Assembly (NCBI RefSeq): GCF_009730335.1
Contig: NZ_CP046315.1
Coordinates: forward strand, 1,798,001-1,862,000
DNA length: 64,000 bases
DNA from: Schaalia odontolytica
GTDB lineage: Bacteria > Actinomycetota > Actinomycetes > Actinomycetales > Actinomycetaceae
Reading direction: 5' to 3'
In this document: piece by piece, positions 1-64,000 of the stretch
Layout of the letters: every line of letters starts with the position of its first letter
Position numbering within the stretch: position 1 is the stretch's first letter
The notes under the pieces: model-generated
Database searches by the model: none
Seen by the model: the letters and a program-made list of their open reading frames with translations, nothing else
Told to the model about the DNA's origin: nothing
Position numbers and translations under genes: made by a program

Positions 1-36
1 AGCGATCTGCTGCTCGATCTGGGCAATGTGTTCCAC
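1..36 (-). CDS. N-terminal fragment of an unidentified protein, cut by the window edge
   Basis: A GTG codon at 36 on the minus strand is preceded by a good Shine-Dalgarno (GGGAGG at 42-47, 5-nt spacing) and opens a frame that runs off the window, reading (M)EHIAQIEQQIA. Twelve residues are too few to name a family. The Gln/Glu/Ile spacing would suit the start of a helix. The call rests only on the ribosome-binding site and the open frame; it would be divergent from the helicase gene at 290. Confidence 0.35.
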   Translation of the reverse strand, partial: MEHIAQIEQQIA

Positions 37-60
37 AGGAGCCTCCCGGGGTGTCAAAAA

Positions 61-277
61 ACGAGGCCGGGGACGGGTCGCCGCGCCTCGCGCGCTTCGC
101 GGGGCGCACCCGCGCGTTGTAATGGGACTCGTTCATCTTGCCACAGGGCTCCGCGCCCGGCAGGCGACGTCTCGCGACGCGCACGCCCGCGCCTGAGTGC
201 ATGGGGCGCCCCGGCCTCGTCGATGAGCTGCGGGGAGGGCCCGGCGGTGCGGGGACGCAGACGTGGGCGCACTCTGG
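61..277. other. Non-coding upstream region with one copy of the ACGAGGCCGGGG motif
   Basis: The stretch between the partial gene and the helicase promoter is very GC-rich. Positions 61-72 carry ACGAGGCCGGGG preceded by six A residues (55-60/61); read on the minus strand this is a half-stem followed by a T run. No matching opposite arm lies nearby, so it is a half copy of the hairpin family described elsewhere in the window. I see no credible gene here. Confidence 0.4.
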
Positions 278-283
278 GACAAT
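278..283 (+). promoter_or_regulatory. -10 hexamer of a probable leaderless promoter (helicase)
   Basis: GACAAT ends 6 nt before the ATG at 290, and no Shine-Dalgarno is present. That spacing places the transcription start at or next to the start codon. The sensor kinase gene at 37273 has the same GACAAT-N6-ATG arrangement. Confidence 0.5.
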
Positions 284-289
284 GGGGCT

Positions 290-3040
290 ATGAGCGCGAC
301 TTTGAACGAGATCCTGGACGACCTGGAGGACGAGGGCCGTCTGGGCCACGACGACGCCCTGTACGAGGCCTTCGTGTCCTGGGCCGAGGGCACCGGGCGC
401 CCGCTCTACCCCCACCAGGAGGAGGCTCTGGTGGAGATCCTGGCGGGCAACCACGTGATCGCGGCGACCCCCACGGGGTCGGGTAAGTCGATGATCGCGC
501 TCGCCGCACACTTCACGTCGATGGCGCACGGTGGCCGCTCCTACTACACGGCGCCGCTCAAGGCCCTGGTGTCGGAGAAGTTCTTTGACCTCGTGTCCCT
601 GTTCGGCGCGGACAACGTCGGCATGGTGACCGGCGACGTGTCTCTCAACGCCGACGCGCCCATCATCTGCTGTACCGCCGAGATCCTCGCGAATCAGTCG
701 CTGCGCGAGGGGCCCACACTGGACGCGGACATGATCGTCATGGACGAGTTCCACTTCTACGGGGACCGTCAGCGCGGCTGGGCGTGGCAGGTGCCGCTCC
801 TGGAGCTGAGGACCCCGCAGGTGGTGGCGATGAGCGCAACGCTGGGCGACACGACGCGTTTCGAGCGCGCGTGGAAGGAACGCACCGGGCGCGACGTGTC
901 CCTCATCGACGACGCGGAACGCCCCGTGCCCCTCGAGTTCGAGTACGTCGTGGACCGCCTGCCCGACACGGTCGAGCGTCTGCTGGGCGAGGGCCGCTGG
1001 CCCGTCTACATCGTGCACTTCTCCCAGCGCGACGCCGTGGCCACCGCGCAGTGTTTCGACCGTTCCTCGCTGATTTCTCCCGAGCAGAAGAAGGCGATCG
1101 CCGCGCAGCTGGCGGGCGTGTCGTTTACGAAGGGCTTCGGGCAGACCCTCAAGTCGCTGCTGGCTCAGGGCATTGGCGTGCATCACGCGGGCATGCTGCC
1201 GCGCTACCGTCGCCTCGTCGAGCGCCTCACGCAGGCGGGTCTGCTGCCGATCGTGTGCGGCACGGACACCCTGGGGGTCGGCATCAACGTGCCGATTCGC
1301 ACGGTGCTGATGACGTCACTCGTGAAGTACGACGGCCGACGCATGCGCCACGTGAGCGCGCGCGAGTTCCACCAGATCGCGGGCCGCGCAGGCCGCGCAG
1401 GCTTCGACACGGTCGGTTTCGTGCGCGTCCTGGCCCCCGAGCACGAGGTCGACGCCGCCCGTGAGCGCGCACGCCTGAGCGCCGCGCAGGAGGCCGCACG
1501 CGACGCCCGCGAGGCCAAGCGCGCCGCCAAGAAGTCGGCGAAGAAGCGCAAGGGCCCCGGCGAGGGCGAGATCTCGTGGACGCGATCGACGTTCGAGCGC
1601 CTCGTCGATGCGGCTCCCGAGCAGCTCACGAGCCGTTTCGAGATGACGCACGCGATGGTCCTCAACGTGCTGGCCGGTGCGCCTGCGGCCGGGCGTGACC
1701 CGGGTGAGCACCTCGTGTGGCTGGCGCGCAACAACGACGATCCGCCCACGGATCGCAACCCGCACCTGCGCCGCCTGGGTGAGATCTACACGTCGATGAA
1801 GCAGGCGGGCGTCGTTGAGCACGTGTCCTCTGCCGACGCCTCGGCGTCGGGTGAGCCTCGTCTGCGTGCGGCCACCGACCTGCCGGACGACTTCGCGCTC
1901 AACCAGCCGCTCTCTCCCTTCGCGCTGGCGGCGCTCGAGCTCTTGGACCCCGAGTCCCCGACCTTCGCCCTGGACGTCGTCTCGGTCATCGAGTCTGTCC
2001 TAGAGGATCCGCGCCCGCTCCTGTTCGCGCAGGAGAAGGCGGCGCGGGCCGAGGCGGTGGCCGCGATGAAGGCGCAGGGCATGGACTACGACGAGCGCAT
2101 GGCCGCCCTGGAAGAGGTGACGTGGCCGCGCCCGCTGGCCGATCTACTGGGGGAAGCGTTCGCGGTATACCTGCACGCGAACCCGTGGATCGAGGATCAG
2201 GAGATTTCCCCGAAGTCGGTCGTGCGCGAGATGATCGAGAACGCACTGACGTTCACGGGCATCGTGGGCCGCTACGACGTGGGTCGCTCCGAGGGCATCG
2301 TGCTGCGCTACCTGACGGACGCGTACCGAGCGCTGCGCCAGATCGTACCGGACGAGCTGATGACGGACGAGCTCCGTTCGATCATTGCGTGGCTGTCGGC
2401 GCTGATCCGCGCGGTGGACTCCTCGCTGCTGGACGAGTGGGAGGCCATGTCCACGGGCCAGGCCATCCCCGCGTCCGAAGGCGACGGCACCCAGGGCGCG
2501 GAGCTGGCGTTTGGCGCTCGGGAGGACGGGACGGTTCCGTTCAGCGCGAATCGTCACGCGTTCCGCACGGCGATCCGTGGTGCCCTGTTCGAGCGCGTGG
2601 AGGCGATGAGCCGCGACAACGTCGAGGCCTTGGCGCGCCTGGACAAGGCCTCGCGCACCCCGGTAGCCGCACCGTGGGGCGAGGACGAGTGGGACGCGGT
2701 GCTCGAGCGCTACTGGGCGGAGCACGAGTGGATCGGCATCGACCAGCGTGCGCGCGCCCTGTCGCTGTGCTCGCTCAACGAGGCCCCGACCCGCGAGGAC
2801 GTGCTGGAGCTGGCCCCCGCTGTGGTTTCCTCTGATTTCGAGCGCGCCCAGGTGGCGCGCATCGAAGCGATCGCGGACGCGGTCGATCAGGCTGCGGCCG
2901 GCACGTTCTGGCTGGCTACGCAGACCCTGTTCGACTCGGAGGAGGACATGGACTGGCGTATCGTCGCCCTCGTGGACGTGGGAGCCTCGGACGAGGCGAA
3001 CCGCGTCGCCTTGGCGACGGTCACTGTCGGGCCTCGTTAG
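290..3040 (+). CDS. DEAD/DEAH-box helicase, DUF3516 family
   Basis: A 916-residue superfamily 2 helicase, probably acting on RNA in the cytoplasm. The N-terminal half has all core motifs: Q-like YPHQ near 50, Walker A ATPTGSGKS near 70, motif II DEFH, motif III SAT, and motif VI QIAGRAGRAG near 370. A Lys/Arg/Ala-rich linker (about 405-430) joins it to a long C-terminal region typical of the actinobacterial DUF3516 proteins, which resemble Ski2/Mtr4-type helicases in overall plan. I chose ATG 290 over an in-frame GTG at 263 because GACAAT lies 6 nt upstream of it. It converges on the VOC gene with only 4 bp between stops and no visible terminator. Substrate and partners cannot be read from the sequence. 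Confidence 0.9.
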   Translation: MSATLNEILDDLEDEGRLGHDDALYEAFVSWAEGTGRPLYPHQEEALVEILAGNHVIAATPTGSGKSMIALAAHFTSMAHGGRSYYTAPLKALVSEKFFDLVSLFGADNVGMVTGDVSLNADAPIICCTAEILANQSLREGPTLDADMIVMDEFHFYGDRQRGWAWQVPLLELRTPQVVAMSATLGDTTRFERAWKERTGRDVSLIDDAERPVPLEFEYVVDRLPDTVERLLGEGRWPVYIVHFSQRDAVATAQCFDRSSLISPEQKKAIAAQLAGVSFTKGFGQTLKSLLAQGIGVHHAGMLPRYRRLVERLTQAGLLPIVCGTDTLGVGINVPIRTVLMTSLVKYDGRRMRHVSAREFHQIAGRAGRAGFDTVGFVRVLAPEHEVDAARERARLSAAQEAARDAREAKRAAKKSAKKRKGPGEGEISWTRSTFERLVDAAPEQLTSRFEMTHAMVLNVLAGAPAAGRDPGEHLVWLARNNDDPPTDRNPHLRRLGEIYTSMKQAGVVEHVSSADASASGEPRLRAATDLPDDFALNQPLSPFALAALELLDPESPTFALDVVSVIESVLEDPRPLLFAQEKAARAEAVAAMKAQGMDYDERMAALEEVTWPRPLADLLGEAFAVYLHANPWIEDQEISPKSVVREMIENALTFTGIVGRYDVGRSEGIVLRYLTDAYRALRQIVPDELMTDELRSIIAWLSALIRAVDSSLLDEWEAMSTGQAIPASEGDGTQGAELAFGAREDGTVPFSANRHAFRTAIRGALFERVEAMSRDNVEALARLDKASRTPVAAPWGEDEWDAVLERYWAEHEWIGIDQRARALSLCSLNEAPTREDVLELAPAVVSSDFERAQVARIEAIADAVDQAAAGTFWLATQTLFDSEEDMDWRIVALVDVGASDEANRVALATVTVGPR

Positions 3041-3044
3041 GGGC

Positions 3045-3485
3045 CTACTCTCCGCCTTGGGTCTCTGGCGCTCGCCGCTCGCCGATCTCCTGCTGGAGGC
3101 GCACAAGGTAGCCGTCGGGGTCCTGGACCAGGAACTGCCGAACGCCGATCTCGCGCTCGCCCGCCCGATACCACTGTTCTTCGGGTTCGACGAAGATCGG
3201 CCACTGCGCCTGCGTGAGGCGCCGCCACGCGGCGTCCAGATCTTCGACCTGAACCTCGAGGTTGATCCCACGACCAAGCGGTGGCTCAAGGGGGCCGGTC
3301 GCCCACGTCCTCCCGTGGTTGATCTGGTCGAGCATCAGGTGCGCGTTGTCCAAGACGAGGTATCCGAAGCCCTCCTCGGGCCGCTCGTATCGAAGGCAGA
3401 AGCCGACGAGGTCGCACCAAAAGCGGCGCGACGCCTCGTAGTTGGTGACGGCAAGTTCGGGAACAAGCCCGGGTTCGCTGGTCAT
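3045..3485 (-). CDS. VOC-fold protein of the bleomycin-resistance type
   Basis: A 146-residue glyoxalase/bleomycin-binding/dioxygenase (VOC) fold protein. The N-terminus LVPELAVTNYEASRRFWCDLVGF and the C-terminal FLVQDPDGYLVRLQQEIGE are the two beta-alpha-beta-beta-beta halves typical of bleomycin-resistance (Ble/BRP) proteins, which bind glycopeptide drugs as homodimers without catalysis. Length matches that subgroup. No metal-ligand set is obvious, which favours a binding protein over an enzyme. It starts at ATG 3485 with TAGAGT 6 nt upstream (leaderless). Whether it binds bleomycin or another ligand is not shown. Confidence 0.82.
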   Translation of the reverse strand: MTSEPGLVPELAVTNYEASRRFWCDLVGFCLRYERPEEGFGYLVLDNAHLMLDQINHGRTWATGPLEPPLGRGINLEVQVEDLDAAWRRLTQAQWPIFVEPEEQWYRAGEREIGVRQFLVQDPDGYLVRLQQEIGERRAPETQGGE

Positions 3486-3491
3486 GGCCTC

Positions 3492-3497
3492 ACTCTA
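3492..3497 (-). promoter_or_regulatory. -10 hexamer of a probable leaderless promoter (VOC gene)
   Basis: TAGAGT on the minus strand lies 6 nt before ATG 3485, with no Shine-Dalgarno between. Confidence 0.5.
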
Positions 3498-3544
3498 GCG
3501 GCCACCGGGCGCGGGGGCGACTGGGCTGGCTGCCGCACAGCGGG

Positions 3545-4108
3545 TCAGCGGCGGGCGTAGCGTCGTACCTTCTCGACAAATTCGGCGCGGTATTCCGGGG
3601 TGTCCTGCGGATGATCGATCTTGCCAAGGATAAACGTGTCCGTCAGACGAATGCCGACAAAGCCCAGGATCATGTGCTTCCACCGCGTGACCGGACCACC
3701 GAAGAGACGATAGATGAGAGCGGATGCGCGGGAGGTGAGGATCAGCGCCGCGGTCTTGCCCGTCAGCTTCGCCTCGCTCTTGCCGTCGGCGAATCGGTAT
3801 GCGAAGCGCGGGGTGAAAGTACGATCGATGAATCCCTTGAGGATCGCTGGTTCGGCCGACCACCAGATCGGGAAGCTGAAGACGAGGTGATCCGCCCACG
3901 CGATCAGCTCCTGGTAGCGTTCCGGGGCGCTTTCGTCCTCCATGTGCTTGCGGTACCCGTATCGCAGGTTCGGGTCGAAGTCTTCGGTAGCGAGGTCGAT
4001 GGTGCGCACCTCGTGACCGGCTCTGCTTGCCTCTTCGGCGTAGGCGCTCGCCAGCTCCTGGGAGTAACTGGCTACGTCGGGGCTTCCTTGAATAACGAGG
4101 ATCTTCAT
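3545..4108 (-). CDS. NAD(P)H:quinone oxidoreductase-like flavoprotein (flavodoxin-like fold)
   Basis: A 187-residue soluble flavoprotein of the NQO/KefF/MdaB-like family. It opens with MKILVIQGSPDVASYSQ, the beta-strand and phosphate loop that bind FMN/FAD, and carries the conserved FSFPIWWSAEPAILKGFIDRTF segment around residues 77-100 that shapes the active site. Such enzymes reduce quinones or nitro-compounds by two electrons using NAD(P)H. ATG 4108 is chosen because GGAG lies 5-6 nt upstream; an eight-residue longer frame lacks this. A TATAAT hexamer and an AGAC-N5-GTCT dyad lie just upstream, suggesting induced expression. Confidence 0.85.
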   Translation of the reverse strand: MKILVIQGSPDVASYSQELASAYAEEASRAGHEVRTIDLATEDFDPNLRYGYRKHMEDESAPERYQELIAWADHLVFSFPIWWSAEPAILKGFIDRTFTPRFAYRFADGKSEAKLTGKTAALILTSRASALIYRLFGGPVTRWKHMILGFVGIRLTDTFILGKIDHPQDTPEYRAEFVEKVRRYARR

Positions 4109-4126
4109 GATGACTCCTTCACTATC

Positions 4127-4146
4127 AGACACGCGGTCTAATTATA
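4127..4146 (-). promoter_or_regulatory. Promoter -10 (TATAAT) with adjacent AGAC-N5-GTCT dyad
   Basis: On the minus strand TATAAT (4141-4146) is followed at once by the inverted repeat AGAC-N5-GTCT (4127-4139), about 18-31 nt before the quinone reductase start. A perfect TATAAT is rare in this window. A dyad sitting at the start of transcription is a usual place for a TetR- or MarR-type repressor. No candidate regulator is adjacent, and no clear -35 is seen. Confidence 0.45.
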
Positions 4147-4252
4147 CACTTTATGCCTGGACACATCGTTGATCCATCGTTACTGTCGACTATCCTCCGA
4201 GATGCTCATACGATGACAGAACCAGTATTTACAGGAGAATTCTGGCGTTCCT

Positions 4253-4969
4253 TTACGCGCCTTTGAAGCGTTTCGCACCAGTTCGACCGGTTTGTAGGAT
4301 TATCCAGTCGATACCGGCAAAGATGGCCATGAAGAGCAGGGCGCCGATCAGGATCGCGACGATGTTGATCGTCACCTGCACGTAGCCAATGCGCCACACG
4401 TTGACGAAACCGTAGGGGTACTGGTGTGTGAAGGTGCCCCGAATCAGCGTGTACGCCACCCACGTGATCGGGATCAGCAGCGCGCGGCCCAGCGTCGCCC
4501 ACGCAATGCCGCCGCGCGGACCCGCGAGCGCGGCCGTACCCACGAAGGCGGCCGGGACGACGATGTGCTGCAGCGGGTTGGTGACGAGCGCGAAGCCGGA
4601 GAGGACCTCGTAGGGGCCAATCAGCGTCGCGTAGACGATCGCGGTCACGGTGATCATCATGAGCGCACACAGGTGCGTGGCCCTCCCCCACGCCCCGACG
4701 CGGCCTCGGCGCGCGAGGCGGGTCGAGATGATCGCAACCATGATGTTGGACAGCTCGGTGAAGTAGGACAGGCAATTGATGAGGCGCTCGGGCGCGCCCG
4801 CCCAGCCGTGGGCGACACCCGCGAAGAGGCCCTCCTCGACGTAGGTCGGCGCAGCGTATCCATCAAAGGCCGTGATAATAAGAGTGGCGGCGACGCCCGC
4901 CCAGGCGAGAGCAGCGACCACCCAGTAGGCGGCGCGCCCGCGACGGCTCAGTTCAGTCAGCTCAACCAT
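4253..4969 (-). CDS. Pr6Pr family integral membrane protein
   Basis: A 238-residue protein with about six hydrophobic segments, beginning WVVAALAWAGVAATLIITAF near residues 16-35. The conserved FTELSNIMVAI near 70-80 and the HQYPYGFVN segment near 185 are hallmarks of the actinobacterial/firmicute Pr6Pr family, whose function is unknown. It starts at ATG 4969 with GGGAG about 14 nt upstream. It stands alone between the quinone reductase and the toxin-antitoxin pair. Confidence 0.85.
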   Translation of the reverse strand: MVELTELSRRGRAAYWVVAALAWAGVAATLIITAFDGYAAPTYVEEGLFAGVAHGWAGAPERLINCLSYFTELSNIMVAIISTRLARRGRVGAWGRATHLCALMMITVTAIVYATLIGPYEVLSGFALVTNPLQHIVVPAAFVGTAALAGPRGGIAWATLGRALLIPITWVAYTLIRGTFTHQYPYGFVNVWRIGYVQVTINIVAILIGALLFMAIFAGIDWIILQTGRTGAKRFKGA

Positions 4970-5001
4970 GCGATCTCAACTCTCCCGGATGAAAATAGCG
5001 G

Positions 5002-5301
5002 CTATTGAAACAGGTCCGAGTGGGAACCCGTACGAATTGCGGTCACAACGCAGATCTCTGGCTCATCCAGATAGATCAACAACCAATCCGGCCGAATATG
5101 ACATTCGCGGAACCCCGCATAGTCCCCGGTCAAGAGATGATCCCTCCACTGGGGAGGCAACACTTCACCCGCAAGAATGAGATCAATGACCGCTTCGAGC
5201 TCCTTGATAGAAAGCCCTCGTTTGCGGACTCTCTTGAGATCCTTCTTGAATTGACCGGTCATCACAAGGGCACGCTGGCCCCGCTGAGGCTCACTCATCA
5301 T
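5002..5301 (-). CDS. yafQ: YafQ-type toxin (RelE superfamily mRNA interferase)
   Basis: A 99-residue ribosome-dependent endoribonuclease toxin. The residues known to matter in E. coli YafQ are all present: His55 and His68, the Asp72-Trp73 pair, Arg90, His94 and the C-terminal Phe98 (WRDHLL, ECHIRPDW, RTGSHSDLF). It should cleave translated mRNA at the A site when free of its antitoxin. The start is placed at ATG 5301 (or 5298), which overlaps the antitoxin stop; translational coupling fits the lack of a separate Shine-Dalgarno. The toxin looks intact. Confidence 0.9.
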   Translation of the reverse strand: MMSEPQRGQRALVMTGQFKKDLKRVRKRGLSIKELEAVIDLILAGEVLPPQWRDHLLTGDYAGFRECHIRPDWLLIYLDEPEICVVTAIRTGSHSDLFQ

Positions 5302-5569
5302 CGACGTCCGCGAACGCTTGTGCCGCGGACGCGTAACGGGTAGCGGCAACACGCCCTGCGGCAATGTCGCGAGCCTCGCGCATAGCTAGCTCTGTGTCAG
5401 CATTAAAGCGGGGCTGGCGCAAGTCAAAGGGCAAGCCGCCCTCCATGATGGACTTGTGCAAGAAAACATTCACAGCGTCGGTGAGGTTCATACCGAACTG
5501 GGCGTACACCCTCTCAGCTTCTTCCTTCACGCTTGGATCAACGCGCATGTTAAGCGTCGCCGTTTTCAT
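5291..5569 (-). CDS. dinJ: RelB/DinJ family antitoxin
   Basis: A 92-residue antitoxin and first gene of the pair. The N-terminus MKTATLNMRVDPSVKEEAE is a ribbon-helix-helix DNA-binding motif; AQFGMNLTDAVNVFLHKSI and GLPFDLRQP are characteristic of the DinJ branch of RelB. It neutralises the YafQ-type toxin and normally represses the operon by binding a palindrome. I chose ATG 5569 for the Shine-Dalgarno AGGTG and because homology starts there. A perfect AATGTA-N7-TACATT palindrome lies 21 bp upstream. Confidence 0.92.
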   Translation of the reverse strand: MKTATLNMRVDPSVKEEAERVYAQFGMNLTDAVNVFLHKSIMEGGLPFDLRQPRFNADTELAMREARDIAAGRVAATRYASAAQAFADVDDE

Positions 5570-5589
5570 ATCGCCACACCTTTCAGACG

Positions 5590-5608
5590 AATGTAATACA
5601 TCTACATT
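5590..5608. promoter_or_regulatory. Palindromic operator of the toxin-antitoxin operon
   Basis: AATGTA (5590-5595) and TACATT (5603-5608) form a perfect 6-bp inverted repeat with a 7-bp spacer directly upstream of the antitoxin gene. Ribbon-helix-helix antitoxins autoregulate through such sites, so this is the probable DinJ-YafQ operator. The surrounding AT-rich minus-strand sequence (TGTATTAC) could hold the -10. Confidence 0.6.
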
Positions 5609-5627
5609 ACCCTGTGTACCTTTTGTG

Positions 5628-6386
5628 TTACAAGCGCGGCACGGCCTCAATTAGTGCGCGCGTGTAGGGCTCGCGCGGGGCGGACATGATCTGCCGAGTG
5701 TCCCCGGCCTCGACGATGCGCCCCTCTTGCATGACGGCGATACGGTCGCACGTGGAGGCGACGGTCGCCAGGTCGTGGGACACAAGCACGAGGGCCATGC
5801 CCCGTTTGCGCGTGATCGACCCCAGCAGATCCATGACGGAGGCGCGCGTGGACATATCGAGCGCGGAGACCGGCTCATCGGCGATCAGGACGCGCGGGGC
5901 AGGTGCGAGAGCGCGGGCGATCGCGATGCGCTGGCGCTGGCCGCCCGAGAACGAGCCTGGGTACTCCCCCGCGCGCGCCGGGTCGATGCCGACGTCGGTG
6001 AGGACCTCGCGGACGCGAGCACGGGCCTCCTGGCCGCGCGAGACACCCAGGGCGTGGAGCGGTTCCGCGATGGAAGCGCCGATTTTCATCCGCGGATCCA
6101 GGGACGAGAATGGGTCCTGGAAGACAGTCTGGACGCTGCGGCGCAGCGTGCGCATCGATGACTTCGAGGAGGCGCGGATGATCTCGCCGTCCAGCAGCAC
6201 CTCACCGGCACTCGGCGCAAGAAGTCCGAGAAGAATGCGAGCGAGCGTCGTCTTGCCGCTGCCCGACTCGCCGACGAGGGCAACAGACTCGCCCGCGTGT
6301 ACCTCGACGCTCACGTCGTCCAGGCCAGCGTCGCTGCCCGGGTAGCGGAAGGAGACGCCGCGGGCGCTCAGGATCGGCTCACTCAT
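5628..6386 (-). CDS. Oligopeptide ABC importer, ATP-binding protein (OppF/DppF type)
   Basis: A 252-residue ATPase, last gene of the peptide importer operon. Walker A ALVGESGSGKTTLAR near residues 38-50, Q-loop FQDPFSSLDPRM, signature FSGGQRQRIAIARAL, Walker B VLIADEPVSALD and H-loop VLVSHDL are all intact; the QDPFSSLDPRM stretch is specific to the Opp/Dpp subfamily. The ATG at 6386 overlaps the end of the preceding gene (ATGAGTGA), so translation is probably coupled. It should pair with the next gene as a heterodimeric motor at the inner face of the membrane. Confidence 0.92.
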   Translation of the reverse strand: MSEPILSARGVSFRYPGSDAGLDDVSVEVHAGESVALVGESGSGKTTLARILLGLLAPSAGEVLLDGEIIRASSKSSMRTLRRSVQTVFQDPFSSLDPRMKIGASIAEPLHALGVSRGQEARARVREVLTDVGIDPARAGEYPGSFSGGQRQRIAIARALAPAPRVLIADEPVSALDMSTRASVMDLLGSITRKRGMALVLVSHDLATVASTCDRIAVMQEGRIVEAGDTRQIMSAPREPYTRALIEAVPRL

Positions 6387-7275
6387 GGGCGTTCCCTTCG
6401 TTATCGGTCGACGAGGCAGGCTCCCCCTCGCGCTCCCCCGCCTCGCCGGGCGCATGGCCGGGCTGGGAGTCGGGGCGCACGGCACCGATACGCTCGAACA
6501 CGGAGTCAAGTGCGCGCGCGGCGGACGCGATGGAGCGCGCCGAGTCGGAGAGTATGTCCGGTGCCGTGCGGAAGACCTCGACGGGCACGTCATCGGTGAT
6601 GCGGCCGGCGTCCACGACGATGACGCGGTCGGCCATGCGTGCGACGACGGGCAGGTCGTGGCTGATGAACAGGAGGCTGACGCCTCGCTCGCGGGTGACC
6701 TCGTCGAGCAGGTCCAGGACGGTGCGCTGGACGGTGACGTCAAGCGCGGTCGTGGGTTCGTCGGCGATGAGCAGGGAGGGCGACGCTGCGAGCGTCATGG
6801 CCAGGGCGACGCGCTGACGCTGGCCGCCTGAGACCTCGTAGGGGAAGGACCGGGCGATGCGCGCGGGGTCGGGCAGGGCGACTTCAGCGAGCGCGCGCTT
6901 GATGGCCTCGCGCAGTGCGGCGCCTCGCAGGCCGCGGTGGCGGCGCAGCGGCAGCGCGATCTGCTTGCCGAGCCGCATGAGCGGGTCGAGAGAGGTCGCT
7001 GGATCCTGGAACATCATGGAGATCTGCGAGCCGCGCAGCGAGCGCAGTTCCCGCTCAGAGGCCCCCACGAGCTCGCGGCCGTCCCAGCGGATCGAGCCCT
7101 CCACACGGGCGCCCTCGGGCAGCAGTCCCATGATCGCCAGAGACAGCATGGACTTGCCTGAGCCAGAGGACCCGATGATGCCGACGTGCTGGCCGTCGGG
7201 CACCTCCAGGGTGATGCCGCGCAGGATGTGCGCGTCTCCGATCCACACGTTCAAGTCGGTGATGGACAAGCTCAC
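6379..7275 (-). CDS. Oligopeptide ABC importer, ATP-binding protein (OppD/DppD type)
   Basis: A 298-residue ATPase partner of the OppF-like protein. Walker A GSSGSGKSML near residue 37, FQDPATSLDPLMRLGKQ, signature VSGGQRQRVALAM, Walker B LLIADEPTTALDVTVQ and H-loop ISHDLPV are present. It starts with GTG 7275, which overlaps the permease stop (GTGA) and has GGGAGG upstream. The C-terminal 50 residues are Ala/Glu/Ser-rich and replace the Cys-rich iron-sulfur tail seen in some homologues. Confidence 0.92.
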   Translation of the reverse strand: MSLSITDLNVWIGDAHILRGITLEVPDGQHVGIIGSSGSGKSMLSLAIMGLLPEGARVEGSIRWDGRELVGASERELRSLRGSQISMMFQDPATSLDPLMRLGKQIALPLRRHRGLRGAALREAIKRALAEVALPDPARIARSFPYEVSGGQRQRVALAMTLAASPSLLIADEPTTALDVTVQRTVLDLLDEVTRERGVSLLFISHDLPVVARMADRVIVVDAGRITDDVPVEVFRTAPDILSDSARSIASAARALDSVFERIGAVRPDSQPGHAPGEAGEREGEPASSTDNEGNAHE

Positions 7276-8093
7276 TTGGCACCTCCCTGGGTGGGATCGA
7301 CGAGGGAACGCAGGCCGTCGGCCGCAAGATTGGCTCCGAGGACGAAAGCAACGATCGCGAGGCCCGGGGCGATGGCACCCAGGGGCTGCGTCGTGAAGGT
7401 TGCCTGCGCGTCCTGCAGGAGGCGGCCCCAGGAGGCGTTCGGCGGAGGCGCACCGAGTCCCAGATAGGACAGGCCAGCCTCGGCAAGGACGGCGCCGCCC
7501 ACGGTGACGGCCAGGTTCGTGGCCAGGGTCGGCCAGATGTTGGGCAGGACGTGGCGGGTGAGGATTCCCCACGTGGACACGCCGGAGGTGCGAGCGGCCA
7601 GCACGTACTGCTCGGCGAGGACGCGCCGGGCCAGGATACGCGTCAGGCGTGCCACAACGGCCGAGGCGGCCACGCCAATCGCGACGGTGACCGTGGCCAG
7701 GGAAGCGCCAAAGCCCGCGACGATGAGCATCGCGAGGAGGAGCGTCGGGAAGGCGATAAGCACGTCGAGCATGGCCGAAGCCACGTCGTCCACCCACGGG
7801 CGAGCCAACGCGATCGCCAGGCCAACACTCACGCCGATGAGGTCGGCGACCACAACTGCTCCGAGGCCGACGATGAGCGCGATGCGCGCGCCCACCATCA
7901 TGCGCGATGCCAGGTCGTGGCCCAGGCGATCCGTGCCGAGCAGGTGAGCGGCCGAGAAGCCCTCGAGGCGTCCACCACTCGTATCCTCGATCGGATACGG
8001 AAGCCACACGAGCGACACGAGGGCAACGAGCGCGAGCACGCCCACCAGGAGAGCGCCGACGACGAGGGACAGCGGGATGCGGCGGGCTTTCAC
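7272..8093 (-). CDS. Oligopeptide ABC importer, permease (OppC/DppC type)
   Basis: A 273-residue inner-membrane permease with about six transmembrane segments, the first at residues 8-30. The motif HLLGTDRLGHDLASRMMVGARIAL near 50-73 is diagnostic of DppC/OppC, and the EAA-type loop near 165 (AARTSGVSTWGILTRHVLPNI) contacts the ATPase. It overlaps its neighbours at both ends (ATGA at 8090-8093, GTGA at 7272-7275), consistent with a tightly coupled operon. Confidence 0.92.
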   Translation of the reverse strand: MKARRIPLSLVVGALLVGVLALVALVSLVWLPYPIEDTSGGRLEGFSAAHLLGTDRLGHDLASRMMVGARIALIVGLGAVVVADLIGVSVGLAIALARPWVDDVASAMLDVLIAFPTLLLAMLIVAGFGASLATVTVAIGVAASAVVARLTRILARRVLAEQYVLAARTSGVSTWGILTRHVLPNIWPTLATNLAVTVGGAVLAEAGLSYLGLGAPPPNASWGRLLQDAQATFTTQPLGAIAPGLAIVAFVLGANLAADGLRSLVDPTQGGAK

Positions 8094-9058
8094 GGGCGGT
8101 CTCCCGCGCTCAGGGACGTGCGCAGGCGCGGGTCGATGACGCGCTGCAGGACGTCAGCGACGAAACCGATGACGAGGACGAGGGTCGTCGACACGAGGAG
8201 AACCCCCTGAATCGATGGGTAGTCGTGCTGCGCGATCGCGGTCGTTAGCATCGAGCCAAGGCCGGGAAGGGCGAAGACCTGCTCGACGACGACCGCGCCG
8301 ATGAACGTGGTCGCCAGCTCGATGCCGGCAATGGAGACGACCGGGATCGAGGCGACACGCAGGCCGTGGCGGACCATCGCCTCGCCGCGCGACTCACCCA
8401 GGGAGCGCGCGAACTGCAGGAAGGGCGCGTCGAGCACGTCCAGGGCGGCGCTACGCGTGTAGCGCGTCAACGAGGCCGTGGATACCAGGACGATCGTCAG
8501 AGTCGGCAGGACGAGGGCGCGCACCGCCTGCGCGGCGTTCGTCCACCCGCGCGCGGGGAAACCAGAGGCGGGCAGCCAGTGTAGGTTCACGGCGAAGACA
8601 AGGACCAGGAGCATGCCGATCCAGAACACGGGCACGGCGATACCTAGCTGCGCGAGAGCGGAGATCACCGTTCCCGCCCAGGAGCGGCGCGCCCGCGCGG
8701 CCACGTACCCCAGCACAATCGCCAGGATCAGCGAGATCCCGAACGCCGCCAGGGTCAGCGGCAGCGTCACCGCCATGCGCGAGGCAATCTGATCGTTCAC
8801 GCTCAAACCAGACGTGAACGAGGTACCCAGGTCGCCGTGTAGCAGCACCGAGGCCCACTCCCCAAACTGGCTCCACCACGGCAGGTCCGAACCCACCTGG
8901 CGGCGGGCTGCCTCGATCTGCTCAGGTGTGGCCGTGCCCGACAAAAGCGCATTCGCCGGATCACCCGGCAGGAGACGCAGGAGAACGAAAATCGCCAGGA
9001 GGGCTGCCGATCCGGTGAGGATCAGCAGCCCCGTGCGCCGCAGCAGGTAACGAGTCAT
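8090..9058 (-). CDS. Oligopeptide ABC importer, permease (OppB/DppB type)
   Basis: A 322-residue permease with the N-terminal MTRYLLRRTGLLILTGSAALLAIFVLLRLLPGDPA signature of DppB/OppB (first membrane segment followed by the LPGDPA motif) and the EAA loop AFQ-like FARSLGESRGEAMVRHGLR near 205-225. ATG 9058 overlaps the binding-protein stop by 1 nt (TGATG); an upstream in-frame GTG is less likely. It forms the membrane pore with the OppC-like protein. Confidence 0.92.
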   Translation of the reverse strand: MTRYLLRRTGLLILTGSAALLAIFVLLRLLPGDPANALLSGTATPEQIEAARRQVGSDLPWWSQFGEWASVLLHGDLGTSFTSGLSVNDQIASRMAVTLPLTLAAFGISLILAIVLGYVAARARRSWAGTVISALAQLGIAVPVFWIGMLLVLVFAVNLHWLPASGFPARGWTNAAQAVRALVLPTLTIVLVSTASLTRYTRSAALDVLDAPFLQFARSLGESRGEAMVRHGLRVASIPVVSIAGIELATTFIGAVVVEQVFALPGLGSMLTTAIAQHDYPSIQGVLLVSTTLVLVIGFVADVLQRVIDPRLRTSLSAGDRP

Positions 9059-10560
9059 CACTTCTTGGAGATGCCCGAGACGAAGAACTGCGAGTTCAGG
9101 CCGTTGACGCCGTAGCCCGACACGTTGGAACGCGCAACGACGATCTGCGGGTAGAGGTAGAGCCAGGCGCTGGCCGCGTCCGCCGCGATCTGCTCGTTGG
9201 CGGCGCGCAGCTTCTCGGTCTGCTCATCCTCGGTGGAGGCCTGCTCAGCCTCATCGATGAGAGCGGTCACGGCCTCGTTGTTGTAACCCCAGTAGAACTT
9301 CGGGTTGCCGTACCACACGACGTCGCGCGTGTTGACGTGCTCCTGGAGGGTCGCCTGGAAGTCGTGCTCCTTGTAGACCTTCGAGTACCACTCGTCGGCG
9401 GTGATCGTGTTGATCGTGACGGTCACGCCCACCTTGGCAAGCTCGGACTTGACGAACTCTGCGACCGTGGGGTGCGGGTCGTAGGAAGGCGTATCGAGCG
9501 TGAAGCTGAGTCCCTCAGCCCCGGCCTCAGCCAGCAGGGCCTTAGAGCGCTCGGGATCGTAGGGGTTGACGGAGGTCAGATCCTCGTACCACGGGTCCGA
9601 CGGAGGAACCATCGAGCCGATCACCTGTCCGGCATTACCCCAGATGGATTCGAGGAGCTTCTCGCGGTCGATGGCCGAGTAGATGGCCTGGCGCACACGC
9701 GCGTCGTTGAAGGGCGCCTGCGCGTCGTTGAAGGCGAGCAGTTCCTTCGTCGTAGAGGTGCCCTCGGAGACCGCGAAGTCGGAGTTGCCTTGGAACGTGG
9801 CCAGCGCGTCCGGGGACTGCAGGGAGGTGATGATGTCGATGTCACCCGCGCTCAGGGCGTTCGTCATCGCGGTGGCGTCCGTGTAGTAGTGGAAGGTGAC
9901 CGCGTCGTTCTTGGGGGAATCACCCCAGTAGCCCTCGCGGGCCTTGAGCGCCAGGGTCGAGCCCTTCGTCCACGCGTCCAGCGTGTAGGGGCCGGTGCCG
10001 TCGGTCTCGGTCTGCGAGTCAAAGCCCTCGGGAACCATCCACAGGTAGGACAGGTTATAGGGCAGGGAGATCGAGCGCTGCGAGAGCGTCACGGTCAGTG
10101 TCTGGGGGTCCGTGGCCTCGACCGAGTTGATGACTGCCAGCTGCGACTTGCGCGCGGACTGGGAGTCCTCGGCCAGGACGCGGTTGATCGAGTGGACGGC
10201 GTCAGCCGCATCGAAGGCGGCGCCGTCGGAGAACGTCACGCCCTCGCGCAGGTGGAAGGTGTAGGTCAGGCCATCCTCGCTCACGTCGTAGGAGGTGGCC
10301 AGCTGGGGCTGAATCGTACCGTCGTCGGCCAGGTAGAAGAGGCCCTCGTAGACGTTACCGTTGAGCGCCTCGGTGACGCCCTGGCCGCCGCCCGCGATGT
10401 TGGAGAGGTTGACAGGTTCGTAGAGCGAGCCGATCTCGATCGCGTCGGAGGCCGAGTTGGAGGCGGCACCGCCCGAGCAGGCCGCGAGCGCCATGGCGGC
10501 AGCGATGGTCGCGGCAGTGAGGGCGAGGGGCTTGTGAGCAGTCATGCGGGGCACTTTCAT
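9058..10560 (-). CDS. Oligopeptide-binding lipoprotein (ABC importer, family 5 solute-binding protein)
   Basis: A 500-residue extracellular lipoprotein with a signal peptide ending in the lipobox LAAC (Cys28). The family-5 fold is shown by IQPQLATSYDVSEDGLTYTFHLREGVTFSDGAAFDAADAVHSINRV near 85-130 and by FNDARVRQAIYSAIDREKLL near 285. It captures peptides and delivers them to the permeases encoded downstream. Two starts are possible, ATG 10560 and ATG 10545; neither has a strong Shine-Dalgarno. As first gene of the operon it probably carries the promoter, but I could not fix a -10 with confidence. The exact ligand (peptide, nickel, other) is not determinable. Confidence 0.9.
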   Translation of the reverse strand: MKVPRMTAHKPLALTAATIAAAMALAACSGGAASNSASDAIEIGSLYEPVNLSNIAGGGQGVTEALNGNVYEGLFYLADDGTIQPQLATSYDVSEDGLTYTFHLREGVTFSDGAAFDAADAVHSINRVLAEDSQSARKSQLAVINSVEATDPQTLTVTLSQRSISLPYNLSYLWMVPEGFDSQTETDGTGPYTLDAWTKGSTLALKAREGYWGDSPKNDAVTFHYYTDATAMTNALSAGDIDIITSLQSPDALATFQGNSDFAVSEGTSTTKELLAFNDAQAPFNDARVRQAIYSAIDREKLLESIWGNAGQVIGSMVPPSDPWYEDLTSVNPYDPERSKALLAEAGAEGLSFTLDTPSYDPHPTVAEFVKSELAKVGVTVTINTITADEWYSKVYKEHDFQATLQEHVNTRDVVWYGNPKFYWGYNNEAVTALIDEAEQASTEDEQTEKLRAANEQIAADAASAWLYLYPQIVVARSNVSGYGVNGLNSQFFVSGISKK

Positions 10561-10977
10561 GTCGGGACGGGCCGGCGGTCCGTGGATACCAGGTGAAACT
10601 ACCGTAGGGACTATTTCTGCGCCTAAGGCTTTCCACCGACTAAAACAACGTGACAGCTCACCCCCACATTCCTCCCCCGCCCGGTGGCCCTGCGCACAAT
10701 CCCCCTCATTTCCGCACGCAATTCATTATTCGGATCGGCCTTGAGAGCTCAGAGACCGCATGATTTCAACGACCAATCTTCAAAACCTGAAGGAGGGCTG
10801 AGGGAATGACGTGCGAAATTGTGGGGGTACGGGAGTATCGGCGGCTGGGACGAAGACCAGGCAGGAGCGTAGGACGACGACGGAAACAGGACGAGGCCGG
10901 GCTGCCAAGGCGGCACATGCACACCGCGTAGGGCGGCTTCCACTCCAGCACCGGCACCCGCGCGGAACGAGGCCGGA
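10561..10977. other. Intergenic region, 417 bp, with two half copies of the ACGAGGCCG motif
   Basis: No credible gene. The half nearest 10560 should hold the promoter of the peptide importer. ACGAGGCCGGGC (10891-10902) and ACGAGGCCGG (10967-10976) are two same-orientation copies of the repeat core; the second abuts the ybaK stop codon. The stretch 10741-10830 has lower GC and no open frame of note. Confidence 0.5.
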
Positions 10978-11487
10978 TCAGACCTGAGCCAGGTCCGTGA
11001 CCTCAGCATCCGTCAGCTCGACGAGGTCGAGGGGGCTCAGTTCGACGCTGAGGCCTCGGCGCCCGCCCGAGATGATCATGGTCTCGTGGTCCAGGCACGC
11101 CGAGTCGATGAACACACGGTGCGAGGTGGTCTGCCCGAGCGGGCTGATGCCGCCCACGACGTAGCCAGTGCGGCGCTGTGCGACGGCAGGGTCGGCCATG
11201 GCGGCGCTCTTAGCGCCGGCGGCCTTGGCGATCAGCTTCATGGACAGGTGAGCCCGGACGGGCACACAACCGACGACGAACTCGCCGGTAGGCTCCAGGC
11301 GCACCATGAGGGTCTTGAAAGCCTGGGTGGGGTCGATGCCCAGCTTCTCGACGGTCTCCTCGCCAAATGAGCGGGCGGCCGGGTCGTGCTCGTACTCGTG
11401 AACGGTACAAGCAACGCCGGCCGCCGTGAGCGCCTCGATGGCGCGGGTGGGGCCACCACCGTGGTCTTTGCTGTGTTTACGAGCCAT
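10978..11487 (-). CDS. ybaK: Cys-tRNA(Pro)/Cys-tRNA(Cys) deacylase
   Basis: A 169-residue trans-editing enzyme of the YbaK/EbsC family. It hydrolyses cysteine mischarged onto tRNA-Pro. Conserved segments are the H-x-Y-x-HDP region near 30, TLMVRLEPTGEFVVGCVPVRAHLSMKLIAKAAGAKSAAMADP with the substrate-site lysine, and TGYVVGGISPLGQ near 107-120. Length is typical. It has its own leaderless promoter (TACACT) in the 19-bp gap behind yccF. Confidence 0.92.
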   Translation of the reverse strand: MARKHSKDHGGGPTRAIEALTAAGVACTVHEYEHDPAARSFGEETVEKLGIDPTQAFKTLMVRLEPTGEFVVGCVPVRAHLSMKLIAKAAGAKSAAMADPAVAQRRTGYVVGGISPLGQTTSHRVFIDSACLDHETMIISGGRRGLSVELSPLDLVELTDAEVTDLAQV

Positions 11488-11493
11488 GACCCC

Positions 11494-11499
11494 AGTGTA
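11494..11499 (-). promoter_or_regulatory. -10 hexamer of a probable leaderless promoter (ybaK)
   Basis: TACACT on the minus strand, 6 nt before ATG 11487, no Shine-Dalgarno. Confidence 0.55.
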
Positions 11500-11506
11500 G
11501 GACGCG

Positions 11507-11896
11507 TCAGAGGATGGACGCGGTCGGGTCGTCGATGACGGCCTTGCCGAAGGGGAAGCAGGTGATCGGGATCATCTTGAGGTTGGCGATGGCCAGCGGG
11601 ATGCCAACGATCGTAACGGCCTGCGCGGCGGCGGTAGTGATGTGGCCGATGGCGAGCCACAGGCCCGCGACCAGGAACCACACGATGTTCATGATGCCAG
11701 AGCCCGCTCCCACGCCCGGCTTGTCGATGACGCGTTTGCCAAACGGCCACAGCACGTAACCGGCGATGCGGAAGCAGGCCACGCCCGCGGGGATCGTGAC
11801 GATGAAGATGCAGGAGAAGAGTCCCGCGAGGAGGTATCCCAGGAAGAGCGGGAGCCCTCCGAAGAGGAACCAGATGATGTTGAGCAGGGTACGCAT
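11507..11896 (-). CDS. yccF: YccF family inner-membrane protein
   Basis: A 129-residue protein with two DUF307 repeats, each a hydrophobic hairpin followed by a conserved FGK-VID motif (WPFGKRVIDKP near 52 and FPFGKAVIDDP near 117). Function is unknown. The ATG at 11896 has an AAGGAAAGGAC Shine-Dalgarno. It is divergent from yggS, with about 115 bp between. Confidence 0.9.
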   Translation of the reverse strand: MRTLLNIIWFLFGGLPLFLGYLLAGLFSCIFIVTIPAGVACFRIAGYVLWPFGKRVIDKPGVGAGSGIMNIVWFLVAGLWLAIGHITTAAAQAVTIVGIPLAIANLKMIPITCFPFGKAVIDDPTASIL

Positions 11897-11999
11897 GGCG
11901 TGTCCTTTCCTTGATCTGTAAACATTCTAGTCTGCCACACCGCACGTCTCAGGTTCCCCTGAGTGGCCCCTGATTAGCCCCTGAAAGTAACACCGCGCG

Positions 12000-12005
12000 T
12001 ACCAT
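12000..12005 (+). promoter_or_regulatory. -10 hexamer of a probable leaderless promoter (yggS)
   Basis: TACCAT, 6 nt before ATG 12012, no Shine-Dalgarno. Confidence 0.55.
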
Positions 12006-12011
12006 GAGGGC

Positions 12012-12710
12012 ATGAGCATTCCCGAGGCCATCGCCACTGCCCGCGACCGCATCGACCGCGCGACGTCCGCGTGCGGCCGCACCGATTCGGTGCACCTGGA
12101 GCTGGCGGTCAAGACGCGCACGCCCGAGGAGTGCCGGGCCGCCGCCGCTGCCCTACGCGAGGCGGGCCTGCCGATCCTGCTGGGCCACAACCGGGTGCAG
12201 GAGGCGCGCGCGACGGCGGAGGCGATCCGCGAGGTGCCCGGCGCGCGCATCCACCTGATTGGGCCTCTGCAGTCCAACAAGATCAACCACGCGCTGGCCT
12301 GCGTGGACGCGATCGAGTCGCTGGACTCCCCCGCCCTGGCCTCGAAAATCGACGCACGCACGACCGGCACGCTCCCGGTGTTCGTCGAGGTGAACGTCTC
12401 GGGCGAGGCCACGAAGCACGGCTGCGCCCCCGCCGACGTGAGCGCCCTGGTCGACGTCGTCGGGGCCTCGGCCCACCTGCAGCTCGCGGGCTTCATGACG
12501 GTGGGCCTGAACTCCCCCGTCGAGGCCGACGTGCGCGCGGCCTACGCGCAGCTCCGCGGCATCAGGGACGAGGCCGCCGCGCACCTGGGCATCAACGAGT
12601 CCGACCTGGCGCTGTCAATGGGCATGAGCCGCGACCTGGAGTGGGCCATAGCCGAGGGCGCGACGATCGTGCGCCTGGGAACGGCGATTTTCGGCGCTCG
12701 CCGCGTCTGA
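12012..12710 (+). CDS. yggS: PLP homeostasis protein, YggS/PROSC family
   Basis: A 232-residue single-domain PLP-binding protein resembling the barrel of alanine racemase, thought to buffer pyridoxal phosphate and affect amino-acid pools. The family core is visible: the PLP lysine in LAVKTRTPEE (Lys35), GHNRVQEA in place of the usual GENRVQE, HLIGPLQSNKI near 87, and SMGMSRDLEWAIAEGATIVRLGTAIFG at the C-terminus. The His for Glu change in the GENYVQE motif is unusual but conservative in context. It starts at ATG 12012 from a leaderless promoter. Confidence 0.9.
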   Translation: MSIPEAIATARDRIDRATSACGRTDSVHLELAVKTRTPEECRAAAAALREAGLPILLGHNRVQEARATAEAIREVPGARIHLIGPLQSNKINHALACVDAIESLDSPALASKIDARTTGTLPVFVEVNVSGEATKHGCAPADVSALVDVVGASAHLQLAGFMTVGLNSPVEADVRAAYAQLRGIRDEAAAHLGINESDLALSMGMSRDLEWAIAEGATIVRLGTAIFGARRV

Positions 12711-12744
12711 GTAGACCGCTGGTTCGCTCCGACGCGCCACCAGG

Positions 12745-12750
12745 TAGGAT
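12745..12750 (+). promoter_or_regulatory. -10 hexamer of a probable leaderless promoter (marC)
   Basis: TAGGAT, 7 nt before ATG 12758. Confidence 0.5.
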
Positions 12751-12757
12751 TGTCTCC

Positions 12758-13378
12758 ATGATGACCGTTCTCGCTGGAATGTCCGCCGCGATCCTGGCGC
12801 TCGCCCCAATCACAAATCCGATCGGCGGTCTCGCGGCGTTCGCAGGACTCACCGCCGGCAATGCTCCGGCTGCGGTGCGCTCGCAGGCGTGGAAGACAGG
12901 CATCTATGTGTTCGCCATCCTGACGGTGTTCGCGGTCAGTGGCTCGCTCATCATGCGCTTCTTCGGCTTCGACCTGCCCTCGCTACAGATCGCGGGTGGC
13001 TTGGTCGTCGCGCACTCGGGTTTCTCGATGTTGGAAAACAAGCGCCGTGCCACCCATGAGGAGACTCAGCACGCGACCTCCAAGCCGGACGTGTCCTTCT
13101 CCCCCATGGCGCTCCCCCTCATCGCGGGGCCCGGCTCGATCGGCGTGGTCATCGCGCTGGCCGCCCGCAACACGGCCATCGGTTTTCATGTCGGCATCGT
13201 CCTGGGAATCGCGGTGACAGCGGCCGTCATCGCGCTGCTACTGCGCTACGGCACGCCCTGGATCGACAAACTGGGTGCCACCGGCGTCGGCGCGATCGTG
13301 CGCATCATGGGCTTTCTGATCCTCGTCATCGGCGTCGAGCTCATCATCCACGGGGTGCGCGCGCTCCAGCTCTTCTAA
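12758..13378 (+). CDS. MarC family integral membrane protein
   Basis: A 206-residue membrane protein with about six hydrophobic segments. LAPITNPIGGLAAFAGLT near residues 15-32 and FSPMALPLIAGPGSIGVVI near 107-125 are the two family-defining NP-containing and PLI-AGPG motifs. The family was once linked to multiple antibiotic resistance in E. coli, but that role was not confirmed and function is unknown. The ATG at 12758 fits the TAGGAT-N7-ATG leaderless pattern. Confidence 0.9.
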   Translation: MMTVLAGMSAAILALAPITNPIGGLAAFAGLTAGNAPAAVRSQAWKTGIYVFAILTVFAVSGSLIMRFFGFDLPSLQIAGGLVVAHSGFSMLENKRRATHEETQHATSKPDVSFSPMALPLIAGPGSIGVVIALAARNTAIGFHVGIVLGIAVTAAVIALLLRYGTPWIDKLGATGVGAIVRIMGFLILVIGVELIIHGVRALQLF

Positions 13379-13453
13379 GCGGAAGCCCGCCCCGGCCTCG
13401 CCGCAACGACGCTGAAGCGGGCAACGGGCCCGGCTCGCACCGAGCGAGCGCGC

Positions 13454-14503
13454 TCAGGGGATGCGGTGCACCCACTCCTCGCGCGCGAACTTCGTCTCGC
13501 AGCGCTTCCGTGCGACCTCGAGATCCGCCTCGGTGATGGTGCCGACGCTCGCGTTGTACTTCTCCTTGAAGTGGTCGAAGAACACCTTCAGGATCTCTTC
13601 GCGGGGAAGCCCGGTCTGGGAGCGCATGGGGTCCACGCGCTTGACGGCGCTGCGGGTGCCCTTGTCGCGGATCTTCTCCATGCCGATGCGCAGGACTTCG
13701 TTCATCTTGATGGCGTCGATGTCGTAGGCCATGGTCACGTGGTGGACCATGTAGCCGTTGGCCCAGCGTTTCTGCGCGGCGCCGCCGATCTTGCCCGCCT
13801 CGGAGGCGATGTCGTTGAGCGGCACGTACTTGGCCTTGATGCCGAGCTTTTCGAGGACCTCCATGACCCACTGATCGAGGTACGGGTAGGCCTGCTCGAA
13901 GCTCATTCCCTCCACGAGGGCCGTGGGGATGACGAGCGAGTAGGTGATGCAGTTGCCGGGCTCCATGAACATGGCGCCGCCGCCGGTGACGCGCCGCGAC
14001 ACGGTGATGCCGTAACGGTCGACGCCGTCCTGCTGGATTTCGTTCTGGTAGGACTGGAAGGAGCCGATGACGACCTGGGGGCCGTTCCACTCCCAAAGGC
14101 GCATGAAGGGCTTGCGGCGGCCCACGGCCACGTCTTCGACCAGGGTTTCGTCCATGGCGACGTTGATCATCGGATCGACGACGGGGCCGTGGATGACGTC
14201 GAAGTCGATGTCGTCCCACGATAGGGCGGCACCCATGGCCCGGCGTACGGCGATGCCGACGGCCTCGGGGGTCACCCCCATGAGCGTGTCACCTTCGTGG
14301 AGGGCGGCCTCCACGCGCGCGGCCAGATCCTTCGCGCTCGACGAGGCCGGGGCCCCTTCGAGGGACGCGGTGATCCGGGTGAGTGCGTCGTCGGGGTCGA
14401 GGAAGAAGTCGCCAGATACGCTCACGCGCGTCAGGCGGTCCTCCTCCACGTCGGTATCGACGACGACGAGCTTGCCTCCGGGAACTTTATACTCTCCATG
14501 CAT
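13454..14503 (-). CDS. Lipoate-protein ligase with an N-terminal accessory domain
   Basis: A 349-residue lipoate ligase that would activate lipoate as the AMP ester and attach it to lipoyl domains. The catalytic module is in the C-terminal two thirds: RLWEWNGPQVVIGSFQ near 165, VSRRVTGGGAMFM near 195 and the acceptor lysine context IGGAAQKRW near 255. The first 95 residues (MHGEYKVPGGKLVVVDTDV... ISGDFFLDPDDAL type) match the accessory domain that sits at the C-terminus in E. coli LplA or is a separate LplB protein in archaea. The domain order is therefore swapped here. ATG 14503 follows TACAAT by 7 nt. Confidence 0.87.
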   Translation of the reverse strand: MHGEYKVPGGKLVVVDTDVEEDRLTRVSVSGDFFLDPDDALTRITASLEGAPASSSAKDLAARVEAALHEGDTLMGVTPEAVGIAVRRAMGAALSWDDIDFDVIHGPVVDPMINVAMDETLVEDVAVGRRKPFMRLWEWNGPQVVIGSFQSYQNEIQQDGVDRYGITVSRRVTGGGAMFMEPGNCITYSLVIPTALVEGMSFEQAYPYLDQWVMEVLEKLGIKAKYVPLNDIASEAGKIGGAAQKRWANGYMVHHVTMAYDIDAIKMNEVLRIGMEKIRDKGTRSAVKRVDPMRSQTGLPREEILKVFFDHFKEKYNASVGTITEADLEVARKRCETKFAREEWVHRIP

Positions 14504-14510
14504 GCCCACG

Positions 14511-14516
14511 ATTGTA
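14511..14516 (-). promoter_or_regulatory. -10 hexamer of a probable leaderless promoter (lipoate ligase)
   Basis: TACAAT on the minus strand, 7 nt before ATG 14503; it lies in the 23-bp gap after ilvD. Confidence 0.55.
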
Positions 14517-14526
14517 GGCGCTCCGC

Positions 14527-16374
14527 TCACGCCCAGTCGGGCAGGACGCGCACGCCGCCCTTGTCGGCGGACGCGGCGAGCATGCCGTAGACGCGCAGGG
14601 CGTCGGAGACCTGGCGGGGACGAGGCTTGGAGGGCTTCCACGGCGCGGCGCCCTTTTCGGCGCGGCGGCGCTCAAGTTCTTCGTCGCTCACGTTCGCACG
14701 CAGGACGCGGTTGTTGACGTCGATTTCGATCTCGTCGCCGGTTCGCACGAGGCCGATCGCGCCGCCGGCCGCGGCCTCGGGAGAGATGTGACCGATGGAG
14801 ATGCCGGACGTGCCGCCGGAGAAGCGGCCGTCGGTGATGAGGGCGCACTTCTTGCCCAGGCCCAGGCCCTTGAGGTAGGAGGTCGGGTAGAGCATTTCCT
14901 GCATGCCGGGGCCGCCCTTGGGGCCCTCGTACTGAATGACGACGACGTCGCCTTCCTTGACTTGCTTGCTCAGGATGGCCTCGACGGCTTCCTCCTGGGA
15001 TTCGACGACGAAGGCCTTGCCGATAAAGTGGAAGAGGGACTCGTCGATGCCGGCGGACTTGATGATCGCGCCGTTGGCGGCGATGTTGCCGTAGAGGACG
15101 GCCAGGCCGCCGTCCTTCGTGTAGGCGTGCTCGACGGAGCGGATGCAGCCGGCCTCGGAGTCGGTGTCGAGGGACTCGAACAGGTTGGCGGTCGAGAATG
15201 CCTGGGTGGTGCGCACACCGCCCGGGGCGGCGAGGAAGCGGTGCTTGGCCTCGTCGGTGGCGCTCCCGCTGCGCACGTCCCACTCCCCCAGCCAGTCGGC
15301 CAGGTTGTCGGAGTGGACGGAGTGCACGTCGCGGTTGAGCAGGCCGGCGCGGTCGAGCTCGCCGAGCAGGGCGGGGATGCCGCCGGCGCGGTGGACGTGC
15401 TCGATGTGGTAGGTCGTGGAGTTGGGGGCGACCTTGCACAGGCAGGGCACGCGGCGCGAGATCGCGTCGATGTCGTCGAGCGTGAAGTCGACGCCGGCCT
15501 CGTTGGCGATGGCGAGGATGTGCAGGACGGTGTTGGTGGAGCCGCCCATGGCCACGTCCAGGCTCATGGCATTCTCGAAGGCGGCCTTGGTGGCGATGGA
15601 GCGCGGCAGGACGGAGTCGTCCTCGTTGTCGTAGTAGGCGCGGCACATGTCGACGATGCGCGTGCCGGCCTCGGTGAAGAGCTTCTTGCGTTCGATCTGG
15701 GTGGCCAGGGTGGTGCCGTTGCCGGGCAGGGCCAGGCCGATGGCCTCGTTGAGGCAGTTCATGGAGTTCGCAGTGAACATGCCGGCGCAGGAGCCGCAGG
15801 TGGGGCACGCGTTGGCTTCGATGCTGGCCAGCTGGTTGTCGCTGACGGAGTCGTCGACGGCCATGACCATGGCGTCGATGAGGTCGAGGCGGTGTTCGAC
15901 GACGCCGTCGACGGCGGCGCCGGATTCCATGGGGCCGCCGGAGACGAAGATGGTGGGGATGTTCAGGCGCATGGCGGCCAGGAGCATGCCGGGGGTGATC
16001 TTGTCGCAGTTGGAGATGCACACGAGGGCGTCGGCGCGGTGTGCGTTGACCATGGTTTCGACGCAGTCGGCGATGAGGTCGCGGCTAGGCAGGGAGTAGA
16101 GCATGCCGTCGTGGCCCATGGCGATGCCGTCGTCGACGGCGATCGTGTTGAATTCCTTGGCGACGCCGCCGGCTGCTTCGATGGCTCCGGCGACGAGGTC
16201 GCCCATGTTCTTCAGGTGCACGTGGCCGGGAACGAACTGGGTGAAGGAGTTGGCGATGGCGATGATTGGCTTGCCGAAGTCGCCGTCCGTCATGCCGGTG
16301 GCGCGCCACAGGGCGCGTGCTCCGGCCATGTTGCGGCCTTGGGTGGATGTTGCCGAGCGCAGCGGGCGACTCAT
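14527..16374 (-). CDS. ilvD: Dihydroxy-acid dehydratase
   Basis: A 615-residue cytoplasmic enzyme of valine, leucine and isoleucine synthesis that dehydrates 2,3-dihydroxy-3-methyl acids to 2-keto acids. Iron-sulfur ligands are visible at Cys123 (SNCDKITPG, with the usually carbamylated Lys125) and Cys196 ([11 protein letters not shown]). [21 protein letters not shown] near 525 is the C-terminal signature. ATG 16374 is preceded by GAAAGG. Length is that of the long (E. coli-like) form. It runs divergently from the MetE-like gene. Confidence 0.96.
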
Positions 16375-16696
16375 GATGTGCCTTTCTTTTGCCTTGTAAT
16401 GACTCAACAGTAGGAGCGTGAGCGCTGCGTTTCCGTGCGGGTTTCGTCTCATGGACGAGGCCGGGGCTGGGTGGGGGCGGTTTTCGCGCGGTATCTCGGG
16501 GGCTGTGGCGAGCGAGTCGCCGTGTCAGTGGGTGGACGCTTGTGGGCGTGATTGCAAGGAAAACGCAAGGGGTGCGTGCGTGAATTAGCATCTTGCCAGA
16601 TGAGTGGTTGATCGCATTGGTCACGCTTCGGACATTCGGCCTCGTTCTCGACACGCGAAACGTAGGCTGGGTGCACGGATTAGAGAAAGGACTGCG
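16375..16696. other. Intergenic region between ilvD and the MetE-like gene
   Basis: 322 bp of divergent promoter region without a gene. It holds GACGAGGCCGGGGC (16454-16467) and the opposite-strand core CGGCCTCGT (16637-16645), too far apart to be one short hairpin. TAGGCT at about 16661 is a candidate -10 for the MetE-like gene, giving a leader of roughly 25 nt. No leader peptide rich in branched-chain codons was found for ilvD. Confidence 0.4.
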
Positions 16697-17890
16697 ATGA
16701 CCATTCGCACCACTCATGTTGGTTCCCTGCCCCGTACCCCCGAGCTGCTCGAGGCGAATCGTGCGCGCCGTGAGGGTTCGCTCGGCGAGGCTGACTTCAC
16801 GTCGCTGCTGCAGGATCAGGTTGACGGCGTTGTGAAGCATCAGGCTGAGATTGGCCTGGATATCGTCAATGACGGCGAGTACGGTCACGCGATGATCGAC
16901 ACGGTTGATTACGGCGCGTGGTGGACGTATTCCTTCTCGCGTTTCGCCGGACTGTCCTTTGAGGACGTGCAGCGTTTTGATGTGCGTCCCCCGGCAGGCC
17001 GTGACGGTCGACTTTCTTTCTCATCGTTTGCTGAGCGCCGCGACTGGCAGCGTTTCGCGGACGCGTACGCGGATCCGGATTCGGGTATTCACATTGCGAA
17101 CCGCAACCCGATCGCGTTCCCGACGATCACGGGTGAGCTGACCTACATCGGCGCCGAGGCCGTGGAGCGCGATATCGCAGGCACGAAGCACGCGCTGGAG
17201 GCGGCGGGCAAGCCCGTGTCGGATGGTTTCGTGGCGGCGATTTCGCCGGGTTCGGCGGCTCGCGTGGCCAACGCGTTCTACGAGGACGACGAGGCCGTGG
17301 TGTGGGCGTGGGCGGATGTACTGCGCGAGGAGTACAAGCGCATTACGGACGCGGGCCTGACGGTCCAGATTGACGCGCCGGATATCGCGGAGGGCTGGGA
17401 TCAGATGAACCCGGAGCCGTCCGTTGAGGATTACCGCGCGTTCTCTCGCGTGCGTATCGACGCGCTGAACCACGCGCTGGAGGGCATTGACCCGTCTCTG
17501 GTGCGTTTCCACGTGTGCTGGGGTTCGTGGCACGGCCCACACACGACGGATATTGCGTTTAAGGACATCGTGGATCTGGCCCTGCTGGTCAACGCGAACG
17601 GCCTGACGTTTGAGGCGGCGAATGCTCGCCACGCGCACGAGTGGACGATCTGGCGAGACATCGAACTGCCCGAAGGCAAGTACCTGATCCCGGGCGTGGT
17701 GTCGCACTCGACGAACGTTGTGGAGCACCCGCAGCTGGTGGCTCAGCGTATCCGCCAGTTCGCGGACATTGTGGGCGACGAACGTGTCGTGGCGTCGACG
17801 GACTGCGGCCTCGGCGGCCGCATCTACCCGTCGATCGCGTGGGCGAAGCTGGATGCTCTTACCGAGGGCGCTCGTCTCGCATCGAAGTGA
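16697..17890 (+). CDS. Short MetE-like protein (cobalamin-independent methionine synthase II family)
   Basis: A 397-residue barrel protein that corresponds to only the C-terminal catalytic half of MetE; the same family includes epoxyalkane:coenzyme M transferases. Zinc ligands typical of the fold are seen in RFHVCWGSWHG near 275 and STDCGLGGR near 375, with TTHVGSLPRTPELL at the start. Without the N-terminal half it cannot bind polyglutamyl-folate as MetE does, so it may use another methyl donor or thiol. The ATG has an AGAAAGGA Shine-Dalgarno. A strong terminator follows, making the gene monocistronic. Confidence 0.85.
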   Translation: MTIRTTHVGSLPRTPELLEANRARREGSLGEADFTSLLQDQVDGVVKHQAEIGLDIVNDGEYGHAMIDTVDYGAWWTYSFSRFAGLSFEDVQRFDVRPPAGRDGRLSFSSFAERRDWQRFADAYADPDSGIHIANRNPIAFPTITGELTYIGAEAVERDIAGTKHALEAAGKPVSDGFVAAISPGSAARVANAFYEDDEAVVWAWADVLREEYKRITDAGLTVQIDAPDIAEGWDQMNPEPSVEDYRAFSRVRIDALNHALEGIDPSLVRFHVCWGSWHGPHTTDIAFKDIVDLALLVNANGLTFEAANARHAHEWTIWRDIELPEGKYLIPGVVSHSTNVVEHPQLVAQRIRQFADIVGDERVVASTDCGLGGRIYPSIAWAKLDALTEGARLASK

Positions 17891-17910
17891 TTGCCTGATT
17901 GCTGCCTGGG

Positions 17911-17948
17911 GCGCGCGGGGTGGATGAGTATCCACCCCGCGCGCTTTT
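17911..17948 (+). terminator. Rho-independent terminator of the MetE-like gene
   Basis: A perfect 14-bp stem, GCGCGCGGGGTGGA (17911-17924) with TCCACCCCGCGCGC (17931-17944), is followed by TTTT. An outer repeat TTGCCTGA (17891-17898) and TCAGGCAA (17961-17968) can extend the structure. Confidence 0.9.
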
Positions 17949-18003
17949 CCCAGGGTTTTTTCAGGCAACGCTCCCTATATCTTGAGCTTAGCCTCACACA
18001 ATG

Positions 18004-18097
18004 AAACGTGTGTTGCAGCCCCCGCTTCCGGGTCGGCCTGCCGCGGTGGGGATCGCACGCCGCGTCGGGTTCCGGGACTGGGGGCTGCGGCACGTTT
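18004..18097 (+). ncRNA. Candidate structured RNA, 94-nt stem-loop upstream of the export operon
   Basis: Three nested perfect stems are visible: AAACGTG (18004-18010) with CACGTTT (18091-18097), GCAGCCCCC (18015-18023) with GGGGGCTGC (18080-18088), and CGCGG (18042-18046) with CCGCG (18060-18064). It lies between the MetE terminator and the lipoprotein gene at 18215. I checked for the SRP RNA core and a tRNA T-loop and found neither. It may be a small RNA or a leader of the export operon; strand is inferred from the downstream genes. Confidence 0.4.
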
Positions 18098-18214
18098 GGG
18101 GTCCTCTGATCATCCCCATCTCAATTCACTTCTCCGTCATGCGGAAAACGGAGCCCTTTCTTCGTTATTCTGGAAGTGGGCACCCATTGTCGAGGCTGTT
18201 CGAGGGAGAACATC

Positions 18215-18838
18215 ATGGGAGCAAACAACACGGAGGGCACGCACTCCATCCGTTCGCGCGTTGGTTTGCTCGCTGCCGCTCTTGTCATCATCGCCACGGC
18301 CTGCGGCTGCCAACAGACCACGCCCGCGGCGGAGGGGCCGTGGGCGGCCGACATTGAGCAGGCGCGCAGTGAGTGGGCGTCCAACGAATTCGTTCAATCT
18401 GTCCTCGCGGACTCTGCCATTAGCGAGGCCGAACTCCAGGACATGCGTCAGCGCGTGCTGAACTGCCTGACAGACAAGGGCGTCACCGGCGCGTCTTTTG
18501 GCCCGAGCGGCACGCTGAGCATCCCCGATCAGCCGGTTGGCTCCTCCATATCCGCCGAACAGCAACAGCAGTTCGTCTCCACCTGTTCCAACGATGCCGG
18601 TCAGCCGATCATCGAGGCACTCGAGTTCAACATGCGTGTCAACCCAGATCACCGGGATGTCAACGAGCTGTACACACAGTGTTTGATCCGCAACAAGGCG
18701 GTCGAGCCGTCGTTCACGGCCCAAGAATTCACGCGTGCTCGCGAGAGCGGAACGCCTCTCGACAGCGCACTGCCGTTCATCGACCCAGCTCAGGGGCCCG
18801 ACATTTTGCAGCGATGCCTTGACGACCCCAGCAAATGA
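18215..18838 (+). CDS. Secreted lipoprotein of unknown function, first gene of an export operon
   Basis: A 207-residue protein with a positively charged N-terminus, a hydrophobic stretch (VGLLAAALVIIATA) and Cys31 in an ATAC lipobox, so it is probably a membrane-anchored lipoprotein. The mature part is soluble, acidic and Gln/Ser-rich, with four Cys that could form disulfides. I recognise no family. Its Shine-Dalgarno is GGGAGA. It lies 24 bp before the adaptor gene of a MacAB-like exporter and is probably a periplasmic-side or sensor component. Downstream genes overlap, so the four likely form one transcript. Confidence 0.75.
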   Translation: MGANNTEGTHSIRSRVGLLAAALVIIATACGCQQTTPAAEGPWAADIEQARSEWASNEFVQSVLADSAISEAELQDMRQRVLNCLTDKGVTGASFGPSGTLSIPDQPVGSSISAEQQQQFVSTCSNDAGQPIIEALEFNMRVNPDHRDVNELYTQCLIRNKAVEPSFTAQEFTRARESGTPLDSALPFIDPAQGPDILQRCLDDPSK

Positions 18839-18862
18839 CCACAACCGCCCTCAGGAGTTGAG

Positions 18863-19906
18863 ATGACAACTTCTCGCCGCTGGCTCGCCCTCACCGCGTT
18901 CGTCGCTCTCATCGCCGGTGCGGGTGGGGTCAGCGCGGGTATTCTCATCGCCTCGCCGCCCACCCCGGCCTCGCTGGCATCGTCATCTGCTCCGTCGACG
19001 GTCCCCGTCACCACGCGCGAGTTCACCGACACGCGCTCCCTCACCCTCACGATTCCCCCGGCCTCGCCTCATGAACTCACCTCCCCCACTGCCGGGCGCA
19101 TCACGGCGCTTCAGGCAGCGCCGGGAACTCCCATCACGTCAGGTTCTATTCCCTGCGAGATCGACGGCCTGCCCCTTCTTGCCTTAGCCCTGTCCACCCC
19201 GCTCTATCAGGACGTGGTGGACGGAGCCACGGGACCCGATATCGGTGCCCTGAACGCTGAACTTGCGCGGCTCGGATATGCGGCTCCCGCGGAATCTCAG
19301 CGGGTCACGGTCGCCACGCGAGCGGCCCTGGCCTCGGCGATGGGCGTGAACGACGGAGCCGGAGGTGTCCCCTCCCGCATCGAGGCCTCTCGCGTCCTGT
19401 GGATCCCGGCGACTACCGTCACTCCCTCATCGGTCCCCGTTCGCCTGGGTGACAGCGTCGATACGCAAACTGTTCTCCTCGCCCTTGAGGACTCCCGCGA
19501 CGCGTTGCGCCTCTCCGTCCCGCCGGATGCCTATCCTGCGGACCACGTCATCACTCTGGGGGACACGGACTACCCGGTCCCCTCTGACGGCGTGATCACC
19601 GACCCTACCCTAACGGCGGCGATCCTGTCCTCGCGCGAATACGCGTCCTTCGTCCGTTCCGCCCCGAGCGGCGATGGACCCGTTCAGCTGCCCGTCTCGT
19701 GGAAGCTCGCCTCCCCCATCACCGTCACTGTCGTCCCGCCGGCCTCAGTGATCGGAGACGCGACGAACGCGTGCGTCTTTGCAAGCGGAACGCCGATCCC
19801 CATCTCCATCGTTTCTTCCCAGCTCGGCCGAACCTACGTCCTGCCAACAACCCCGCTCTCCGCCGTCGACACCGCCGTCGAGGGACGCTCATGTCCGTCG
19901 AGCTAG
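18863..19906 (+). CDS. Membrane-fusion/adaptor protein with peptidoglycan-binding-like segment
   Basis: A 347-residue protein with one N-terminal membrane anchor (residues 8-30) and a Ser/Thr/Pro-rich stalk. It resembles the adaptor subunits of actinobacterial MacAB-type exporters: a short biotinyl-lipoyl-like start (ELTSPTAGRITAL), a PG-binding-1-like helix segment GPDIGALNAELARLGY near 125-140, and VLWIPATTVTPSSVPVRLGD near 178-198. It would sit outside the membrane and couple to the permease. The Shine-Dalgarno is AGGAG. Its stop lies inside the ATPase gene. Confidence 0.72.
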   Translation: MTTSRRWLALTAFVALIAGAGGVSAGILIASPPTPASLASSSAPSTVPVTTREFTDTRSLTLTIPPASPHELTSPTAGRITALQAAPGTPITSGSIPCEIDGLPLLALALSTPLYQDVVDGATGPDIGALNAELARLGYAAPAESQRVTVATRAALASAMGVNDGAGGVPSRIEASRVLWIPATTVTPSSVPVRLGDSVDTQTVLLALEDSRDALRLSVPPDAYPADHVITLGDTDYPVPSDGVITDPTLTAAILSSREYASFVRSAPSGDGPVQLPVSWKLASPITVTVVPPASVIGDATNACVFASGTPIPISIVSSQLGRTYVLPTTPLSAVDTAVEGRSCPSS

Positions 19907-20526
19907 ACAACGTCGGGCACATGTTCGCCGCCACCCCGTGGCTCTTTCGCCATCTGAGCGCCCGCTGCGAGGACGGTGCCCTCACCGCCGTCATCGGCCC
20001 GTCTGGTTCTGGCAAGTCAACCCTGCTGTCGCTGATCGCGGGATGGGACGCTCCGACCGAGGGAACGATCACCATCCCCCGTCCGGCTAGTCCGCAGAGT
20101 CCCCGTATTGCGTGGGTCTTCCAGAACCCGTTCGGTGTCCGCGCGCGCAGCGCCATTGACCACGTTGCGCTGCCCCTGTTGGCCCGCGGCATGAGCCGGG
20201 CGCAGGCCGATGTCGAGGCGAACCGGCTCCTTGATGCCTTCAACCTGGCGCATCTCGCGACCCGCCCATTTCGGGATCTGTCGGGCGGCGAAGCTCAGCG
20301 TGTGCTCCTCGCGCGCGGGCTCGCTTGTGCCCCCACCCTTCTCCTCGTAGATGAACCGACCGCGCAGCTTGATCAGTCCACGGCTCGCGACATCGCCTCC
20401 ACGCTCGGCTCTCTGCGCGAGGACGGGGTGAGCGTCGTGATCGCGACGCACGATCCGTCGATTCGCGCGCAGTGCGACGCCATCATCGACCTCGCCCACT
20501 TCCAGGACGAGGAGGAGCAGCAATGA
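19891..20526 (+). CDS. ABC exporter ATPase (MacB/LolD type)
   Basis: A 211-residue ATPase. Walker A VIGPSGSGKSTLL near 33-45, FQNPFG Q-loop, signature DLSGGEAQRVLLARGL, Walker B LLLVDEPTAQLD and H-loop IATHDPS are intact; the LSGGEAQR signature and short length place it with LolD/MacB-type lipoprotein or peptide exporters. ATG 19891 overlaps the adaptor gene by 16 nt and has GAGGGA upstream. Confidence 0.9.
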   Translation: MSVELDNVGHMFAATPWLFRHLSARCEDGALTAVIGPSGSGKSTLLSLIAGWDAPTEGTITIPRPASPQSPRIAWVFQNPFGVRARSAIDHVALPLLARGMSRAQADVEANRLLDAFNLAHLATRPFRDLSGGEAQRVLLARGLACAPTLLLVDEPTAQLDQSTARDIASTLGSLREDGVSVVIATHDPSIRAQCDAIIDLAHFQDEEEQQ

Positions 20527-21596
20527 GCACACTCTCGTGGCGAGCACTCCTGTCCGAAGCGTGGAGGGACTGCCTGAGCGGGACGGCCCGCGTCGGGATG
20601 CTGACTATCCTGGCCGCCGCCCTGGTCGGAGGCGTCATCTGCGCCGATGCGTTCTCTCTTCGTTCCGTCAGCGTTGAGGCTGCCTCTTTTCGTGTCCATC
20701 TGGGATCAGTGCGAGTCCTCCAAGCGCAAGGCGGCATCGACGGGGCCGCCTGCGATGCGCTGTCACGAATCCCCGGGGTGCGCGCAGGAGCCCTTCGCTC
20801 GGTCGAATCCGGCTTGTCCCCGCTCGCTCTTCCGGCCTCATCGCTGCCCCTGTACGAGGTCACGCCTGGAACCGTCTCTCTCCTGGGGACGACAACGGCC
20901 GATCCGACGGGAATTCTGCTCCCTGAGCAGGTAGCCGAGGAACTCGGCACCACTCAAGGAGCCCTTCTCCCCCTCGCACACGAGCAGGCCGAGGTCGCGG
21001 GCACCTACCCGTGGGACGAGAACGACGGGCGTCGTCCCGGCTACGCCTACGCGGCTCTCGCACCCGTGCCCACGACGGGGACCTTCGATGAATGCTGGTA
21101 CGAATCCTGGCCGCACAGCGACGACGTGGATGCCCTGGTGCGCTCAACCCTCGTTGGAAGCGACGACCAGAACACCCAGGTCCTCGCCATGAACCCTACG
21201 CGCGGAACGGCCTTCGACGCGGCGGGGCAACTGCGGCACAGGCCGACCTGGTGGGCGTGGATCGCCGCGAGCACAATCGGTGCCGCGCTAGGGGCCGCTG
21301 CCACGTGGTGGCGTCGCCTCGAGATCGCCTCGGCTCTGCATGCTGGGCTCCGCAGATCAGATACGACGGTCCTCCAGTTGTTCGAGGCCGTGGCGTGGGT
21401 GGGCGGCGCATTCGTCCTCTCCTCGGGCATATGCCTCACGATCCTGAGCGGAGCGCCACCCAGTGACCGCTCTGACTTGATGCGCCTGGTCGCTACCGAG
21501 GGCATCTGCGCTGCGTCGTGGACTCTCATCGGTGTCGTCATCGCATCAACAACGATCCGAGAGCGCCAGCTGTTCGTTTTCTTCAAGGGCCGATAG
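20523..21596 (+). CDS. ABC exporter permease (MacB/FtsX-like topology)
   Basis: A 357-residue membrane protein with one N-terminal membrane segment (about 24-42), a large extracellular domain (about 45-250) and three C-terminal segments (near 255, 300 and 335). That is the MacB/LolC/FtsX layout. It overlaps the ATPase stop (ATGA). Together with the lipoprotein and adaptor it probably extrudes an antimicrobial peptide, a lipoprotein or a lipid, or relays envelope stress. Confidence 0.8.
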   Translation: MSTLSWRALLSEAWRDCLSGTARVGMLTILAAALVGGVICADAFSLRSVSVEAASFRVHLGSVRVLQAQGGIDGAACDALSRIPGVRAGALRSVESGLSPLALPASSLPLYEVTPGTVSLLGTTTADPTGILLPEQVAEELGTTQGALLPLAHEQAEVAGTYPWDENDGRRPGYAYAALAPVPTTGTFDECWYESWPHSDDVDALVRSTLVGSDDQNTQVLAMNPTRGTAFDAAGQLRHRPTWWAWIAASTIGAALGAAATWWRRLEIASALHAGLRRSDTTVLQLFEAVAWVGGAFVLSSGICLTILSGAPPSDRSDLMRLVATEGICAASWTLIGVVIASTTIRERQLFVFFKGR

Positions 21597-21617
21597 GTAC
21601 CTGCGCGTGATCGCGCC

Positions 21618-21623
21618 TACAAT
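21618..21623 (+). promoter_or_regulatory. -10 hexamer of a probable leaderless promoter (GATase gene)
   Basis: TACAAT, 6 nt before ATG 21630, with no Shine-Dalgarno. A small GCGCG-TGAT-CGCGC dyad (21604-21617) precedes it. Confidence 0.55.
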
Positions 21624-21629
21624 TGGCGT

Positions 21630-22322
21630 ATGAGCATCCTCGTGATTCAAAACGACCCGATCGTTCCGGTGGGTCAGTTGTCCGCCTTCCTCGGCGGTCA
21701 CGAGGTGGTGCGCGCCTGGGAGGAGCCGCAGCGCCTCCAGGACCTGGTGGCCGCTCCCCTTCCGGGTGCCCTCATTCTCCTGGGCGGGCGCGCGACCGCC
21801 TATGACGACGAGGCATGGCCGTGGCTGGAAGCCGAGCGCGAGCTGACCCGGCGATGCGTGAGCACCAACGTGCGCGTCCTCGGCATTTGCCTGGGCGCTC
21901 AGCTGATAGCAGCGACTTTCGGTGGACGGATCAGCATCGCCGACCCCTCAGGCCCCGAACGGGGCGTCATCCCGCTCGTGTGGGGCACGAACGACCAGGC
22001 GGGCGGCGGCGGCGCCGTCCCCCTGCGCATGGCGCTGGCCTCGACCCACACGGTGTTCGCCGACCATGGTGACGCCATCGTGGAACTCCCCCACGGCGCG
22101 CGCGAGTGGGCGCGCTCGGACAAGTACACGCAGATCTTCTCGTACGGCACCGCCCTGGGCGTCCAGTTTCACCCCGAGGTCACGCGCGAGATCGCGACCG
22201 CGTGGGCGGCGAACAACGAGGACGTCGACACCGAGGACATTGTGGCCGGCTACGACGCCCACGAGGGCGATCTGGCCTCCACGTGCAAGACCCTGGCCGA
22301 CTGGGTCTCCGGCGTCTTCTAA
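21630..22322 (+). CDS. Type 1 glutamine amidotransferase (GMP synthase-like class I)
   Basis: A 230-residue stand-alone class I GATase. The nucleophile Cys in GICLGAQLIAATFGG near 88 and the catalytic His-x-Glu in GVQFHPEVT near 184 are present, as is ALILLGGRATAYDDE near 47-62, typical of the YfeJ-like/GuaA-like group. It would hydrolyse glutamine and pass ammonia to an unknown partner; no synthetase is adjacent. Confidence 0.88.
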   Translation: MSILVIQNDPIVPVGQLSAFLGGHEVVRAWEEPQRLQDLVAAPLPGALILLGGRATAYDDEAWPWLEAERELTRRCVSTNVRVLGICLGAQLIAATFGGRISIADPSGPERGVIPLVWGTNDQAGGGGAVPLRMALASTHTVFADHGDAIVELPHGAREWARSDKYTQIFSYGTALGVQFHPEVTREIATAWAANNEDVDTEDIVAGYDAHEGDLASTCKTLADWVSGVF

Positions 22323-22333
22323 GGCGCAAACAG

Positions 22334-22424
22334 AATCGCAGTGCGGGCACCCCCACGCGGTACCCACACTGCGATTGACAATCGGGCCTCGTCGCAGCGA
22401 GCGGAGATGAGGCCCGATTCCTAT
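22334..22424 (+). terminator. Tandem hairpins ending the GATase gene
   Basis: Two inverted repeats lie in series: AATCGCAGTG (22334-22343) with CACTGCGATT (22367-22376), and ATCGGGCCTC (22381-22390) with GAGGCCCGAT (22409-22418). The second is followed by TCCTATTTT, a usable U tract, and its stem is a diverged relative of the GGCCTCGT hairpin family. Confidence 0.75.
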
Positions 22425-22537
22425 TTTAGAGGAAAACGGCACGCCTACAAGGCTTTTCCAGGAACCAAGACCACCACGTGGGACAACTTGACAACACTCC
22501 CATTCACGGCCTCGCCACGGCGCGCGACGCACCCCGG

Positions 22538-23755
22538 TCAGGGGGCCGCGACCTGCACAAAGGAGCCGGTGCCGTACGCCCACACGCGACGCTCGGCGGC
22601 CGAGATGAACACGGCCTGGCCGCGGCTCAGCTCCACGCTGTCCCCGCCCTGCTCCTCGCTCACGTGCAGGGAGACCGACCCGGAGGTCGCGATGACGATG
22701 CGCGGGCCCTCCCCGGGCACGGCGACCTCGTCCACGCGGGACGTGTGCTTGCCGGGTGCCAGCGTCGTCACCGACAGCTCGAACTCCTGGGCAGGTGCCA
22801 GGAAACGATCCGTCGTCGCCGAGGGATGCTCGGGGGCCACGCGCACGGGCGGCAGCGCCGAGAACTCGGCGATTTCCACGAGCTGGGCGGAGTCCACGTA
22901 CTTGCCGGTGAGGCCCGCGCGCACGACATTGTCGGAGGAAGCCATGACCTCGATGCCCAGGCCCGACTGGTAGGCGTGGATCTGGCGCGGCGGAATGTAG
23001 ACGGCCTCGCCCGGGCGCAGGGACACCGGTTTCATGAGGAAGGCGACGATGATACCCGGGTCGCCCGGGTGCTTCTCCCCCAGGACGCTCACAAGCTCGT
23101 CCGTGCGCGGCGAGGGGGATGTGCCCGACGCGAGGCGGGAGCGGCACGCGGCCACGAACTCTTCGACGCGCTCCGAGGTCGCCGGGGAGTCCTCGTCGAA
23201 GAGCCACGTGGCCAGGGAGCGCAGACCTCCGCGCACGGTGGACAGCTTGAGGCGGTGACGCAGGCGGTCCGCGAGATCACCCTCCAGACCGACGAGGAGC
23301 TGGCGGGCCTTGCGCGGCACGCGGAAGCCGACGAGCGCGCTGAACTCGGTGAGCGCATAGATCATCTCCGGCTTGTGGTTCATGTCCCGGTAGACGCGGC
23401 GAGTGTCCGTGCGCTCGATGCCCAGGACCTCCTCGCGCAGGTATCCTTCGCGCGCGATCTCCTTCGTCGGATGCACCTGCAGGCTCAGGGTCTGCGCGGG
23501 GGCGATGATCTTCGCCAGGTACGGCAGAGTCGGACCAAACGCGTAGAGCAGGCCACCGCCGAGGGCACGCTTGGGGTCTTCGCCGATGTACTCGGCGAGG
23601 GTCTGCCCGCCCGTCAGCAGCGTCGGTCCGTCCGGGTGGGCGCCGAACCACACCTCGGACACCGGGTCGTCCCCGGCAGCGGCCCCCAGGAACTCGGGGA
23701 TCGCGTTCGTGGAGCCCCACGCGTCAGCTTTCGTCCAGCCGATCAGTCTTTCCAT
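22538..23755 (-). CDS. manA: Mannose-6-phosphate isomerase, class I
   Basis: A 405-residue zinc enzyme that interconverts fructose-6-phosphate and mannose-6-phosphate, feeding GDP-mannose and glycan synthesis. Metal ligands are visible in SLQVHPTKE (Gln, His, Glu near 98) and the catalytic region GEAVYIPPRQIHAYQSGLGIEVMASSDNVVRAGLT near 270-305. ATG 23755 is chosen over an upstream frame because TAGGAT lies 7 nt before it. Confidence 0.95.
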   Translation of the reverse strand: MERLIGWTKADAWGSTNAIPEFLGAAAGDDPVSEVWFGAHPDGPTLLTGGQTLAEYIGEDPKRALGGGLLYAFGPTLPYLAKIIAPAQTLSLQVHPTKEIAREGYLREEVLGIERTDTRRVYRDMNHKPEMIYALTEFSALVGFRVPRKARQLLVGLEGDLADRLRHRLKLSTVRGGLRSLATWLFDEDSPATSERVEEFVAACRSRLASGTSPSPRTDELVSVLGEKHPGDPGIIVAFLMKPVSLRPGEAVYIPPRQIHAYQSGLGIEVMASSDNVVRAGLTGKYVDSAQLVEIAEFSALPPVRVAPEHPSATTDRFLAPAQEFELSVTTLAPGKHTSRVDEVAVPGEGPRIVIATSGSVSLHVSEEQGGDSVELSRGQAVFISAAERRVWAYGTGSFVQVAAP

Positions 23756-23762
23756 AGGTCGA

Positions 23763-23768
23763 ATCCTA
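23763..23768 (-). promoter_or_regulatory. -10 hexamer of a probable leaderless promoter (manA)
   Basis: TAGGAT on the minus strand, 7 nt before ATG 23755. A half copy of the repeat motif (GACGAGGCCGTGGC, 23797-23810) follows 28 bp upstream. Confidence 0.5.
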
Positions 23769-23835
23769 TCGGTATCGGGCGCGTAAATACGCGAGGGACG
23801 AGGCCGTGGCCCCATCCCCCGCACGCTCGCGTCTG

Positions 23836-25599
23836 TCAGGCGCTGGGTTGATCGGTGGTTTCGCGCGCCTCGAGGGCGGCGAGCGCACCGCCGCGTGCGT
23901 GCAGCTCGGCGTAGGTGCCGGTCTCCACGACGCGGCCCGCATCCATGACGATGATCTGGTCGGCGTCGCGCACGGCGCTGATGCGGTGGGCGATCTCGAC
24001 GATGGTGCGACCCTTCGCAACGCGGGCGATGCCCTCACGCACGCGCGCCTCGGTGGCCGGGTCGACCTGGCTCGTGGCCTCGTCGAAGACGTAGATCGGG
24101 GCGTCTCGCAAGAGCGCGCGGGCCAGGGCCAGGCGCTGACGTTGGCCGCCCGAGAGGCGCTCGCCCATGTCGCCAACCACCGTGTCCAGGCCGTCCTTTT
24201 CCGTGGCCAGCCAATCGGTGAGGTCCACGGCCTCCAGCACGCGTTCCAGGTCGGCCTCGCTTGCGTCGGGTGCGGCGAGCAGCAGGTTGGCGCGCAGCGT
24301 GTCGTTGAACAGGTAGGGGCGCTGGGACGCGGAGGAGACCGTCGCGCGCAGGTCTCGTAGGGACACCTCGGCCACGTTCGTTCCGCCGATGGTCACGGCG
24401 CCCGAGGCCGGGTCCCACGTGCGGGTCAGCAGCGAGGCCAGCGTCGACTTGCCCGAGCCCGAGGCGCCCACAATGGCGGTGCGCTTGCCGGCGGGGATGT
24501 GGATGCTCACGCCGTCCAGGACCGTGGGGGCGGGCGCGGGTGCGTCCTCGTCCGTCGGGTAGGCGAAGGTGATGTCGGTGAACTCGATGTCGCCGGGGGT
24601 CAGGGGCTTGGGGTCGGCCGGGTCGGCGACGACGGGCGCTCGGTCGGTGAACGCGAAGACTCGGGCGGCCGACGCGAAGGCCTGGTCCAGGTCCGCGGCG
24701 AACTCCTCGACCGCAAGGACCGGGCCGAAGGAACCCATCGCGATACCGAGGGCAAGGCCCGCCTGGGGCAGCGTCAGCGTCTCTGCGAGCACGTTCGAGC
24801 CCGCGACCATGGCGACCGTGACAATACCGAGGGCGACGGCGGCCTGGTTCAGGCCTCGGCGCAGCGCGATCCAGCGGCCCTGAGTGCCCAGACCCGAGGA
24901 GATACGCTTTTCGATGGCGCTCATCTCGGCCTCGCGGCGCTCCTCCGCCCTAAAAGCGAGGACCTCACGCACGCCCTGCACCGAATCGGTCACGTGGGCG
25001 GCGATCGCACCTCGGGCCTCGCGCAGCTCACGCGCTGCACGCGCGGTCGAGCCGGAACCCAGGAAGGGAATGACCGCGCCGACGATCAGCAGGAAGGGCG
25101 CCAGCACGGCGGCCAGCGTCCAGGACACTGCGCTGCCCATCCACACGACCGACAGGATCGGAACGATGATGGCCGTCGTGACGGGGGCGAGCGTGTGGGC
25201 GAAGAATACCTCGACGCGGTCGATATCCTTCGTCACGCGGTTCATGATGTCGCCCGAATCCAAGCGATCCGTGCCCGCTGGAGCCTGGGGCTCGAGCTGG
25301 TCGTAGAAGTAGTTGCGCAGCATCGCCAGGGAGTGGAAGGCCACGAAGTGACCGGCGAACTGCTCGAGGTAGCGGGCAAGGCCCTTGAGCAAACTCAGGC
25401 CGATGGCGCAGCCGATGACCAGCGCGATGCTCCAAGCGCTTTCCCCCGAGGCCAGGCCGGCGACAGCCCAGCCGCCCAGGGCGAACAGGGCGATGCCAAT
25501 CATGAGGAAGACGATGCGGGCGGCGATGGAGGCCGCGAGGGGCGGCAGGACGCGCCGCGTGATCGACAGGAGTCGAAGAGACAGTTGCCTGCGGGTCAT
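23836..25599 (-). CDS. ABC exporter half-transporter, CydC-like
   Basis: A 587-residue fused membrane-ATPase protein. Six membrane segments fill residues 15-310; SGDIMNRVTKDIDRVEVFFAHTLAPVTTAII near 110 resembles CydC. The ATPase has Walker A AIVGASGSGKSTLASLL, signature RLSGGQRQRLALARALL and Walker B IYVFDEATSQVDP. It overlaps the preceding CydD-like gene (ATGA), so the two should form a heterodimer. CydDC exports cysteine and glutathione for cytochrome bd assembly, but no cydAB is present here. A siderophore or peptide exporter is the alternative. Confidence 0.82.
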   Translation of the reverse strand: MTRRQLSLRLLSITRRVLPPLAASIAARIVFLMIGIALFALGGWAVAGLASGESAWSIALVIGCAIGLSLLKGLARYLEQFAGHFVAFHSLAMLRNYFYDQLEPQAPAGTDRLDSGDIMNRVTKDIDRVEVFFAHTLAPVTTAIIVPILSVVWMGSAVSWTLAAVLAPFLLIVGAVIPFLGSGSTARAARELREARGAIAAHVTDSVQGVREVLAFRAEERREAEMSAIEKRISSGLGTQGRWIALRRGLNQAAVALGIVTVAMVAGSNVLAETLTLPQAGLALGIAMGSFGPVLAVEEFAADLDQAFASAARVFAFTDRAPVVADPADPKPLTPGDIEFTDITFAYPTDEDAPAPAPTVLDGVSIHIPAGKRTAIVGASGSGKSTLASLLTRTWDPASGAVTIGGTNVAEVSLRDLRATVSSASQRPYLFNDTLRANLLLAAPDASEADLERVLEAVDLTDWLATEKDGLDTVVGDMGERLSGGQRQRLALARALLRDAPIYVFDEATSQVDPATEARVREGIARVAKGRTIVEIAHRISAVRDADQIIVMDAGRVVETGTYAELHARGGALAALEARETTDQPSA

Positions 25600-27197
25600 C
25601 GGATCGTTCCTTCCTGCAGGGTCGCGACGCGGTCGGAACCCTTGATGGTGGCGTCTCGGTGGGAGATCGTCAGGGTCGTGCGCCCGGCGCACACGGTCTC
25701 GAGGGAGGCGAGGATCTCGCGCTCGGAGGCCAGGTCCACGTGGGCGGTGGGCTCGTCCAGGATCATGATCGACGCGTTCTTGAGGAAGGCGCGGGCGATC
25801 GCGATGCGCTGGGCCTCGCCGCCGGACACGGCCAGGCCTCGGGCACCCACGCGGGCGTCGAGGCCACCGGGCAGGGTGTCGACGAACTCGCCCAGGTGGG
25901 CGGCGCGCAGAGCCTCGATCAGCTGATCGTCCGTGGCCGCGGGAGAGGCCAGGAGCAGGTTGTCGCGCAGCGTGCCGGAGAATAGGTAGGTGCTCTGCTC
26001 GACGACCGCTGTCTGGGCGCGCACCCACGACAGGGGCACGGTCGCCAGGTCGACGCCGTTGAGGCTCACGCGGCCTCGCGTGGGACGCAGGAAGCCCTGC
26101 AGCAACGCCGAGATCGTGGACTTGCCAGCGCCCGAGGGGCCAGCGAGCGCGACGTGCTCTCCCTGGGTGAGGGTCAGGTTCACGCCCTGCAGAACCGGGG
26201 TGTCCTTAGTGTAGGAGAAGGACACACCGCTCAGGCGGATCTCGCCGCGCTGGGGCGGGATGGCCGGGGCCTTGACACCCTTGGCGTCCACGACCGGCGG
26301 GGTCTGCTTGATGAATTTCGTGATCTCCTTGTTGGCCGCGATGCCACCCATGCCGATGTAGAAGAACTGGCCGATACGGTCCAGCGGGTCGAGCATGATC
26401 GAGGAGAGCAGCACGAGGGAGATGCCCTCGCCGACGCTGATCGCACCCTGCTGGTAGCGGATGAGGGCCAGGGCGATCGCGCCGGTGATGATGCCGAGGG
26501 AGAAGACGGAGTCGATGACAAGGAGGATCAGCTGGTTGCCGGCCAGGTAGCTCATGACCTTCGAGCGGACCTCTTCGGCGGCCTCGGCCAGGCGCTTGCC
26601 CATGTCCTTGCCCGCGTTCATGAGCGCCAGGTCACCCAGACCCTGGATGGCGTCGAGCTCCTTGGCTGCGAGCTGACGCGAGGCGTGGCGGTAGCGCGAC
26701 GACACCGGCTTGAAGGCCTTGCGGAAGCCCATGACGCAGATCGGGACCAGCGGGATCGCGATCGCGAGGAATCCGCCCGCGGCCGGGTCAATCGCTAGGG
26801 CGACGACGATGACAACGAGGATCGGGATCGTCAGCGACGCGATCATCGGGGCCAGGAAGATGCCCTTGTAGGCGGCGACGCGCTCGACGCCATCGGTTGC
26901 GGAGTTGACGACGCGGCCCGCGCGTTCATTGGTCCGCTGCGAGGGCCCCAGGGCGAAGACCTGGCGGATCATTGAGTGGCGCAGCGCGGGTTCCATCTGG
27001 TTCATCTGGGCGGCTCCCAGGGCGCTGACCACCCACGCGAACACGCCCGATCCCAGGGCCCCCAGCACACCGATCCACCACGTCGACCACGCGTTGTGGC
27101 CCACAACATCATCGATGCCCCAGCCGATCGCCAGGTAGGCGGCCGCCAGACAGAGAGACGCTGCCCACGAGCAGACGACTACGATCGCGCGTTTCAT
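25596..27197 (-). CDS. ABC exporter half-transporter, CydD-like
   Basis: A 533-residue partner of the CydC-like protein. The membrane domain has the CydD hallmarks: NERAGRVVNSATDGVERVAAYKGIFLAPM near 95-122, LAIAIPLVPICVMGF and AKELDAIQGLGDLALMNAG near 175-200. The ATPase has Walker A AGPSGAGKSTISALL, signature LAVSGGEAQRIAIARAFL and Walker B IMILDEPTAHVD. ATG 27197 has AGGAGAA 5 nt upstream. The 515-bp region upstream contains a symmetric repeat array and an AACCT-N5-AGGTT palindrome, so this operon looks regulated. Confidence 0.82.
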   Translation of the reverse strand: MKRAIVVVCSWAASLCLAAAYLAIGWGIDDVVGHNAWSTWWIGVLGALGSGVFAWVVSALGAAQMNQMEPALRHSMIRQVFALGPSQRTNERAGRVVNSATDGVERVAAYKGIFLAPMIASLTIPILVVIVVALAIDPAAGGFLAIAIPLVPICVMGFRKAFKPVSSRYRHASRQLAAKELDAIQGLGDLALMNAGKDMGKRLAEAAEEVRSKVMSYLAGNQLILLVIDSVFSLGIITGAIALALIRYQQGAISVGEGISLVLLSSIMLDPLDRIGQFFYIGMGGIAANKEITKFIKQTPPVVDAKGVKAPAIPPQRGEIRLSGVSFSYTKDTPVLQGVNLTLTQGEHVALAGPSGAGKSTISALLQGFLRPTRGRVSLNGVDLATVPLSWVRAQTAVVEQSTYLFSGTLRDNLLLASPAATDDQLIEALRAAHLGEFVDTLPGGLDARVGARGLAVSGGEAQRIAIARAFLKNASIMILDEPTAHVDLASEREILASLETVCAGRTTLTISHRDATIKGSDRVATLQEGTIR

Positions 27198-27241
27198 TGT
27201 TCTCCTATCAACATGACGCACACGAGTACACAACCAAGGAT

Positions 27242-27256
27242 AACCTTAGTTAGGTT
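27242..27256. promoter_or_regulatory. AACCT-N5-AGGTT palindrome upstream of the CydDC-like operon
   Basis: AACCT (27242-27246) and AGGTT (27252-27256) form an inverted repeat about 45 bp before the start codon. The words resemble halves of actinobacterial iron boxes (TTAGGTTAGCCTAACCTAA) but in the inverted order, so DtxR/IdeR control is not supported without experiment. Confidence 0.35.
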
Positions 27257-27417
27257 CTGACACCACTGTCACTTTGGACCAATTTCAGGCTGACTGGGCG
27301 CGAACACTGCCAGCGGCCCACTACTCTATTGCCATACACAAGCCACTCAGCCAGCCACGTATCTCGTGGCAGCCTCCCACGACTCCCGCAGCAGCCGCTC
27401 AACGAGTGGGGCGCATG

Positions 27418-27522
27418 TTCTGGACAGACAGTGACTTTCTGGATAGGAACTGCTCTTCTGGATAGCTTATTTTCCTATCCGGAACGCAATATCCTATCCA
27501 GATCGTCGTTTCCTATCCATTT
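27418..27522. repeat. Concentric array of six GGATAGG sites with 19-bp period
   Basis: GGATAGG-like heptamers start at 27422 (GGACAGA, degenerate), 27441 and 27460 in the forward direction, and CCTATCC starts at 27474, 27493 and 27512 in the reverse direction. Each step is exactly 19 bp and both halves share one centre at 27470. The outer pair TCTGGATAGGA (27438-27448) and TCCTATCCAGA (27492-27502) is a perfect 11-bp inverted repeat. The array lies between the end of ilvE and the CydDC-like operon, 220-325 bp upstream of the latter. It could be a multi-site operator, a cruciform, or a structured RNA. Confidence 0.75.
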
Positions 27523-27659
27523 CGCTGATGCCCGACTGCTCGTGCGGCCCCAACCCACTGGCACAGTGGGGGTTTTGCACGACACGAAGCCCTCTGACAG
27601 TGCGTCACCGGCATGTCGAACTCTCATGCAGTGCAATTCCCCCATCACCCGCATAATGA

Positions 27660-27695
27660 AGCCACGGCCTCGTGTCAATCGACGAGGCCGTGGCT
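27660..27695 (-). terminator. Hairpin behind ilvE (GGCCTCGT family)
   Basis: AGCCACGGCCTCGT (27660-27673) pairs with ACGAGGCCGTGGCT (27682-27695), a perfect 14-bp stem with an 8-nt loop 18 bp after the ilvE stop. On the minus strand only a weak T-rich stretch (TTCATT) follows. Confidence 0.7.
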
Positions 27696-27712
27696 CCCCC
27701 AAGCGATCACGC

Positions 27713-28861
27713 TCAGACCAGGCGGTACGTCCAGCCGTAGGGATCCTCAGCGCGGCCCCACTGAATGTCGGTCACGCGCTTGTGAATCTCGCGGGTCTTG
27801 TCCCCCACCTCAATCTCCACGTCGAAGTCATCGCCAGCCAGGCGCGTGATCGGGGTGACCACGGCGGCCGTGCCACAGGCGAAGACCTCGGTGACCGCTC
27901 CCGAGCGGATGCCATCCACGACCTCGGACAGGGCGATCTTCTCCTCACGTACGGCCACGCCTTCGTCGCGCAGCATGCGCAGGATCGCACTGCGCGTGCC
28001 ACCCTCAAGGATGACGCCGGTGAGCTCAGGGGTACGGATGGTTCCATCGGCCATGACGACGAACATGTTCATGCCGCCCAGCTCCTCGAGGTACTTGCCC
28101 TCGTAGGTGTCCAGGAAGCAGACCTGAGAGAAGCCCTTGGCTTCAGCCTGGATCTGAGGCAGCAGGGAGGCCGCGTAGTTGCCGCCAGCTTTGGCGCTGC
28201 CTGTGCCGCCGGGGCCGGCGCGGTGATACTCGCGCTCCACCCAGATGGCCACGCCAGACAGGCCGCCCTTGAAGTAGGGGCCCGACGGAGAGCCGATGAC
28301 GTAGTAGTCGACAACGCCGGCGGGGTGGACGCCCACGAACTCCTCGGAGGCAAACATGAAGGGACGCAGGTAGAGCGACGAACCGTCGACCTCGGGAACC
28401 CACTTGACGTCGGCGCGCACGTAGTCCACGAGGGAGGCCACGAAGTCCTCGCGGCTCATCTCGGGCAGGGCAAGGCGGCGGGCCGAGTGGTTCAGGCGCG
28501 CGGCGTTGTAGCCGGGGCGGAAGGTCCACACGGAGCCGTCCTCGCGCTTGTAGGCCTTGATACCCTCGAACACGGACTGGCAGTAGTGGAAGACGGAGGC
28601 GCCGGGGGTCAGCTCGAGCGGGCCGTAGGGAATGACACCGCGGTCATCCCAACCACCCTCGCGGGTCCAGCGCATATGGGCCATGTGATCCGTGAACTTC
28701 TTGCCGAAGGCCAGGGTCGACATGATCTCGTTGTGCTCTTCCGGCGTCGCCGGGTGAGCGTTGGGGGTCAGAGGGAAACGACCGGCAAGCTCGTCGGCGG
28801 CGGGAAGTACTAGGTCGCCGGCAGCCTCAAGTTCCGTGGGGGTATGCTGCGTCGATGCCAT
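27713..28861 (-). CDS. ilvE: Branched-chain amino acid aminotransferase
   Basis: A 382-residue fold-type IV PLP enzyme that transaminates valine, leucine and isoleucine with 2-oxoglutarate. The PLP lysine is Lys224 in GTGSAKAGGNYAAS; FHYCQSVFEGIKAYK near 91-105 and EELGGMNMFVVM near 255 are characteristic. Length and N-terminal extension match the actinobacterial/eukaryotic-like class. The ATG at 28861 has AGGAGACC upstream. A 19-codon open frame with an excellent Shine-Dalgarno ends 21 nt before the start and could regulate it. Confidence 0.96.
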   Translation of the reverse strand: MASTQHTPTELEAAGDLVLPAADELAGRFPLTPNAHPATPEEHNEIMSTLAFGKKFTDHMAHMRWTREGGWDDRGVIPYGPLELTPGASVFHYCQSVFEGIKAYKREDGSVWTFRPGYNAARLNHSARRLALPEMSREDFVASLVDYVRADVKWVPEVDGSSLYLRPFMFASEEFVGVHPAGVVDYYVIGSPSGPYFKGGLSGVAIWVEREYHRAGPGGTGSAKAGGNYAASLLPQIQAEAKGFSQVCFLDTYEGKYLEELGGMNMFVVMADGTIRTPELTGVILEGGTRSAILRMLRDEGVAVREEKIALSEVVDGIRSGAVTEVFACGTAAVVTPITRLAGDDFDVEIEVGDKTREIHKRVTDIQWGRAEDPYGWTYRLV

Positions 28862-28882
28862 GAGGTCTCCTGTCGTGGTTTT

Positions 28883-28942
28883 TCACAAATATGAAGCCAG
28901 AATATGCCCGCCGTCCGCATTGTGGCCGATTGATTTCGGCAT
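28883..28942 (-). CDS. Possible leader peptide upstream of ilvE
   Basis: ATG 28942 follows GGAGGG by 4 nt and opens a 19-codon frame (MPKSIGHNADGGHILASYL) that stops at 28883, 21 nt before ilvE. The Shine-Dalgarno is better than that of most genes here. The peptide contains three Leu/Ile pairs but no run of branched-chain codons, so classical attenuation is not obvious. Minus-strand TACGAT near 29025 could be the -10. Confidence 0.35.
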   Translation of the reverse strand: MPKSIGHNADGGHILASYL

Positions 28943-29246
28943 GTGACCCTCCATGCACCACCCTGTGGAGGTTCTCACCCCCGTCAGCCCACGAAGCCTG
29001 ATGTGTTGTCGGCACAGTCTCATCGTACGTTCGCGCGCCGAGCACCGGAGCCCCTCAAGGCTCCGCCTGCTAACGCTTCTCGCCACCCTAGGGAGTTTGC
29101 CCTGCGCTGAGTTCTCCCGCGTCCTCCGGCCACATCTCCCGCGAGCTCATGGGCGTGGGTGCTCTGCTCCTGGGTATCGCCCCGACCCCGTAGGCCTCGC
29201 CCTCAGCTTCCAACGCACGGGCAGCGCGCCGCAGCATCCGAAACGA

Positions 29247-29252
29247 TACGAT
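29247..29252 (+). promoter_or_regulatory. -10 hexamer of a probable leaderless promoter (hypothetical gene at 29259)
   Basis: TACGAT, 6 nt before ATG 29259, no Shine-Dalgarno. Confidence 0.5.
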
Positions 29253-29258
29253 CAACCC

Positions 29259-29759
29259 ATGACGACTCTGCCTAAGGCTCTCGCCCTCTGCCTGCCCGCC
29301 CGCGAGCGCCGCTCCCCCAGCCTCGAGCTTCATGACGGGCGATGGCTAGCGGCAGCAAAGTCCGGCCTGTACGTCTTCGGGGCCGGGTCCGCATCCGATG
29401 AGAAGGCTCAGAAGAGCTACGAGGTCTTCCCCTGGTACGACGTGGCGCGGGCGCAATGGGAGGCTGAGGCGGAATCCTTCACGCTCGAATGGGTGGACCC
29501 GACCCGGCCCTCGCTGGTGGGACGAGGGCAGGGCGACCCATCCGACTTCATGCGCCACACAAGCGAGTACGTCAATCGTTCCATCGTTGTACACGCCCAG
29601 GTGGAGACTGAGGGCAGGACAACAGTGACGGCCTGGGTACGGCGCGGACCCGACGGGCTCTTCTCCATCCTGACGGCGAACGGCCCACTCGATGCGGCAG
29701 GCCAACGTCAGGCGGACGCCCTGGAGGCGCGCGTACGCGACGCGGTTGGCCTGGACTAG
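29259..29759 (+). CDS. Conserved-looking hypothetical protein
   Basis: A 166-residue soluble protein that I cannot assign. Features: a short polar N-terminus (MTTLPKALALCLPARERRSPSLE), an alternating beta-rich middle (GLYVFGAGSAS, YEVFPWYDVARAQWEAEAESFTLEWVDP) and a basic C-terminal helix ending DAVGLD. In actinobacteria such proteins of about 160 residues with an FPW-DVA-A-WD-E pattern are common and uncharacterised. The start rests on the leaderless promoter. It converges on the TraX-like gene. Confidence 0.65.
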   Translation: MTTLPKALALCLPARERRSPSLELHDGRWLAAAKSGLYVFGAGSASDEKAQKSYEVFPWYDVARAQWEAEAESFTLEWVDPTRPSLVGRGQGDPSDFMRHTSEYVNRSIVVHAQVETEGRTTVTAWVRRGPDGLFSILTANGPLDAAGQRQADALEARVRDAVGLD

Positions 29760-29822
29760 GAGACGCCCCTCAGGTCCCGTACGCAGCAAGACCCTCGGGG
29801 TACCAACCGGCTCGAAAGGCGC

Positions 29823-30611
29823 TCAGCCCGCCTGGACGTACGCGACCAGGGCGAGTAGCCACAGGTGGGCGGGGTAGAACACGTAGAAGAAGTACTTGGA
29901 GAATCGCGTGTGCGGGCCGTGCTCACCGTTGTACAGGTGCAGGATCGGAATCACGAGGATAAGCATGAAATCGGAGTTCTGCGCGAGCATCGACACCGTC
30001 GCCTGCCACGTGTCGTAAGGCTGCCACACGAGGGCGAACATGGCCGCTGCGAGCGCCAGGTACGCCAAGTCACGCCACACGACGCGCGAGTAGAGCGCAT
30101 AGGTGATGACCATGAAGGGCAGAAGCGGCAGGCCACCCTCGATCGGAAGAACCGCGCACACGAGCGAGAGCACAGAAACACCGCCGATCGCCCACTTGTG
30201 CCACTTTGTCCCTGACCAACGCTTGACGAGGGCGAGAAGGCTGGTCCCCACAGCCAGGGTGAGGAAAATATTGTTGTCGTACATGTGCACGTCGCGGGTG
30301 GCCAGCAGCAGGCCCAGCGCGTAGTTACCCGCGGCCATGATGAGCGACGCGCCCCACAGACGCGCCAGGTACTTGCGCATGCTCGAGGTGTAGAGAACTC
30401 CTTCGACCGCGCCGTAGGCGAACCAGACGGCCACGCACCTGGTGACGACGTGGAAGATGTCCGTCCACATCACGGGGACTAGTCCGGGAACGTGCGGGAG
30501 ATGGTCGAGAACCATGAGCGCCGCCATCGCGAGCTTGATCCAATACTGGTTGACGCCCAGGCGCGACCGTGGCTCGATGCGAGCGGGGGAGGTGAGTGCG
30601 GGAGCGGACAT
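29823..30611 (-). CDS. TraX family membrane protein
   Basis: A 262-residue protein with about eight hydrophobic segments. WIKLAMAALMVLDHLPHV near 25-42 and the C-terminal YNGEHGPHTRFSKYFFYVFYPAHLWLLALV near 225-255 are the two conserved TraX blocks. TraX of plasmid F acetylates pilin; chromosomal homologues of this kind are presumed acyltransferase-like membrane enzymes of unknown substrate. The ATG at 30611 has AAGGAG 11 nt upstream. Confidence 0.88.
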   Translation of the reverse strand: MSAPALTSPARIEPRSRLGVNQYWIKLAMAALMVLDHLPHVPGLVPVMWTDIFHVVTRCVAVWFAYGAVEGVLYTSSMRKYLARLWGASLIMAAGNYALGLLLATRDVHMYDNNIFLTLAVGTSLLALVKRWSGTKWHKWAIGGVSVLSLVCAVLPIEGGLPLLPFMVITYALYSRVVWRDLAYLALAAAMFALVWQPYDTWQATVSMLAQNSDFMLILVIPILHLYNGEHGPHTRFSKYFFYVFYPAHLWLLALVAYVQAG

Positions 30612-30750
30612 CGTAGTGCTTTCTCCTTGCTGGTTTCGGACGCTTCTAGTATCGGCGACCGCTCCTGACGAACTCCATGGGGGGCTGCCCCTATACTCCC
30701 CTACCTTTTCCCCGACCCACCACCGCCAATAGGCCCCGAGATACACCTAC

Positions 30751-30776
30751 GGGGCCCAGCCTCGCGGCTGGGCCCC
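30751..30776. terminator. GC hairpin between luxS and the TraX-like gene
   Basis: GGGGCCCAGCC (30751-30761) pairs with GGCTGGGCCCC (30766-30776), an 11-bp perfect stem with a 4-nt loop, 19 bp after the luxS stop. It lacks a U tract in either direction but is placed as a terminator of the dnaG-luxS transcript. Confidence 0.75.
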
Positions 30777-30794
30777 GGACCTCGTCACGGCAGT

Positions 30795-31274
30795 TCAGTG
30801 AACGAGATGAATACGCTCGAAGGGGTCGAGAGAGAAACCCTGTTCGAGGATTGTGCGGCTCCATTCACGTGCGCTGAACAGCGAATGATCGCGGTAATTG
30901 CCGCACGAGAAGGCGTCGGTGCCGGGCACGTCCTCCCAGGTGACGTCCTCGGCGATCGCGTGCAGGGAGGAGGCCAGCGCCTGCGTCACCTCACGCACCG
31001 AGGGGGTGCCCCACATGATGAGGTGGAAGCCCGTGCGGCAGCCAAACGGCGAGCAGTCGATAACGCCGTCGATGCGGTCGCGCAGCAGGGAGGCCAGCAG
31101 GTGCTCGATCGTGTGCAGGCCCGAGGTCGGGATCTCCCCGGCGTTGGGCTGGAGGAGTCTCACGTCGAAGTTCGAAATCTGGTCTCCCTTGGGCCCGGCC
31201 TCGACGTTGATGAGGCGCACGTAGGGCGCCTTCACGGCGGTGTGGTCCAGGGTAAAGCTCTCAACTTCGGCCAT
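30795..31274 (-). CDS. luxS: S-ribosylhomocysteine lyase (AI-2 synthesis)
   Basis: A 159-residue iron enzyme that splits S-ribosylhomocysteine into homocysteine and DPD, the precursor of autoinducer 2. Metal ligands His54, His58 and Cys124 and the catalytic Glu57 and Cys79 ([20 protein letters not shown]) are all present. It starts 3 bp after the dnaG stop with its Shine-Dalgarno (AAAGGAAC) inside dnaG, so the two are co-transcribed. No pfs gene is seen in the window. Confidence 0.97.
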
Positions 31275-31277
31275 CGG

Positions 31278-33248
31278 TTAGTTCCTTTCAGTGTAGTTTT
31301 GCCGACGCTGCTCCAGGCGCATGAGCTCCCGAAACATCTCGGAGTAGGTGGGGTCGTCCTCGTTCAAGCGCGACAGGGCGGCGCGGGCCTCGCCGAGCTT
31401 GCGGGTCAGGTCCATACGCACCATAGCAGCGACGACGCCTCGGCAGTATGAGCGCACGTCGGCCTCACCCGCAACGGGCAGAGGCGCAACAGCCAGCTGG
31501 GTGACGGCGGGGCCGATGAACTCGCCGGCGGTCTCCAGGACCACCTGGACGAAGCGGCGCGAGGCCGCGAGCGTCGCGTTCTCACCCGGGCCGAAGTGGG
31601 CCTCGGCCTGGCGCATCATCTGCGTGAAGGCGTCGAGCCCGCCGACCGCGCGGATCGCGTCGTGGACGGCGCGATGCGTGGGCACGGTGAAGGACTGCCC
31701 GTCAAGCTCCTCGAAGCCGGAGCCCACGGCGTAGAGCGGGTGCTGGAGGACGGCCTCGAGAGCCTGGCGCTCGATGCGGCTCACCGGGTCCTCGGGGCCT
31801 CGGCGCTCGGACGCGGGGACGGGGCGGCCGGCGCCCGCCATCTCGATCTCGCCCGGGCGTGCCTCGTGCGAGAGGACTTCGACGCGACCAGCCGCGCGGA
31901 TCGCCTGCTCGACCGTGGGGATATCCATGCCGAGCCACCCGGCCAACTGCCGCGTGTACTCGGCACGCAGGGCGCGATCCTTAATGTGCGCAACAATGCC
32001 GGCCGAGGCCCGCAGGCCCTGCACGCGGCCCTCGGCGCTGCGCAGGTCCATCTGGGACAGGACCGAGCGGATCGCGAACTCAAAGAGCGGGATGCGCGAG
32101 TTCACCAGGTCGACGATCGCCTGATCGCCCTGGGACAGGCGCAGGTCGCAGGGGTCCTGGCCGCCCGGGGCCACTGCCACGAAAGTCTGGGCCGCGAAGT
32201 TCTGGTCCTCGCCGTAGGCGCGCAGCGCGGCCTTCTGCCCGGCACTGTCGCCGTCGAAGGTGAAGATGACTTCCGAGCCGTGCGCGCGCCCCGTGGACAG
32301 GAGCACGCCGGCGGCCGGATCCGCGTGGTCGCCCAGCAGGCGGCGAATGATCTTGACGTGCTCGGAGCCAAAAGCGGTACCACACGTGGCCACGGCGTTC
32401 GTCACGCCCGCGACGTGTGCGGCCATGACGTCCGTGTATCCCTCGACGATGACGACCTTGTGCTCCGTCGCGATCGTCTTCTTCGCCAGGTCCAGGCCAT
32501 ACAGCAGCTGCGACTTCTTGTAGATCGGCGTCTCGGGGGTGTTCAGGTACTTGGGCGATTCCTTGTCGCTGTCGTCCAGGCGACGCGCACCAAAACCGAC
32601 CGTCGCGCCCGTGATGTCGCGGATCGGCCACACGAGGCGCCCGCGGAAACGGTCGTACACGCCCCGACTGCCCTGCGAGCCCAGGCCCGAAATCTGGATC
32701 TCCTGGTCCGTAAAGCCCTTGGAGCGCAGATGGCGCGTCAGGGAATCCCACGAGGCCGGGGCGTAGCCGACCCCAAAATGCGCGCACATCGCCTGGGTGA
32801 AGCCGCGCTCGGCGAGGAACGTGCGACCCTTATGCGCCTCGGGGGAAGCCAACTGCTGCTGGTAGAACTCTTCAGCGACGCGGTGGGCGTCCAGGAGGCG
32901 CTGGCGCTTGCCCGGCTCCTCGGTGCGCACGCGCGCCCCGCCCTCCTCGTAATGGAGGGTGATCCCGGCCTTCGCCGCCAGCATCTCGACCGCCTCCGTG
33001 AAGGGCAGGTGGTCGATCTTCTGCACGAAAGAGATGACGTCACCGCTCTCACCGCACCCGAAGCAGTGGAACATGCCCAGGTGAGGGCGCACGTTGAAGG
33101 AGGGGGTGCGCTCGTCATGGAAGGGACACAGGCCCTTGAGGGAGCCGATGCCCGCGGGTCGCAGCGCTACGTGTTCGCCGATGATCTCGTCGATCTTCAC
33201 TGCGTTACGTACCGCTTCGATGTCGTCCTTACGAATCAGACCCGCCAT
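31278..33248 (-). CDS. dnaG: DNA primase
   Basis: A 656-residue primase that makes RNA primers at the replication fork. The N-terminal CHC2-type zinc finger has Cys41, His44, Cys62 and Cys65; the TOPRIM catalytic core has [12 protein letters not shown] near 270 and FTFDGDSAG near 325; the C-terminal 130 residues are the DnaB-helicase interaction domain. ATG 33248 is preceded by TAGACT at 7 nt. The gene follows dgt and is coupled to luxS. Confidence 0.97.
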
Positions 33249-33255
33249 GTCCCTC

Positions 33256-33261
33256 AGTCTA
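33256..33261 (-). promoter_or_regulatory. -10 hexamer of a probable leaderless promoter (dnaG)
   Basis: TAGACT on the minus strand, 7 nt before ATG 33248, in the 46-bp gap after dgt. Confidence 0.5.
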
Positions 33262-33294
33262 CCGATGCCCGCCCACGTCTGCGTCCGATCATGC

Positions 33295-34599
33295 TCACAG
33301 CTGCGAGGACAGCATGCCGCACCAGCGGGCGTGCCACGCGGAGGCCGACACGTCGGTGAGCGAGGCGACCTGGTCGATGACAGCGCGCAGGCGCACGCCG
33401 TCGTCGGAGGCGGCCCGCCACTGCGCGGCGAACACGGGTTCGAGGGCGTCGGCCCCGGCCTCGTAGAGGGCGTCGACGAGATCGGCCAGGAGCGTGCGCT
33501 GCTGGTAGTAGACCGGCTCGGTCTCACGCGGGCTCATGACGTAGTGGACGGCCATGCCCTTGAGGATCTGAATCTCGGCGCGAACCTCACGCGGCACGAC
33601 GAGGTCCGCGCGGTAGCGGCCCAGCGGCTCGTGCCCGAAGGTCTCGCGTGTGGCGGCCACGGTCGCCGAGCAGAAGCGGCCGATCAGCTCGCTCGTCGCG
33701 TCCTTCAGGTGCGCGAGGGAGGCGTAGGACCCGTCGAAGGAGCGCAGCCACACGGGCATGGAGACGATGCGTTCAAGCGCCTCCTCCAGGTCCGAGCGCG
33801 CGACCGAGGGCCCGTACCAGTCCAGGGTCGAGGCCACGACGGCCGAGCAGTGCGCGTCATCGAAGAGGTCCGCGGGGTCCAGCTTGCGGGTCGCGACCGC
33901 GTCCTCCACGTCGTGCACCGAGTAGGCGATGTCGTCCGAAAGGTCCATGATCTGGGCCTCCAGGCATCGCCTGCCCGCAGGCGCCCCCTGGCGCATCCAC
34001 GCGAACACGGGCGCGTCGTCGGGGTACACGGAGTACTTGCGCGTCGACTTGGCCAGGTCCGGGCCACCGGCCTTGACCCACGGGTACTTGCAGATCGCGT
34101 CCAGGGTGGCGCGCGTGAGGTTCAGGCCCGCGGGCACGCCGCCCGCGCCGATGACCTTGGGTTCCAGGCGCGTGACGACGCGCAGGGTCTGGGCGTTGCC
34201 CTCGAACCCGCCGATCGAGGCGGCCGCCGCATCCAGGGCACGCTCGCCGTTATGCCCAAAAGGCGGATGCCCGAGGTCGTGGGACAGACACGCGGCGTCC
34301 ACGACGTCCGGGTCGGCCCCCAGCTCCTTGCCGAGCTCGCGGCCCACCTGGGCGACCTCGAGGGAGTGCGTGAGGCGGGTGCGCACGAAATCGTCCGAGA
34401 TCGGGCCCAGCACCTGCGTCTTCTCGCCGAGGCGGCGCAGCGCCGAGGAGTGGAGGATGCGCGCGCGGTCGCGCTCAAACTCGGTGCGCTCGGAGGACTT
34501 GTGGTCCTCGGGCACCCAGCGCTCGGAATCGGCAGACGCGTACGGGCGGCGCGCGTCGCCGCCATCAACACCGGGGATTGCCAAGGAAAACTCATTCAC
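33295..34599 (-). CDS. dgt: dGTP triphosphohydrolase (HD domain)
   Basis: A 434-residue HD-domain enzyme that converts dNTPs, typically dGTP, to nucleoside and triphosphate. The metal site is [14 protein letters not shown] near 75 and [16 protein letters not shown] near 104, with the distal Asp in [17 protein letters not shown] near 220. It matches the type 2 (actinobacterial) dGTPase. The dgt-dnaG order is common in actinobacteria. TAACAT 10 nt before the ATG is a possible -10. Confidence 0.95.
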
Positions 34600-34720
34600 G
34601 GGGCCATGTTACGCGGACCGCACCCACCCCGAGAACGCGCCACGGCCTCGTCGACCAACACACGAGGATGCTCATACCAACTCCCCTCTCCCGTGCGCTC
34701 CGCCAAGCGCGCCGCGTCCT

Positions 34721-34750
34721 TTCATGAGAATCTCCTCATGAAGGCACAAT
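34721..34750 (+). promoter_or_regulatory. Promoter with TCATGAG-N6-CTCATGA operator (acidic protein gene)
   Basis: TTCATGAG (34721-34728) and CTCATGAA (34735-34742) form a perfect 8-bp inverted repeat with a 6-bp spacer, followed by CACAAT (34745-34750), a plausible -10. The same 7+6+7 palindrome occurs once more at 46156-46175. The adjacent OmpR-type regulator is a candidate binder. Confidence 0.6.
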
Positions 34751-34799
34751 GGGACTCTCACGGTCCGCATCCATCCTGGTAGCGATGAAAGGAGTACAC

Positions 34800-35156
34800 A
34801 TGTCAGAACGCATGCGTGTGATCTGGGCTATCGGCCTCATCGCTGCCGTCGGTTGCGGCGCTTTCTTCGGCCTGCGTGCCCTCGCGGCCGGAGGCCAGCA
34901 GACCACGATGGAGTCCGGCCTCTCTGTCCCCGCCCAGTCCGACGGGGCGGGCCCCCAATCCGCCCCGGTCGTCGCGGCCACCGAGGAGCCGACACCGACC
35001 CCGGAGCCGGCCCCCGAGGACCCGGCGCCCGCACCCACGCCCGCGCCGGTCGCGACGAACCCCTACTACGTCGCCCCCACCTCACCGCAGCGCGCCGTCC
35101 CCAATGACGACGATGACGATGACGACGACGATCACGACGACGACACCGACGACTGA
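34800..35156 (+). CDS. Membrane-anchored protein with Pro-rich stalk and polyaspartate tail
   Basis: A 118-residue protein: one N-terminal membrane segment (about 6-28), then a Thr/Pro/Ala/Glu-rich extracellular stalk (EEPTPTPEPAPEDPAP, about 60-85), then a tail of 14 Asp among its last 18 residues. No enzyme domain is seen. The tail could bind Mg, Ca or other cations at the cell surface. It has a strong Shine-Dalgarno (AAAGGAG) and a palindromic promoter, and converges on the two-component regulator; a role as its target or signal partner is inference. No close family is recognised. Confidence 0.7.
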   Translation: MSERMRVIWAIGLIAAVGCGAFFGLRALAAGGQQTTMESGLSVPAQSDGAGPQSAPVVAATEEPTPTPEPAPEDPAPAPTPAPVATNPYYVAPTSPQRAVPNDDDDDDDDDHDDDTDD

Positions 35157-35162
35157 GCGCGC

Positions 35163-35193
35163 GGGGTACCGGTATCAGAGGAGCCGGTACCCC
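35163..35193. terminator. Bidirectional hairpin overlapping the response-regulator stop
   Basis: GGGGTACCGG (35163-35172) pairs with CCGGTACCCC (35184-35193). The right arm lies inside the last codons of the regulator gene. It sits between convergent genes and can end both transcripts. Confidence 0.65.
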
Positions 35194-35834
35194 ATGCCGC
35201 GCACCGTTTCGAAGTAGTCTTTACCGATTTTTTGGCGAAGGTAGGACAGGTACACGTCCACCACATTGGACGCGCCATCGAAGTCGATGCCCCACACGGC
35301 CGAGAGCAGCTGCTCGCGGCTGAGCACCTGTCCCGGATTGCGCATGAAGGTTTCGAGCAGCGTGAACTCGCGGGCGGACAGATCCACCCATTCCTCGCCC
35401 ACGCAGGCGCGCCTCGTCTTCAGGTCGAGCACGAGCGATCCCCGGGTCAGCGTCATCGCGCTGGACGTGGGCGTCTCTTCGCGCAGGCGCAGGCGCACGC
35501 GTGCCAGCAGCTCTTCGAAGGAGAAGGGCTTGGGCACGTAGTCGTCGGCCCCGCCCTCGAGCCCGGCCACACGGTCGGCAACAGAACTGCGCGCCGTCAG
35601 CATGATGACGGGCATGCCCACGCCCTGGCCTCGAATCTGCTCGAGGACCTCGAAGCCGTCGATGTCGGGCAGGCCCACGTCCAGGAGCATGAGGGCGCCC
35701 CGGCCCTGCAGGGCGGCTTCGACGGCCTCGGATCCCGTGGAGTAGATCTCCGGGACGAAGCCGGCGGCGCGCAGTCCTTTGGCGACGAAGGCAGCGATCC
35801 GGGCCTCGTCCTCAACGATGAGAATGGTCGTCAT
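35175..35834 (-). CDS. OmpR/PhoP-type response regulator
   Basis: A 219-residue regulator. The receiver domain (1-115) has Glu8/Asp9, phospho-acceptor Asp52 (LLDVGLPDIDG), Thr80-Ala and Lys102 (YVPKPFSF). The C-terminal winged helix (about 125-219) has the LSAREFTLLETFMRNPGQVLSREQLL and SNVVDVYLSYLRQKI elements. It overlaps the kinase stop by 4 nt, so both are made from one transcript. Likely targets include the adjacent acidic-protein gene. Confidence 0.93.
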   Translation of the reverse strand: MTTILIVEDEARIAAFVAKGLRAAGFVPEIYSTGSEAVEAALQGRGALMLLDVGLPDIDGFEVLEQIRGQGVGMPVIMLTARSSVADRVAGLEGGADDYVPKPFSFEELLARVRLRLREETPTSSAMTLTRGSLVLDLKTRRACVGEEWVDLSAREFTLLETFMRNPGQVLSREQLLSAVWGIDFDGASNVVDVYLSYLRQKIGKDYFETVRGMGYRLL

Positions 35835-37273
35835 GATGTCTCTCCTGACGCGCCGCAGGGGCGCAGAGGGATCACCAGGGTGAAGGTCGAGCCCACCCCC
35901 GGTGTCGATTCAATGTCGAGGTGCCCGCCGTGGGCGCGGGCGATAGATTCCACGATATTCAGGCCCAGGCCGGACCCGGCAACGCTCTCGGTGCCCGCGG
36001 TGCCGCGCACGAAGCGCTGACGCACGCACTCAATGTCATCCGGGGCAATGCCGACGCCGCGGTCGCGCACCCACAGGCGTGCCCACTGCGAGTCCGTGCC
36101 CGATCCGATTGCGATGAGCGTGCCGTCGGCCGAGTATTGGACGGCGTTTTGCGCGAGTTGGAGCCACGCCTGGGTGATGCGTGTCGGGTCGAGGCAGCAG
36201 GTGACCTGCGCGGCCTCGCCGAGGGTCCACTGGCGATCTCCCAGGGCGCGGGCCTTGTCCAGGACCGCCTCGGTGAGGGCGGCAAGGTCCGTGGATGCGG
36301 GGTTCACGGTGTCCGAGGCCCGGGCAAGCTCGAGCAGGTCGCCGACGAGGGTGCCCATCCGGTCGATCTCGTCGATAACGAGCGCGCGGGTCTCGACCAC
36401 GTCGTCGTGGTCGTCGGGATCGAGGAGTTCCATGTGGCCGCGCACGACCGTGATCGGGGTGCGCAGCTCGTGGCTGACATCGTCGAGGAGCTCGCGCCTG
36501 GCGACAACCGCAGTCTCGACCCGGTCCAGCATCCTGTTCACCGCTCCTGCCAGACCAGACAGGTCGTCGTTGCCGCGCACGGGAACGCGGGTCGTCAGGT
36601 CGGACTCGCCGATCGAGTCGGTGGCGCGGCGCAGCTCGCCGATGGGGCGCAGCAGGCGCGTCACCGAGAACCAGGCAAAAGGTACGACGAGGACGAGGGT
36701 GCCGAGCGCGGCAACCACGTAGAGAACCATCGCAGAGTGTGTCGATTCCCCGTAGCCGCGCATGTCGATCGCGTGGACGAGGGCCGCGTTGCTGGACGGA
36801 CCCGCGATCGGCACGACGATGAGCCGGTAGGTCATCGTCGTGGTCGTATGCGTGGTGATGATGGTGTCCGTGCCCGTCGTCAGGGGCGCAACGTAGGCCA
36901 CCAGCTCCGCGTCGTCCTCGATGTGCAGACGCGGCTCCTGGGAGGGCAGCCAGTACAGGGTCCCGTCGACGAAGCCGACCTCACCGGCGTACGTGCCCGC
37001 GTAGGTTCGCGCCAGGTGCAGTCGCACTATCTCCGAGGGGTCGGTGAGAGCCACGCCCGTCTCGGGGTTGGTCCCGCCTTCGACGAGGTCTTGGAGCGCG
37101 ATCTTGGATTGATGCAGCCGATCCACGGCGCGGGCGTCGAGGGCACGCTGCTGGAGGATGAAGACAAGCACGCCGGAGACGGTAAGCGCAGCACCCGCCA
37201 CCAGGATCACCGCGGCGATGATCCTGGTGCGGATGCTAACGGACACGCCCGCGCGCGTGTTCTGCTTGCTCAT
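35831..37273 (-). CDS. Sensor histidine kinase
   Basis: A 480-residue membrane kinase. Membrane segments near 18-40 and 185-205 flank an extracellular sensor of about 145 residues. Then come HAMP (about 207-260), HisKA with phospho-His in DVSHELRTPITVVRGH near 275, and HATPase with N box QLAQNAVQYSADG, G1 DRGVGI and G2 GSGLGLNIVE. The domain order is that of PhoR/TcrY-type actinobacterial kinases. ATG 37273 follows GACAAT by 6 nt (leaderless). It lies 53 bp downstream of the UDP-glucose dehydrogenase. Confidence 0.93.
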   Translation of the reverse strand: MSKQNTRAGVSVSIRTRIIAAVILVAGAALTVSGVLVFILQQRALDARAVDRLHQSKIALQDLVEGGTNPETGVALTDPSEIVRLHLARTYAGTYAGEVGFVDGTLYWLPSQEPRLHIEDDAELVAYVAPLTTGTDTIITTHTTTTMTYRLIVVPIAGPSSNAALVHAIDMRGYGESTHSAMVLYVVAALGTLVLVVPFAWFSVTRLLRPIGELRRATDSIGESDLTTRVPVRGNDDLSGLAGAVNRMLDRVETAVVARRELLDDVSHELRTPITVVRGHMELLDPDDHDDVVETRALVIDEIDRMGTLVGDLLELARASDTVNPASTDLAALTEAVLDKARALGDRQWTLGEAAQVTCCLDPTRITQAWLQLAQNAVQYSADGTLIAIGSGTDSQWARLWVRDRGVGIAPDDIECVRQRFVRGTAGTESVAGSGLGLNIVESIARAHGGHLDIESTPGVGSTFTLVIPLRPCGASGETS

Positions 37274-37279
37274 GACCTC

Positions 37280-37285
37280 ATTGTC
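37280..37285 (-). promoter_or_regulatory. -10 hexamer of a probable leaderless promoter (sensor kinase)
   Basis: GACAAT on the minus strand, 6 nt before ATG 37273; the same hexamer and spacing as the helicase gene at 290. Confidence 0.5.
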
Positions 37286-37326
37286 CGGGTTATCTCCGAG
37301 GTATGCACCCGGGCGCGACCCGCGTA

Positions 37327-38646
37327 TCACCGTCCAATTCCCACGTGGGTCCAACCGGCGGCGTTCCACGCCTCGCGGTCCAGCGCGTTGCGCCCGTCCA
37401 CGATGGTGCGCGAGCGCACGAGCGGGCCGATGGCAGCCGGATCCATGTTGACGAACTGGCTCCATTCGGTGGCCAGGACGACCAGGTCAGCGTCGGTCAG
37501 CGCCGCGTGCATATCCTCCACCATCGTCAGGTGGGGCTTATGGGCGGCCGCGTTGGTCAGGGCGATCGGGTCGGTGACGCGCACGTTGGCGCCGCGCTCG
37601 TGCAGGCGCGAGGCGACGTCCAGGGCGGGCGAGTCGCGTACATCGTCCGTGTCGGGCTTGAAGGAGGCACCGAGGACGGTGATGTTCTTGCCCGTCACAG
37701 ACCCACCCAGCGCGGCCTCGGCGGCGGCGACCGCACGGGTGCGACCACGGGTGTTGATCGCGTCGACTTCCTTCAGGAAGGCCACCGATTCACCCTTGTT
37801 GAGTTCCTCGGCGCGCGCCACGAAGGCACGGATGTCCTTGGGAAGGCAGCCGCCGCCAAAGCCGATGCCGGCGCCGAGGGCGCGACGTCCGATGCGCTCG
37901 TCGTGCCCGAGGGCCTGGGCGAGCATCGTCACGTCGGCGCCGGTGACGTCGCAGATCTCGGCCATTGCGTTGATGAAGCTGATCTTGGTGGCCAGGAAGG
38001 AGTTCGCGGCGACCTTCACCAGCTCGGCCGTGGAGAAGCTGTCGACGATGACGGGGCAGCCCGCCTCGATGATGGGTCGGTAGGCCTCGTCGAGGGCGTT
38101 GCGTCCACGGAATGCACTGTCAGCATTAGCGGACAGGCCGTAGACGAGGCGCGTGGGGCGCAGCGTGTCCTCGACCGCGTAGCCTTCGCGCAGGAACTCG
38201 GGGTTCCAGGCCAGGGCGGCAGCCGTGCCCGCGAGCTTCTCTTCGACGATGTGCGCGGTGCCCACGGGTACTGTGGACTTTCCAACGACGACGGTGCGCT
38301 CGGCGGGGTCGAGCAGCTCGGTGAGCATGGAGACTGCTCCCATCAGGTGGCTGAGGTCGGCTGATCCGCCCTCGTCAGACTGCGGGGTTCCCACGGTGAT
38401 GAAGTGGATGCCGGCGCCGGACAGGTCTTGCGCCGTGGGCTCGGCGGTGAAGCGCAGGCGACCCGAGGCGGTTTCGGCGGCGATCATCTCTTCGAGGCCG
38501 GGCTCGTGGAAGGGCGCCTTGCCGGCGGACAGAGCCCGCACCTTCGCCTGATCGACGTCGATGCCGACGACCTCGTGGCCGAGGGAGGCCATGCACACTG
38601 CGTGGACGGCACCGAGGTAACCGCAACCAATAACTGTCATTTTCAT
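37327..38646 (-). CDS. UDP-glucose 6-dehydrogenase family protein
   Basis: A 439-residue NAD-dependent dehydrogenase that would make UDP-glucuronate (or a related uronic-acid nucleotide). The Rossmann start MTVIGCGYLGAVHAVCMASLGHEVVGID, the catalytic Cys in GIGFGGGCLPKDIRAF near 265, and the C-terminal NITVLGASFKPDTDDVRDSPAL near 320 are diagnostic. It lies 32 bp downstream of the glycan operon on the same strand. ATG 38646 has only a weak Shine-Dalgarno; ATG 38640 is possible. Confidence 0.93.
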   Translation of the reverse strand: MKMTVIGCGYLGAVHAVCMASLGHEVVGIDVDQAKVRALSAGKAPFHEPGLEEMIAAETASGRLRFTAEPTAQDLSGAGIHFITVGTPQSDEGGSADLSHLMGAVSMLTELLDPAERTVVVGKSTVPVGTAHIVEEKLAGTAAALAWNPEFLREGYAVEDTLRPTRLVYGLSANADSAFRGRNALDEAYRPIIEAGCPVIVDSFSTAELVKVAANSFLATKISFINAMAEICDVTGADVTMLAQALGHDERIGRRALGAGIGFGGGCLPKDIRAFVARAEELNKGESVAFLKEVDAINTRGRTRAVAAAEAALGGSVTGKNITVLGASFKPDTDDVRDSPALDVASRLHERGANVRVTDPIALTNAAAHKPHLTMVEDMHAALTDADLVVLATEWSQFVNMDPAAIGPLVRSRTIVDGRNALDREAWNAAGWTHVGIGR

Positions 38647-38678
38647 GGAAGTGCTCTTTTCTGTGTCGGTGTCTGTGG

Positions 38679-39659
38679 TCAGTGAGTGCTCGAGTGAGCG
38701 GAGAGTGCGTGGTCCATCCATTCCCCCAGCCAGGAACTCGCCCCGGGGCGGAAGGAATAGACGAAGATGAGGCGCAGTCGGGAGGCCTGCAGGTAGGCCT
38801 CCAGGCGCGCCCGCGTGGTGGGCATGCGGGACGCGACGTCGTCGATGTGCCCGATGACGACGTCAAGGCTGTGGGCGCTGAGGTGCCCGCGCAGGTGGTG
38901 CAGTTCCGCGTGGGCGCGCAGGTTCATGAGGTCGAGGGCGGGCTCGGCCATGCGGGCGCCGTCCAGGTCGATGACGCCAAGGCTGGTGCCGTCCCACAGG
39001 AGCTGTCCGTCGTGCAGGTCGGCGTGGGAGACGACGTGGGTGGTGTCGATGTCCTCGATGAGGCGGGCGGACACGTCCAGGACCGCCTCGGTGACACGTG
39101 GGTCTTCGCCGATGGTGTCGAAGATGCGCGCCTGCTCGGCCCATCGGGCGAGGATGCGCGCCTCGTGGGCGCCGGTGTGGGGTTCGAGGGCGGCGTCTCG
39201 AGTCGGCTGCCAGGCCCGAGCGAGAGCCTTCCACCCGTCCAGCCCCTCGTCCCCGAGGTCACCGAGGGAGCGGCCGGGCAGACGCGTGTAGGTCAGAGCG
39301 GTCGACGACCAGTCCGTCACGTCGGCGACGGCCAGTCCCCATGAGCGGTAGATGCGTCCGGCGACTGCCGTGTTGCAGGCGATGCGCTCCCCGCCTTTGC
39401 GCACGTGCTTGGTGACGAAGCGATCCGCAACAACGACGGCGCGTCGGGCGTGGCGGTGGACGACGAGCTCCCCTTCCCCCACGGGAATGGTCCCGAGGAC
39501 CGGGTCGCAGGCGTACAGGGACATGGCGACGCCGGCATCGGTGGCGAGTCCCGCGCGCAGGCGTCCGCGTCGGTCGACGAGCTCGACGGCGATGCCGGCG
39601 CGTGCTGGCCACGCACGCTTGATCCCCTCGATCGATCGGACGTCGGTGATTAGAGACAT
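38679..39659 (-). CDS. APH-fold phosphotransferase-like protein (glycan operon)
   Basis: A 326-residue protein with the C-terminal lobe of aminoglycoside/choline kinases: HADLHDGQLLWDG (Brenner-type loop, Asp and His present, the usual Asn replaced by Gln) near 200, and GVIDLDGARMAEPALDLMNL with metal Asp near 220. In a glycan operon it may phosphorylate a sugar or polyol. It overlaps the next upstream gene by 10 nt and has GGAGGAAAG before the ATG. The N-terminal lobe is poorly conserved. Confidence 0.75.
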   Translation of the reverse strand: MSLITDVRSIEGIKRAWPARAGIAVELVDRRGRLRAGLATDAGVAMSLYACDPVLGTIPVGEGELVVHRHARRAVVVADRFVTKHVRKGGERIACNTAVAGRIYRSWGLAVADVTDWSSTALTYTRLPGRSLGDLGDEGLDGWKALARAWQPTRDAALEPHTGAHEARILARWAEQARIFDTIGEDPRVTEAVLDVSARLIEDIDTTHVVSHADLHDGQLLWDGTSLGVIDLDGARMAEPALDLMNLRAHAELHHLRGHLSAHSLDVVIGHIDDVASRMPTTRARLEAYLQASRLRLIFVYSFRPGASSWLGEWMDHALSAHSSTH

Positions 39660-40780
39660 GCGCTTTCCTCCTCGATGAGCGTCAGGGTGTGGTCGATGTG
39701 TTGAGCCCAGTCGGGGCGGGCCTCGCGCAGGGGGTCGGCGAGTTTGAGGGCGCGGGCGTGGATGCGTGCGGCGCTCAGTTCGGTGCCCGCGGGCAGGCGT
39801 CCTCCCGCCCGCTCGTATCCGCGCGCGAAGGCCTCGGCACACTCGGGATCGGCGCTGACCATGTACGAGGCCACGTCGAGCGAGGCGGCCCCCATGCGTG
39901 CGCGGTCAAAGTCGGTGAGCAGCACGGTCCCCTCCGCGGACACGAGCACCTGGTCGGGCGTGGCGTCCGCGTGGATGGGCACGAGGGGCGCTTCCTCCGG
40001 CTCGGGGGCCGTGTCCGCGAGCGCCTCAATCCGAGCTCCGAGGACGGCGTTGAGCTCGGAGATGATGCGGGCGTGCACAGCGAGGATGTGACGGGTCGAG
40101 GCCGTGGGAGCTCCCATGCGCTGGGCGAGGTGCGCGGAGGGAACGGCGGCGTGGAGACGGGCGAAGAGCTCTCCCGCTTCCTCGTGCCAGGCGTGTACCT
40201 GCCCGGCTGTGCTGGCGCTCTGGGACAGGTCGAATCCCCCGGCGTCAGCCAAGACACTCACGTTCGGGTCGCTGCCCTCGTCCAGGCGCTCGGGCACGGG
40301 AACGACCGCGCTCAGGAAGGCGTCGAGGCCGCGCACGTGTGCGTCCTCGGTGGCCTGGATGCGCACGACCACGCCGCCACTGCGCGCGACAAGGCGGCGC
40401 AGGGGGTTGTGGCGTAGCACCTGCCACGTGCGTGGTTCGACGATGCCCGAGGCCTGGGCGCGCCCGATGTGGACCATCAGGTCCGGGTCGGAGACGATGT
40501 CGCCCCACTGGAGCCACAGGCCGTCTTCGAGTGTGCGCGAGGAGGTGGGTACGTTTCGGCGCTGGGCCTTGGCGGCGCTCTTCTCGCCCTTCGCGACCGC
40601 ATCCGGCCACAGCAGGCGAGCCCAACCAACCGGAAGACCGTCAGCGTCGGCGAGCGAGGCACTGATGGATACCCCGGGCTTGATGCGCACGCGGGTGGCG
40701 ACCCGGGAAGCGTCCACGGCCTCGGACAGGCGCAAGGAGTCGAGGAAGAGGGACAGTGCATCCGACAGGTTCGCGCTCAT
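39650..40780 (-). CDS. Second APH-fold phosphotransferase-like protein (glycan operon)
   Basis: A 376-residue protein with the kinase motifs PIHADATPDQVLVSAEGTVLLTDFDRARMGAASLDVASYM near 285-325. The catalytic loop reads HADATPDQ (Asp kept, Asn replaced by Gln), as in its neighbour. The N-terminal 120 residues hold a SISASLADADGLPVGWARLLW segment seen in some sugar-kinase-like proteins. It overlaps the ABC exporter gene (ATGA). Paired degenerate kinases next to each other suggest a heterodimer or two-step phosphorylation. Confidence 0.72.
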   Translation of the reverse strand: MSANLSDALSLFLDSLRLSEAVDASRVATRVRIKPGVSISASLADADGLPVGWARLLWPDAVAKGEKSAAKAQRRNVPTSSRTLEDGLWLQWGDIVSDPDLMVHIGRAQASGIVEPRTWQVLRHNPLRRLVARSGGVVVRIQATEDAHVRGLDAFLSAVVPVPERLDEGSDPNVSVLADAGGFDLSQSASTAGQVHAWHEEAGELFARLHAAVPSAHLAQRMGAPTASTRHILAVHARIISELNAVLGARIEALADTAPEPEEAPLVPIHADATPDQVLVSAEGTVLLTDFDRARMGAASLDVASYMVSADPECAEAFARGYERAGGRLPAGTELSAARIHARALKLADPLREARPDWAQHIDHTLTLIEEESACL

Positions 40781-42591
40781 CGCACGTCACCCCCTCGGGT
40801 GCTCGCGGAGGCGCTCGTCGCACTGGCCGCCCACTCGCGGAAGGCCTCGGACTCCTCGAGGAGCTGGGCGGGCGTGCCGTCCAGGAGGACGCGCCCGTCT
40901 TCGATCCACACAACGCGGCTCGAGCGCAGGGCGACGGGCGGGTCGTGGGTGATGGCCAGGGCGGTGCGCCCTAACACGAGGCCGTCGATGGCGTCCAGGA
41001 CGAGTCCAGTGGACTCGGGGTCGAGGCCAGTCGTAGCCTCGTCGAGGATTATGATCGGGGTGTCGCGCAGGAGGGCGCGGGCGATCGCGATGCGCTGGCG
41101 CTGGCCTCCCGACAGGGTGCCTCCGCGCTCGCCCACCTCGGCGTCGTATCCGCCGGGCATCTCCATGATGAAGTCGTGGGCGTTGGCGGCCTTTGCGGCG
41201 GCGACGATCTCCTCGTCGGTGGCGCCCTCGCGGCCCAGGCGGATGTTCTCGCGGATGGTCGTCGCGAAGAGCACGGCGTCCTGGTGGAGCAGGGTGACGT
41301 TCGAGCGTACGGCCGCCAGGGTGAGGTCGGTCAGCGGGTATCCGCCCATGAGGACGCGACCGCTCACGGGGTCTTGGGCGCGCACCGCGAGCGACACGAG
41401 CGTGGACTTTCCGGATCCGGAGGGGCCGATGATCGCGACCCGCTCGCCCTCGCGCACCGACAGGGACAGGGAGTGCAGGATCTCGATGCCGTCGTATTCG
41501 GTGACGACGCGGTCGAACTCGAGGTTGCCGCCGATGACTGCGGGGTGCAGGGCGCCGGGCGCGCTCACGATGTCCTGGCGGACCTCCATGAGGTCGGCGA
41601 CGCGCTCGCCCGAGGCGCCGGCGCGCGAGATTCGGCCCGTGTACTTGGCCATGTCGCGCAGAGGCTTCATGGCGGTGCGCAGGTAGGAGGTGAACAGGAC
41701 GAGGTCGCCCACGCTCATCGCGCCGCTGAGCACGCGCAGGCCGCCGCCGACGAGCACGATCGCGGTGGCGATGCCGACGAGTAGGTCCGTGGAGCGCTCC
41801 AGGCGGGCGGCCAGGCGCAGGGACTTCACGCCCTGACGGACGGCCTTGCCGTTTGCCCCGCCGAAGCGCCCGGCTATGTAGTCCTCCAACCCGTAGGCCT
41901 GGACGACGGGGATCGAGGCCAGGGACTCCTGGGCGGTGTTCGCCAGCTGGCCCTCCCCCTTGCGGGTGCGACGCGCGGCGGCTGTGATGCGCTGGGAGGA
42001 TCCGCGCGACACGAACAGGAAGAGCGCGACGGCCACAACGACCACGACCGCGAGCAGCGGGTCGAGGACCACCATGACGATGACCATGACGAGCAGCGTC
42101 GCGGTATTGGCCAGGAGCGGCAGTCCGGCCGTGATGGCCACTTCCTGCAGCCGGTTCACGTCACCGACGATGCGCTGGACCGTGTCGGCGCTGCGGTTGC
42201 GCGCGTGAAACTGCTGGGACAGGCCCTGCACGTGGCGGAACACGCGGGCTCGCAACGACTGGGCGACACGCGAGCCCACCAGCGCGAAGCACACCGTAGC
42301 CATGTAGTTCGAGGCCGCACGCAGGCCGACGATAACGACCAGCAGCCCGGCGCAGGCGACGATCATGGGGGCCGCAGACCACGGGCCTTCTCCGCGGTGC
42401 AGCGCCACCTCAACGACCGAGTCGATGACGATCTTCATCGGCCAGGGCTCCATGACGCGGAACACGACATCCAGGAGCAAAGCCACAATGCCCCCGGCGA
42501 TCAGTCCGCGATGGGGACGCACGTCGGGACCCACGAGGCGCAGAGTCCGCGACAGCGCCCCCAGGTTGTTTTTCTTGCTGATCGGCGCCAT
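40777..42591 (-). CDS. ABC exporter, fused membrane and ATPase domains (MsbA-like)
   Basis: A 604-residue type IV (ABCB/MsbA-like) exporter. Six membrane segments fill residues 25-320; the ATPase has Walker A IIGPSGSGKSTLVSLA near 380, signature TLSGGQRQRIAIARALL, Walker B IIILDEATTGLDPES and H-loop ITHDPP. A homodimer is expected. Position between the glycosyltransferases and the kinases suggests it flips a glycolipid or exports a small glycoside. ATG 42591 lies 1 bp after the glycosyltransferase stop, with GAGG inside that gene. Confidence 0.88.
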   Translation of the reverse strand: MAPISKKNNLGALSRTLRLVGPDVRPHRGLIAGGIVALLLDVVFRVMEPWPMKIVIDSVVEVALHRGEGPWSAAPMIVACAGLLVVIVGLRAASNYMATVCFALVGSRVAQSLRARVFRHVQGLSQQFHARNRSADTVQRIVGDVNRLQEVAITAGLPLLANTATLLVMVIVMVVLDPLLAVVVVVAVALFLFVSRGSSQRITAAARRTRKGEGQLANTAQESLASIPVVQAYGLEDYIAGRFGGANGKAVRQGVKSLRLAARLERSTDLLVGIATAIVLVGGGLRVLSGAMSVGDLVLFTSYLRTAMKPLRDMAKYTGRISRAGASGERVADLMEVRQDIVSAPGALHPAVIGGNLEFDRVVTEYDGIEILHSLSLSVREGERVAIIGPSGSGKSTLVSLAVRAQDPVSGRVLMGGYPLTDLTLAAVRSNVTLLHQDAVLFATTIRENIRLGREGATDEEIVAAAKAANAHDFIMEMPGGYDAEVGERGGTLSGGQRQRIAIARALLRDTPIIILDEATTGLDPESTGLVLDAIDGLVLGRTALAITHDPPVALRSSRVVWIEDGRVLLDGTPAQLLEESEAFREWAASATSASASTRGGDVR

Positions 42592-42592
42592 C

Positions 42593-43708
42593 TCAGGCCT
42601 CCACCAGCTCAAGCACGCGCCCCACAACGCCCTCCCACGAGTGGCGTTCCTCGGCGGCGAGGCGAGCCTGCGCACCCAGCTCGGTGCGACGTTCCGGGTC
42701 CTGAGCGAGGGCGTCGATCGCACGAGCGAGCACAGCCGTATCGGACGGCGGCACGAGGACGCCGCAGCCCAGTAGGGCCACGGGGATCTGTCCGAGCGCG
42801 CTGGCGACGACGGGCAGGCCGGCCGCCATGTACTCATAAACCTTCAGGGGCGAGAAATAGTGGTCGGCCTCGTCTGCGGGCGCCGGGTAGGGCGCGACCG
42901 CGATGGCGGAACCCTCCAGGTGGGAGGGAACCTCGTGCGGAGCGACGGCACCGCGGAAATCCACGTCCACGCCGGCTGCGCGCGCCGCCTCCTCGAGAGC
43001 CTCGCGCTGGGGACCGTCACCAATGATGCGCAGGTCCCACGGGGACGAGGCCAGGGCGCGCGCCCCGATGAGGTGCTCCACCCCGTGCCAGGGCTTGAGC
43101 GTGCCCACGAAGGTGACGACCACGCGGCCGGCCTCCTCCGTCACGGGAGTGATCCGGTTCGTGTCGACGCCGTTGGGGACGGTGTGGGCACGCTCCGTGC
43201 CCGTCATCTCCTCCACCCAGGCGCGCACCGGGTCCGACACGCAGATGATCGCACGCGCCGCACCCGACTGCTCCACGAGCGCGGACCGCGCTCCAGCCTC
43301 GTCATCCAGGCGACGATGACGACGCTGCTCCTCGATGAGGGGCGCGTTCACCTCGAGGATCCCGCGCACACCACTGCCCTTCGCAAGGGACGCGAGCGCC
43401 GTGGAGAACAGCGAGTAGCGCTCCCACACGAGGTCCGGGGCGCTCTTCGCAACGCGCTGCGCGATCGCGCGCGAGGCCTGGGCCTGGGCGCGCTCGCGGT
43501 CGCCCGCGCCGTCCGCATCGAGCGGGTACTCGACGGTAGGCACGTCGGCCAGGTCGGCGGGGACACGGTCCCCCATGCGCACGGCGTGGATCTCCACGTC
43601 GTGGCCGCGGCGCACGAGCTCGCGCACGACGTCCTGGATGTGGACGGAGGCTCCCTTGGTTCCGAAAACCGGGATGCCGGGGTCAGCACAGATGTAGGCG
43701 ATACGCAT
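42593..43708 (-). CDS. Glycosyltransferase family 4
   Basis: A 371-residue GT-B enzyme. The N-terminal domain MRIAYICADPGIPVFGTKGASVHIQDVVREL has the GT4 acceptor loop; the C-terminal domain has the donor-binding VVTFVGTLKPWHGVEHLI near 190 and SPLKVYEYMAAGLPVVAS near 288 with the E-x7-E-like motif. It transfers a sugar from a nucleotide donor to an unknown acceptor. It touches the upstream glycosyltransferase (overlap 1 nt). Confidence 0.88.
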   Translation of the reverse strand: MRIAYICADPGIPVFGTKGASVHIQDVVRELVRRGHDVEIHAVRMGDRVPADLADVPTVEYPLDADGAGDRERAQAQASRAIAQRVAKSAPDLVWERYSLFSTALASLAKGSGVRGILEVNAPLIEEQRRHRRLDDEAGARSALVEQSGAARAIICVSDPVRAWVEEMTGTERAHTVPNGVDTNRITPVTEEAGRVVVTFVGTLKPWHGVEHLIGARALASSPWDLRIIGDGPQREALEEAARAAGVDVDFRGAVAPHEVPSHLEGSAIAVAPYPAPADEADHYFSPLKVYEYMAAGLPVVASALGQIPVALLGCGVLVPPSDTAVLARAIDALAQDPERRTELGAQARLAAEERHSWEGVVGRVLELVEA

Positions 43709-44916
43709 CAGAGGGTCTCCTCATCACTTTCAAGGCGGGCAAGGGCAGATGCCTGGCGGCGCGAGTCGTAGTGCTCCTCGATGAGCGCGCGCGCCCCACG
43801 CGCCAGCTCCACGACGGGGGTGGCACCGGAGGCGATGTCCGCGAGCGCCTGCGCGATCGATTCCGGGGAGCCCGGGGGAAGGAGGACACCCGAGCGGCCG
43901 TTGATGATGACCTCGGGGATCGCGGTGACGACGGTGGCCACGACGGGCGTGCCCACGGCCATGGATTCGAGGATGACGGTGGGCAGGCCGTCGATGTTGC
44001 CGTCCGAGCCGGGGATGCAGGGGGCGACGAACACGTCGGCACCCTCAAGGGCTTCACGCACCTCGCTTTGGGTGCGCGCCCCGCACAGGCGGCACGAGGC
44101 GGTGAGGCCTCGCTCCTCGATGCGCCTGGCGAGGTCGTCCTTGAGGTCTCCCTCGCCGATGATCGAGGCATCGACCGCCACTCCTTGATCTCGCAGGATC
44201 GCGAGCGCGTCGATGAGGTCCGCGAAGCCCTTCTTTTCGACGAGGCGCCCCACCGCGACGACGCGCAGCGTGCCCGTGGCGGGCTCGGGGTCTCGGTAGG
44301 AAAAGCGGGCCAGTTCGAGGGCGTTGCGCTGCAGGACGAGGCGCGCGCCCGTGCCCTCTAGCACGCGCTCGAGGTAGTCCATGTTGTACTGCGAGATCGC
44401 AATGACCTGGGCGGCGTCCGCGCAGATGCGGCGCAGCAGGTCAACGTCGACGGACTCGTGGTAGATGTCCTTGGCGTGTGTGGTGACCGTGAAGGGGATG
44501 CCGCTCAGGGACGAGGCGATCCAGGCGGTCCGCCCGGCCAGGGAAGCGAAGTGGGCGTGCAGGTGGGTGATGCCGTCCTCGCGTGCAGCGAGGGCGAGAG
44601 CGATGCCCTGGGCGACGTCGTCGGCAGGCAACGAAGCGATGGCCGGCATGAGAGCGGCGAAGCGGGTGCGCATCTCCTCGTCGGCGAGGCCGGAGGTGAG
44701 GATGTTCCACATCTCGGAGGCCTTGCGGGGGCGCGGCACCCAGCTTACGGGTGCCTCGACGTACGCAATCTCGGGGTGGAAGCGTGTGTCGGTGGTCGGG
44801 CGCAGCGCGTAGATACGCTGGTCCTGGCCCAGGTTTTGGCGGGCGAGCATCTCGGTGACCACGAAGGTCTCGGAGAAGCGGGGGTACACCTTGAGGACGT
44901 AGCCGATGCGGGTCAT
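43708..44916 (-). CDS. Glycosyltransferase family 4
   Basis: A 402-residue GT-B enzyme. MTRIGYVLKVYPRFSETFVVTEMLA is the start typical of exopolysaccharide GT4 enzymes (GT4 with FSETFV); HLHAHFASLAGRTAWIAS near 118, VGRLVEKKGFADLIDALA near 225 and DGNIDGLPTVILESMAVGTPVVAT near 300-325 complete the pattern. It starts at ATG 44916 overlapping the GT28-like gene by 4 nt. Confidence 0.9.
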   Translation of the reverse strand: MTRIGYVLKVYPRFSETFVVTEMLARQNLGQDQRIYALRPTTDTRFHPEIAYVEAPVSWVPRPRKASEMWNILTSGLADEEMRTRFAALMPAIASLPADDVAQGIALALAAREDGITHLHAHFASLAGRTAWIASSLSGIPFTVTTHAKDIYHESVDVDLLRRICADAAQVIAISQYNMDYLERVLEGTGARLVLQRNALELARFSYRDPEPATGTLRVVAVGRLVEKKGFADLIDALAILRDQGVAVDASIIGEGDLKDDLARRIEERGLTASCRLCGARTQSEVREALEGADVFVAPCIPGSDGNIDGLPTVILESMAVGTPVVATVVTAIPEVIINGRSGVLLPPGSPESIAQALADIASGATPVVELARGARALIEEHYDSRRQASALARLESDEETL

Positions 44917-46082
44917 TGGAGGTCTCCATCGTTGGCGGGGGCGATCAGGGTCATAGCTGCGTGCGCGGCGGCGGCGAGGCCCCCGCGGGCGATGCGGGAC
45001 CGGTCGGTCCGCGTGGTGACGGCACCGTTCAGCCAGCGGGACAACGCCTCGGGCGTGGCGTCGGCCTGGCTGAGGGTGTCGATGAGGTGGGCGCCCGCGA
45101 GAGCCCGGGCGCGGATGGTCTGTTCGAGGCGCGGAACCTCACGCGGGACGATGAGGGCGGGGGTGTCGGCGGCGAGGATTTCGCAGACCGTGTTGTATCC
45201 CCCCATGGAGATGACGGCGGCGGCCTCGCGGATGCGGTGGGCCAGGCCCGAGCATGTGCGCACGACGGTGGTCGTGGGGCCGGCCAGGGAGCGGGCGCGT
45301 TCCATGCTCGCGTCGTCGAGCTGGGGTCCGGCGACGACGAGGTGGTCGTGTCCCTCGGGCATGCGGGCGCCAGCCGCGGCCTCGACGATGCGCCCGCCAT
45401 CGGATCCTCCTCCGACCGTCGTCAGCACGAAGGGGCGCTTGATCGGGCCGGGGTGGGGATCCACGTCGGTGCGGCCGTCGGCCAGATAGCCGGTGAAGAT
45501 CGCGCGGGACGCGAGGGCGGCGGGTACCTCCCCCGTCGAGGTCGCGTCGTGGATGGAGGGATCGCCGAAGATCCACACCTGGTCGATCAGGCCGTCCAGG
45601 ATCGAGGCACCTCCCAGATCGGCCCATTCCCGCGCGGCCACGGTGGGTTCGTCGAGGATGTCACGCAGCCCCAGGACGACGCGTGCCTGGGGGCGGGAGC
45701 GCTTGAGGGCGCGCAGCGGGGCCTCAAGTTCGCGGCCCACGCCCAGAGGGTGGCGGTCGACGACGACGAGGTCGGGGGAAAAGGCCACGAGAGCGGACTC
45801 GAGGAGGGCCGAGCGCAGAGCGAGGGTATCGGAGAGCGAACCGGACAGGCGGCGGGGAACGTACGCGCCATTCTTCTTCGCGATGCCGGGCAGGGCCAGC
45901 CAGTCGAAGCCCTCGGGCAGGGTGAACAGCGGGTTGTGGGCCAGGCCGGAGACGATGAGTCCGCGCACCGCTTCCCCGGCGATGCGCGCGGCAATGTGAT
46001 GCGCGAGAGCAAGGTTGCGCTTCACGTGCCCCAAGCCCTGGGAATCGTGGCTGTAGAGGAGCACTGACAGTGGCGGTGTCAA
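44913..46082 (-). CDS. GT28/MurG-like glycosyltransferase, first gene of the glycan operon
   Basis: A 389-residue GT-B protein. LLYSHDSQGLGHVKRNLALAHHIA at the start and TVGGGSDGG near 180, then ISMGGYNTVCEILAADTPALIVPRE near 255-290, resemble MurG and MGT/GT28 enzymes. I chose a TTG start at 46082 because GGAAAGGA lies 7 nt upstream; a longer frame from TTG 46130 lacks a site. It leads a six-gene overlapping operon ending at 38679, with the TCATGAG palindrome about 75-95 bp upstream. Confidence 0.82.
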   Translation of the reverse strand: MTPPLSVLLYSHDSQGLGHVKRNLALAHHIAARIAGEAVRGLIVSGLAHNPLFTLPEGFDWLALPGIAKKNGAYVPRRLSGSLSDTLALRSALLESALVAFSPDLVVVDRHPLGVGRELEAPLRALKRSRPQARVVLGLRDILDEPTVAAREWADLGGASILDGLIDQVWIFGDPSIHDATSTGEVPAALASRAIFTGYLADGRTDVDPHPGPIKRPFVLTTVGGGSDGGRIVEAAAGARMPEGHDHLVVAGPQLDDASMERARSLAGPTTTVVRTCSGLAHRIREAAAVISMGGYNTVCEILAADTPALIVPREVPRLEQTIRARALAGAHLIDTLSQADATPEALSRWLNGAVTTRTDRSRIARGGLAAAAHAAMTLIAPANDGDLQ

Positions 46083-46154
46083 GGTCTCGTCCTTTCCGTG
46101 TCGGTGATCGTTAGTGACCAGAATGCCCAACTACGAAAAGACCAGGATGAGAGC

Positions 46155-46176
46155 ATCATGAGAACACTCTCATGAT
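46155..46176. promoter_or_regulatory. Second TCATGAG-N6-CTCATGA palindrome (glycan operon)
   Basis: ATCATGAG (46155-46162) and CTCATGAT (46169-46176) form a perfect 8-bp inverted repeat with a 6-bp spacer, matching the site at 34721-34742 in arm sequence and spacing. It lies 73 bp upstream of the glycan operon start and 212 bp upstream of the PTS gene. Confidence 0.6.
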
Positions 46177-46270
46177 GGTTGACCAGCGACGATGGGCACG
46201 GAAGGACGCCGAGCAACACCGCCTGATGACCCGATAGGGAGCCCGGGCCTCGTTACTGAAAAAGCCCCGA

Positions 46271-46333
46271 TAATCACCGAGAGATTACTGTGAGATACCC
46301 CTTCGGGTCTTTCAGCATTTGTTCAAACATGCT
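46271..46333 (+). promoter_or_regulatory. Dyad-rich leader or operator region of the PTS gene
   Basis: TAATC (46271-46275) with GATTA (46283-46287), a small ACCC-CTTC-GGGT hairpin followed by TCTTTC, and an imperfect 20-bp palindrome from AGCATTTGTT (46314) to AAACATGCT (46333) lie 55-120 bp before the PTS start. The GAGATTACTG stretch is reminiscent of ribonucleic antiterminator sites of the BglG/LicT family, and the palindrome of a repressor site. Neither is proven. A half repeat GGGCCTCGT lies at 46245-46253. Confidence 0.35.
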
Positions 46334-46387
46334 AATTGTCAAGAGTCGCATTCAGCGTCGAATCCCCATCCACGGAAGGAGTCCCGA

Positions 46388-48433
46388 GTGTCCAACACGG
46401 CACAGGAAATCCTCGATGCGGTCGGTGGTCCCGGCAACATCACCCATTTCACCCACTGCGCGACGCGTCTGCGCTTCGAACTCAACGACGCATCGGTCGT
46501 CGACAAGGACCGAGTCGAGGCCATTGACGGCGTTCTCGGTGCCGTCCCGCAGTCCGGCGATCGCTACCAGATCGTTATCGGCGGTGCCGTGCAGTCGGTC
46601 TTCAACGAGATCAACAACCTGCCGTCAATGAAGTCGGGAGCCGCAGCCTCGAACGACGACGTCAAGGCCGCCGCCCGCGCGAAGGCGCGCGGCAAGAACG
46701 CCATCGTTGACGCTTTCTTCGAGTACCTGTCGGACTCGTTCCGCCCGCTGCTGCCCGTCCTCCTCGGCGCCTCCCTGATCCTGGCGTTCCTCGCGGTTCT
46801 TGAAGCCTTTAGCGTCGTTGATACGCACGCAGATGTTATCCCCGCGTGGCTGGGCTACGTGAACTCCATGTGGCGTGCAGTCTTCTACTTCCTGCCCGCA
46901 ATGGTCGCCTACAACGCCTCCAAGAAGCTGGACATCGATCCCTGGGTTGGCACGGCCGTTATCCTGTCGCTGCTCACCCCCAACTTCATCGGCCTGAGCA
47001 ATGCGTCCTCCTTCACTGAGACGACCTGTACGACCACCGCGCTCGGCTCCGAGCAGTGCGTCACCCAGATCGGCTCCCTGCCCCTGCAGCTGTCTGACTA
47101 CGGCGGCCAGGTCTTCGTGCCGCTGCTGATGGTGCCGATCCTCGCCCTGCTCTACAAGGGATTGAAGAGGATCATCCCCTCGAACGTCCAGATGGTGTTC
47201 GTCCCCTTCATCTCCTTCATCATTATGATGCCTCTCACTGCCTTCCTGATCGGCCCCCTGTCGATCTGGATCGGTAACGGCCTGGGCGGCGGCCTGGCCT
47301 GGCTCAACGGCCACGCCCCCGTCCTCTTCGCGATCATCATCCCTATCATCTACCCCTTCCTCGTGCCGCTGGGCCTGCACTGGCCTCTCAACGCCCTGCA
47401 GCTGGCCAACATCGCCGCGACGGGTTCGGACTTCATCCAGGGCCCCATGGGCGCGTGGAACTTCGCCTGCTTCGGTGCCACGGCCGGCGTGCTCTTCCTG
47501 TCGATCCGTGACCGCGACACTGACATGCGCCAGACCGCGTCGGGTGCTCTCGCCGCGGGCCTCTTCGGCGGCATCTCCGAGCCGTCCCTGTACGGCATCC
47601 ACCTGCGCTTCAAGCGCATCTACCCGCTCATGCTCACCGGCTGTGTCGTCGGTGGCCTGGTCATCGGCATCGGTGGCGGCGCGATCACGCACACCTTCGT
47701 GTTCACGTCGCTGCTGACGATCCCGGTCTTCTCACCCATGTCCGTCTACGGCCTTGGTATTGCCGCCGCATTCTTCACCGCGTTCCTCATGGTTGTCTTC
47801 TTCGACTACCGCACGAAGGAGCAGAAGGCTGAGGTTCGCGCGAAGAAGTCCCTTCTCGAGGACGACGCTCCCGTGGTCGCTCCTTCCGCCGCTGCCGCCC
47901 CGGCTGCTGCTTCTTCCGCCGCTCCGGTGGCTGAGGCCGCTCCCGAGTTCAGCGACGAGGCGAAGGCTGACCTGACGCTCACCTCCCCCATGGCGGGCAC
48001 CACGGTCGCGCTGTCGGAGGTTGCCGACGAGGCCTTCGCAGCCGGCGCTCTCGGTCCCGGCATCGCCGTCTCCCCGGCCGCTGGCGCCGTGGTTGTTGCT
48101 CCGTGTGACGGCAAGGTGTCGGTTGCGTTCCCGACGGGCCACGCCTACGGCATCAAGTCCGCGTCCGGCGTCCAGGTGCTCATCCACATCGGCATGGATA
48201 CCGTGAAGCTGGAGGGTAAGGGCTTCACGCCGCGCGTCGCCAAGGGTGACGTCGTCAAGCGCGGCGACGTCCTGGCTGAGGTTGACTGGGATGTTATCCG
48301 CGAGGCCGGCTACGACACGATCACCCCGATGGTCGTGACGAACAAGAAGAAGTTCGGCGAGATCACCCCGGCCGCCCCCGGCCCGGTGGGTATCAGTGAC
48401 ACGGTCGTGACTGTGTCCCCCAAGGAGGCGTGA
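46388..48433 (+). CDS. PTS beta-glucoside-type permease EIIBCA
   Basis: A 681-residue phosphotransferase permease that takes up and phosphorylates a beta-glucoside, sucrose or trehalose-like sugar. EIIB (1-85) has phospho-Cys24 in HFTHCATRLRFEL; EIIC (about 110-470) has some ten membrane segments and GLFGGISEPSLYGI near 400; a 45-residue Ala/Pro linker leads to EIIA (about 530-681) with phospho-His near 600 in VLIHIGMDTVKLEGKGF. The GTG at 46388 has AAGGAG 6 nt upstream. No glucosidase or antiterminator gene is adjacent. Confidence 0.92.
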   Translation: MSNTAQEILDAVGGPGNITHFTHCATRLRFELNDASVVDKDRVEAIDGVLGAVPQSGDRYQIVIGGAVQSVFNEINNLPSMKSGAAASNDDVKAAARAKARGKNAIVDAFFEYLSDSFRPLLPVLLGASLILAFLAVLEAFSVVDTHADVIPAWLGYVNSMWRAVFYFLPAMVAYNASKKLDIDPWVGTAVILSLLTPNFIGLSNASSFTETTCTTTALGSEQCVTQIGSLPLQLSDYGGQVFVPLLMVPILALLYKGLKRIIPSNVQMVFVPFISFIIMMPLTAFLIGPLSIWIGNGLGGGLAWLNGHAPVLFAIIIPIIYPFLVPLGLHWPLNALQLANIAATGSDFIQGPMGAWNFACFGATAGVLFLSIRDRDTDMRQTASGALAAGLFGGISEPSLYGIHLRFKRIYPLMLTGCVVGGLVIGIGGGAITHTFVFTSLLTIPVFSPMSVYGLGIAAAFFTAFLMVVFFDYRTKEQKAEVRAKKSLLEDDAPVVAPSAAAAPAAASSAAPVAEAAPEFSDEAKADLTLTSPMAGTTVALSEVADEAFAAGALGPGIAVSPAAGAVVVAPCDGKVSVAFPTGHAYGIKSASGVQVLIHIGMDTVKLEGKGFTPRVAKGDVVKRGDVLAEVDWDVIREAGYDTITPMVVTNKKKFGEITPAAPGPVGISDTVVTVSPKEA

Positions 48434-48450
48434 GCTTTCCGAGCATCGCT

Positions 48451-48480
48451 GTGGGCGCGGGCCAATCGGCCCGCACCCAC
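48451..48480 (+). terminator. Terminator hairpin of the PTS gene
   Basis: GTGGGCGCGGGCC (48451-48463) pairs with GGCCCGCACCCAC (48468-48480), 12 of 13 positions, loop AATC, 17 bp after the stop. No U tract. Confidence 0.7.
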
Positions 48481-48532
48481 ATGCGTTTCTACCCCGCACC
48501 ACCGACGCGCGCGGTAACCGCACGCAATGTGC

Positions 48533-48568
48533 GTGAGGGGCGCTGGAGAACTCTCCGGCGCCCCTCAC
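48533..48568. repeat. 36-bp hairpin, left copy of an inverted pair
   Basis: GTGAGGGGCGC (48533-48543) pairs with GCGCCCCTCAC (48558-48568); GGAGA and TCTCC extend the stem almost to the loop. It lies 11 bp after the subtilase stop and after the PTS terminator. Its reverse complement matches the hairpin at 51973-52008 except for three loop bases. It can act as a bidirectional terminator or mark the edge of the inserted-looking module. Confidence 0.8.
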
Positions 48569-48579
48569 CATGTCACGCC

Positions 48580-49788
48580 CTACTTTCTATGGAACCTCGG
48601 GCTCGTGCCCAAGTGGATGGGGTAGGTGTTGTCTTTGTTGGTGATCTGTGATTCGTCGAGGCCGCGGTAGGCGTAGGAATTGTCGTAGGCGATTTCGGTG
48701 GGATCGACGAGCCCGTCGGCGTACTGCTGGACCTCTGCGGGGGTGGGGCTGGTACCGCCCCCCTTGTCTGCCAGCGGATTCTCGTCGGGGTACTGGCTCG
48801 GGTCAGTGTTGAGCATCTTTCCAGGGTTAATAGCCCCATAACCGCTATAGATATTCTGTCCTTCTGCAGGCAACGTAGCGGTATTGATGAGTAACTGTAA
48901 CAGTTGGTTCGCGGTTGCGTTGGGCCACTTTGCGCGCGCCTGAGCGAGAGCTCCAGCAACAATGGGGGCGGAATAAGAGGTGCCCTGGGTAGTGCCGATT
49001 TTGCCGTCAGATATTAAGCGTTCAACAAATGGTCCACCAACCGCTGCAGTTGTCACTCCCTGGCCCCACGATGAGTAGGAAGCAAACTTTCCTTTGTCAT
49101 CAATAGCAGAGACCCCGACAACGCCAGACCACCAGGATAGGGAGGTATCATTTTCGTCCTTTCCCGCATTACCCGCTGCAGCGGTAATAATGACTCCCTG
49201 ACTCATGGCCCGGGCTATCGCCCACTTCAGATTGTTCTCATGTTCTCGACTCGATGCCGAGAAACTGATGATGGATGCGCCATCATTTATAGCGTGATTA
49301 ATTAGCGAAGGGAGACCGATAAGAGGGATCTTTGCCGCAAGCTGACAATCGTGCTCAACTGTGCTTGAAGAGTCGTGGCTCTGGTAGGAAAGAAGTGTCG
49401 CGTCGGGAACGACTCCGTAGTCACGAGAAACTAGAAGGGAGGCTATACCCGTTCCGTGGTTTGTGTGTTCGGAACTTGAATTGACCGTACAGGGAGTCTT
49501 GTCAATAATGTTTGCTCCTGCCAACTCGGGGACGGAGGTATCAACTTTTCCATCAATGAGCGCGACGGTAACTCCCTTTCCCGTGTAGCCCTTTGCTCGC
49601 GCGGCGTCGAGGTGGTAGTACGAGAAGTACGCCTGGTCGGCGGCCGTGATCTGACGGTCGTCCGCGTGCGTAGGGGTGGCTGCCAATGCGCTGCCTGCCA
49701 AAGCAAGCACGCATCCAGATGCTACTGCAGCGCGCCGTGAGCCTTTCCTCAGAGCATTGGTGAGCACCGCCTGTCGTACCGTCACCAT
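48580..49788 (-). CDS. Secreted subtilase (S8 family), mycosin-like
   Basis: A 402-residue serine protease. A signal peptide (RRAAVASGCVLALAGSALA, to about residue 36) is followed by the catalytic domain with Asp79 (VALIDGKVD), His111 (TNHGTGIAS), oxyanion Asn207 (AAAGNAG) and Ser271 (GTSYSAPIVAGAL). Cys100 and Cys148 could form the disulfide seen in mycosins. The C-terminal membrane anchor of MycP proteins is missing, so it may be released. It overlaps the EspB-like gene by 7 nt (ATGGTGA); an ATG at 49803 is an alternative start. Its likely substrate is the EspB-like protein. GC is visibly lower than in neighbouring genes. Confidence 0.87.
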   Translation of the reverse strand: MVTVRQAVLTNALRKGSRRAAVASGCVLALAGSALAATPTHADDRQITAADQAYFSYYHLDAARAKGYTGKGVTVALIDGKVDTSVPELAGANIIDKTPCTVNSSSEHTNHGTGIASLLVSRDYGVVPDATLLSYQSHDSSSTVEHDCQLAAKIPLIGLPSLINHAINDGASIISFSASSREHENNLKWAIARAMSQGVIITAAAGNAGKDENDTSLSWWSGVVGVSAIDDKGKFASYSSWGQGVTTAAVGGPFVERLISDGKIGTTQGTSYSAPIVAGALAQARAKWPNATANQLLQLLINTATLPAEGQNIYSGYGAINPGKMLNTDPSQYPDENPLADKGGGTSPTPAEVQQYADGLVDPTEIAYDNSYAYRGLDESQITNKDNTYPIHLGTSPRFHRK

Positions 49789-51347
49789 TGGTTGGGATCC
49801 CATCCGTCGTCGCGGCGGCGTGCCGGCGCAATGTCCTTGTCTGTACCGTACGTCTGAGACAACGGATTGACGTATCCACGTGGCAGCGCGTCGTCATCCT
49901 CATCCTCGATGCGGAAGGCCTCGTACTTGCGGCGGCGCTGCTTCTTATCTTCCTTCGCGCCACCGGCACCAGCGCCGGAGGCACCCATGAAACCGCCCCG
50001 CTGACCGGCGGCAGCACCCTGCCCGGCGGCAGCTCCTGCCGATTGACCGGAACCTGGTGGCGTGTAGGTGCCCATGCCCGTTCCGCTGTACGTTCCCGCA
50101 CGCAGAGCGGACGAACCAGCTACCGCACTGCCACGACCGAGCGCTCCGGCACCAGAGGTGCCAAACGAGCCTGCTCCTACGCCTCCCATTCGCCCCATAG
50201 CCCCCATGCTAACGGAACCCATGCGAGCAGCTCCCCGTAGGCCGAGAACTCCAGCCCCCATCACACCGATGCCGCCAAGGCGGCCTGCTGTTTGGGATTC
50301 CGCAGCACGAGAAGCATTCAACCCCCACAGCGGATGATCACGGTCGATCGGAGGGGCTGGAGTATGCCCGCCAATGACGCCGTTTGCGTGCCGGTCTCCA
50401 TTGACGCGCGTGTGCAGCAGGTCCATGTCCATGAGATCCTGCGGGTCAGTGATCGGATTCGCGCGCGAACCTACTTCTCCCTCAGGGAAATAACGGCTCG
50501 GCACGCGCGGCGACTGCATGACGCGCTGGTTGATGCCTTCGCCGTTGTCGTATCCTCCCGGATAAAGACCCGAGTCTGAACCCCTTAGATCGGCGTTGCC
50601 GAATGCATCCGAACGCGAACGTCCGTAGGCACCGCCCTCATACGGAGAAATAGTGATATGCCCTTTTTCGAGGGCATCCGCTGAGTCCTTTGGGATTTCA
50701 GGAATGGGAGTCCAGTCGCCTCGGTCGGAGAGGTTAGGTCCAGTATCGGTGTGCCCCTGTAACTTTGAGCTCAGATTGTTCATCGTAGATTCGAGGTGCT
50801 CGATGATTTCGGTGGACTTTGCCTCCCGCTGTGCGTTGGCCTGCGCTTCGACAGCGTTGACGTACGCGGCACCGGTGACAACAAGGGAGTTCACGAACTG
50901 TCCCGGAAGACCGAAGTTGGAGGCGACAGGGATTGTCACCGTAGCAACGTCACGCATAGCTTCGGTCATCGGATCCAACAACGTGGGCGACAGCTGGCGG
51001 GCTTCCTCAGCGGCTAGCATGATCGCGCGGCGCGCCTCAACGTAGTACGACATGCCTGTCAGGTAGAAGTTTGCCTGGCCATTGAATCGATTAAAGGCAC
51101 GCACCGCCTCGGCGCTCATCGCATCGCCGGCCTGCCCCGTGAAGCCCTGGTGATCCTTGAAATGCTCAATCTTCTCCTGAGCCTTGCGGATAGCCTTAAC
51201 GACGGTCGAATGTTCGTCGTCCCAGCCGTAGAGCTTTTCATTCTCCGGCGCGCTGTTAGCGAACTGCATCAAGCGGTCGTACATGGGTGAAGACACCAAT
51301 TCTATAATCTCCTTGATCCAGTATGTTTCAGTAGCTATTGGGCTCAT
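49782..51347 (-). CDS. EspB/PPE-like protein, probable type VII secretion substrate
   Basis: A 521-residue protein without a Sec signal. Residues 1-200 are long amphipathic helices with a WXG-like turn (FTG, 69-71) in QGFTGQAGDAMSAEAVRAF; 200-350 are polar; 355-460 are Gly/Ala/Met-rich and probably disordered; the last 60 are highly charged and end WDPNQW. The plan recalls ESX-1 EspB, which is cleaved near its C-terminus by the mycosin protease encoded nearby. The start ATG 51347 overlaps the upstream gene by 20 nt. Family assignment is by architecture, not by a motif I can prove. Confidence 0.65.
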   Translation of the reverse strand: MSPIATETYWIKEIIELVSSPMYDRLMQFANSAPENEKLYGWDDEHSTVVKAIRKAQEKIEHFKDHQGFTGQAGDAMSAEAVRAFNRFNGQANFYLTGMSYYVEARRAIMLAAEEARQLSPTLLDPMTEAMRDVATVTIPVASNFGLPGQFVNSLVVTGAAYVNAVEAQANAQREAKSTEIIEHLESTMNNLSSKLQGHTDTGPNLSDRGDWTPIPEIPKDSADALEKGHITISPYEGGAYGRSRSDAFGNADLRGSDSGLYPGGYDNGEGINQRVMQSPRVPSRYFPEGEVGSRANPITDPQDLMDMDLLHTRVNGDRHANGVIGGHTPAPPIDRDHPLWGLNASRAAESQTAGRLGGIGVMGAGVLGLRGAARMGSVSMGAMGRMGGVGAGSFGTSGAGALGRGSAVAGSSALRAGTYSGTGMGTYTPPGSGQSAGAAAGQGAAAGQRGGFMGASGAGAGGAKEDKKQRRRKYEAFRIEDEDDDALPRGYVNPLSQTYGTDKDIAPARRRDDGWDPNQW

Positions 51348-51831
51348 CGTGAGACGGTGTTTGCCCAACAGTATTGGATGTTTCCTGCTGCTCGCTTTCG
51401 TGCTCGTCGCCCTGCACAGCATCATCCTTGGGCTTATTCTCACTCGTCAATTTGTCGATGGTCTCCTGTGAATAGACCTTATGCGCGCTCTCTCCCTGAT
51501 TCAGCGACAGCAGCGCGGTACTGACAGCGGCCATCGCGGCGCGAGCATCCTCCTCGGTCCCCTCGAAGTCCGCCACCGCCTGATTTACTTTCACGTCCAT
51601 ATCGCCGACGAACTGCGCTTCATGTGCCATTTGCGAAGAAAAGGCCGTCAGGAATGAACGCACTGTCTTTCCCATGTCCTGAGCTGCGTTTTCCGTTGTC
51701 CAATGCCCGAACATCTGCGCCATCGCGAGCACATTGGCGGACACGGCGGAGGCTGCGAGTTCCTGCCCACTGTCGTGTACATCATGACGCGCCTGCGCAT
51801 GACGTTCCGAATCAAAAGCAACGTCTGGCAT
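51328..51831 (-). CDS. EspC/WXG100-like small helical protein
   Basis: A 167-residue protein, first gene of the module. The first 115 residues are helical with a GHW turn near 42-44, and the pattern SFLTAFSSQMAHEA then DFEGTEEDARAAM resembles EspC of ESX-1; the secretion motif Y-x3-D/E is present as F-x3-E. The C-terminal 50 residues are acidic, Gln-rich and probably disordered. The Shine-Dalgarno is GAAGGAG. It probably forms a complex with the EspB-like protein. No ESX core gene (eccB, eccC, eccD) lies in the window. Confidence 0.6.
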   Translation of the reverse strand: MPDVAFDSERHAQARHDVHDSGQELAASAVSANVLAMAQMFGHWTTENAAQDMGKTVRSFLTAFSSQMAHEAQFVGDMDVKVNQAVADFEGTEEDARAAMAAVSTALLSLNQGESAHKVYSQETIDKLTSENKPKDDAVQGDEHESEQQETSNTVGQTPSHDEPNSY

Positions 51832-51859
51832 TGCCCAGCTCTCCTTCAGTTGAACCCAG

Positions 51860-51910
51860 CCTCGCTCCTCGGCAGCGAGGTAACCACCTAGTCACAGTCT
51901 ATCGATGGAA
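51860..51910 (-). promoter_or_regulatory. Promoter region of the subtilase/EspB-like operon
   Basis: A hairpin CCTCGCT (51860-51866) with AGCGAGG (51874-51880) sits in the leader, and TAGACT on the minus strand near 51899-51904 is a plausible -10. The DNA between 51890 and 51970 is AT-rich for this window. Confidence 0.4.
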
Positions 51911-51972
51911 GCTGAATTCCTGCGAGGATTTACTATCCTTCGGACACAACAGAATGACAATATTGATTGTCA

Positions 51973-52008
51973 GTGAGGGGCGCCGGAGAACACTCCAGCG
52001 CCCCTCAC
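51973..52008. repeat. 36-bp hairpin, right copy of an inverted pair
   Basis: GTGAGGGGCGCCGGAGA (51973-51989) pairs with CTCCAGCGCCCCTCAC (51993-52008), loop ACA region. It equals the reverse complement of the 48533-48568 copy except in the loop. It lies 33 bp after the aroD stop and can serve as the aroD terminator on the minus strand. Confidence 0.8.
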
Positions 52009-52040
52009 GCTGCACAGCAACCGGCCGCGCACGACAGGCT

Positions 52041-52865
52041 CTAGGCCTCGCCTACCTCGACGATATCCAGGACGGTTCGCACCTGCTCGACGGTGAATTG
52101 GCCGGGGGCACTCCCCTCCCACCCGGGCAGGGTCGCGAAGGTGGCCGCGGAGCCAAGGGCGGATCCGATCAGGCGTGTGGGCGCGCCGTGCTCCCCCATG
52201 GAGATGCCGATGACGGGACGGTCGTAGGCCTCGCGCGCCCACGCCTGCGCGGCCAGGACGCGGGCCGCGTCCGTGGCGTTGGTCGCCATGCACGCGAACT
52301 TCAGGACGTCAGCGCCCGCGTAGTTCATGGCCGCAAGAACCTCGGCGAGCTGTTCGTCGCCGGGCGTCGCCTCACAATCGTGGAAGGAAGCGACGACGAT
52401 CGCGCCGGCCTCGTGCGCCTCCTCGATGAGAGCGGAAGATCCGTCTCGCGAGATCTCCACGTCGACACCGCCCGCGAAGGACGCAAGCCGCCGCACCAGG
52501 GCGCAGTATTCCTCGTCATCCAGGTAGGCCTCGCCGCCCTCGACCGACGTGCGGATGGTCGCCAACACCGGCAGGGGCGAGGAATCCGCGACATATCGGG
52601 CCATGCGCACCAGGTCCTCCTCCACGTCCGAGGCGGCCACGAAGTGCGACCCCACGAGGGAAGACAGGAAGGTGTCGGCCCTCCACTCGACGATGTCCGC
52701 GCGGCACAAGGCCAGCGCCTCAACCTGCCCGCTCAGGGCTGCCGCATCCCCGCTGACGGGAACGATGACCTGGGTACGTCCCCCGAGCGTCGCCTTCTTG
52801 GCGGCTCGCCCGATGGTGACGAGTCCGGGCGCAGGGTCGGGGTCGGGCGCAGATGAGTAAGGCAT
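52041..52865 (-). CDS. aroD: 3-dehydroquinate dehydratase, type I
   Basis: A 274-residue shikimate-pathway enzyme that uses a Schiff base. Active-site residues are visible: Glu60 and Arg62 (DIVEWRAD), His162 (ASFHDCEATP) and Lys189 (DVLKFACMA); ISMGEHGAPTRLIGSALGSAATFA near 223 is the C-terminal signature. The ATG at 52865 has AAGGA 4 nt upstream and follows dusB by 11 bp, so it probably shares its transcript. The first 25 residues are a variable extension. Confidence 0.94.
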   Translation of the reverse strand: MPYSSAPDPDPAPGLVTIGRAAKKATLGGRTQVIVPVSGDAAALSGQVEALALCRADIVEWRADTFLSSLVGSHFVAASDVEEDLVRMARYVADSSPLPVLATIRTSVEGGEAYLDDEEYCALVRRLASFAGGVDVEISRDGSSALIEEAHEAGAIVVASFHDCEATPGDEQLAEVLAAMNYAGADVLKFACMATNATDAARVLAAQAWAREAYDRPVIGISMGEHGAPTRLIGSALGSAATFATLPGWEGSAPGQFTVEQVRTVLDIVEVGEA

Positions 52866-52876
52866 GATTCCTTCGC

Positions 52877-54193
52877 TTAGTATCCGATTTCTGCCAGGTG
52901 CAGGCGATCTCGTTCGCTCTGCGTGAGGGAGGGGTGGTCCAGCCAGCCGTCGGGCAGGTGGGGGGTCTTTTCGCCACCGGCTCGGCCGCGAGGTCCGCGT
53001 GCTGCGGGCGGGAACGCCTGGTTGAGGTCCAGGTCCGCGAGGCGCTCGTGGAGCTCCTGCAGGGTCGAGACCATGGACAGGGCGTGGCGCTGGGGGCCGC
53101 CGACGGCAAATCCGCGCAGGTACCAGCCGATGTGTTTGCGCATCTCGCGCAGCGCTCGCCCCTCGTCGCCCTGGTCGACGACGCACCAGGCGGCGTGGCA
53201 CTCGATGACGGAGACGACCTCGGCGAGGCTGGGGCCGGGCGGGATGGACCCGCCGTGGTAGGCGGCGACGATGTCGCGGAAGATCCAGGGGCGTCCCTGG
53301 GCGCCGCGCCCGACGCTGATGCCGTCACAGCCGGTCTGTTCCAGCATGGCCAGGGCGTCGGCGGCCTCGAAGACGTCGCCGTTTCCGAAGACGGGGATGT
53401 CGAGCAGGTCCTTCAGGCGCGCGATTTCGTCCCAGTGGGCGTGTCCCGCGTAGTGCTGGTTCTGGGTGCGCGCGTGCAGGGTGAGGGCGGCGGCGCCGAG
53501 CTTTTGCGCACTCAAGGCGGCGTCCGTCGCGGTCTCGTGCTCGGAGTCGATGCCGATGCGGATCTTGACGGTCACGGGGATCTCGCGCCCCGCTCGCTCC
53601 CCGGCCTCGTCGCAGGCGCGCACCACGGCACCCACGAGGTCGGAGAACAGGTCGCGCTTCCAGGGCAGGGCCGCTCCCCCGCCCTTCTTCGTCACCTTGG
53701 GGACGGGGCACCCGAAGTTCAAGTCGATGTGGTCGGTGAGGTCGCGTTCGACGAGCATCGTCGCGGCCTTTGCCATGACGGCGGGGTTGACGCCGTAGAG
53801 CTGCAGGGAGCGCACGCGCTCGGCGGGGTCGGGGCGCACCATTTCCAGGGTGCGTTCGTTCTCCTCGACGAGGGCGCGGCTGGTCACCATCTCGGTGACG
53901 TACAGGCCTGCGGGCGCGTCCACGCGCGGGATGGTGACGTGGCGCGGCTCGTTGGAGCTTTCGCCGGGTGCCTTCGGGGACGAGGCCGTGGCCCCCTCCC
54001 CCGACTCGGCCGCCCAGGAGGGGATGCCGACGGGTCGCAGGTGGTCGGGCAGGCCCGACTCGCCCATGATGCGGCACAGGCGTCGGAAGGGCACGTCCGT
54101 CACCCCGGCCATGGGGGCCAGGACGACGGGTGTCCACAGGCGCAGCGGCCCCACGCGAAGAGGGGCCGCTGCGGATGTTGAGGCTATCTGCAA
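52877..54193 (-). CDS. dus: tRNA-dihydrouridine synthase with an internal insertion
   Basis: A 438-residue flavoenzyme that reduces uridines in tRNA, closest to DusB. LRLWTPVVLAPMAGVTDVPFRRLCR near 18-42, the catalytic Cys in LNFGCPVPKVTKKGGGAAL near 157, and FGNGDVFEAADALAML and GRGAQGRPWIF are present. About 49 residues (roughly 46-95) are inserted between RIMGE and GLYVTEMVTSRAL, where other DusB proteins are continuous. This insert contains a copy of the GACGAGGCCGTGGCC repeat (53979-53993). The annotated TTG start, 1 bp after the glyS stop, lacks a clear Shine-Dalgarno. Confidence 0.9.
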   Translation of the reverse strand: MQIASTSAAAPLRVGPLRLWTPVVLAPMAGVTDVPFRRLCRIMGESGLPDHLRPVGIPSWAAESGEGATASSPKAPGESSNEPRHVTIPRVDAPAGLYVTEMVTSRALVEENERTLEMVRPDPAERVRSLQLYGVNPAVMAKAATMLVERDLTDHIDLNFGCPVPKVTKKGGGAALPWKRDLFSDLVGAVVRACDEAGERAGREIPVTVKIRIGIDSEHETATDAALSAQKLGAAALTLHARTQNQHYAGHAHWDEIARLKDLLDIPVFGNGDVFEAADALAMLEQTGCDGISVGRGAQGRPWIFRDIVAAYHGGSIPPGPSLAEVVSVIECHAAWCVVDQGDEGRALREMRKHIGWYLRGFAVGGPQRHALSMVSTLQELHERLADLDLNQAFPPAARGPRGRAGGEKTPHLPDGWLDHPSLTQSERDRLHLAEIGY

Positions 54194-54194
54194 G

Positions 54195-55583
54195 TCAGCA
54201 GCCCAGGCGTTCGATCAGGTACGACTTGACCTTGTCGAGCGGGATGCGCACCTGCTCCATCGTGTCACGCTCGCGGATGGTGACGGCGTGGTCTTCGATC
54301 GAGTCGAAGTCGTAGGTGATGCAGAAGGGGGTACCGATCTCGTCCTGGCGACGGTAGCGGCGGCCAACGGCGCCGGCATCGTCGTAGTCGACGTTCCAGA
54401 TGCCACGCAGCTCGTCAGCAAGCTCCTGGGCGGGGCCGGTCAGTTCGGGCTTGCGGGACAGGGGCAGGACGGCGGCCTTGACGGGGGCCAGGCGCGGGTC
54501 CAGCTTGAGAACGACGCGCTTGTCGACGCCGCCCTTGGCGTTGGGGGCCTCGTCCTCGTGGTAGGCCTCGATGAGGAAGGCCATAAGGGAACGGGTCAGG
54601 CCCGCCGAGGGCTCGATGACGTAGGGGGTCCAGCGTTCCTTGGTGTTCGGGTCGAAGTAGTCGAGCTTCGCGCCGGAGGCTTCGGAGTGGACGGTCAGGT
54701 CGTAGTCGGTGCGGTTGGCGATGCCTTCGAGCTCGCCCCACTCGCTACCCTGGAAGCCGAAGCGGTATTCCAGGTCGACGGTGCGCTTGGAGTAGTGCGA
54801 GAGCTTCTCCTGCGGGTGCTCGTACTCGCGCAGGTTCTCCGGGTCGATGCCGAGGTTGACGTACCAGGCCTTGCGGTAGTCGATCCAGTACTGGTGCCAT
54901 TCCTCATCGGTGCCGGGCTCGCAGAAGAACTCGAGTTCCATCTGCTCAAACTCGCGGGTACGGAAGATGAAGTTGCCGGGCGTGATCTCGTTGCGGAAGG
55001 ACTTGCCGATCTGGCCGATGCCGAACGGCGGCTTCTTGCGCGCGGCGTTCATGACGTTCGCATAGTTGATGAAGATGCCCTGCGCGGTTTCGGGGCGCAG
55101 GTAGTGCAGGCCGGCCTCGTCGTCAACGGGCCCCAGGTAGGTCTTGAGCAGACCGGAGAAGGCGCGGGGCTCGGTCCACTGGCCGCGCACGCCACAGTTG
55201 GGGCAGGCAATGTCGTCGTTGGACAGGGTGGATTCCTCGACGCCCTTCTTTTCGGCGAGTTCTTCGATGAGCTGGTCCTGGCGGGCGCGCTTGTGGCAGT
55301 TGAGGCACTCAATGAGCGGGTCGGTGAAGGCCTTGACGTGGCCGGAGGCGACCCACACTTCGCGCGGGAGGATGACGGAGGAGTCCAGGCCGACGACGTC
55401 TGCGCGGCGGCGGACCATGGCGTTCCACCAGGCGCGCTTGATATTTTCCTTCAGTTCCACGCCGAGCGGGCCGTAGTCCCACGCGGAGCGGGTGCCACCG
55501 TAGATGTCACCGCAGGGAAAGACGAAGCCGCGGCGCTTGGCCAGGCTGATCACATTGTCGAGGCGGGAGGGTCCCTTAGCCAC
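54195..55583 (-). CDS. glyS: Glycyl-tRNA synthetase (alpha2, class II)
   Basis: A 462-residue synthetase that charges tRNA-Gly. Motif 2 region [28 protein letters not shown] near 205-232, motif 1 [26 protein letters not shown] near 16-41, motif 3 [13 protein letters not shown] near 335, and a Cys pair set ([13 protein letters not shown]) forming a zinc site near 94-130 are present. It starts at GTG 55583 with AAGGAG upstream. dusB follows 1 bp later. Confidence 0.97.
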
Positions 55584-55722
55584 TTGTCACTCCTTGAGTA
55601 TCTGGGGCACGACTGGCTGTCGTGTCGCCATCGATACTAGCCGATAACTACTGTGTCGGGCACTTGCGACCCCTTCCGAGCTCATGGAGCCCACCACAGG
55701 TGCGCACCCAACCGACGAAGGA

Positions 55723-55765
55723 GCCCCGGCCTCGTCCCCGGATGATGAGGGGACGAGGCCGGGGC
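55723..55765 (-). terminator. 17-bp hairpin of the GACGAGGCCGGGG family
   Basis: GCCCCGGCCTCGTCCCC (55723-55739) pairs perfectly with GGGGACGAGGCCGGGGC (55749-55765), loop of 9 nt. It lies 38 bp behind the ABC operon on the minus strand and upstream of glyS. It is nearly identical to the stem at 58786-58829. Confidence 0.85.
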
Positions 55766-55803
55766 CGGGTCGAGGGGTCATGTTCCCCGGGCGGAACAGG
55801 CGT

Positions 55804-56526
55804 TCAGCCGACACGCCTGATGTGACCCGAGGCGGTCAACGGCCAGCCGGAGGCGATAACCGTCAGCGAGATGAGACCGAGCAGGTAGAAGGCGGGGTGC
55901 ATCGGGGGCAGGTAGCCGGACTTATGGACGAGGGTGAGGACCAGCCACGTGACCGGCGCACCGATGGCGCAGATGCCCAGCGGAATCGCACCCATGAGCA
56001 CAAAGACTCGTTTCCAGGTCGACCCGATGCAGCGGGCGAGCCCGCCGATGAAGCGCCCAGCTCCATCACACGCCACCCAGGCGAATAGGACGAAGATCCA
56101 CGAGTCGACGCCGAGAGGGAAGGACTCGCGTCCCATGACGAAGAGGAGGGGATGGATGGCGATAAGAAGCCACCAGATAAGGGATCCCAGGCCAATGATG
56201 ACAATGGAGTGGACGTAGCTCGCCGCGGTAAGCACGGGGCGCGACCCGCCGCTGAGGGCTGAGGCTCGCATATTGACGGTGGCGCTGACGACCCCGCAGA
56301 CGAAGAGGAAGACGCCCGTGACAAAAGCGGAGTTTGTGGCAGCCTGGTCCACCTGTCCGGTGACGTCGGGGACTGATAGGTAGACGATTCCATTGACCGT
56401 GAAGTTGACGAGGAACTGGAAGCACACAACCAGCAGGTAGAGGACCACCGTGAATCGCGATCCGACAAGGCCAATGCGCAGGGGTGACGGGGAGGACTTG
56501 ATGAGGTCGGGGTTTGCAGTGATCAT
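55804..56526 (-). CDS. ABC-associated integral membrane protein
   Basis: A 240-residue protein with about six membrane segments (first at 26-48). I recognise no family by motif, but it overlaps the ATPase gene (ATGA) and completes a YtrA-type operon, so it is probably the permease of that transporter. The soluble loops are short. Confidence 0.7.
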   Translation of the reverse strand: MITANPDLIKSSPSPLRIGLVGSRFTVVLYLLVVCFQFLVNFTVNGIVYLSVPDVTGQVDQAATNSAFVTGVFLFVCGVVSATVNMRASALSGGSRPVLTAASYVHSIVIIGLGSLIWWLLIAIHPLLFVMGRESFPLGVDSWIFVLFAWVACDGAGRFIGGLARCIGSTWKRVFVLMGAIPLGICAIGAPVTWLVLTLVHKSGYLPPMHPAFYLLGLISLTVIASGWPLTASGHIRRVG

Positions 56527-57419
56527 TGGTCTTTCTCCTGGATGAGGTAGGCGAAGGCGTCCTGGAAAGAGCAGGGCGAGAGTGTGAGGGAGTGGGAGGC
56601 GATCTCGCGGTCGGTGATGCCGCGGTCGCGCAGGTCCACGACGATCTCGCGGGCGGATCCAAGCGTTCGCGAGCTGATGACGGGAGTGCCGGGGTGGTCG
56701 ATCAGGAAGCCTTCGACGTCGGCTGCGTTTCCGGTGATGGCGCAGATGCGGGAGGTGAACGCATCGACGCTCTCGTGCGCGAGGAGGCGCCCGTTCTTCA
56801 GAGCGACGACGTCTTCGGCGACGTTCTCGAGCTCGGAGACCATGTGCGAGGAGATGAGGAAGGTGCGCCGAGGGCGGCGCCCCTCCATGCAGTCGGCGGC
56901 CAGGGTGAGCAGCTCCTCGTAGAAGGCATAGCGGGTGGGCACGTCCAGGGGTGCCTGAATCTCGTCGAGGACGGTGACGGGGGCTCCCGAGGCCAGCGCG
57001 ACGGCGCCCGTGAGGATCGCGGCCTGGCCGGAGGAGACCTTGCGCAGCTTCTTGCGACGCTTCATCTGGAATCCGAAACGCTGTGCGTAGTGGTCGAAAA
57101 GCTTCTGGTCCCAGGTTGGGCGCAGGGAGGCGTACGCGACTAGCGCCCCAGCCGAGGAGTTGTCGAAGTCCCTGTCGGAGGAGGCCATGACCGAGTAGCC
57201 GAGCAGGTCGTCGGGGCGCATGTCCGTCCCGTTGATGGACACACCCCCCGAGGAGGGCGGAAGGAGGCCGGAAAGGATCTGCATGAGGGTCGTCTTGCCC
57301 GAGCCGTTGGGGCCGACGAGGGCGGTGACGGTGGAGTCACCGAACTCAAGGGAGAGGTCGGTGAGGGCCTGCTCCGCCTCCCCCGGATAGGCGTGGTTGA
57401 TAGCGTTGAAGGTGATCAT
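56523..57419 (-). CDS. ABC transporter ATPase (GntR/YtrA operon)
   Basis: A 298-residue ATPase. Walker A LVGPNGSGKTTLMQILSG near 35-52 is intact; the signature reads VSSGQAAILTGAVALAS (Ser in place of the first Gly of LSGGQ), Walker B is APVTVLDEIQAPLD, with Ile-Gln after the catalytic Glu, and the H-loop is LISSHMV. It is of the type found with YtrA regulators in drug- or stress-response operons. It overlaps both neighbours by 4 nt. Confidence 0.87.
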   Translation of the reverse strand: MITFNAINHAYPGEAEQALTDLSLEFGDSTVTALVGPNGSGKTTLMQILSGLLPPSSGGVSINGTDMRPDDLLGYSVMASSDRDFDNSSAGALVAYASLRPTWDQKLFDHYAQRFGFQMKRRKKLRKVSSGQAAILTGAVALASGAPVTVLDEIQAPLDVPTRYAFYEELLTLAADCMEGRRPRRTFLISSHMVSELENVAEDVVALKNGRLLAHESVDAFTSRICAITGNAADVEGFLIDHPGTPVISSRTLGSAREIVVDLRDRGITDREIASHSLTLSPCSFQDAFAYLIQEKDQ

Positions 57420-57805
57420 GAGTCTTCCTTGGTGCGAAGGTCGGCGCCGTAGGCGCGGACGTGGTTGGCGATGGAGTCGATGTCGAGGCCGAGAGCGAGT
57501 CCCGCCTCGACGGCGGGGTTCAGGGTCTCCTCCACGTAGGATGCGAGCCCGTCGGCCACGAGCGCGCGGCGGGCCCCCTCGGCGACGAACATGCCGATGC
57601 CGCGTCGCTTGTCGACGAGGCCCTCGTCGACAAGGATCGCGAAAGCCTTGCCGACGGTGGCCGGGTTGATGCGGTAGGTCGCGGAGTACTCCGTGGTGGA
57701 GGTGAGCTGGTCCCCGGCACGCAGGGTGCCGCGCAGGATCTGCGCGCGAATGTCGTCGGCGATCTGCACGTAGATCGGGATCCCCGAGACGAACGTGGGT
57801 GCCAT
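57416..57805 (-). CDS. GntR family regulator, YtrA subfamily
   Basis: A 129-residue repressor: an N-terminal winged helix (GIPIYVQIADDIRAQILRGTLRAGDQLTSTTEYSATYRINPATVGKAFAILVDEGLVDKRRGIGMFV) and a short C-terminal dimerisation helix, the minimal form typical of YtrA. ATG 57805 has GGGAGGG 8 nt upstream. It is first in its operon and a palindrome overlaps its -10, so autoregulation is expected. Confidence 0.93.
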   Translation of the reverse strand: MAPTFVSGIPIYVQIADDIRAQILRGTLRAGDQLTSTTEYSATYRINPATVGKAFAILVDEGLVDKRRGIGMFVAEGARRALVADGLASYVEETLNPAVEAGLALGLDIDSIANHVRAYGADLRTKEDS

Positions 57806-57830
57806 GCGCAAGCCCTCCCTTCAGCTTCAG

Positions 57831-57877
57831 TGGTTCATTACATGACTATTGAACCATATAACCAACTAACCTGTCAA
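57831..57877 (-). promoter_or_regulatory. Promoter and operator of the YtrA-type operon
   Basis: On the minus strand, TTGACA (57872-57877) and TTCAAT (57848-57853) are spaced by 18 bp. The inverted repeat TGGTTCA (57831-57837) with TGAACCA (57850-57856), 12-bp spacer, covers the -10. This is the clearest sigma-A-type promoter in the window and a likely binding site for the GntR protein. Confidence 0.7.
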
Positions 57878-57880
57878 GCG

Positions 57881-58785
57881 GTCTCGCCACACGAACCTCG
57901 CACCCCTTCCACTCCCCCACACCTACGCCGCCCCCCAAATGTCGCAGGCAATTCTCCCTGGTCAGTCTTCAACACCACCCACAAACGTTACAATTCCAAC
58001 GATCCCGTTTACCTGTTTGAAAGGTTTACATGGGAATTGCATGCGGCATTGTTGGGGAACCACAACGCGAGGCGACAAAGAACCCCAAACAGAAAAGATC
58101 TCAAACCTACAGGCAACTCAAGGCCCAAAGGCGCCCGCGCCCCATGCAGCCACACCACCAGAAGCAACACCCCAGCGGGAGCGCTGCACCCGTTACGGAA
58201 CCATGCACCCGATCAGGGGCACTGCACCCGATCAGAAGAGGTGCATTGCCTACGGATCGGGTGCAGCACCCCAACGCACAAGAACAAACGCGGAACTGGC
58301 AAACCGAGCCGCTCCTGGCCCACATCCAGCCCGAGCATAGGACGCCGGGCGGGCGCCGGGCGGCTATCTTGCGCCCCGTTGACACTGCCCTACCGCGAGC
58401 CCACCCACAACGCGACATCGCAAGCCACCGCGCCCAAACCGTAGTCCGCTTCGCCCCAAAACCCCGTTCTCGCCGGATTTCACCCAAGTGGACTGCACTT
58501 TGAGCACACCACCACACGGACAGTACGGGCGGAGACACCGCCCGTAGGGTTCGGGTGAGCATCTGGTCGGACACTACGAGCGAAGCGAGGCTGCCAGTTC
58601 TCGCGGGAGACCAGGCCCAAAGGCACACACAAGAGTGCGCTACGAACGCCCAACAACCAGCACTGGTCACCGACCGGCAGCGCCCGAACACCCGTTCCCA
58701 ACGACCCGCATCTCGCGGCCATCAGCGCCCTCGGCCCACACTGTGCCCACATCCCACACGATGCCCGCGCCCGGACGCATAAAAC
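57881..58785. other. Non-coding region of about 900 bp
   Basis: No frame here has a Shine-Dalgarno, a domain or normal codon use. Composition varies: 57950-58120 is low in GC for this chromosome. Contents that I can support are the 19-bp array (58185-58265) and a strong small hairpin TACGGGCGG (58524-58532) with CCGCCCGTA (58538-58546). It may be a decayed gene or a locus for non-coding RNA. Confidence 0.5.
58185..58265. repeat. TGCACCCG array with 19-bp period
   Basis: TGCACCCG starts at 58185, 58204 and 58223, and a degenerate TGCATTGC starts at 58242, all exactly 19 bp apart. The final reverse copy ATCGGGTGCA (58256-58265) pairs with TGCACCCGAT (58223-58232). Only about 8-13 bases of each unit are conserved. 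The period equals that of the array at 27418-27522, but the core sequence is different. Confidence 0.65.
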
Positions 58786-58829
58786 AGCCCCGGCCTCGTC
58801 CCACGGGGATAGGGGACGAGGCCGGGGCT
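58786..58829 (-). terminator. Terminator of the mal operon, GACGAGGCCGGGG family
   Basis: AGCCCCGGCCTCGTCCC (58786-58802) pairs perfectly with GGGACGAGGCCGGGGCT (58813-58829), 17 bp, loop of 10 nt. On the minus strand it is followed by GTTTTATG, giving a U tract. It lies 26 bp after the malG stop. Confidence 0.9.
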
Positions 58830-58855
58830 GGCTAGGCAGGAGGGCTCGGAAGCAC

Positions 58856-59752
58856 TTACTCCTTGACGCCGCCGGCGGTCAGGCCGGAGACGATGTACTT
58901 CTGCAGGTACTGGAACAGCAGGATCACCGGAACGGCCGCGATCACGGAGCCGGCCGCGAAGATACCCCACGGGGCGGTACGAGCATCCGCGGCCCAGTTG
59001 TACATACCAACGGCCAGCGTCAGCTGCTGCGGGCTCTGCAGCACCACGCGAGCGATCACAAAGTCACCCAGCGAGGAGATAAAGCTCAGCAGACCGACGA
59101 CTGCCAGGACGGGGCGGACCAGCGGCATGATGATCGTCCAGAAGGTCTGGGCGTGCGTCGCACCGTCGATCATGGCCGCCTCATCCAGCGAACGCGGGAT
59201 CGAGTTGAAGAAGCCGTAGAGCAGGAAGGTGTTCGAGCCGAGCGCGCCACCGAGGTAGACGCAGATCAGGCCGAGCTTGGAGTCCAAGCCGAGGACCGGG
59301 AAGATATCCTTGATGCCCAGGAGCAGCAGGAAGAGTGCCACGAAGGCCAGCATCTGCGGGAACATCTGCACCAGCAGCAGGCCGGTCAGGGTCGTGCGGC
59401 GCCCCTTGAAGCGGAAGCGGCTGAACGCGTAGGCGGCAGCCGCGCCCATGAGAACGGTGCCCACAGCGGTCGCGGACGACACGATGAGGGAGTTCAGGAC
59501 CCACGACCAGTACGCGGAGTACTGGCCACTGCCCAGTGCCGCGAAGTTCTCGAACGACACCTTCGAGAAGAGCTTGTTCGAGCCGGTGAGCGTCGCACCC
59601 GGATTCAGGGACACCGACAGGACGTAGAGCAGCGGGATGAGGCAGTAGATGATCATCAGGATGGCGACGATGTGGCGCCAACCGACCTCTTTCCACCAGC
59701 GCGCACCCTTCAGGGTCGACTCGCGATTCTTCTTCACAGTTGCAGCGCTCAT
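58856..59752 (-). CDS. malG: Maltose-type ABC importer, permease (MalG)
   Basis: A 298-residue permease with six membrane segments (first at 28-50). The EAA loop DEAAMIDGATHAQTFWTIIMPLVRP near 205-230 is typical of MalG-type sugar permeases. The ATG at 59752 overlaps the malF stop by 1 nt (TGATG). It ends with GLTAGGVKE, the usual conserved tail of MalG. No malK lies nearby, so a shared MsiK-type ATPase elsewhere is expected. Confidence 0.92.
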   Translation of the reverse strand: MSAATVKKNRESTLKGARWWKEVGWRHIVAILMIIYCLIPLLYVLSVSLNPGATLTGSNKLFSKVSFENFAALGSGQYSAYWSWVLNSLIVSSATAVGTVLMGAAAAYAFSRFRFKGRRTTLTGLLLVQMFPQMLAFVALFLLLLGIKDIFPVLGLDSKLGLICVYLGGALGSNTFLLYGFFNSIPRSLDEAAMIDGATHAQTFWTIIMPLVRPVLAVVGLLSFISSLGDFVIARVVLQSPQQLTLAVGMYNWAADARTAPWGIFAAGSVIAAVPVILLFQYLQKYIVSGLTAGGVKE

Positions 59753-61344
59753 CACAGCTCCTCAAGGGTCTTCGTCTGGCGGAAACCAAGCCACGCGATC
59801 ACGCCCACGACGATGAAGATGACGATGGACATGGCCGAGGCCAGGCCATAGTTCGGGGAACCCGACTCGATCGCGATCTTGTAGACCATCGAGATCAGGA
59901 TGTCAGTCTGGCCGACATCCAAGCCCGGGTAGTTCGGGCCGCCGCCGGTCAGCATGTAGATCAGCGAGAAGTTGTTGAAATTGAACGCGAAGGACGCGAT
60001 CAGCAGCGGCACCGTGGACTGCAGCACGAGCGGCAGCTTGATGGACCACACGGTGCGCAGACCGGAGGCGCCGTCAATCTTCGCGGCCTCTTCGACGTCA
60101 CCCGGCAGGGACTGCAGAGCGCCGAGGCACACGAGGAACATGTAGGGGAAGCCCAGCCACAGGTTCACGCCCAGAATGGAGAACTTCGCCAGCGTTCCAT
60201 CCGTCAGCCACGGGATATTCGTGCCGCCGAGCAGCACCTCGTTGATGAAGCCGAAGTCCTTGTTGAGCATACCCTTCCACACCAGGGTGGCAAGGAAGGC
60301 CGGGAAGGCGTAGGGCAGGATCATAAGGGACTGGTAGATCTTACGACCCTTGATGCGCTTGTCTGCGAACACGAGGCCCAGGATCAGGCCGAGCGCGAAG
60401 GTCGACAGGACGGATGCTGCGGCGAAGACGAAGGACCACAGCAGGGCCTTCAGGAAGGGACCAGCCAGGTCGCCGCGGGCAAACATGTTCATGTAGTTGT
60501 CGAAGCCGACGAAGACGCGCCAGCCCGGGTCGATCTGGTTGCCGTCCGCGTCAACGAAGGCGCCGATCTTATTGTTTGCCGTGTAGACGACGCCGGTCGT
60601 CGTGTCGGTCAGGGTGTCGGCGGCCTCGTCGTAGTTGTAGCGGGACTTGGCCAGGTAGGCGGTCGACCCGTCATCGCTGCGGTAGCTTCCGTCGTTCGGA
60701 TTGTCGGAGGCCGGAACCTTGATGGCGGAGACCTTCTGCTGCGTCTCGGGCTGTAGGATTTCGGCAATCGTCAGGACCTTGTAACCGTCGACCGCGCTGA
60801 TCGCCCCGGCTGCATACGTGCCGGACACCTCGTGCAGCGGGGTCTCGGAGTCGCCCACGCGGATCGCACCCGTCGCAGTGTCGACCACCGCGAGCCCGAG
60901 GCTGTTGCTGTCCTCGACGACAGCGGCAGGGAGGCTCGGCGCACCCTCGGCGCGCTGCTCGGAGGCCTGCAGGATCGAGGCGACGGCGTCAGCCTTGCTG
61001 GAGTTATGGCCCTGGCCGTAGTTCGTGAAGGACACGTAACCCGTGTACCCCATGACGAAGACCTGGTAGATGAGCAGGAAGACCATGCCGGGAACGAGGT
61101 ACTTCGCGGGAATAGTCCGCTTGGAGAAGTACACCCAGTTGACCACGAGAAGCAGGACGACCAGGACGGCAAGAACCGTCCACGACTTCACCAGGTAAGC
61201 GGTGAACATGCCGTAGATTCCCAGGGCATCGATGAGCATCATCAGAACAAGTTTGACGAAGAAACCGGGCCTGGTTACTTCGCTAGCGTGCGAGGCGGTG
61301 CGCGCCTCTTTTTTCTTTTCTGCAGCCTTCGCTGGCTCAGACAT
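59752..61344 (-). CDS. malF: Maltose-type ABC importer, permease (MalF) with large extracellular loop
   Basis: A 530-residue permease. Two to three N-terminal membrane segments are followed by an extracellular domain of about 170 residues (around 110-275, the MalF P2 loop), then five more segments. The EAA loop EEAAKIDGASGLRTVWSIKLPL near 430 contacts the ATPase. ATG 61344 has GGAGGACACG upstream; an earlier in-frame GTG lacks this. A 17-bp hairpin between malE and malF should lower its expression relative to the binding protein. Confidence 0.92.
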   Translation of the reverse strand: MSEPAKAAEKKKEARTASHASEVTRPGFFVKLVLMMLIDALGIYGMFTAYLVKSWTVLAVLVVLLLVVNWVYFSKRTIPAKYLVPGMVFLLIYQVFVMGYTGYVSFTNYGQGHNSSKADAVASILQASEQRAEGAPSLPAAVVEDSNSLGLAVVDTATGAIRVGDSETPLHEVSGTYAAGAISAVDGYKVLTIAEILQPETQQKVSAIKVPASDNPNDGSYRSDDGSTAYLAKSRYNYDEAADTLTDTTTGVVYTANNKIGAFVDADGNQIDPGWRVFVGFDNYMNMFARGDLAGPFLKALLWSFVFAAASVLSTFALGLILGLVFADKRIKGRKIYQSLMILPYAFPAFLATLVWKGMLNKDFGFINEVLLGGTNIPWLTDGTLAKFSILGVNLWLGFPYMFLVCLGALQSLPGDVEEAAKIDGASGLRTVWSIKLPLVLQSTVPLLIASFAFNFNNFSLIYMLTGGGPNYPGLDVGQTDILISMVYKIAIESGSPNYGLASAMSIVIFIVVGVIAWLGFRQTKTLEEL

Positions 61345-61459
61345 CGTGTCCTCCACACGTGCGCAGTTTGCGCGTCATTGCGACGATACCCGCCTGGTGG
61401 CGGGTCGGAAAGCACCCGGGGGTGCGAGTGCACCGCAGTGCGGCGCGAGCGTTTTGCGG

Positions 61460-61503
61460 GCCTCGCACCCGCCCGCCGCGTGGGACGCGGGCGGGTGCGA
61501 GGC
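61460..61503 (-). terminator. Intercistronic hairpin between malE and malF
   Basis: GCCTCGCACCCGCCCGC (61460-61476) and GCGGGCGGGTGCGAGGC (61487-61503) form a perfect 17-bp stem with a 10-nt loop in the 215-bp gap. There is no U tract, so it is probably an mRNA stabiliser or partial terminator that sets the malE:malF ratio. Confidence 0.75.
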
Positions 61504-61559
61504 TGGGTGCTCGCCTCAGGCGAGCGGGGTGTCAGTCGCTATTCAACCGGCGGATTCGA

Positions 61560-62786
61560 TCACTTGGAGGCGATCGCGTTGTTGATGTTGGTGACCATGG
61601 TCGCCCAGCCTTCTGCCGGGGTCTCGGTGCCACTCACGATGTTGGCCTCGGTCTGGCCCCAGAAGTTCCAGACGGAACCCATCGCGGGGATCGCGGGGGC
61701 GAGAGCGCCGGACTCGGCGACCTTCGCGAAGTCCTTGATGTCCTGGTCATCCGACTTGGCGGCGACCGAAGGCATCGCGGAGGCGCGGCCACCGAGCTTC
61801 TGCATCTCTTCCTGAGCCTCGGGGGTAGCCAGGTAGTTGAAGAACTGCTTGGCGGCGACCGGGTTGGCGGACTTGGCGCTCTGGTAGAACATCTGGACAC
61901 CAACGAAGGGCTGTGCGGCCTGGGAGCCGGCGGAGGGGATCGACAGGACGGAGACGTCCATGCCGGCCTCGCGGAAGGCGGCGACGTTCCAGGGGCCGGT
62001 CACCGTGTAGGCGGCCTTGCCATCGAGGAAGGCCTGCTTGGCGATATCAGCCGTGATGGACGGGGAGAACACATTCGCGTCAGCCTGAGCCTTCAGCCAG
62101 GTGGCGAAGTCGGTGCCACCGGAGCCACCCATGGCCAGCTCGGAGGTGTACTCGCCGTCAGCGTTGGTGTTGAAGACGGGGGCGCCGAAGGAGGTCTGGA
62201 AGCCGTAGAAGTGGTACGGGTCGCCCTTGTCACCCATCTGGATGATGAAGGGGTACTCGACGCCGGCGGTCTTGCCGGAGGCGATCATGTCGTCGTAGGT
62301 CTTGGGCTCGTCCTTGGTGAGAGCGTTGTTGCGCACCAGGGCCACGGACTCGACGGCGTAGGGAACGCCGTAGGTCTGACCGTTGTAGGTGACGGCCTTG
62401 ACGGCGACGTCTGCGAAGTTGGACTTGGCCTCGCCGAGGTCCACGGGGGAGACGACGCCGTTAGCGACGAGTGCGCCGAGCTTGTCGTGGGCCATAACGA
62501 TCAGGTCGGGGCCGTTGCCGGTGGGAACCTGGGTGGTGAATTCGGTATCCATGTCGGATTCGGACTTCTGAACGACGTTGACCTTCACGCCGGTGCTGGT
62601 GGTGAAGTCCTCAGCGAGGGTTTCGACCTGGGTGAAGCGGGTATCGTCCGCCCAAATCGTCAGGGTCGCCACAGCGCCGGTCGTGGCGCCGTCCGAGGAG
62701 GAAGGGGAAGAGGTCGTGCCGTTGTTGCAGGCGGCCAGGGCGGTAGCCGCCGCGAAGACGCCGAGTGCTGCGATGCCACGTCGCAT
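61560..62786 (-). CDS. malE: Maltose/maltodextrin-binding lipoprotein
   Basis: A 408-residue extracellular sugar-binding protein of solute-binding family 1. The signal peptide ends in the lipobox LAAC (Cys20), followed by a Ser/Thr linker. TLTIWADDTRFTQVETLAEDFTTSTGVKVNVV near 42-72, YGVPYAVESVALVRNNAL near 140-156 and GKAAYTVTGPWNVAAFREAG near 255 fit the MalE group. The ATG has an AGGAGTAAT site. It heads the operon, whose promoter is next to a LacI-type operator. Confidence 0.92.
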   Translation of the reverse strand: MRRGIAALGVFAAATALAACNNGTTSSPSSSDGATTGAVATLTIWADDTRFTQVETLAEDFTTSTGVKVNVVQKSESDMDTEFTTQVPTGNGPDLIVMAHDKLGALVANGVVSPVDLGEAKSNFADVAVKAVTYNGQTYGVPYAVESVALVRNNALTKDEPKTYDDMIASGKTAGVEYPFIIQMGDKGDPYHFYGFQTSFGAPVFNTNADGEYTSELAMGGSGGTDFATWLKAQADANVFSPSITADIAKQAFLDGKAAYTVTGPWNVAAFREAGMDVSVLSIPSAGSQAAQPFVGVQMFYQSAKSANPVAAKQFFNYLATPEAQEEMQKLGGRASAMPSVAAKSDDQDIKDFAKVAESGALAPAIPAMGSVWNFWGQTEANIVSGTETPAEGWATMVTNINNAIASK

Positions 62787-62846
62787 TATTACTCCTGTGT
62801 TGATCAGGTGGTCGCCACCATCAGCGACCTGCTACACGACCACTGT

Positions 62847-62887
62847 AATACGCTCGATTTTGTTTCTGCAACAATTTTCGCAATTGT
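62847..62887. promoter_or_regulatory. malE promoter and LacI-type operator
   Basis: ACAATT (62871-62876) and AATTGT (62882-62887) form a palindrome around TTCGC. On the minus strand it is followed by TTGTTG and, about 18 bp on, TATTAC as the -35 and -10 of malE. The TGCAA words at 62868, 62881 region and 62890 recall MalR-type sites. It lies between malE and the regulator and could control both. Confidence 0.6.
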
Positions 62888-62950
62888 GTGCAAGCTGTTA
62901 CATTTATAGGGAAACAGCTGCACTCGGACGCCCAAAGGAGAGTTGAGCCG

Positions 62951-63967
62951 ATGACCAAAAATCGTACAAGCATGGCCGATATTGCGGCCCATGCGGGTGT
63001 ATCGACCGCAACTGTTTCACGCGTTTTCAACGGCGTCGGCCAGGTCTCCGAAGACACGCGCCGCAGGGTCCTGACGGCGATCGATGAGCTGGGCTACGAC
63101 CGTCCACCCAGCGAGCACACGCCCAGTACTCCGACGATCGGTGTTATCGTGCCCGAACTCACGAACCCGATCTTCGCTTCCTTCGCCCACCACCTCCAGG
63201 AGGAGATTTCGCGCGCGGGCGGCATCGCCCTCATTCGCACGCAGACACCGGGCGCAACGTCCGAGTTCGATCATCTCGCGTCACTCGTCGACCACCACGT
63301 CGACGGACTCATCTTTGTCTCCGGCAGGCACGCAGATCTCTTGTCCGACCTCTCCCCCTATCACGACGTCGCTGCGCGCGGAATCCCCTTCGTCACGATC
63401 AACGGCGCACGCCAGGAGGTCCCAGCCCCCGACTTTTCCACCGGGGACTCCCTCGGCATTCGCGCCGCGGTCAGCCACCTGCACGAGCTGGGCCACACGC
63501 GCATCGCGCTTCTCACCGGCCGCACGCACATTGTCCCAGCCCTACGTAAGGCCGAGGCATTCACGCAGGTGATGGGCGAGCTGATCGGGGACCACTCCCC
63601 CATCATCGAAGAAACCTTCTACACGTACGAGGCCGCAGCCGCCTACACGCACGCCCTCCTGGAGCGCGCCGTGACGGCAATCATCACGGGTTCTGACCTG
63701 CAGGCCCTCGGCGCCATCCGCACGATCTCCTCGCTCGGCCTGTCCGTCCCGGATGACGTCTCGGTCATCGGTTTCGATGACACATTCCTCATGAGCCACC
63801 TGGATCCGGCACTCACGACGATTCACCAGCCCGTGCAGTCGATCGTCACATCCGCCGTGCGCGCTCTCTTCGAGGCATTGAACACAGCCAATTACGCCCC
63901 CGCGCACGCCGATTACGTCTTTTCGCCCGATTTGATCGTGCGGAGCTCGACGGGACGCGTCCGATAA
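62951..63967 (+). CDS. LacI family transcriptional regulator (probable MalR)
   Basis: A 338-residue regulator. The helix-turn-helix MADIAAHAGVSTATVSRVFNGVGQVSEDTRRRVLTAIDELGY (about 8-50) includes the hinge-helix region; the ligand domain has TIGVIVPELTNPIFASF near 61, DGLIFVSG near 117, and DVSVIGFDDTFLMSHLDPALTTIHQP near 285. The ATG has AAAGGAG 11 nt upstream. Divergent placement next to malE suggests it represses the importer in the absence of maltodextrins. Confidence 0.93.
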   Translation: MTKNRTSMADIAAHAGVSTATVSRVFNGVGQVSEDTRRRVLTAIDELGYDRPPSEHTPSTPTIGVIVPELTNPIFASFAHHLQEEISRAGGIALIRTQTPGATSEFDHLASLVDHHVDGLIFVSGRHADLLSDLSPYHDVAARGIPFVTINGARQEVPAPDFSTGDSLGIRAAVSHLHELGHTRIALLTGRTHIVPALRKAEAFTQVMGELIGDHSPIIEETFYTYEAAAAYTHALLERAVTAIITGSDLQALGAIRTISSLGLSVPDDVSVIGFDDTFLMSHLDPALTTIHQPVQSIVTSAVRALFEALNTANYAPAHADYVFSPDLIVRSSTGRVR

Positions 63968-64000
63968 CTCCCCAGATCACGGCGGTTCGGGCGGCGAGAT

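Follow-up and report, generated by a model that had tools for sequence, protein, structure and literature searches.

A dispersed family of EspC-like, EspB-like and anchorless mycosin modules in Schaalia, with covariation between protease core and EspB-like linker

The window analyzed here is a stretch of 64,000 nucleotides of Schaalia odontolytica (contig NZ_CP046315.1, positions 1,798,001 to 1,862,000). It contains, between a PTS gene and aroD, a block of three genes on the minus strand, espC, espB and mycosin, which the ORF listing of the window shows to be real (Table 1). The EspB-like ORF was first written as 51347–49782, with 521 aa. The most likely start, however, is the TTG at 51299 (505 aa), because it matches the MVSSPMY start of aligned relatives and has an AAGGAG upstream. 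With this start, espC and espB do not overlap and the sole overlap is that of espB with mycosin (22 nt); thus, of the "three overlapping genes" in the first-pass annotation, the three genes remain but the espC/espB overlap disappears. The lower GC content that it described is present: 0.55–0.63 in 1-kb windows of the block versus 0.69–0.71 over 52000–54500 (the PTS gene has 0.60–0.67, also in 1-kb windows).

Table 1. Features of the block, in coordinates of the window
Feature	Position	Strand	Remarks
EspC-like helical-hairpin protein	51328..51831	-	167 aa; W44/E47 invariant; F-x3-E near end of helix 2
EspB-like protein	49782..51299	-	505 aa, probable TTG start; 22 nt overlap with mycosin
Anchorless mycosin-type subtilase	48580..49803	-	407 aa; Peptidase_S8 match; Sec-type signal by eye; D84/H116/N212/S276
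Mycosin exchangeable catalytic core, about codons 75-325	48829..49581	-	core versus end dS
Mycosin codons 175-198, strongest covariation with EspB-like linker	49210..49281	-	aligned with subtilisin ~118-141
Mycosin conserved C-terminal tail H[LI]GTSPx[YF]H, at the place of the membrane anchor	48583..48615	-	pattern
EspB-like hypervariable linker, residues 181-205 of 505 (QGHTDTGPNL...)	50685..50759	-	identity drop and covariation
EspB-like conserved C-terminal tail LPxGYVNPxSQTYGxDKDxxPAxxxDDGWDPxQW	49785..49904	-	alignment of members
Intergenic region 5' of espC, presumed promoter	51832..51972	-	resembles that of G155 and of G066
PTS-side hairpin, 36-bp imperfect palindrome	48533..48568	.	3' of both mycosin and PTS gene
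aroD-side hairpin, 36-bp imperfect palindrome	51973..52008	.	z versus shuffles; genome pattern search

The 407-aa protein matches Peptidase_S8 of Pfam (PF00082, E = 3e-27) and, by far the best family in the NCBIfam library, the T7SS mycosin TIGR03921 (E = 8.7e-48). Its 163.2 bits are below the cut-off of 278.75; the anchored MycP of the same genome is also under it (220 bits), and the cut-off is passed in only one of 35 genus genomes. The description of a subtilase with a full catalytic set (D84, H116, N212 and S276) and no membrane anchor is borne out for the window copy. According to a simple pattern, a C-terminal hydrophobic stretch is present in six MycP and in 0 of 92 other mycosins. Conversely, the tail H[LI]GTSPx[YF]H occurs in 87 of the 92 anchorless frames (the rest being three complete frames without the tail and two cut off before it) and in none of the six anchored MycP. 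The cysteines C105 and C153 are invariant in 22 aligned mycosins. The catalytic Asp is replaced by Gly in 5 of the 92, which counts against the proteolytic reading preferred below.

The two other products are harder to place. Neither WXG100 nor EspC models, to which the first-pass annotation had pointed, give a significant match. Among 28 EspB-like members no Pfam family is significant (WXG100 in two, best E 0.18), and the EspC model (PF10824) is found in two of 18 EspC-like members (best E 0.036), the protein of the window giving no match. The "WXG-like turn" of the EspB-like protein is indeed an aromatic-x-G turn between predicted helices 40–66 and 71–117, with F69 and G71 invariant in the 28 members, but it is FxG and not WxG. 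In Foldseek the EspB-like model has nothing at E under 0.1; the PPE match is weak and level with unrelated helical folds, and EspB itself is not among the matches listed. The EspB-like profile finds nothing credible among PDB sequences (best E 0.24). The small helical protein with an F-x3-E motif was correctly recognized: a helical hairpin is predicted (8–41 and 48–112, pTM 0.41), W44 and E47 are invariant in 18 members and F-x3-E is present in 14 of them. Its Foldseek matches include ESAT-6-type and PE25 chains, none below E 0.5.

The block is one member of a family of EspC-like/EspB-like/anchorless-mycosin modules dispersed through the Schaalia genome, with EspB-like paralogues at several other sites. 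In the genome of the window (2.43 Mb) we read 12 anchorless mycosins besides its one anchored MycP, and in eight genus genomes, this one included, 92 such frames, with up to 15 in another genome. A single EccC is above the family cut-off, about 460 kb from the block, and beside it, inside the only ESX locus, there is one copy of the module (paralogous modules sit in the ESX locus of both G000 and G102). The block is therefore an orphan in that no ESX machinery is nearby, but not genome-wide. Co-occurrence with eccC is observed: EspB-like profile matches are found in 12 of 151 family genomes, and EccC is above cut-off in all 12. Linkage to ESX, as for a T7SS mycosin, is seen here both in these co-occurrences and in the modules within ESX loci. 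An anchorless mycosin lies directly downstream of 42/42 full-length EspB-like genes that were read, in stretches picked around EspB or mycosin matches. Two conserved EspB-like peptides, searched against 84,980 species genomes, gave 77 stretches and 22 confirmed loci, all in G139, G066, G085 and G009; such a scan misses relatives without these peptides and may leave out records near the genome of the window. In literature titles and abstract openings, a coverage with most subscription journals outside, we found neither EspB-like/mycosin modules of Schaalia or Actinomyces nor mycosin diversification. On the best reading, the block is a satellite of the cell's only ESX (type VII) system, which would export its EspC-like and EspB-like products.

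The protease cores are strongly diverged. Between two strains of one species, the core dS is at least 1.0 in six of ten same-place comparisons, versus 0.01–0.22 in three neighboring genes and 0.09 in the anchored MycP. In two of these six, a further copy within the tandem array carries the matching core; these two are therefore rearrangements and not new cores, which counts against the reading preferred below. At the block, the mycosin core has a dS of 1.03 with copy B of the sister strain G155 (ends 0.09–0.13) and of 0.085 with copy A. Core types are common to different species. A single stretch of the EspB-like protein, directly after the helical domain, is sharply hypervariable, with many polar, Pro and Gly residues: mean nucleotide identity in 36 close pairs is 0.57 at residues 181–195, 0.74 at 196–225 and at least 0.81 elsewhere.

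Within same-locus groups, the identity of this linker tracks that of the protease core (r = 0.80 for nucleotides and 0.83 for amino acids, window-corrected p_max 0.0005; 27 modules, 33 pairs, eight groups). Groups with just two members, which lose most of their information on centring, do not enter this test. Upon leaving out one group at a time, r stays at 0.79–0.90. An earlier scan with two truncated mycosins counted as gaps gave r = 0.50 (p 0.0004; 29 modules, 40 pairs), or 0.80 without them, and a variant skipping core gaps gave 0.76 within 12 groups. Between linker and protease, EspB windows 229 to 505 do not covary with the core (r −0.49 to 0.23); windows of the helical domain reach 0.49 (amino acids), not significant after correction (p_max at least 0.23). 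On the protease side, covariation is strongest at codons 175–198 (r 0.83–0.86, p_max 0.0005; 0.90 in a further run). These windows align with residues 118–141 of subtilisin (1s01_A), a segment which we take to hold the S1 wall; three control segments of like variability in the two genes give −0.15, −0.37 and 0.07. There is one exception, the 418k group, where the cores of G139 and G155 are alike (0.87) and the linkers are not (0.48). The proposal of a substrate with its own protease thus gains from the linkage and from this covariation, but the cleavage itself stays an inference. The best reading of the sequences is that of matched pairs, each protease cutting the linker of its own partner.

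We would give a probability of roughly 60% to the following scheme for such a satellite module. The EspC-like and EspB-like proteins would form a PE/PPE-type pair and leave through the distant ESX machine. The mycosin, unlike MycP without membrane anchor, would exit separately by its signal peptide. Outside the cell, the hypervariable linker of each EspB-like protein would be cut by its own mycosin, freeing the helical domain from the conserved C-terminal part. Diversity would be selected, with recombination among copies and strains swapping cores and linkers together so that the fit of the pair is kept. A more extended version, to which we hold only tentatively, is a polymorphic lock-and-key repertoire, in which one ESX machine serves many satellite substrate–protease pairs; the linker and the substrate cleft, as their recognition surfaces, would diversify in step by recombination, with old alleles crossing species. 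At the cell surface, such a repertoire could serve contingency or kin discrimination, matched pairs alone being processed.

Covariation might also arise without any fit between protease and substrate, if whole-block alleles move between strains, gene conversion among paralogues erases the signal in between, and immunity or phages select antigenic variants. Recombination is certainly rife (the block is tandemly duplicated and mosaic in G155, and core types cross species), and linker and core may both be surface exposed; the peak of the correlation at the segment aligned with subtilisin 118–141, absent from the three similarly variable controls, makes this rather unlikely. A linker that served as a cognate docking or inhibitory segment, the EspB-like protein carrying or restraining a protease that acts on competitors, a host protein or the cell wall, would be expected to covary in the same way. 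That view draws on some mycosins that outlast the loss of espC and espB, and on the excess of mycosin frames over full-length EspB-like genes (92 versus 42); several mycosins without intact EspB, in L039, L082 and tandem copies, count against matched pairs. The linker, however, follows a helical domain with a composition resembling that of a processing site, and the known relation between mycosin and EspB is cleavage (PMC5082899), so that we consider docking somewhat less probable still.

The hairpins on both sides of the block offered another explanation, a mobile element with the two hairpins as ends. Both fold much better than shuffled sequences (z −4.6 to −8.0), and homologs of the PTS-side hairpin are present in G155, G066, G139 and G009. 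They had been described as identical and inverted: two 36-bp hairpins are there, but, being imperfect palindromes, they differ at 3/36 bases in direct and inverted comparison alike, so that the window by itself fits a direct arrangement as well as an inverted one. At the same site, the block of G139, G114 and G085 is in the orientation opposite to that of G000, G155 and G066; a relic T-run adjoins the aroD-side hairpin in G066, and the tandem copy of G155 is bounded by the same hairpin. Against mobility, the ORFs of the block include no transposase or integrase, and G114 and G085 carry the block at this site without the hairpin. In the whole 2.43-Mb genome, the 14-base arm core has no match outside these two hairpins (reversed control pattern, 0 matches) and is hence at no other module. 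Nor is a clean hairpin join seen in G009, which has no block and one hairpin: only 7–8 bases past it match the flank of the PTS-side hairpin of G066. The mobile element is thereby weakened and appears very improbable; the hairpins are locus-specific palindromes.

Mycobacteria have one anchored mycosin per ESX system, unlike the 12 unanchored ones in addition to MycP here. The common point with EspB/MycP1 of ESX-1 is a helical ESX-linked substrate with a subtilisin-like mycosin; a difference is that the Schaalia EspB-like and EspC-like proteins do not significantly match models of T7SS substrates. MycP1 is described as processing EspB in its C-terminal part (PMC5082899, PMC9811218). A further, non-proteolytic role of mycobacterial MycP in stabilizing the ESX machine (PMC5082899) counts against the cleavage reading. 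In M. tuberculosis, ESX-5a and other duplicated ESX-5 sets are reported as copied modules, possibly serving part of the substrates of the ESX locus from which they derive (PMC4852179). They resemble the present modules as accessory copies from an ESX locus. We know of no proteases and no protease–substrate diversification in ESX-5 satellites. With PE25–PPE41 the modules share a small helical hairpin and a long helical domain, and both chains are among the fold matches of the two partners, but these matches are weak and level with unrelated helical folds, and the turn is FxG, not WxG. In polymorphic toxin systems, variable parts recombine between conserved ends and with a cognate partner, as here; the variable parts of the modules are instead a protease core and a linker, and Pfam detects no toxin or immunity domain in the three proteins.

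To our knowledge, it is still an open question what purpose substrate cutting by ESX proteases has. As of 2016, EspB was given as the sole known substrate of any mycosin (PMC5082899). Dozens of diverged natural pairs, for which both the cut site and the specificity residues are predicted, make mycosin specificity testable in vitro. The genus Schaalia lives on people, and, if the proposed scheme is true, it would possess a system of a new kind, evolving fast and probably exposed at the surface.

The espC-like/espB-like/mycosin modules of this genome (G000) and its relatives show linkage, diversity, rearrangement and covariation between the EspB-like linker (residues 181-205 of 505) and the mycosin catalytic core (about codons 75-325). 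The first-pass annotation had called the window block an orphan. This does not hold, since paralogous modules occur elsewhere in the genome (2.43 Mb, one contig), and EspC-like, EspB-like and anchorless mycosin genes adjoin its single EccC above the cut-off (ESX locus, L041). That locus also carries EccB-, EccD-, WXG100- and MycP-like genes (by reading), and in MycP a subtilase domain and a C-terminal hydrophobic stretch are found. Module copies (whole, broken or reduced) are present in the window and in stretches starting at 155k (the "160k" site), 371k, 418k, 1242k and 2255k, and a mycosin stands alone near 287k. In total, 12 anchorless mycosins and MycP were read. Once per strain, at different sites (L039, the 2255k stretch, and L117 in the same-species strain G155), espC and espB are lost with the mycosin retained, and the tail end of EspB persists beside it. 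The 371k module is absent from G155, where another gene occupies its place. In stretch L036, the 180-aa lipoprotein-like gene that precedes a broken module is near-identical to a gene of the ESX locus.

The three genes and two hairpins of the window block are present as first described, with corrections needed, for example at the EspB-like start; the protein probably has 505 aa, its start aligned with the MVSSPMY of relatives. The site is unstable across relatives. The same two flanking genes, a PTS gene and aroD (both names by reading), enclose the block in six genomes, oriented to the PTS gene in G000, G155 and G066 and to aroD in G139, G114 and G085. In G139, the hairpin that lies at the mycosin end is followed by a T-run; because G066 retains this T-run on the aroD side, the block has probably been inverted. 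In G155 there is a tandem pair (copies A and B) with a further hairpin copy in between, and the outer copy lacks most of espB and espC. Over 49000-49600, in the mycosin core, the window agrees at 99-100% with copy A, whereas espB, espC and a 3′ piece of the mycosin (48800-48899) match copy B, so that the window block is a mosaic. The espC gene looks frameshifted at two places (Table). In G114, the interval between mycosin and aroD encodes an alpha/beta hydrolase-domain protein (PF06259) of 543 aa and two further proteins, alike, of which the one tested matches DUF4853; perhaps these are an ESX effector with partners. G085 resembles G114 in this interval, and in G150 a similar hydrolase gene adjoins aroD (by reading).

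Table. Coordinates of features at the window site, in the genome and in related genomes
Feature	Genome	Stretch	Coordinates
PTS gene	G000	window	to 48433
EspB-like start (TTG), probable	G000	window	51299
aroD	G000	window	from 52041
EccC	G000	genome	2309965-2311995
Lipoprotein-like gene, ESX locus	G000	L041	1000-1542
Frameshifted EspB-like gene, then two tandem mycosins		L036	4425-9547
Apparently frameshifted espC, 418k site	G000	L037	7469-8026
Apparently frameshifted espC, window site	G139	L042	4084-4611
Hydrolase-gene region by aroD (G114, G085, G150)		L044	8026-10947
Hydrolase-gene region by aroD (G114, G085, G150)		L045	7640-10739
Hydrolase-gene region by aroD (G114, G085, G150)		L052	
EccB-subtilase fusion	G102	L107	15467-18148
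Gly-for-Asp mycosin		L036	8312-9547
Gly-for-Asp mycosin		L119	1719
Gly-for-Asp mycosin		L126	2774
Gly-for-Asp mycosin		L133	2630
Gly-for-Asp mycosin		L135	4703

Among 35 genomes of the genus, eight (G000, G155, G114, G150, G085, G066, G139 and G009) have 16-20 matches to the mycosin model and the other 27 have 0-7. The 17 matches of G000 include, among those listed, three long subtilases (about 700-1476 residues) and the 13 mycosins read. The EspB-like profile matches in 12 of 151 family genomes, all 12 with EccC above the cut-off; in another 15 genomes an EccC of this kind occurs but no EspB-like match. The more distant G102 has one EspC-like/EspB-like/mycosin set, within its ESX locus, which suggests that the satellite modules originated from that locus. 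In G102, EccB and a subtilase are also naturally fused within a single 893-aa frame (PF05108 and PF00082). In G042 (L108, L109), an ESX-region satellite has its own WXG100-like pair, and both satellite and ESX locus encode, where mycosins would be, proteins of 303-319 aa whose C-terminus has a hydrophobic stretch (by reading).

In eight genomes, 92 anchorless mycosin frames were read, a set incomplete for some genomes and in which two G139 contig-end frames with at least 600 identical bases may be one gene. The terminal motif H[LI]GTSPx[YF]H occurs in 87 (by this pattern three complete frames lack it; two are cut off) and in none of the six anchored MycP read. All 92 have the catalytic His and 90 the Ser (two are cut off); Asp is present in 87 and replaced by Gly in five. 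The cores of the first four Gly-for-Asp mycosins (L036, L119, L126, L133) are 92-97% alike across four genomes, and these may thus form a kept, inactive class. In 28 aligned EspB-like proteins, the FxG turn is invariant and the C-terminal tail highly conserved. Structure models, of modest confidence (pTM 0.54 for EspB-like, 0.41 for EspC-like), give long helices for the two partners. The EspB-like model matches PPE41 weakly, tied with BAR domains; Foldseek rows for EspC-like include ESAT-6-type and PE25 chains, none significant.

Ten anchorless mycosin comparisons were made at matching places of G000 and G155, with MycP as control. Core dS is at least 1 in six: 0.40 (160k), 1.48 (418k), 2.21 (1242k), 0.05 (2255k), 0.085 and 1.03 (window versus copies A and B), and 1.03, 0.10, 3.2 and 1.01 (ESX locus). 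Neighbouring genes give 0.051, 0.224 and 0.009, and MycP 0.06-0.09. For two diverged comparisons (window versus B, first ESX), a matching core (94-95%) lies in another tandem copy of the same G155 array; for the other four, no close counterpart was observed among the G155 copies read. The mycosin ends in these six have dS mostly of 0.06-0.6, except for one ESX copy with 1.7 at its C-terminal end and another differing in protein over its whole length. Core types are common to different species; for example, copy B resembles G066 at the window site (86%), and the 418k core of G000 is 93% identical to that of G066 but just 69% to that of same-species G155.

In 36 close pairs, the nucleotide identity of EspB-like drops to 0.57 over residues 181-195 and to 0.74 over 196-225, and is at least 0.81 elsewhere; when gaps are counted, the Gly-rich region near 361-385 also varies (0.73). 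Covariation was assessed in eight groups (27 modules, 33 pairs) that were formed by similarity of EspB, after exclusion of two-member groups and of two truncated mycosins. Synteny was checked for the window site and, in the G000-G155 comparison, for the other sites; the remaining members were placed by similarity. Within groups, identity at 181-205 tracks core identity (r 0.80 for nucleotides, 0.83 for amino acids; the permutation p, adjusted for taking the highest of all windows, is 0.0005, the lowest value that 2000 shuffles allow). Controlling for the remainder of EspB and for the mycosin ends leaves partial r values of 0.77 and 0.845, and leaving out one group at a time gives 0.79-0.90. 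EspB windows 229 to 505, lying between linker and protease, have r of -0.49 to 0.23, three control segments -0.15, -0.37 and 0.07, and helical-domain windows up to 0.49 (amino acids), non-significant once corrected. The clear exception is G139-G155 at 418k (core 0.87, linker 0.48). In the mycosin, the strongest windows are 175-198 (r 0.83-0.86); others with p_max < 0.05 lie within 91-120, 139-216 and 247-270, with none before 91 or after 270. Mycosin residues 181-185 align with subtilisin 124-128, a strand that, with the segment near 100-104, we take to line the S1-S4 sites.

Mycosin-EspB processing is already known, as are satellite ESX modules (ESX-5a, PMC4852179). In the literature searched, we found no description of mycosins and substrates that form matched pairs in many recombining copies. 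The EspC/EspB-like pair would be exported by ESX and the mycosin via its signal peptide, and each mycosin would cleave the linker of its own EspB-like protein. In mycobacteria, MycP1 processes EspB, and the resulting loss of the C-terminal part favours oligomer formation (PMC5082899 and PMC9811218); our best guess, by analogy with MycP1-EspB, is that the helical domain of the EspB-like protein would be released likewise.
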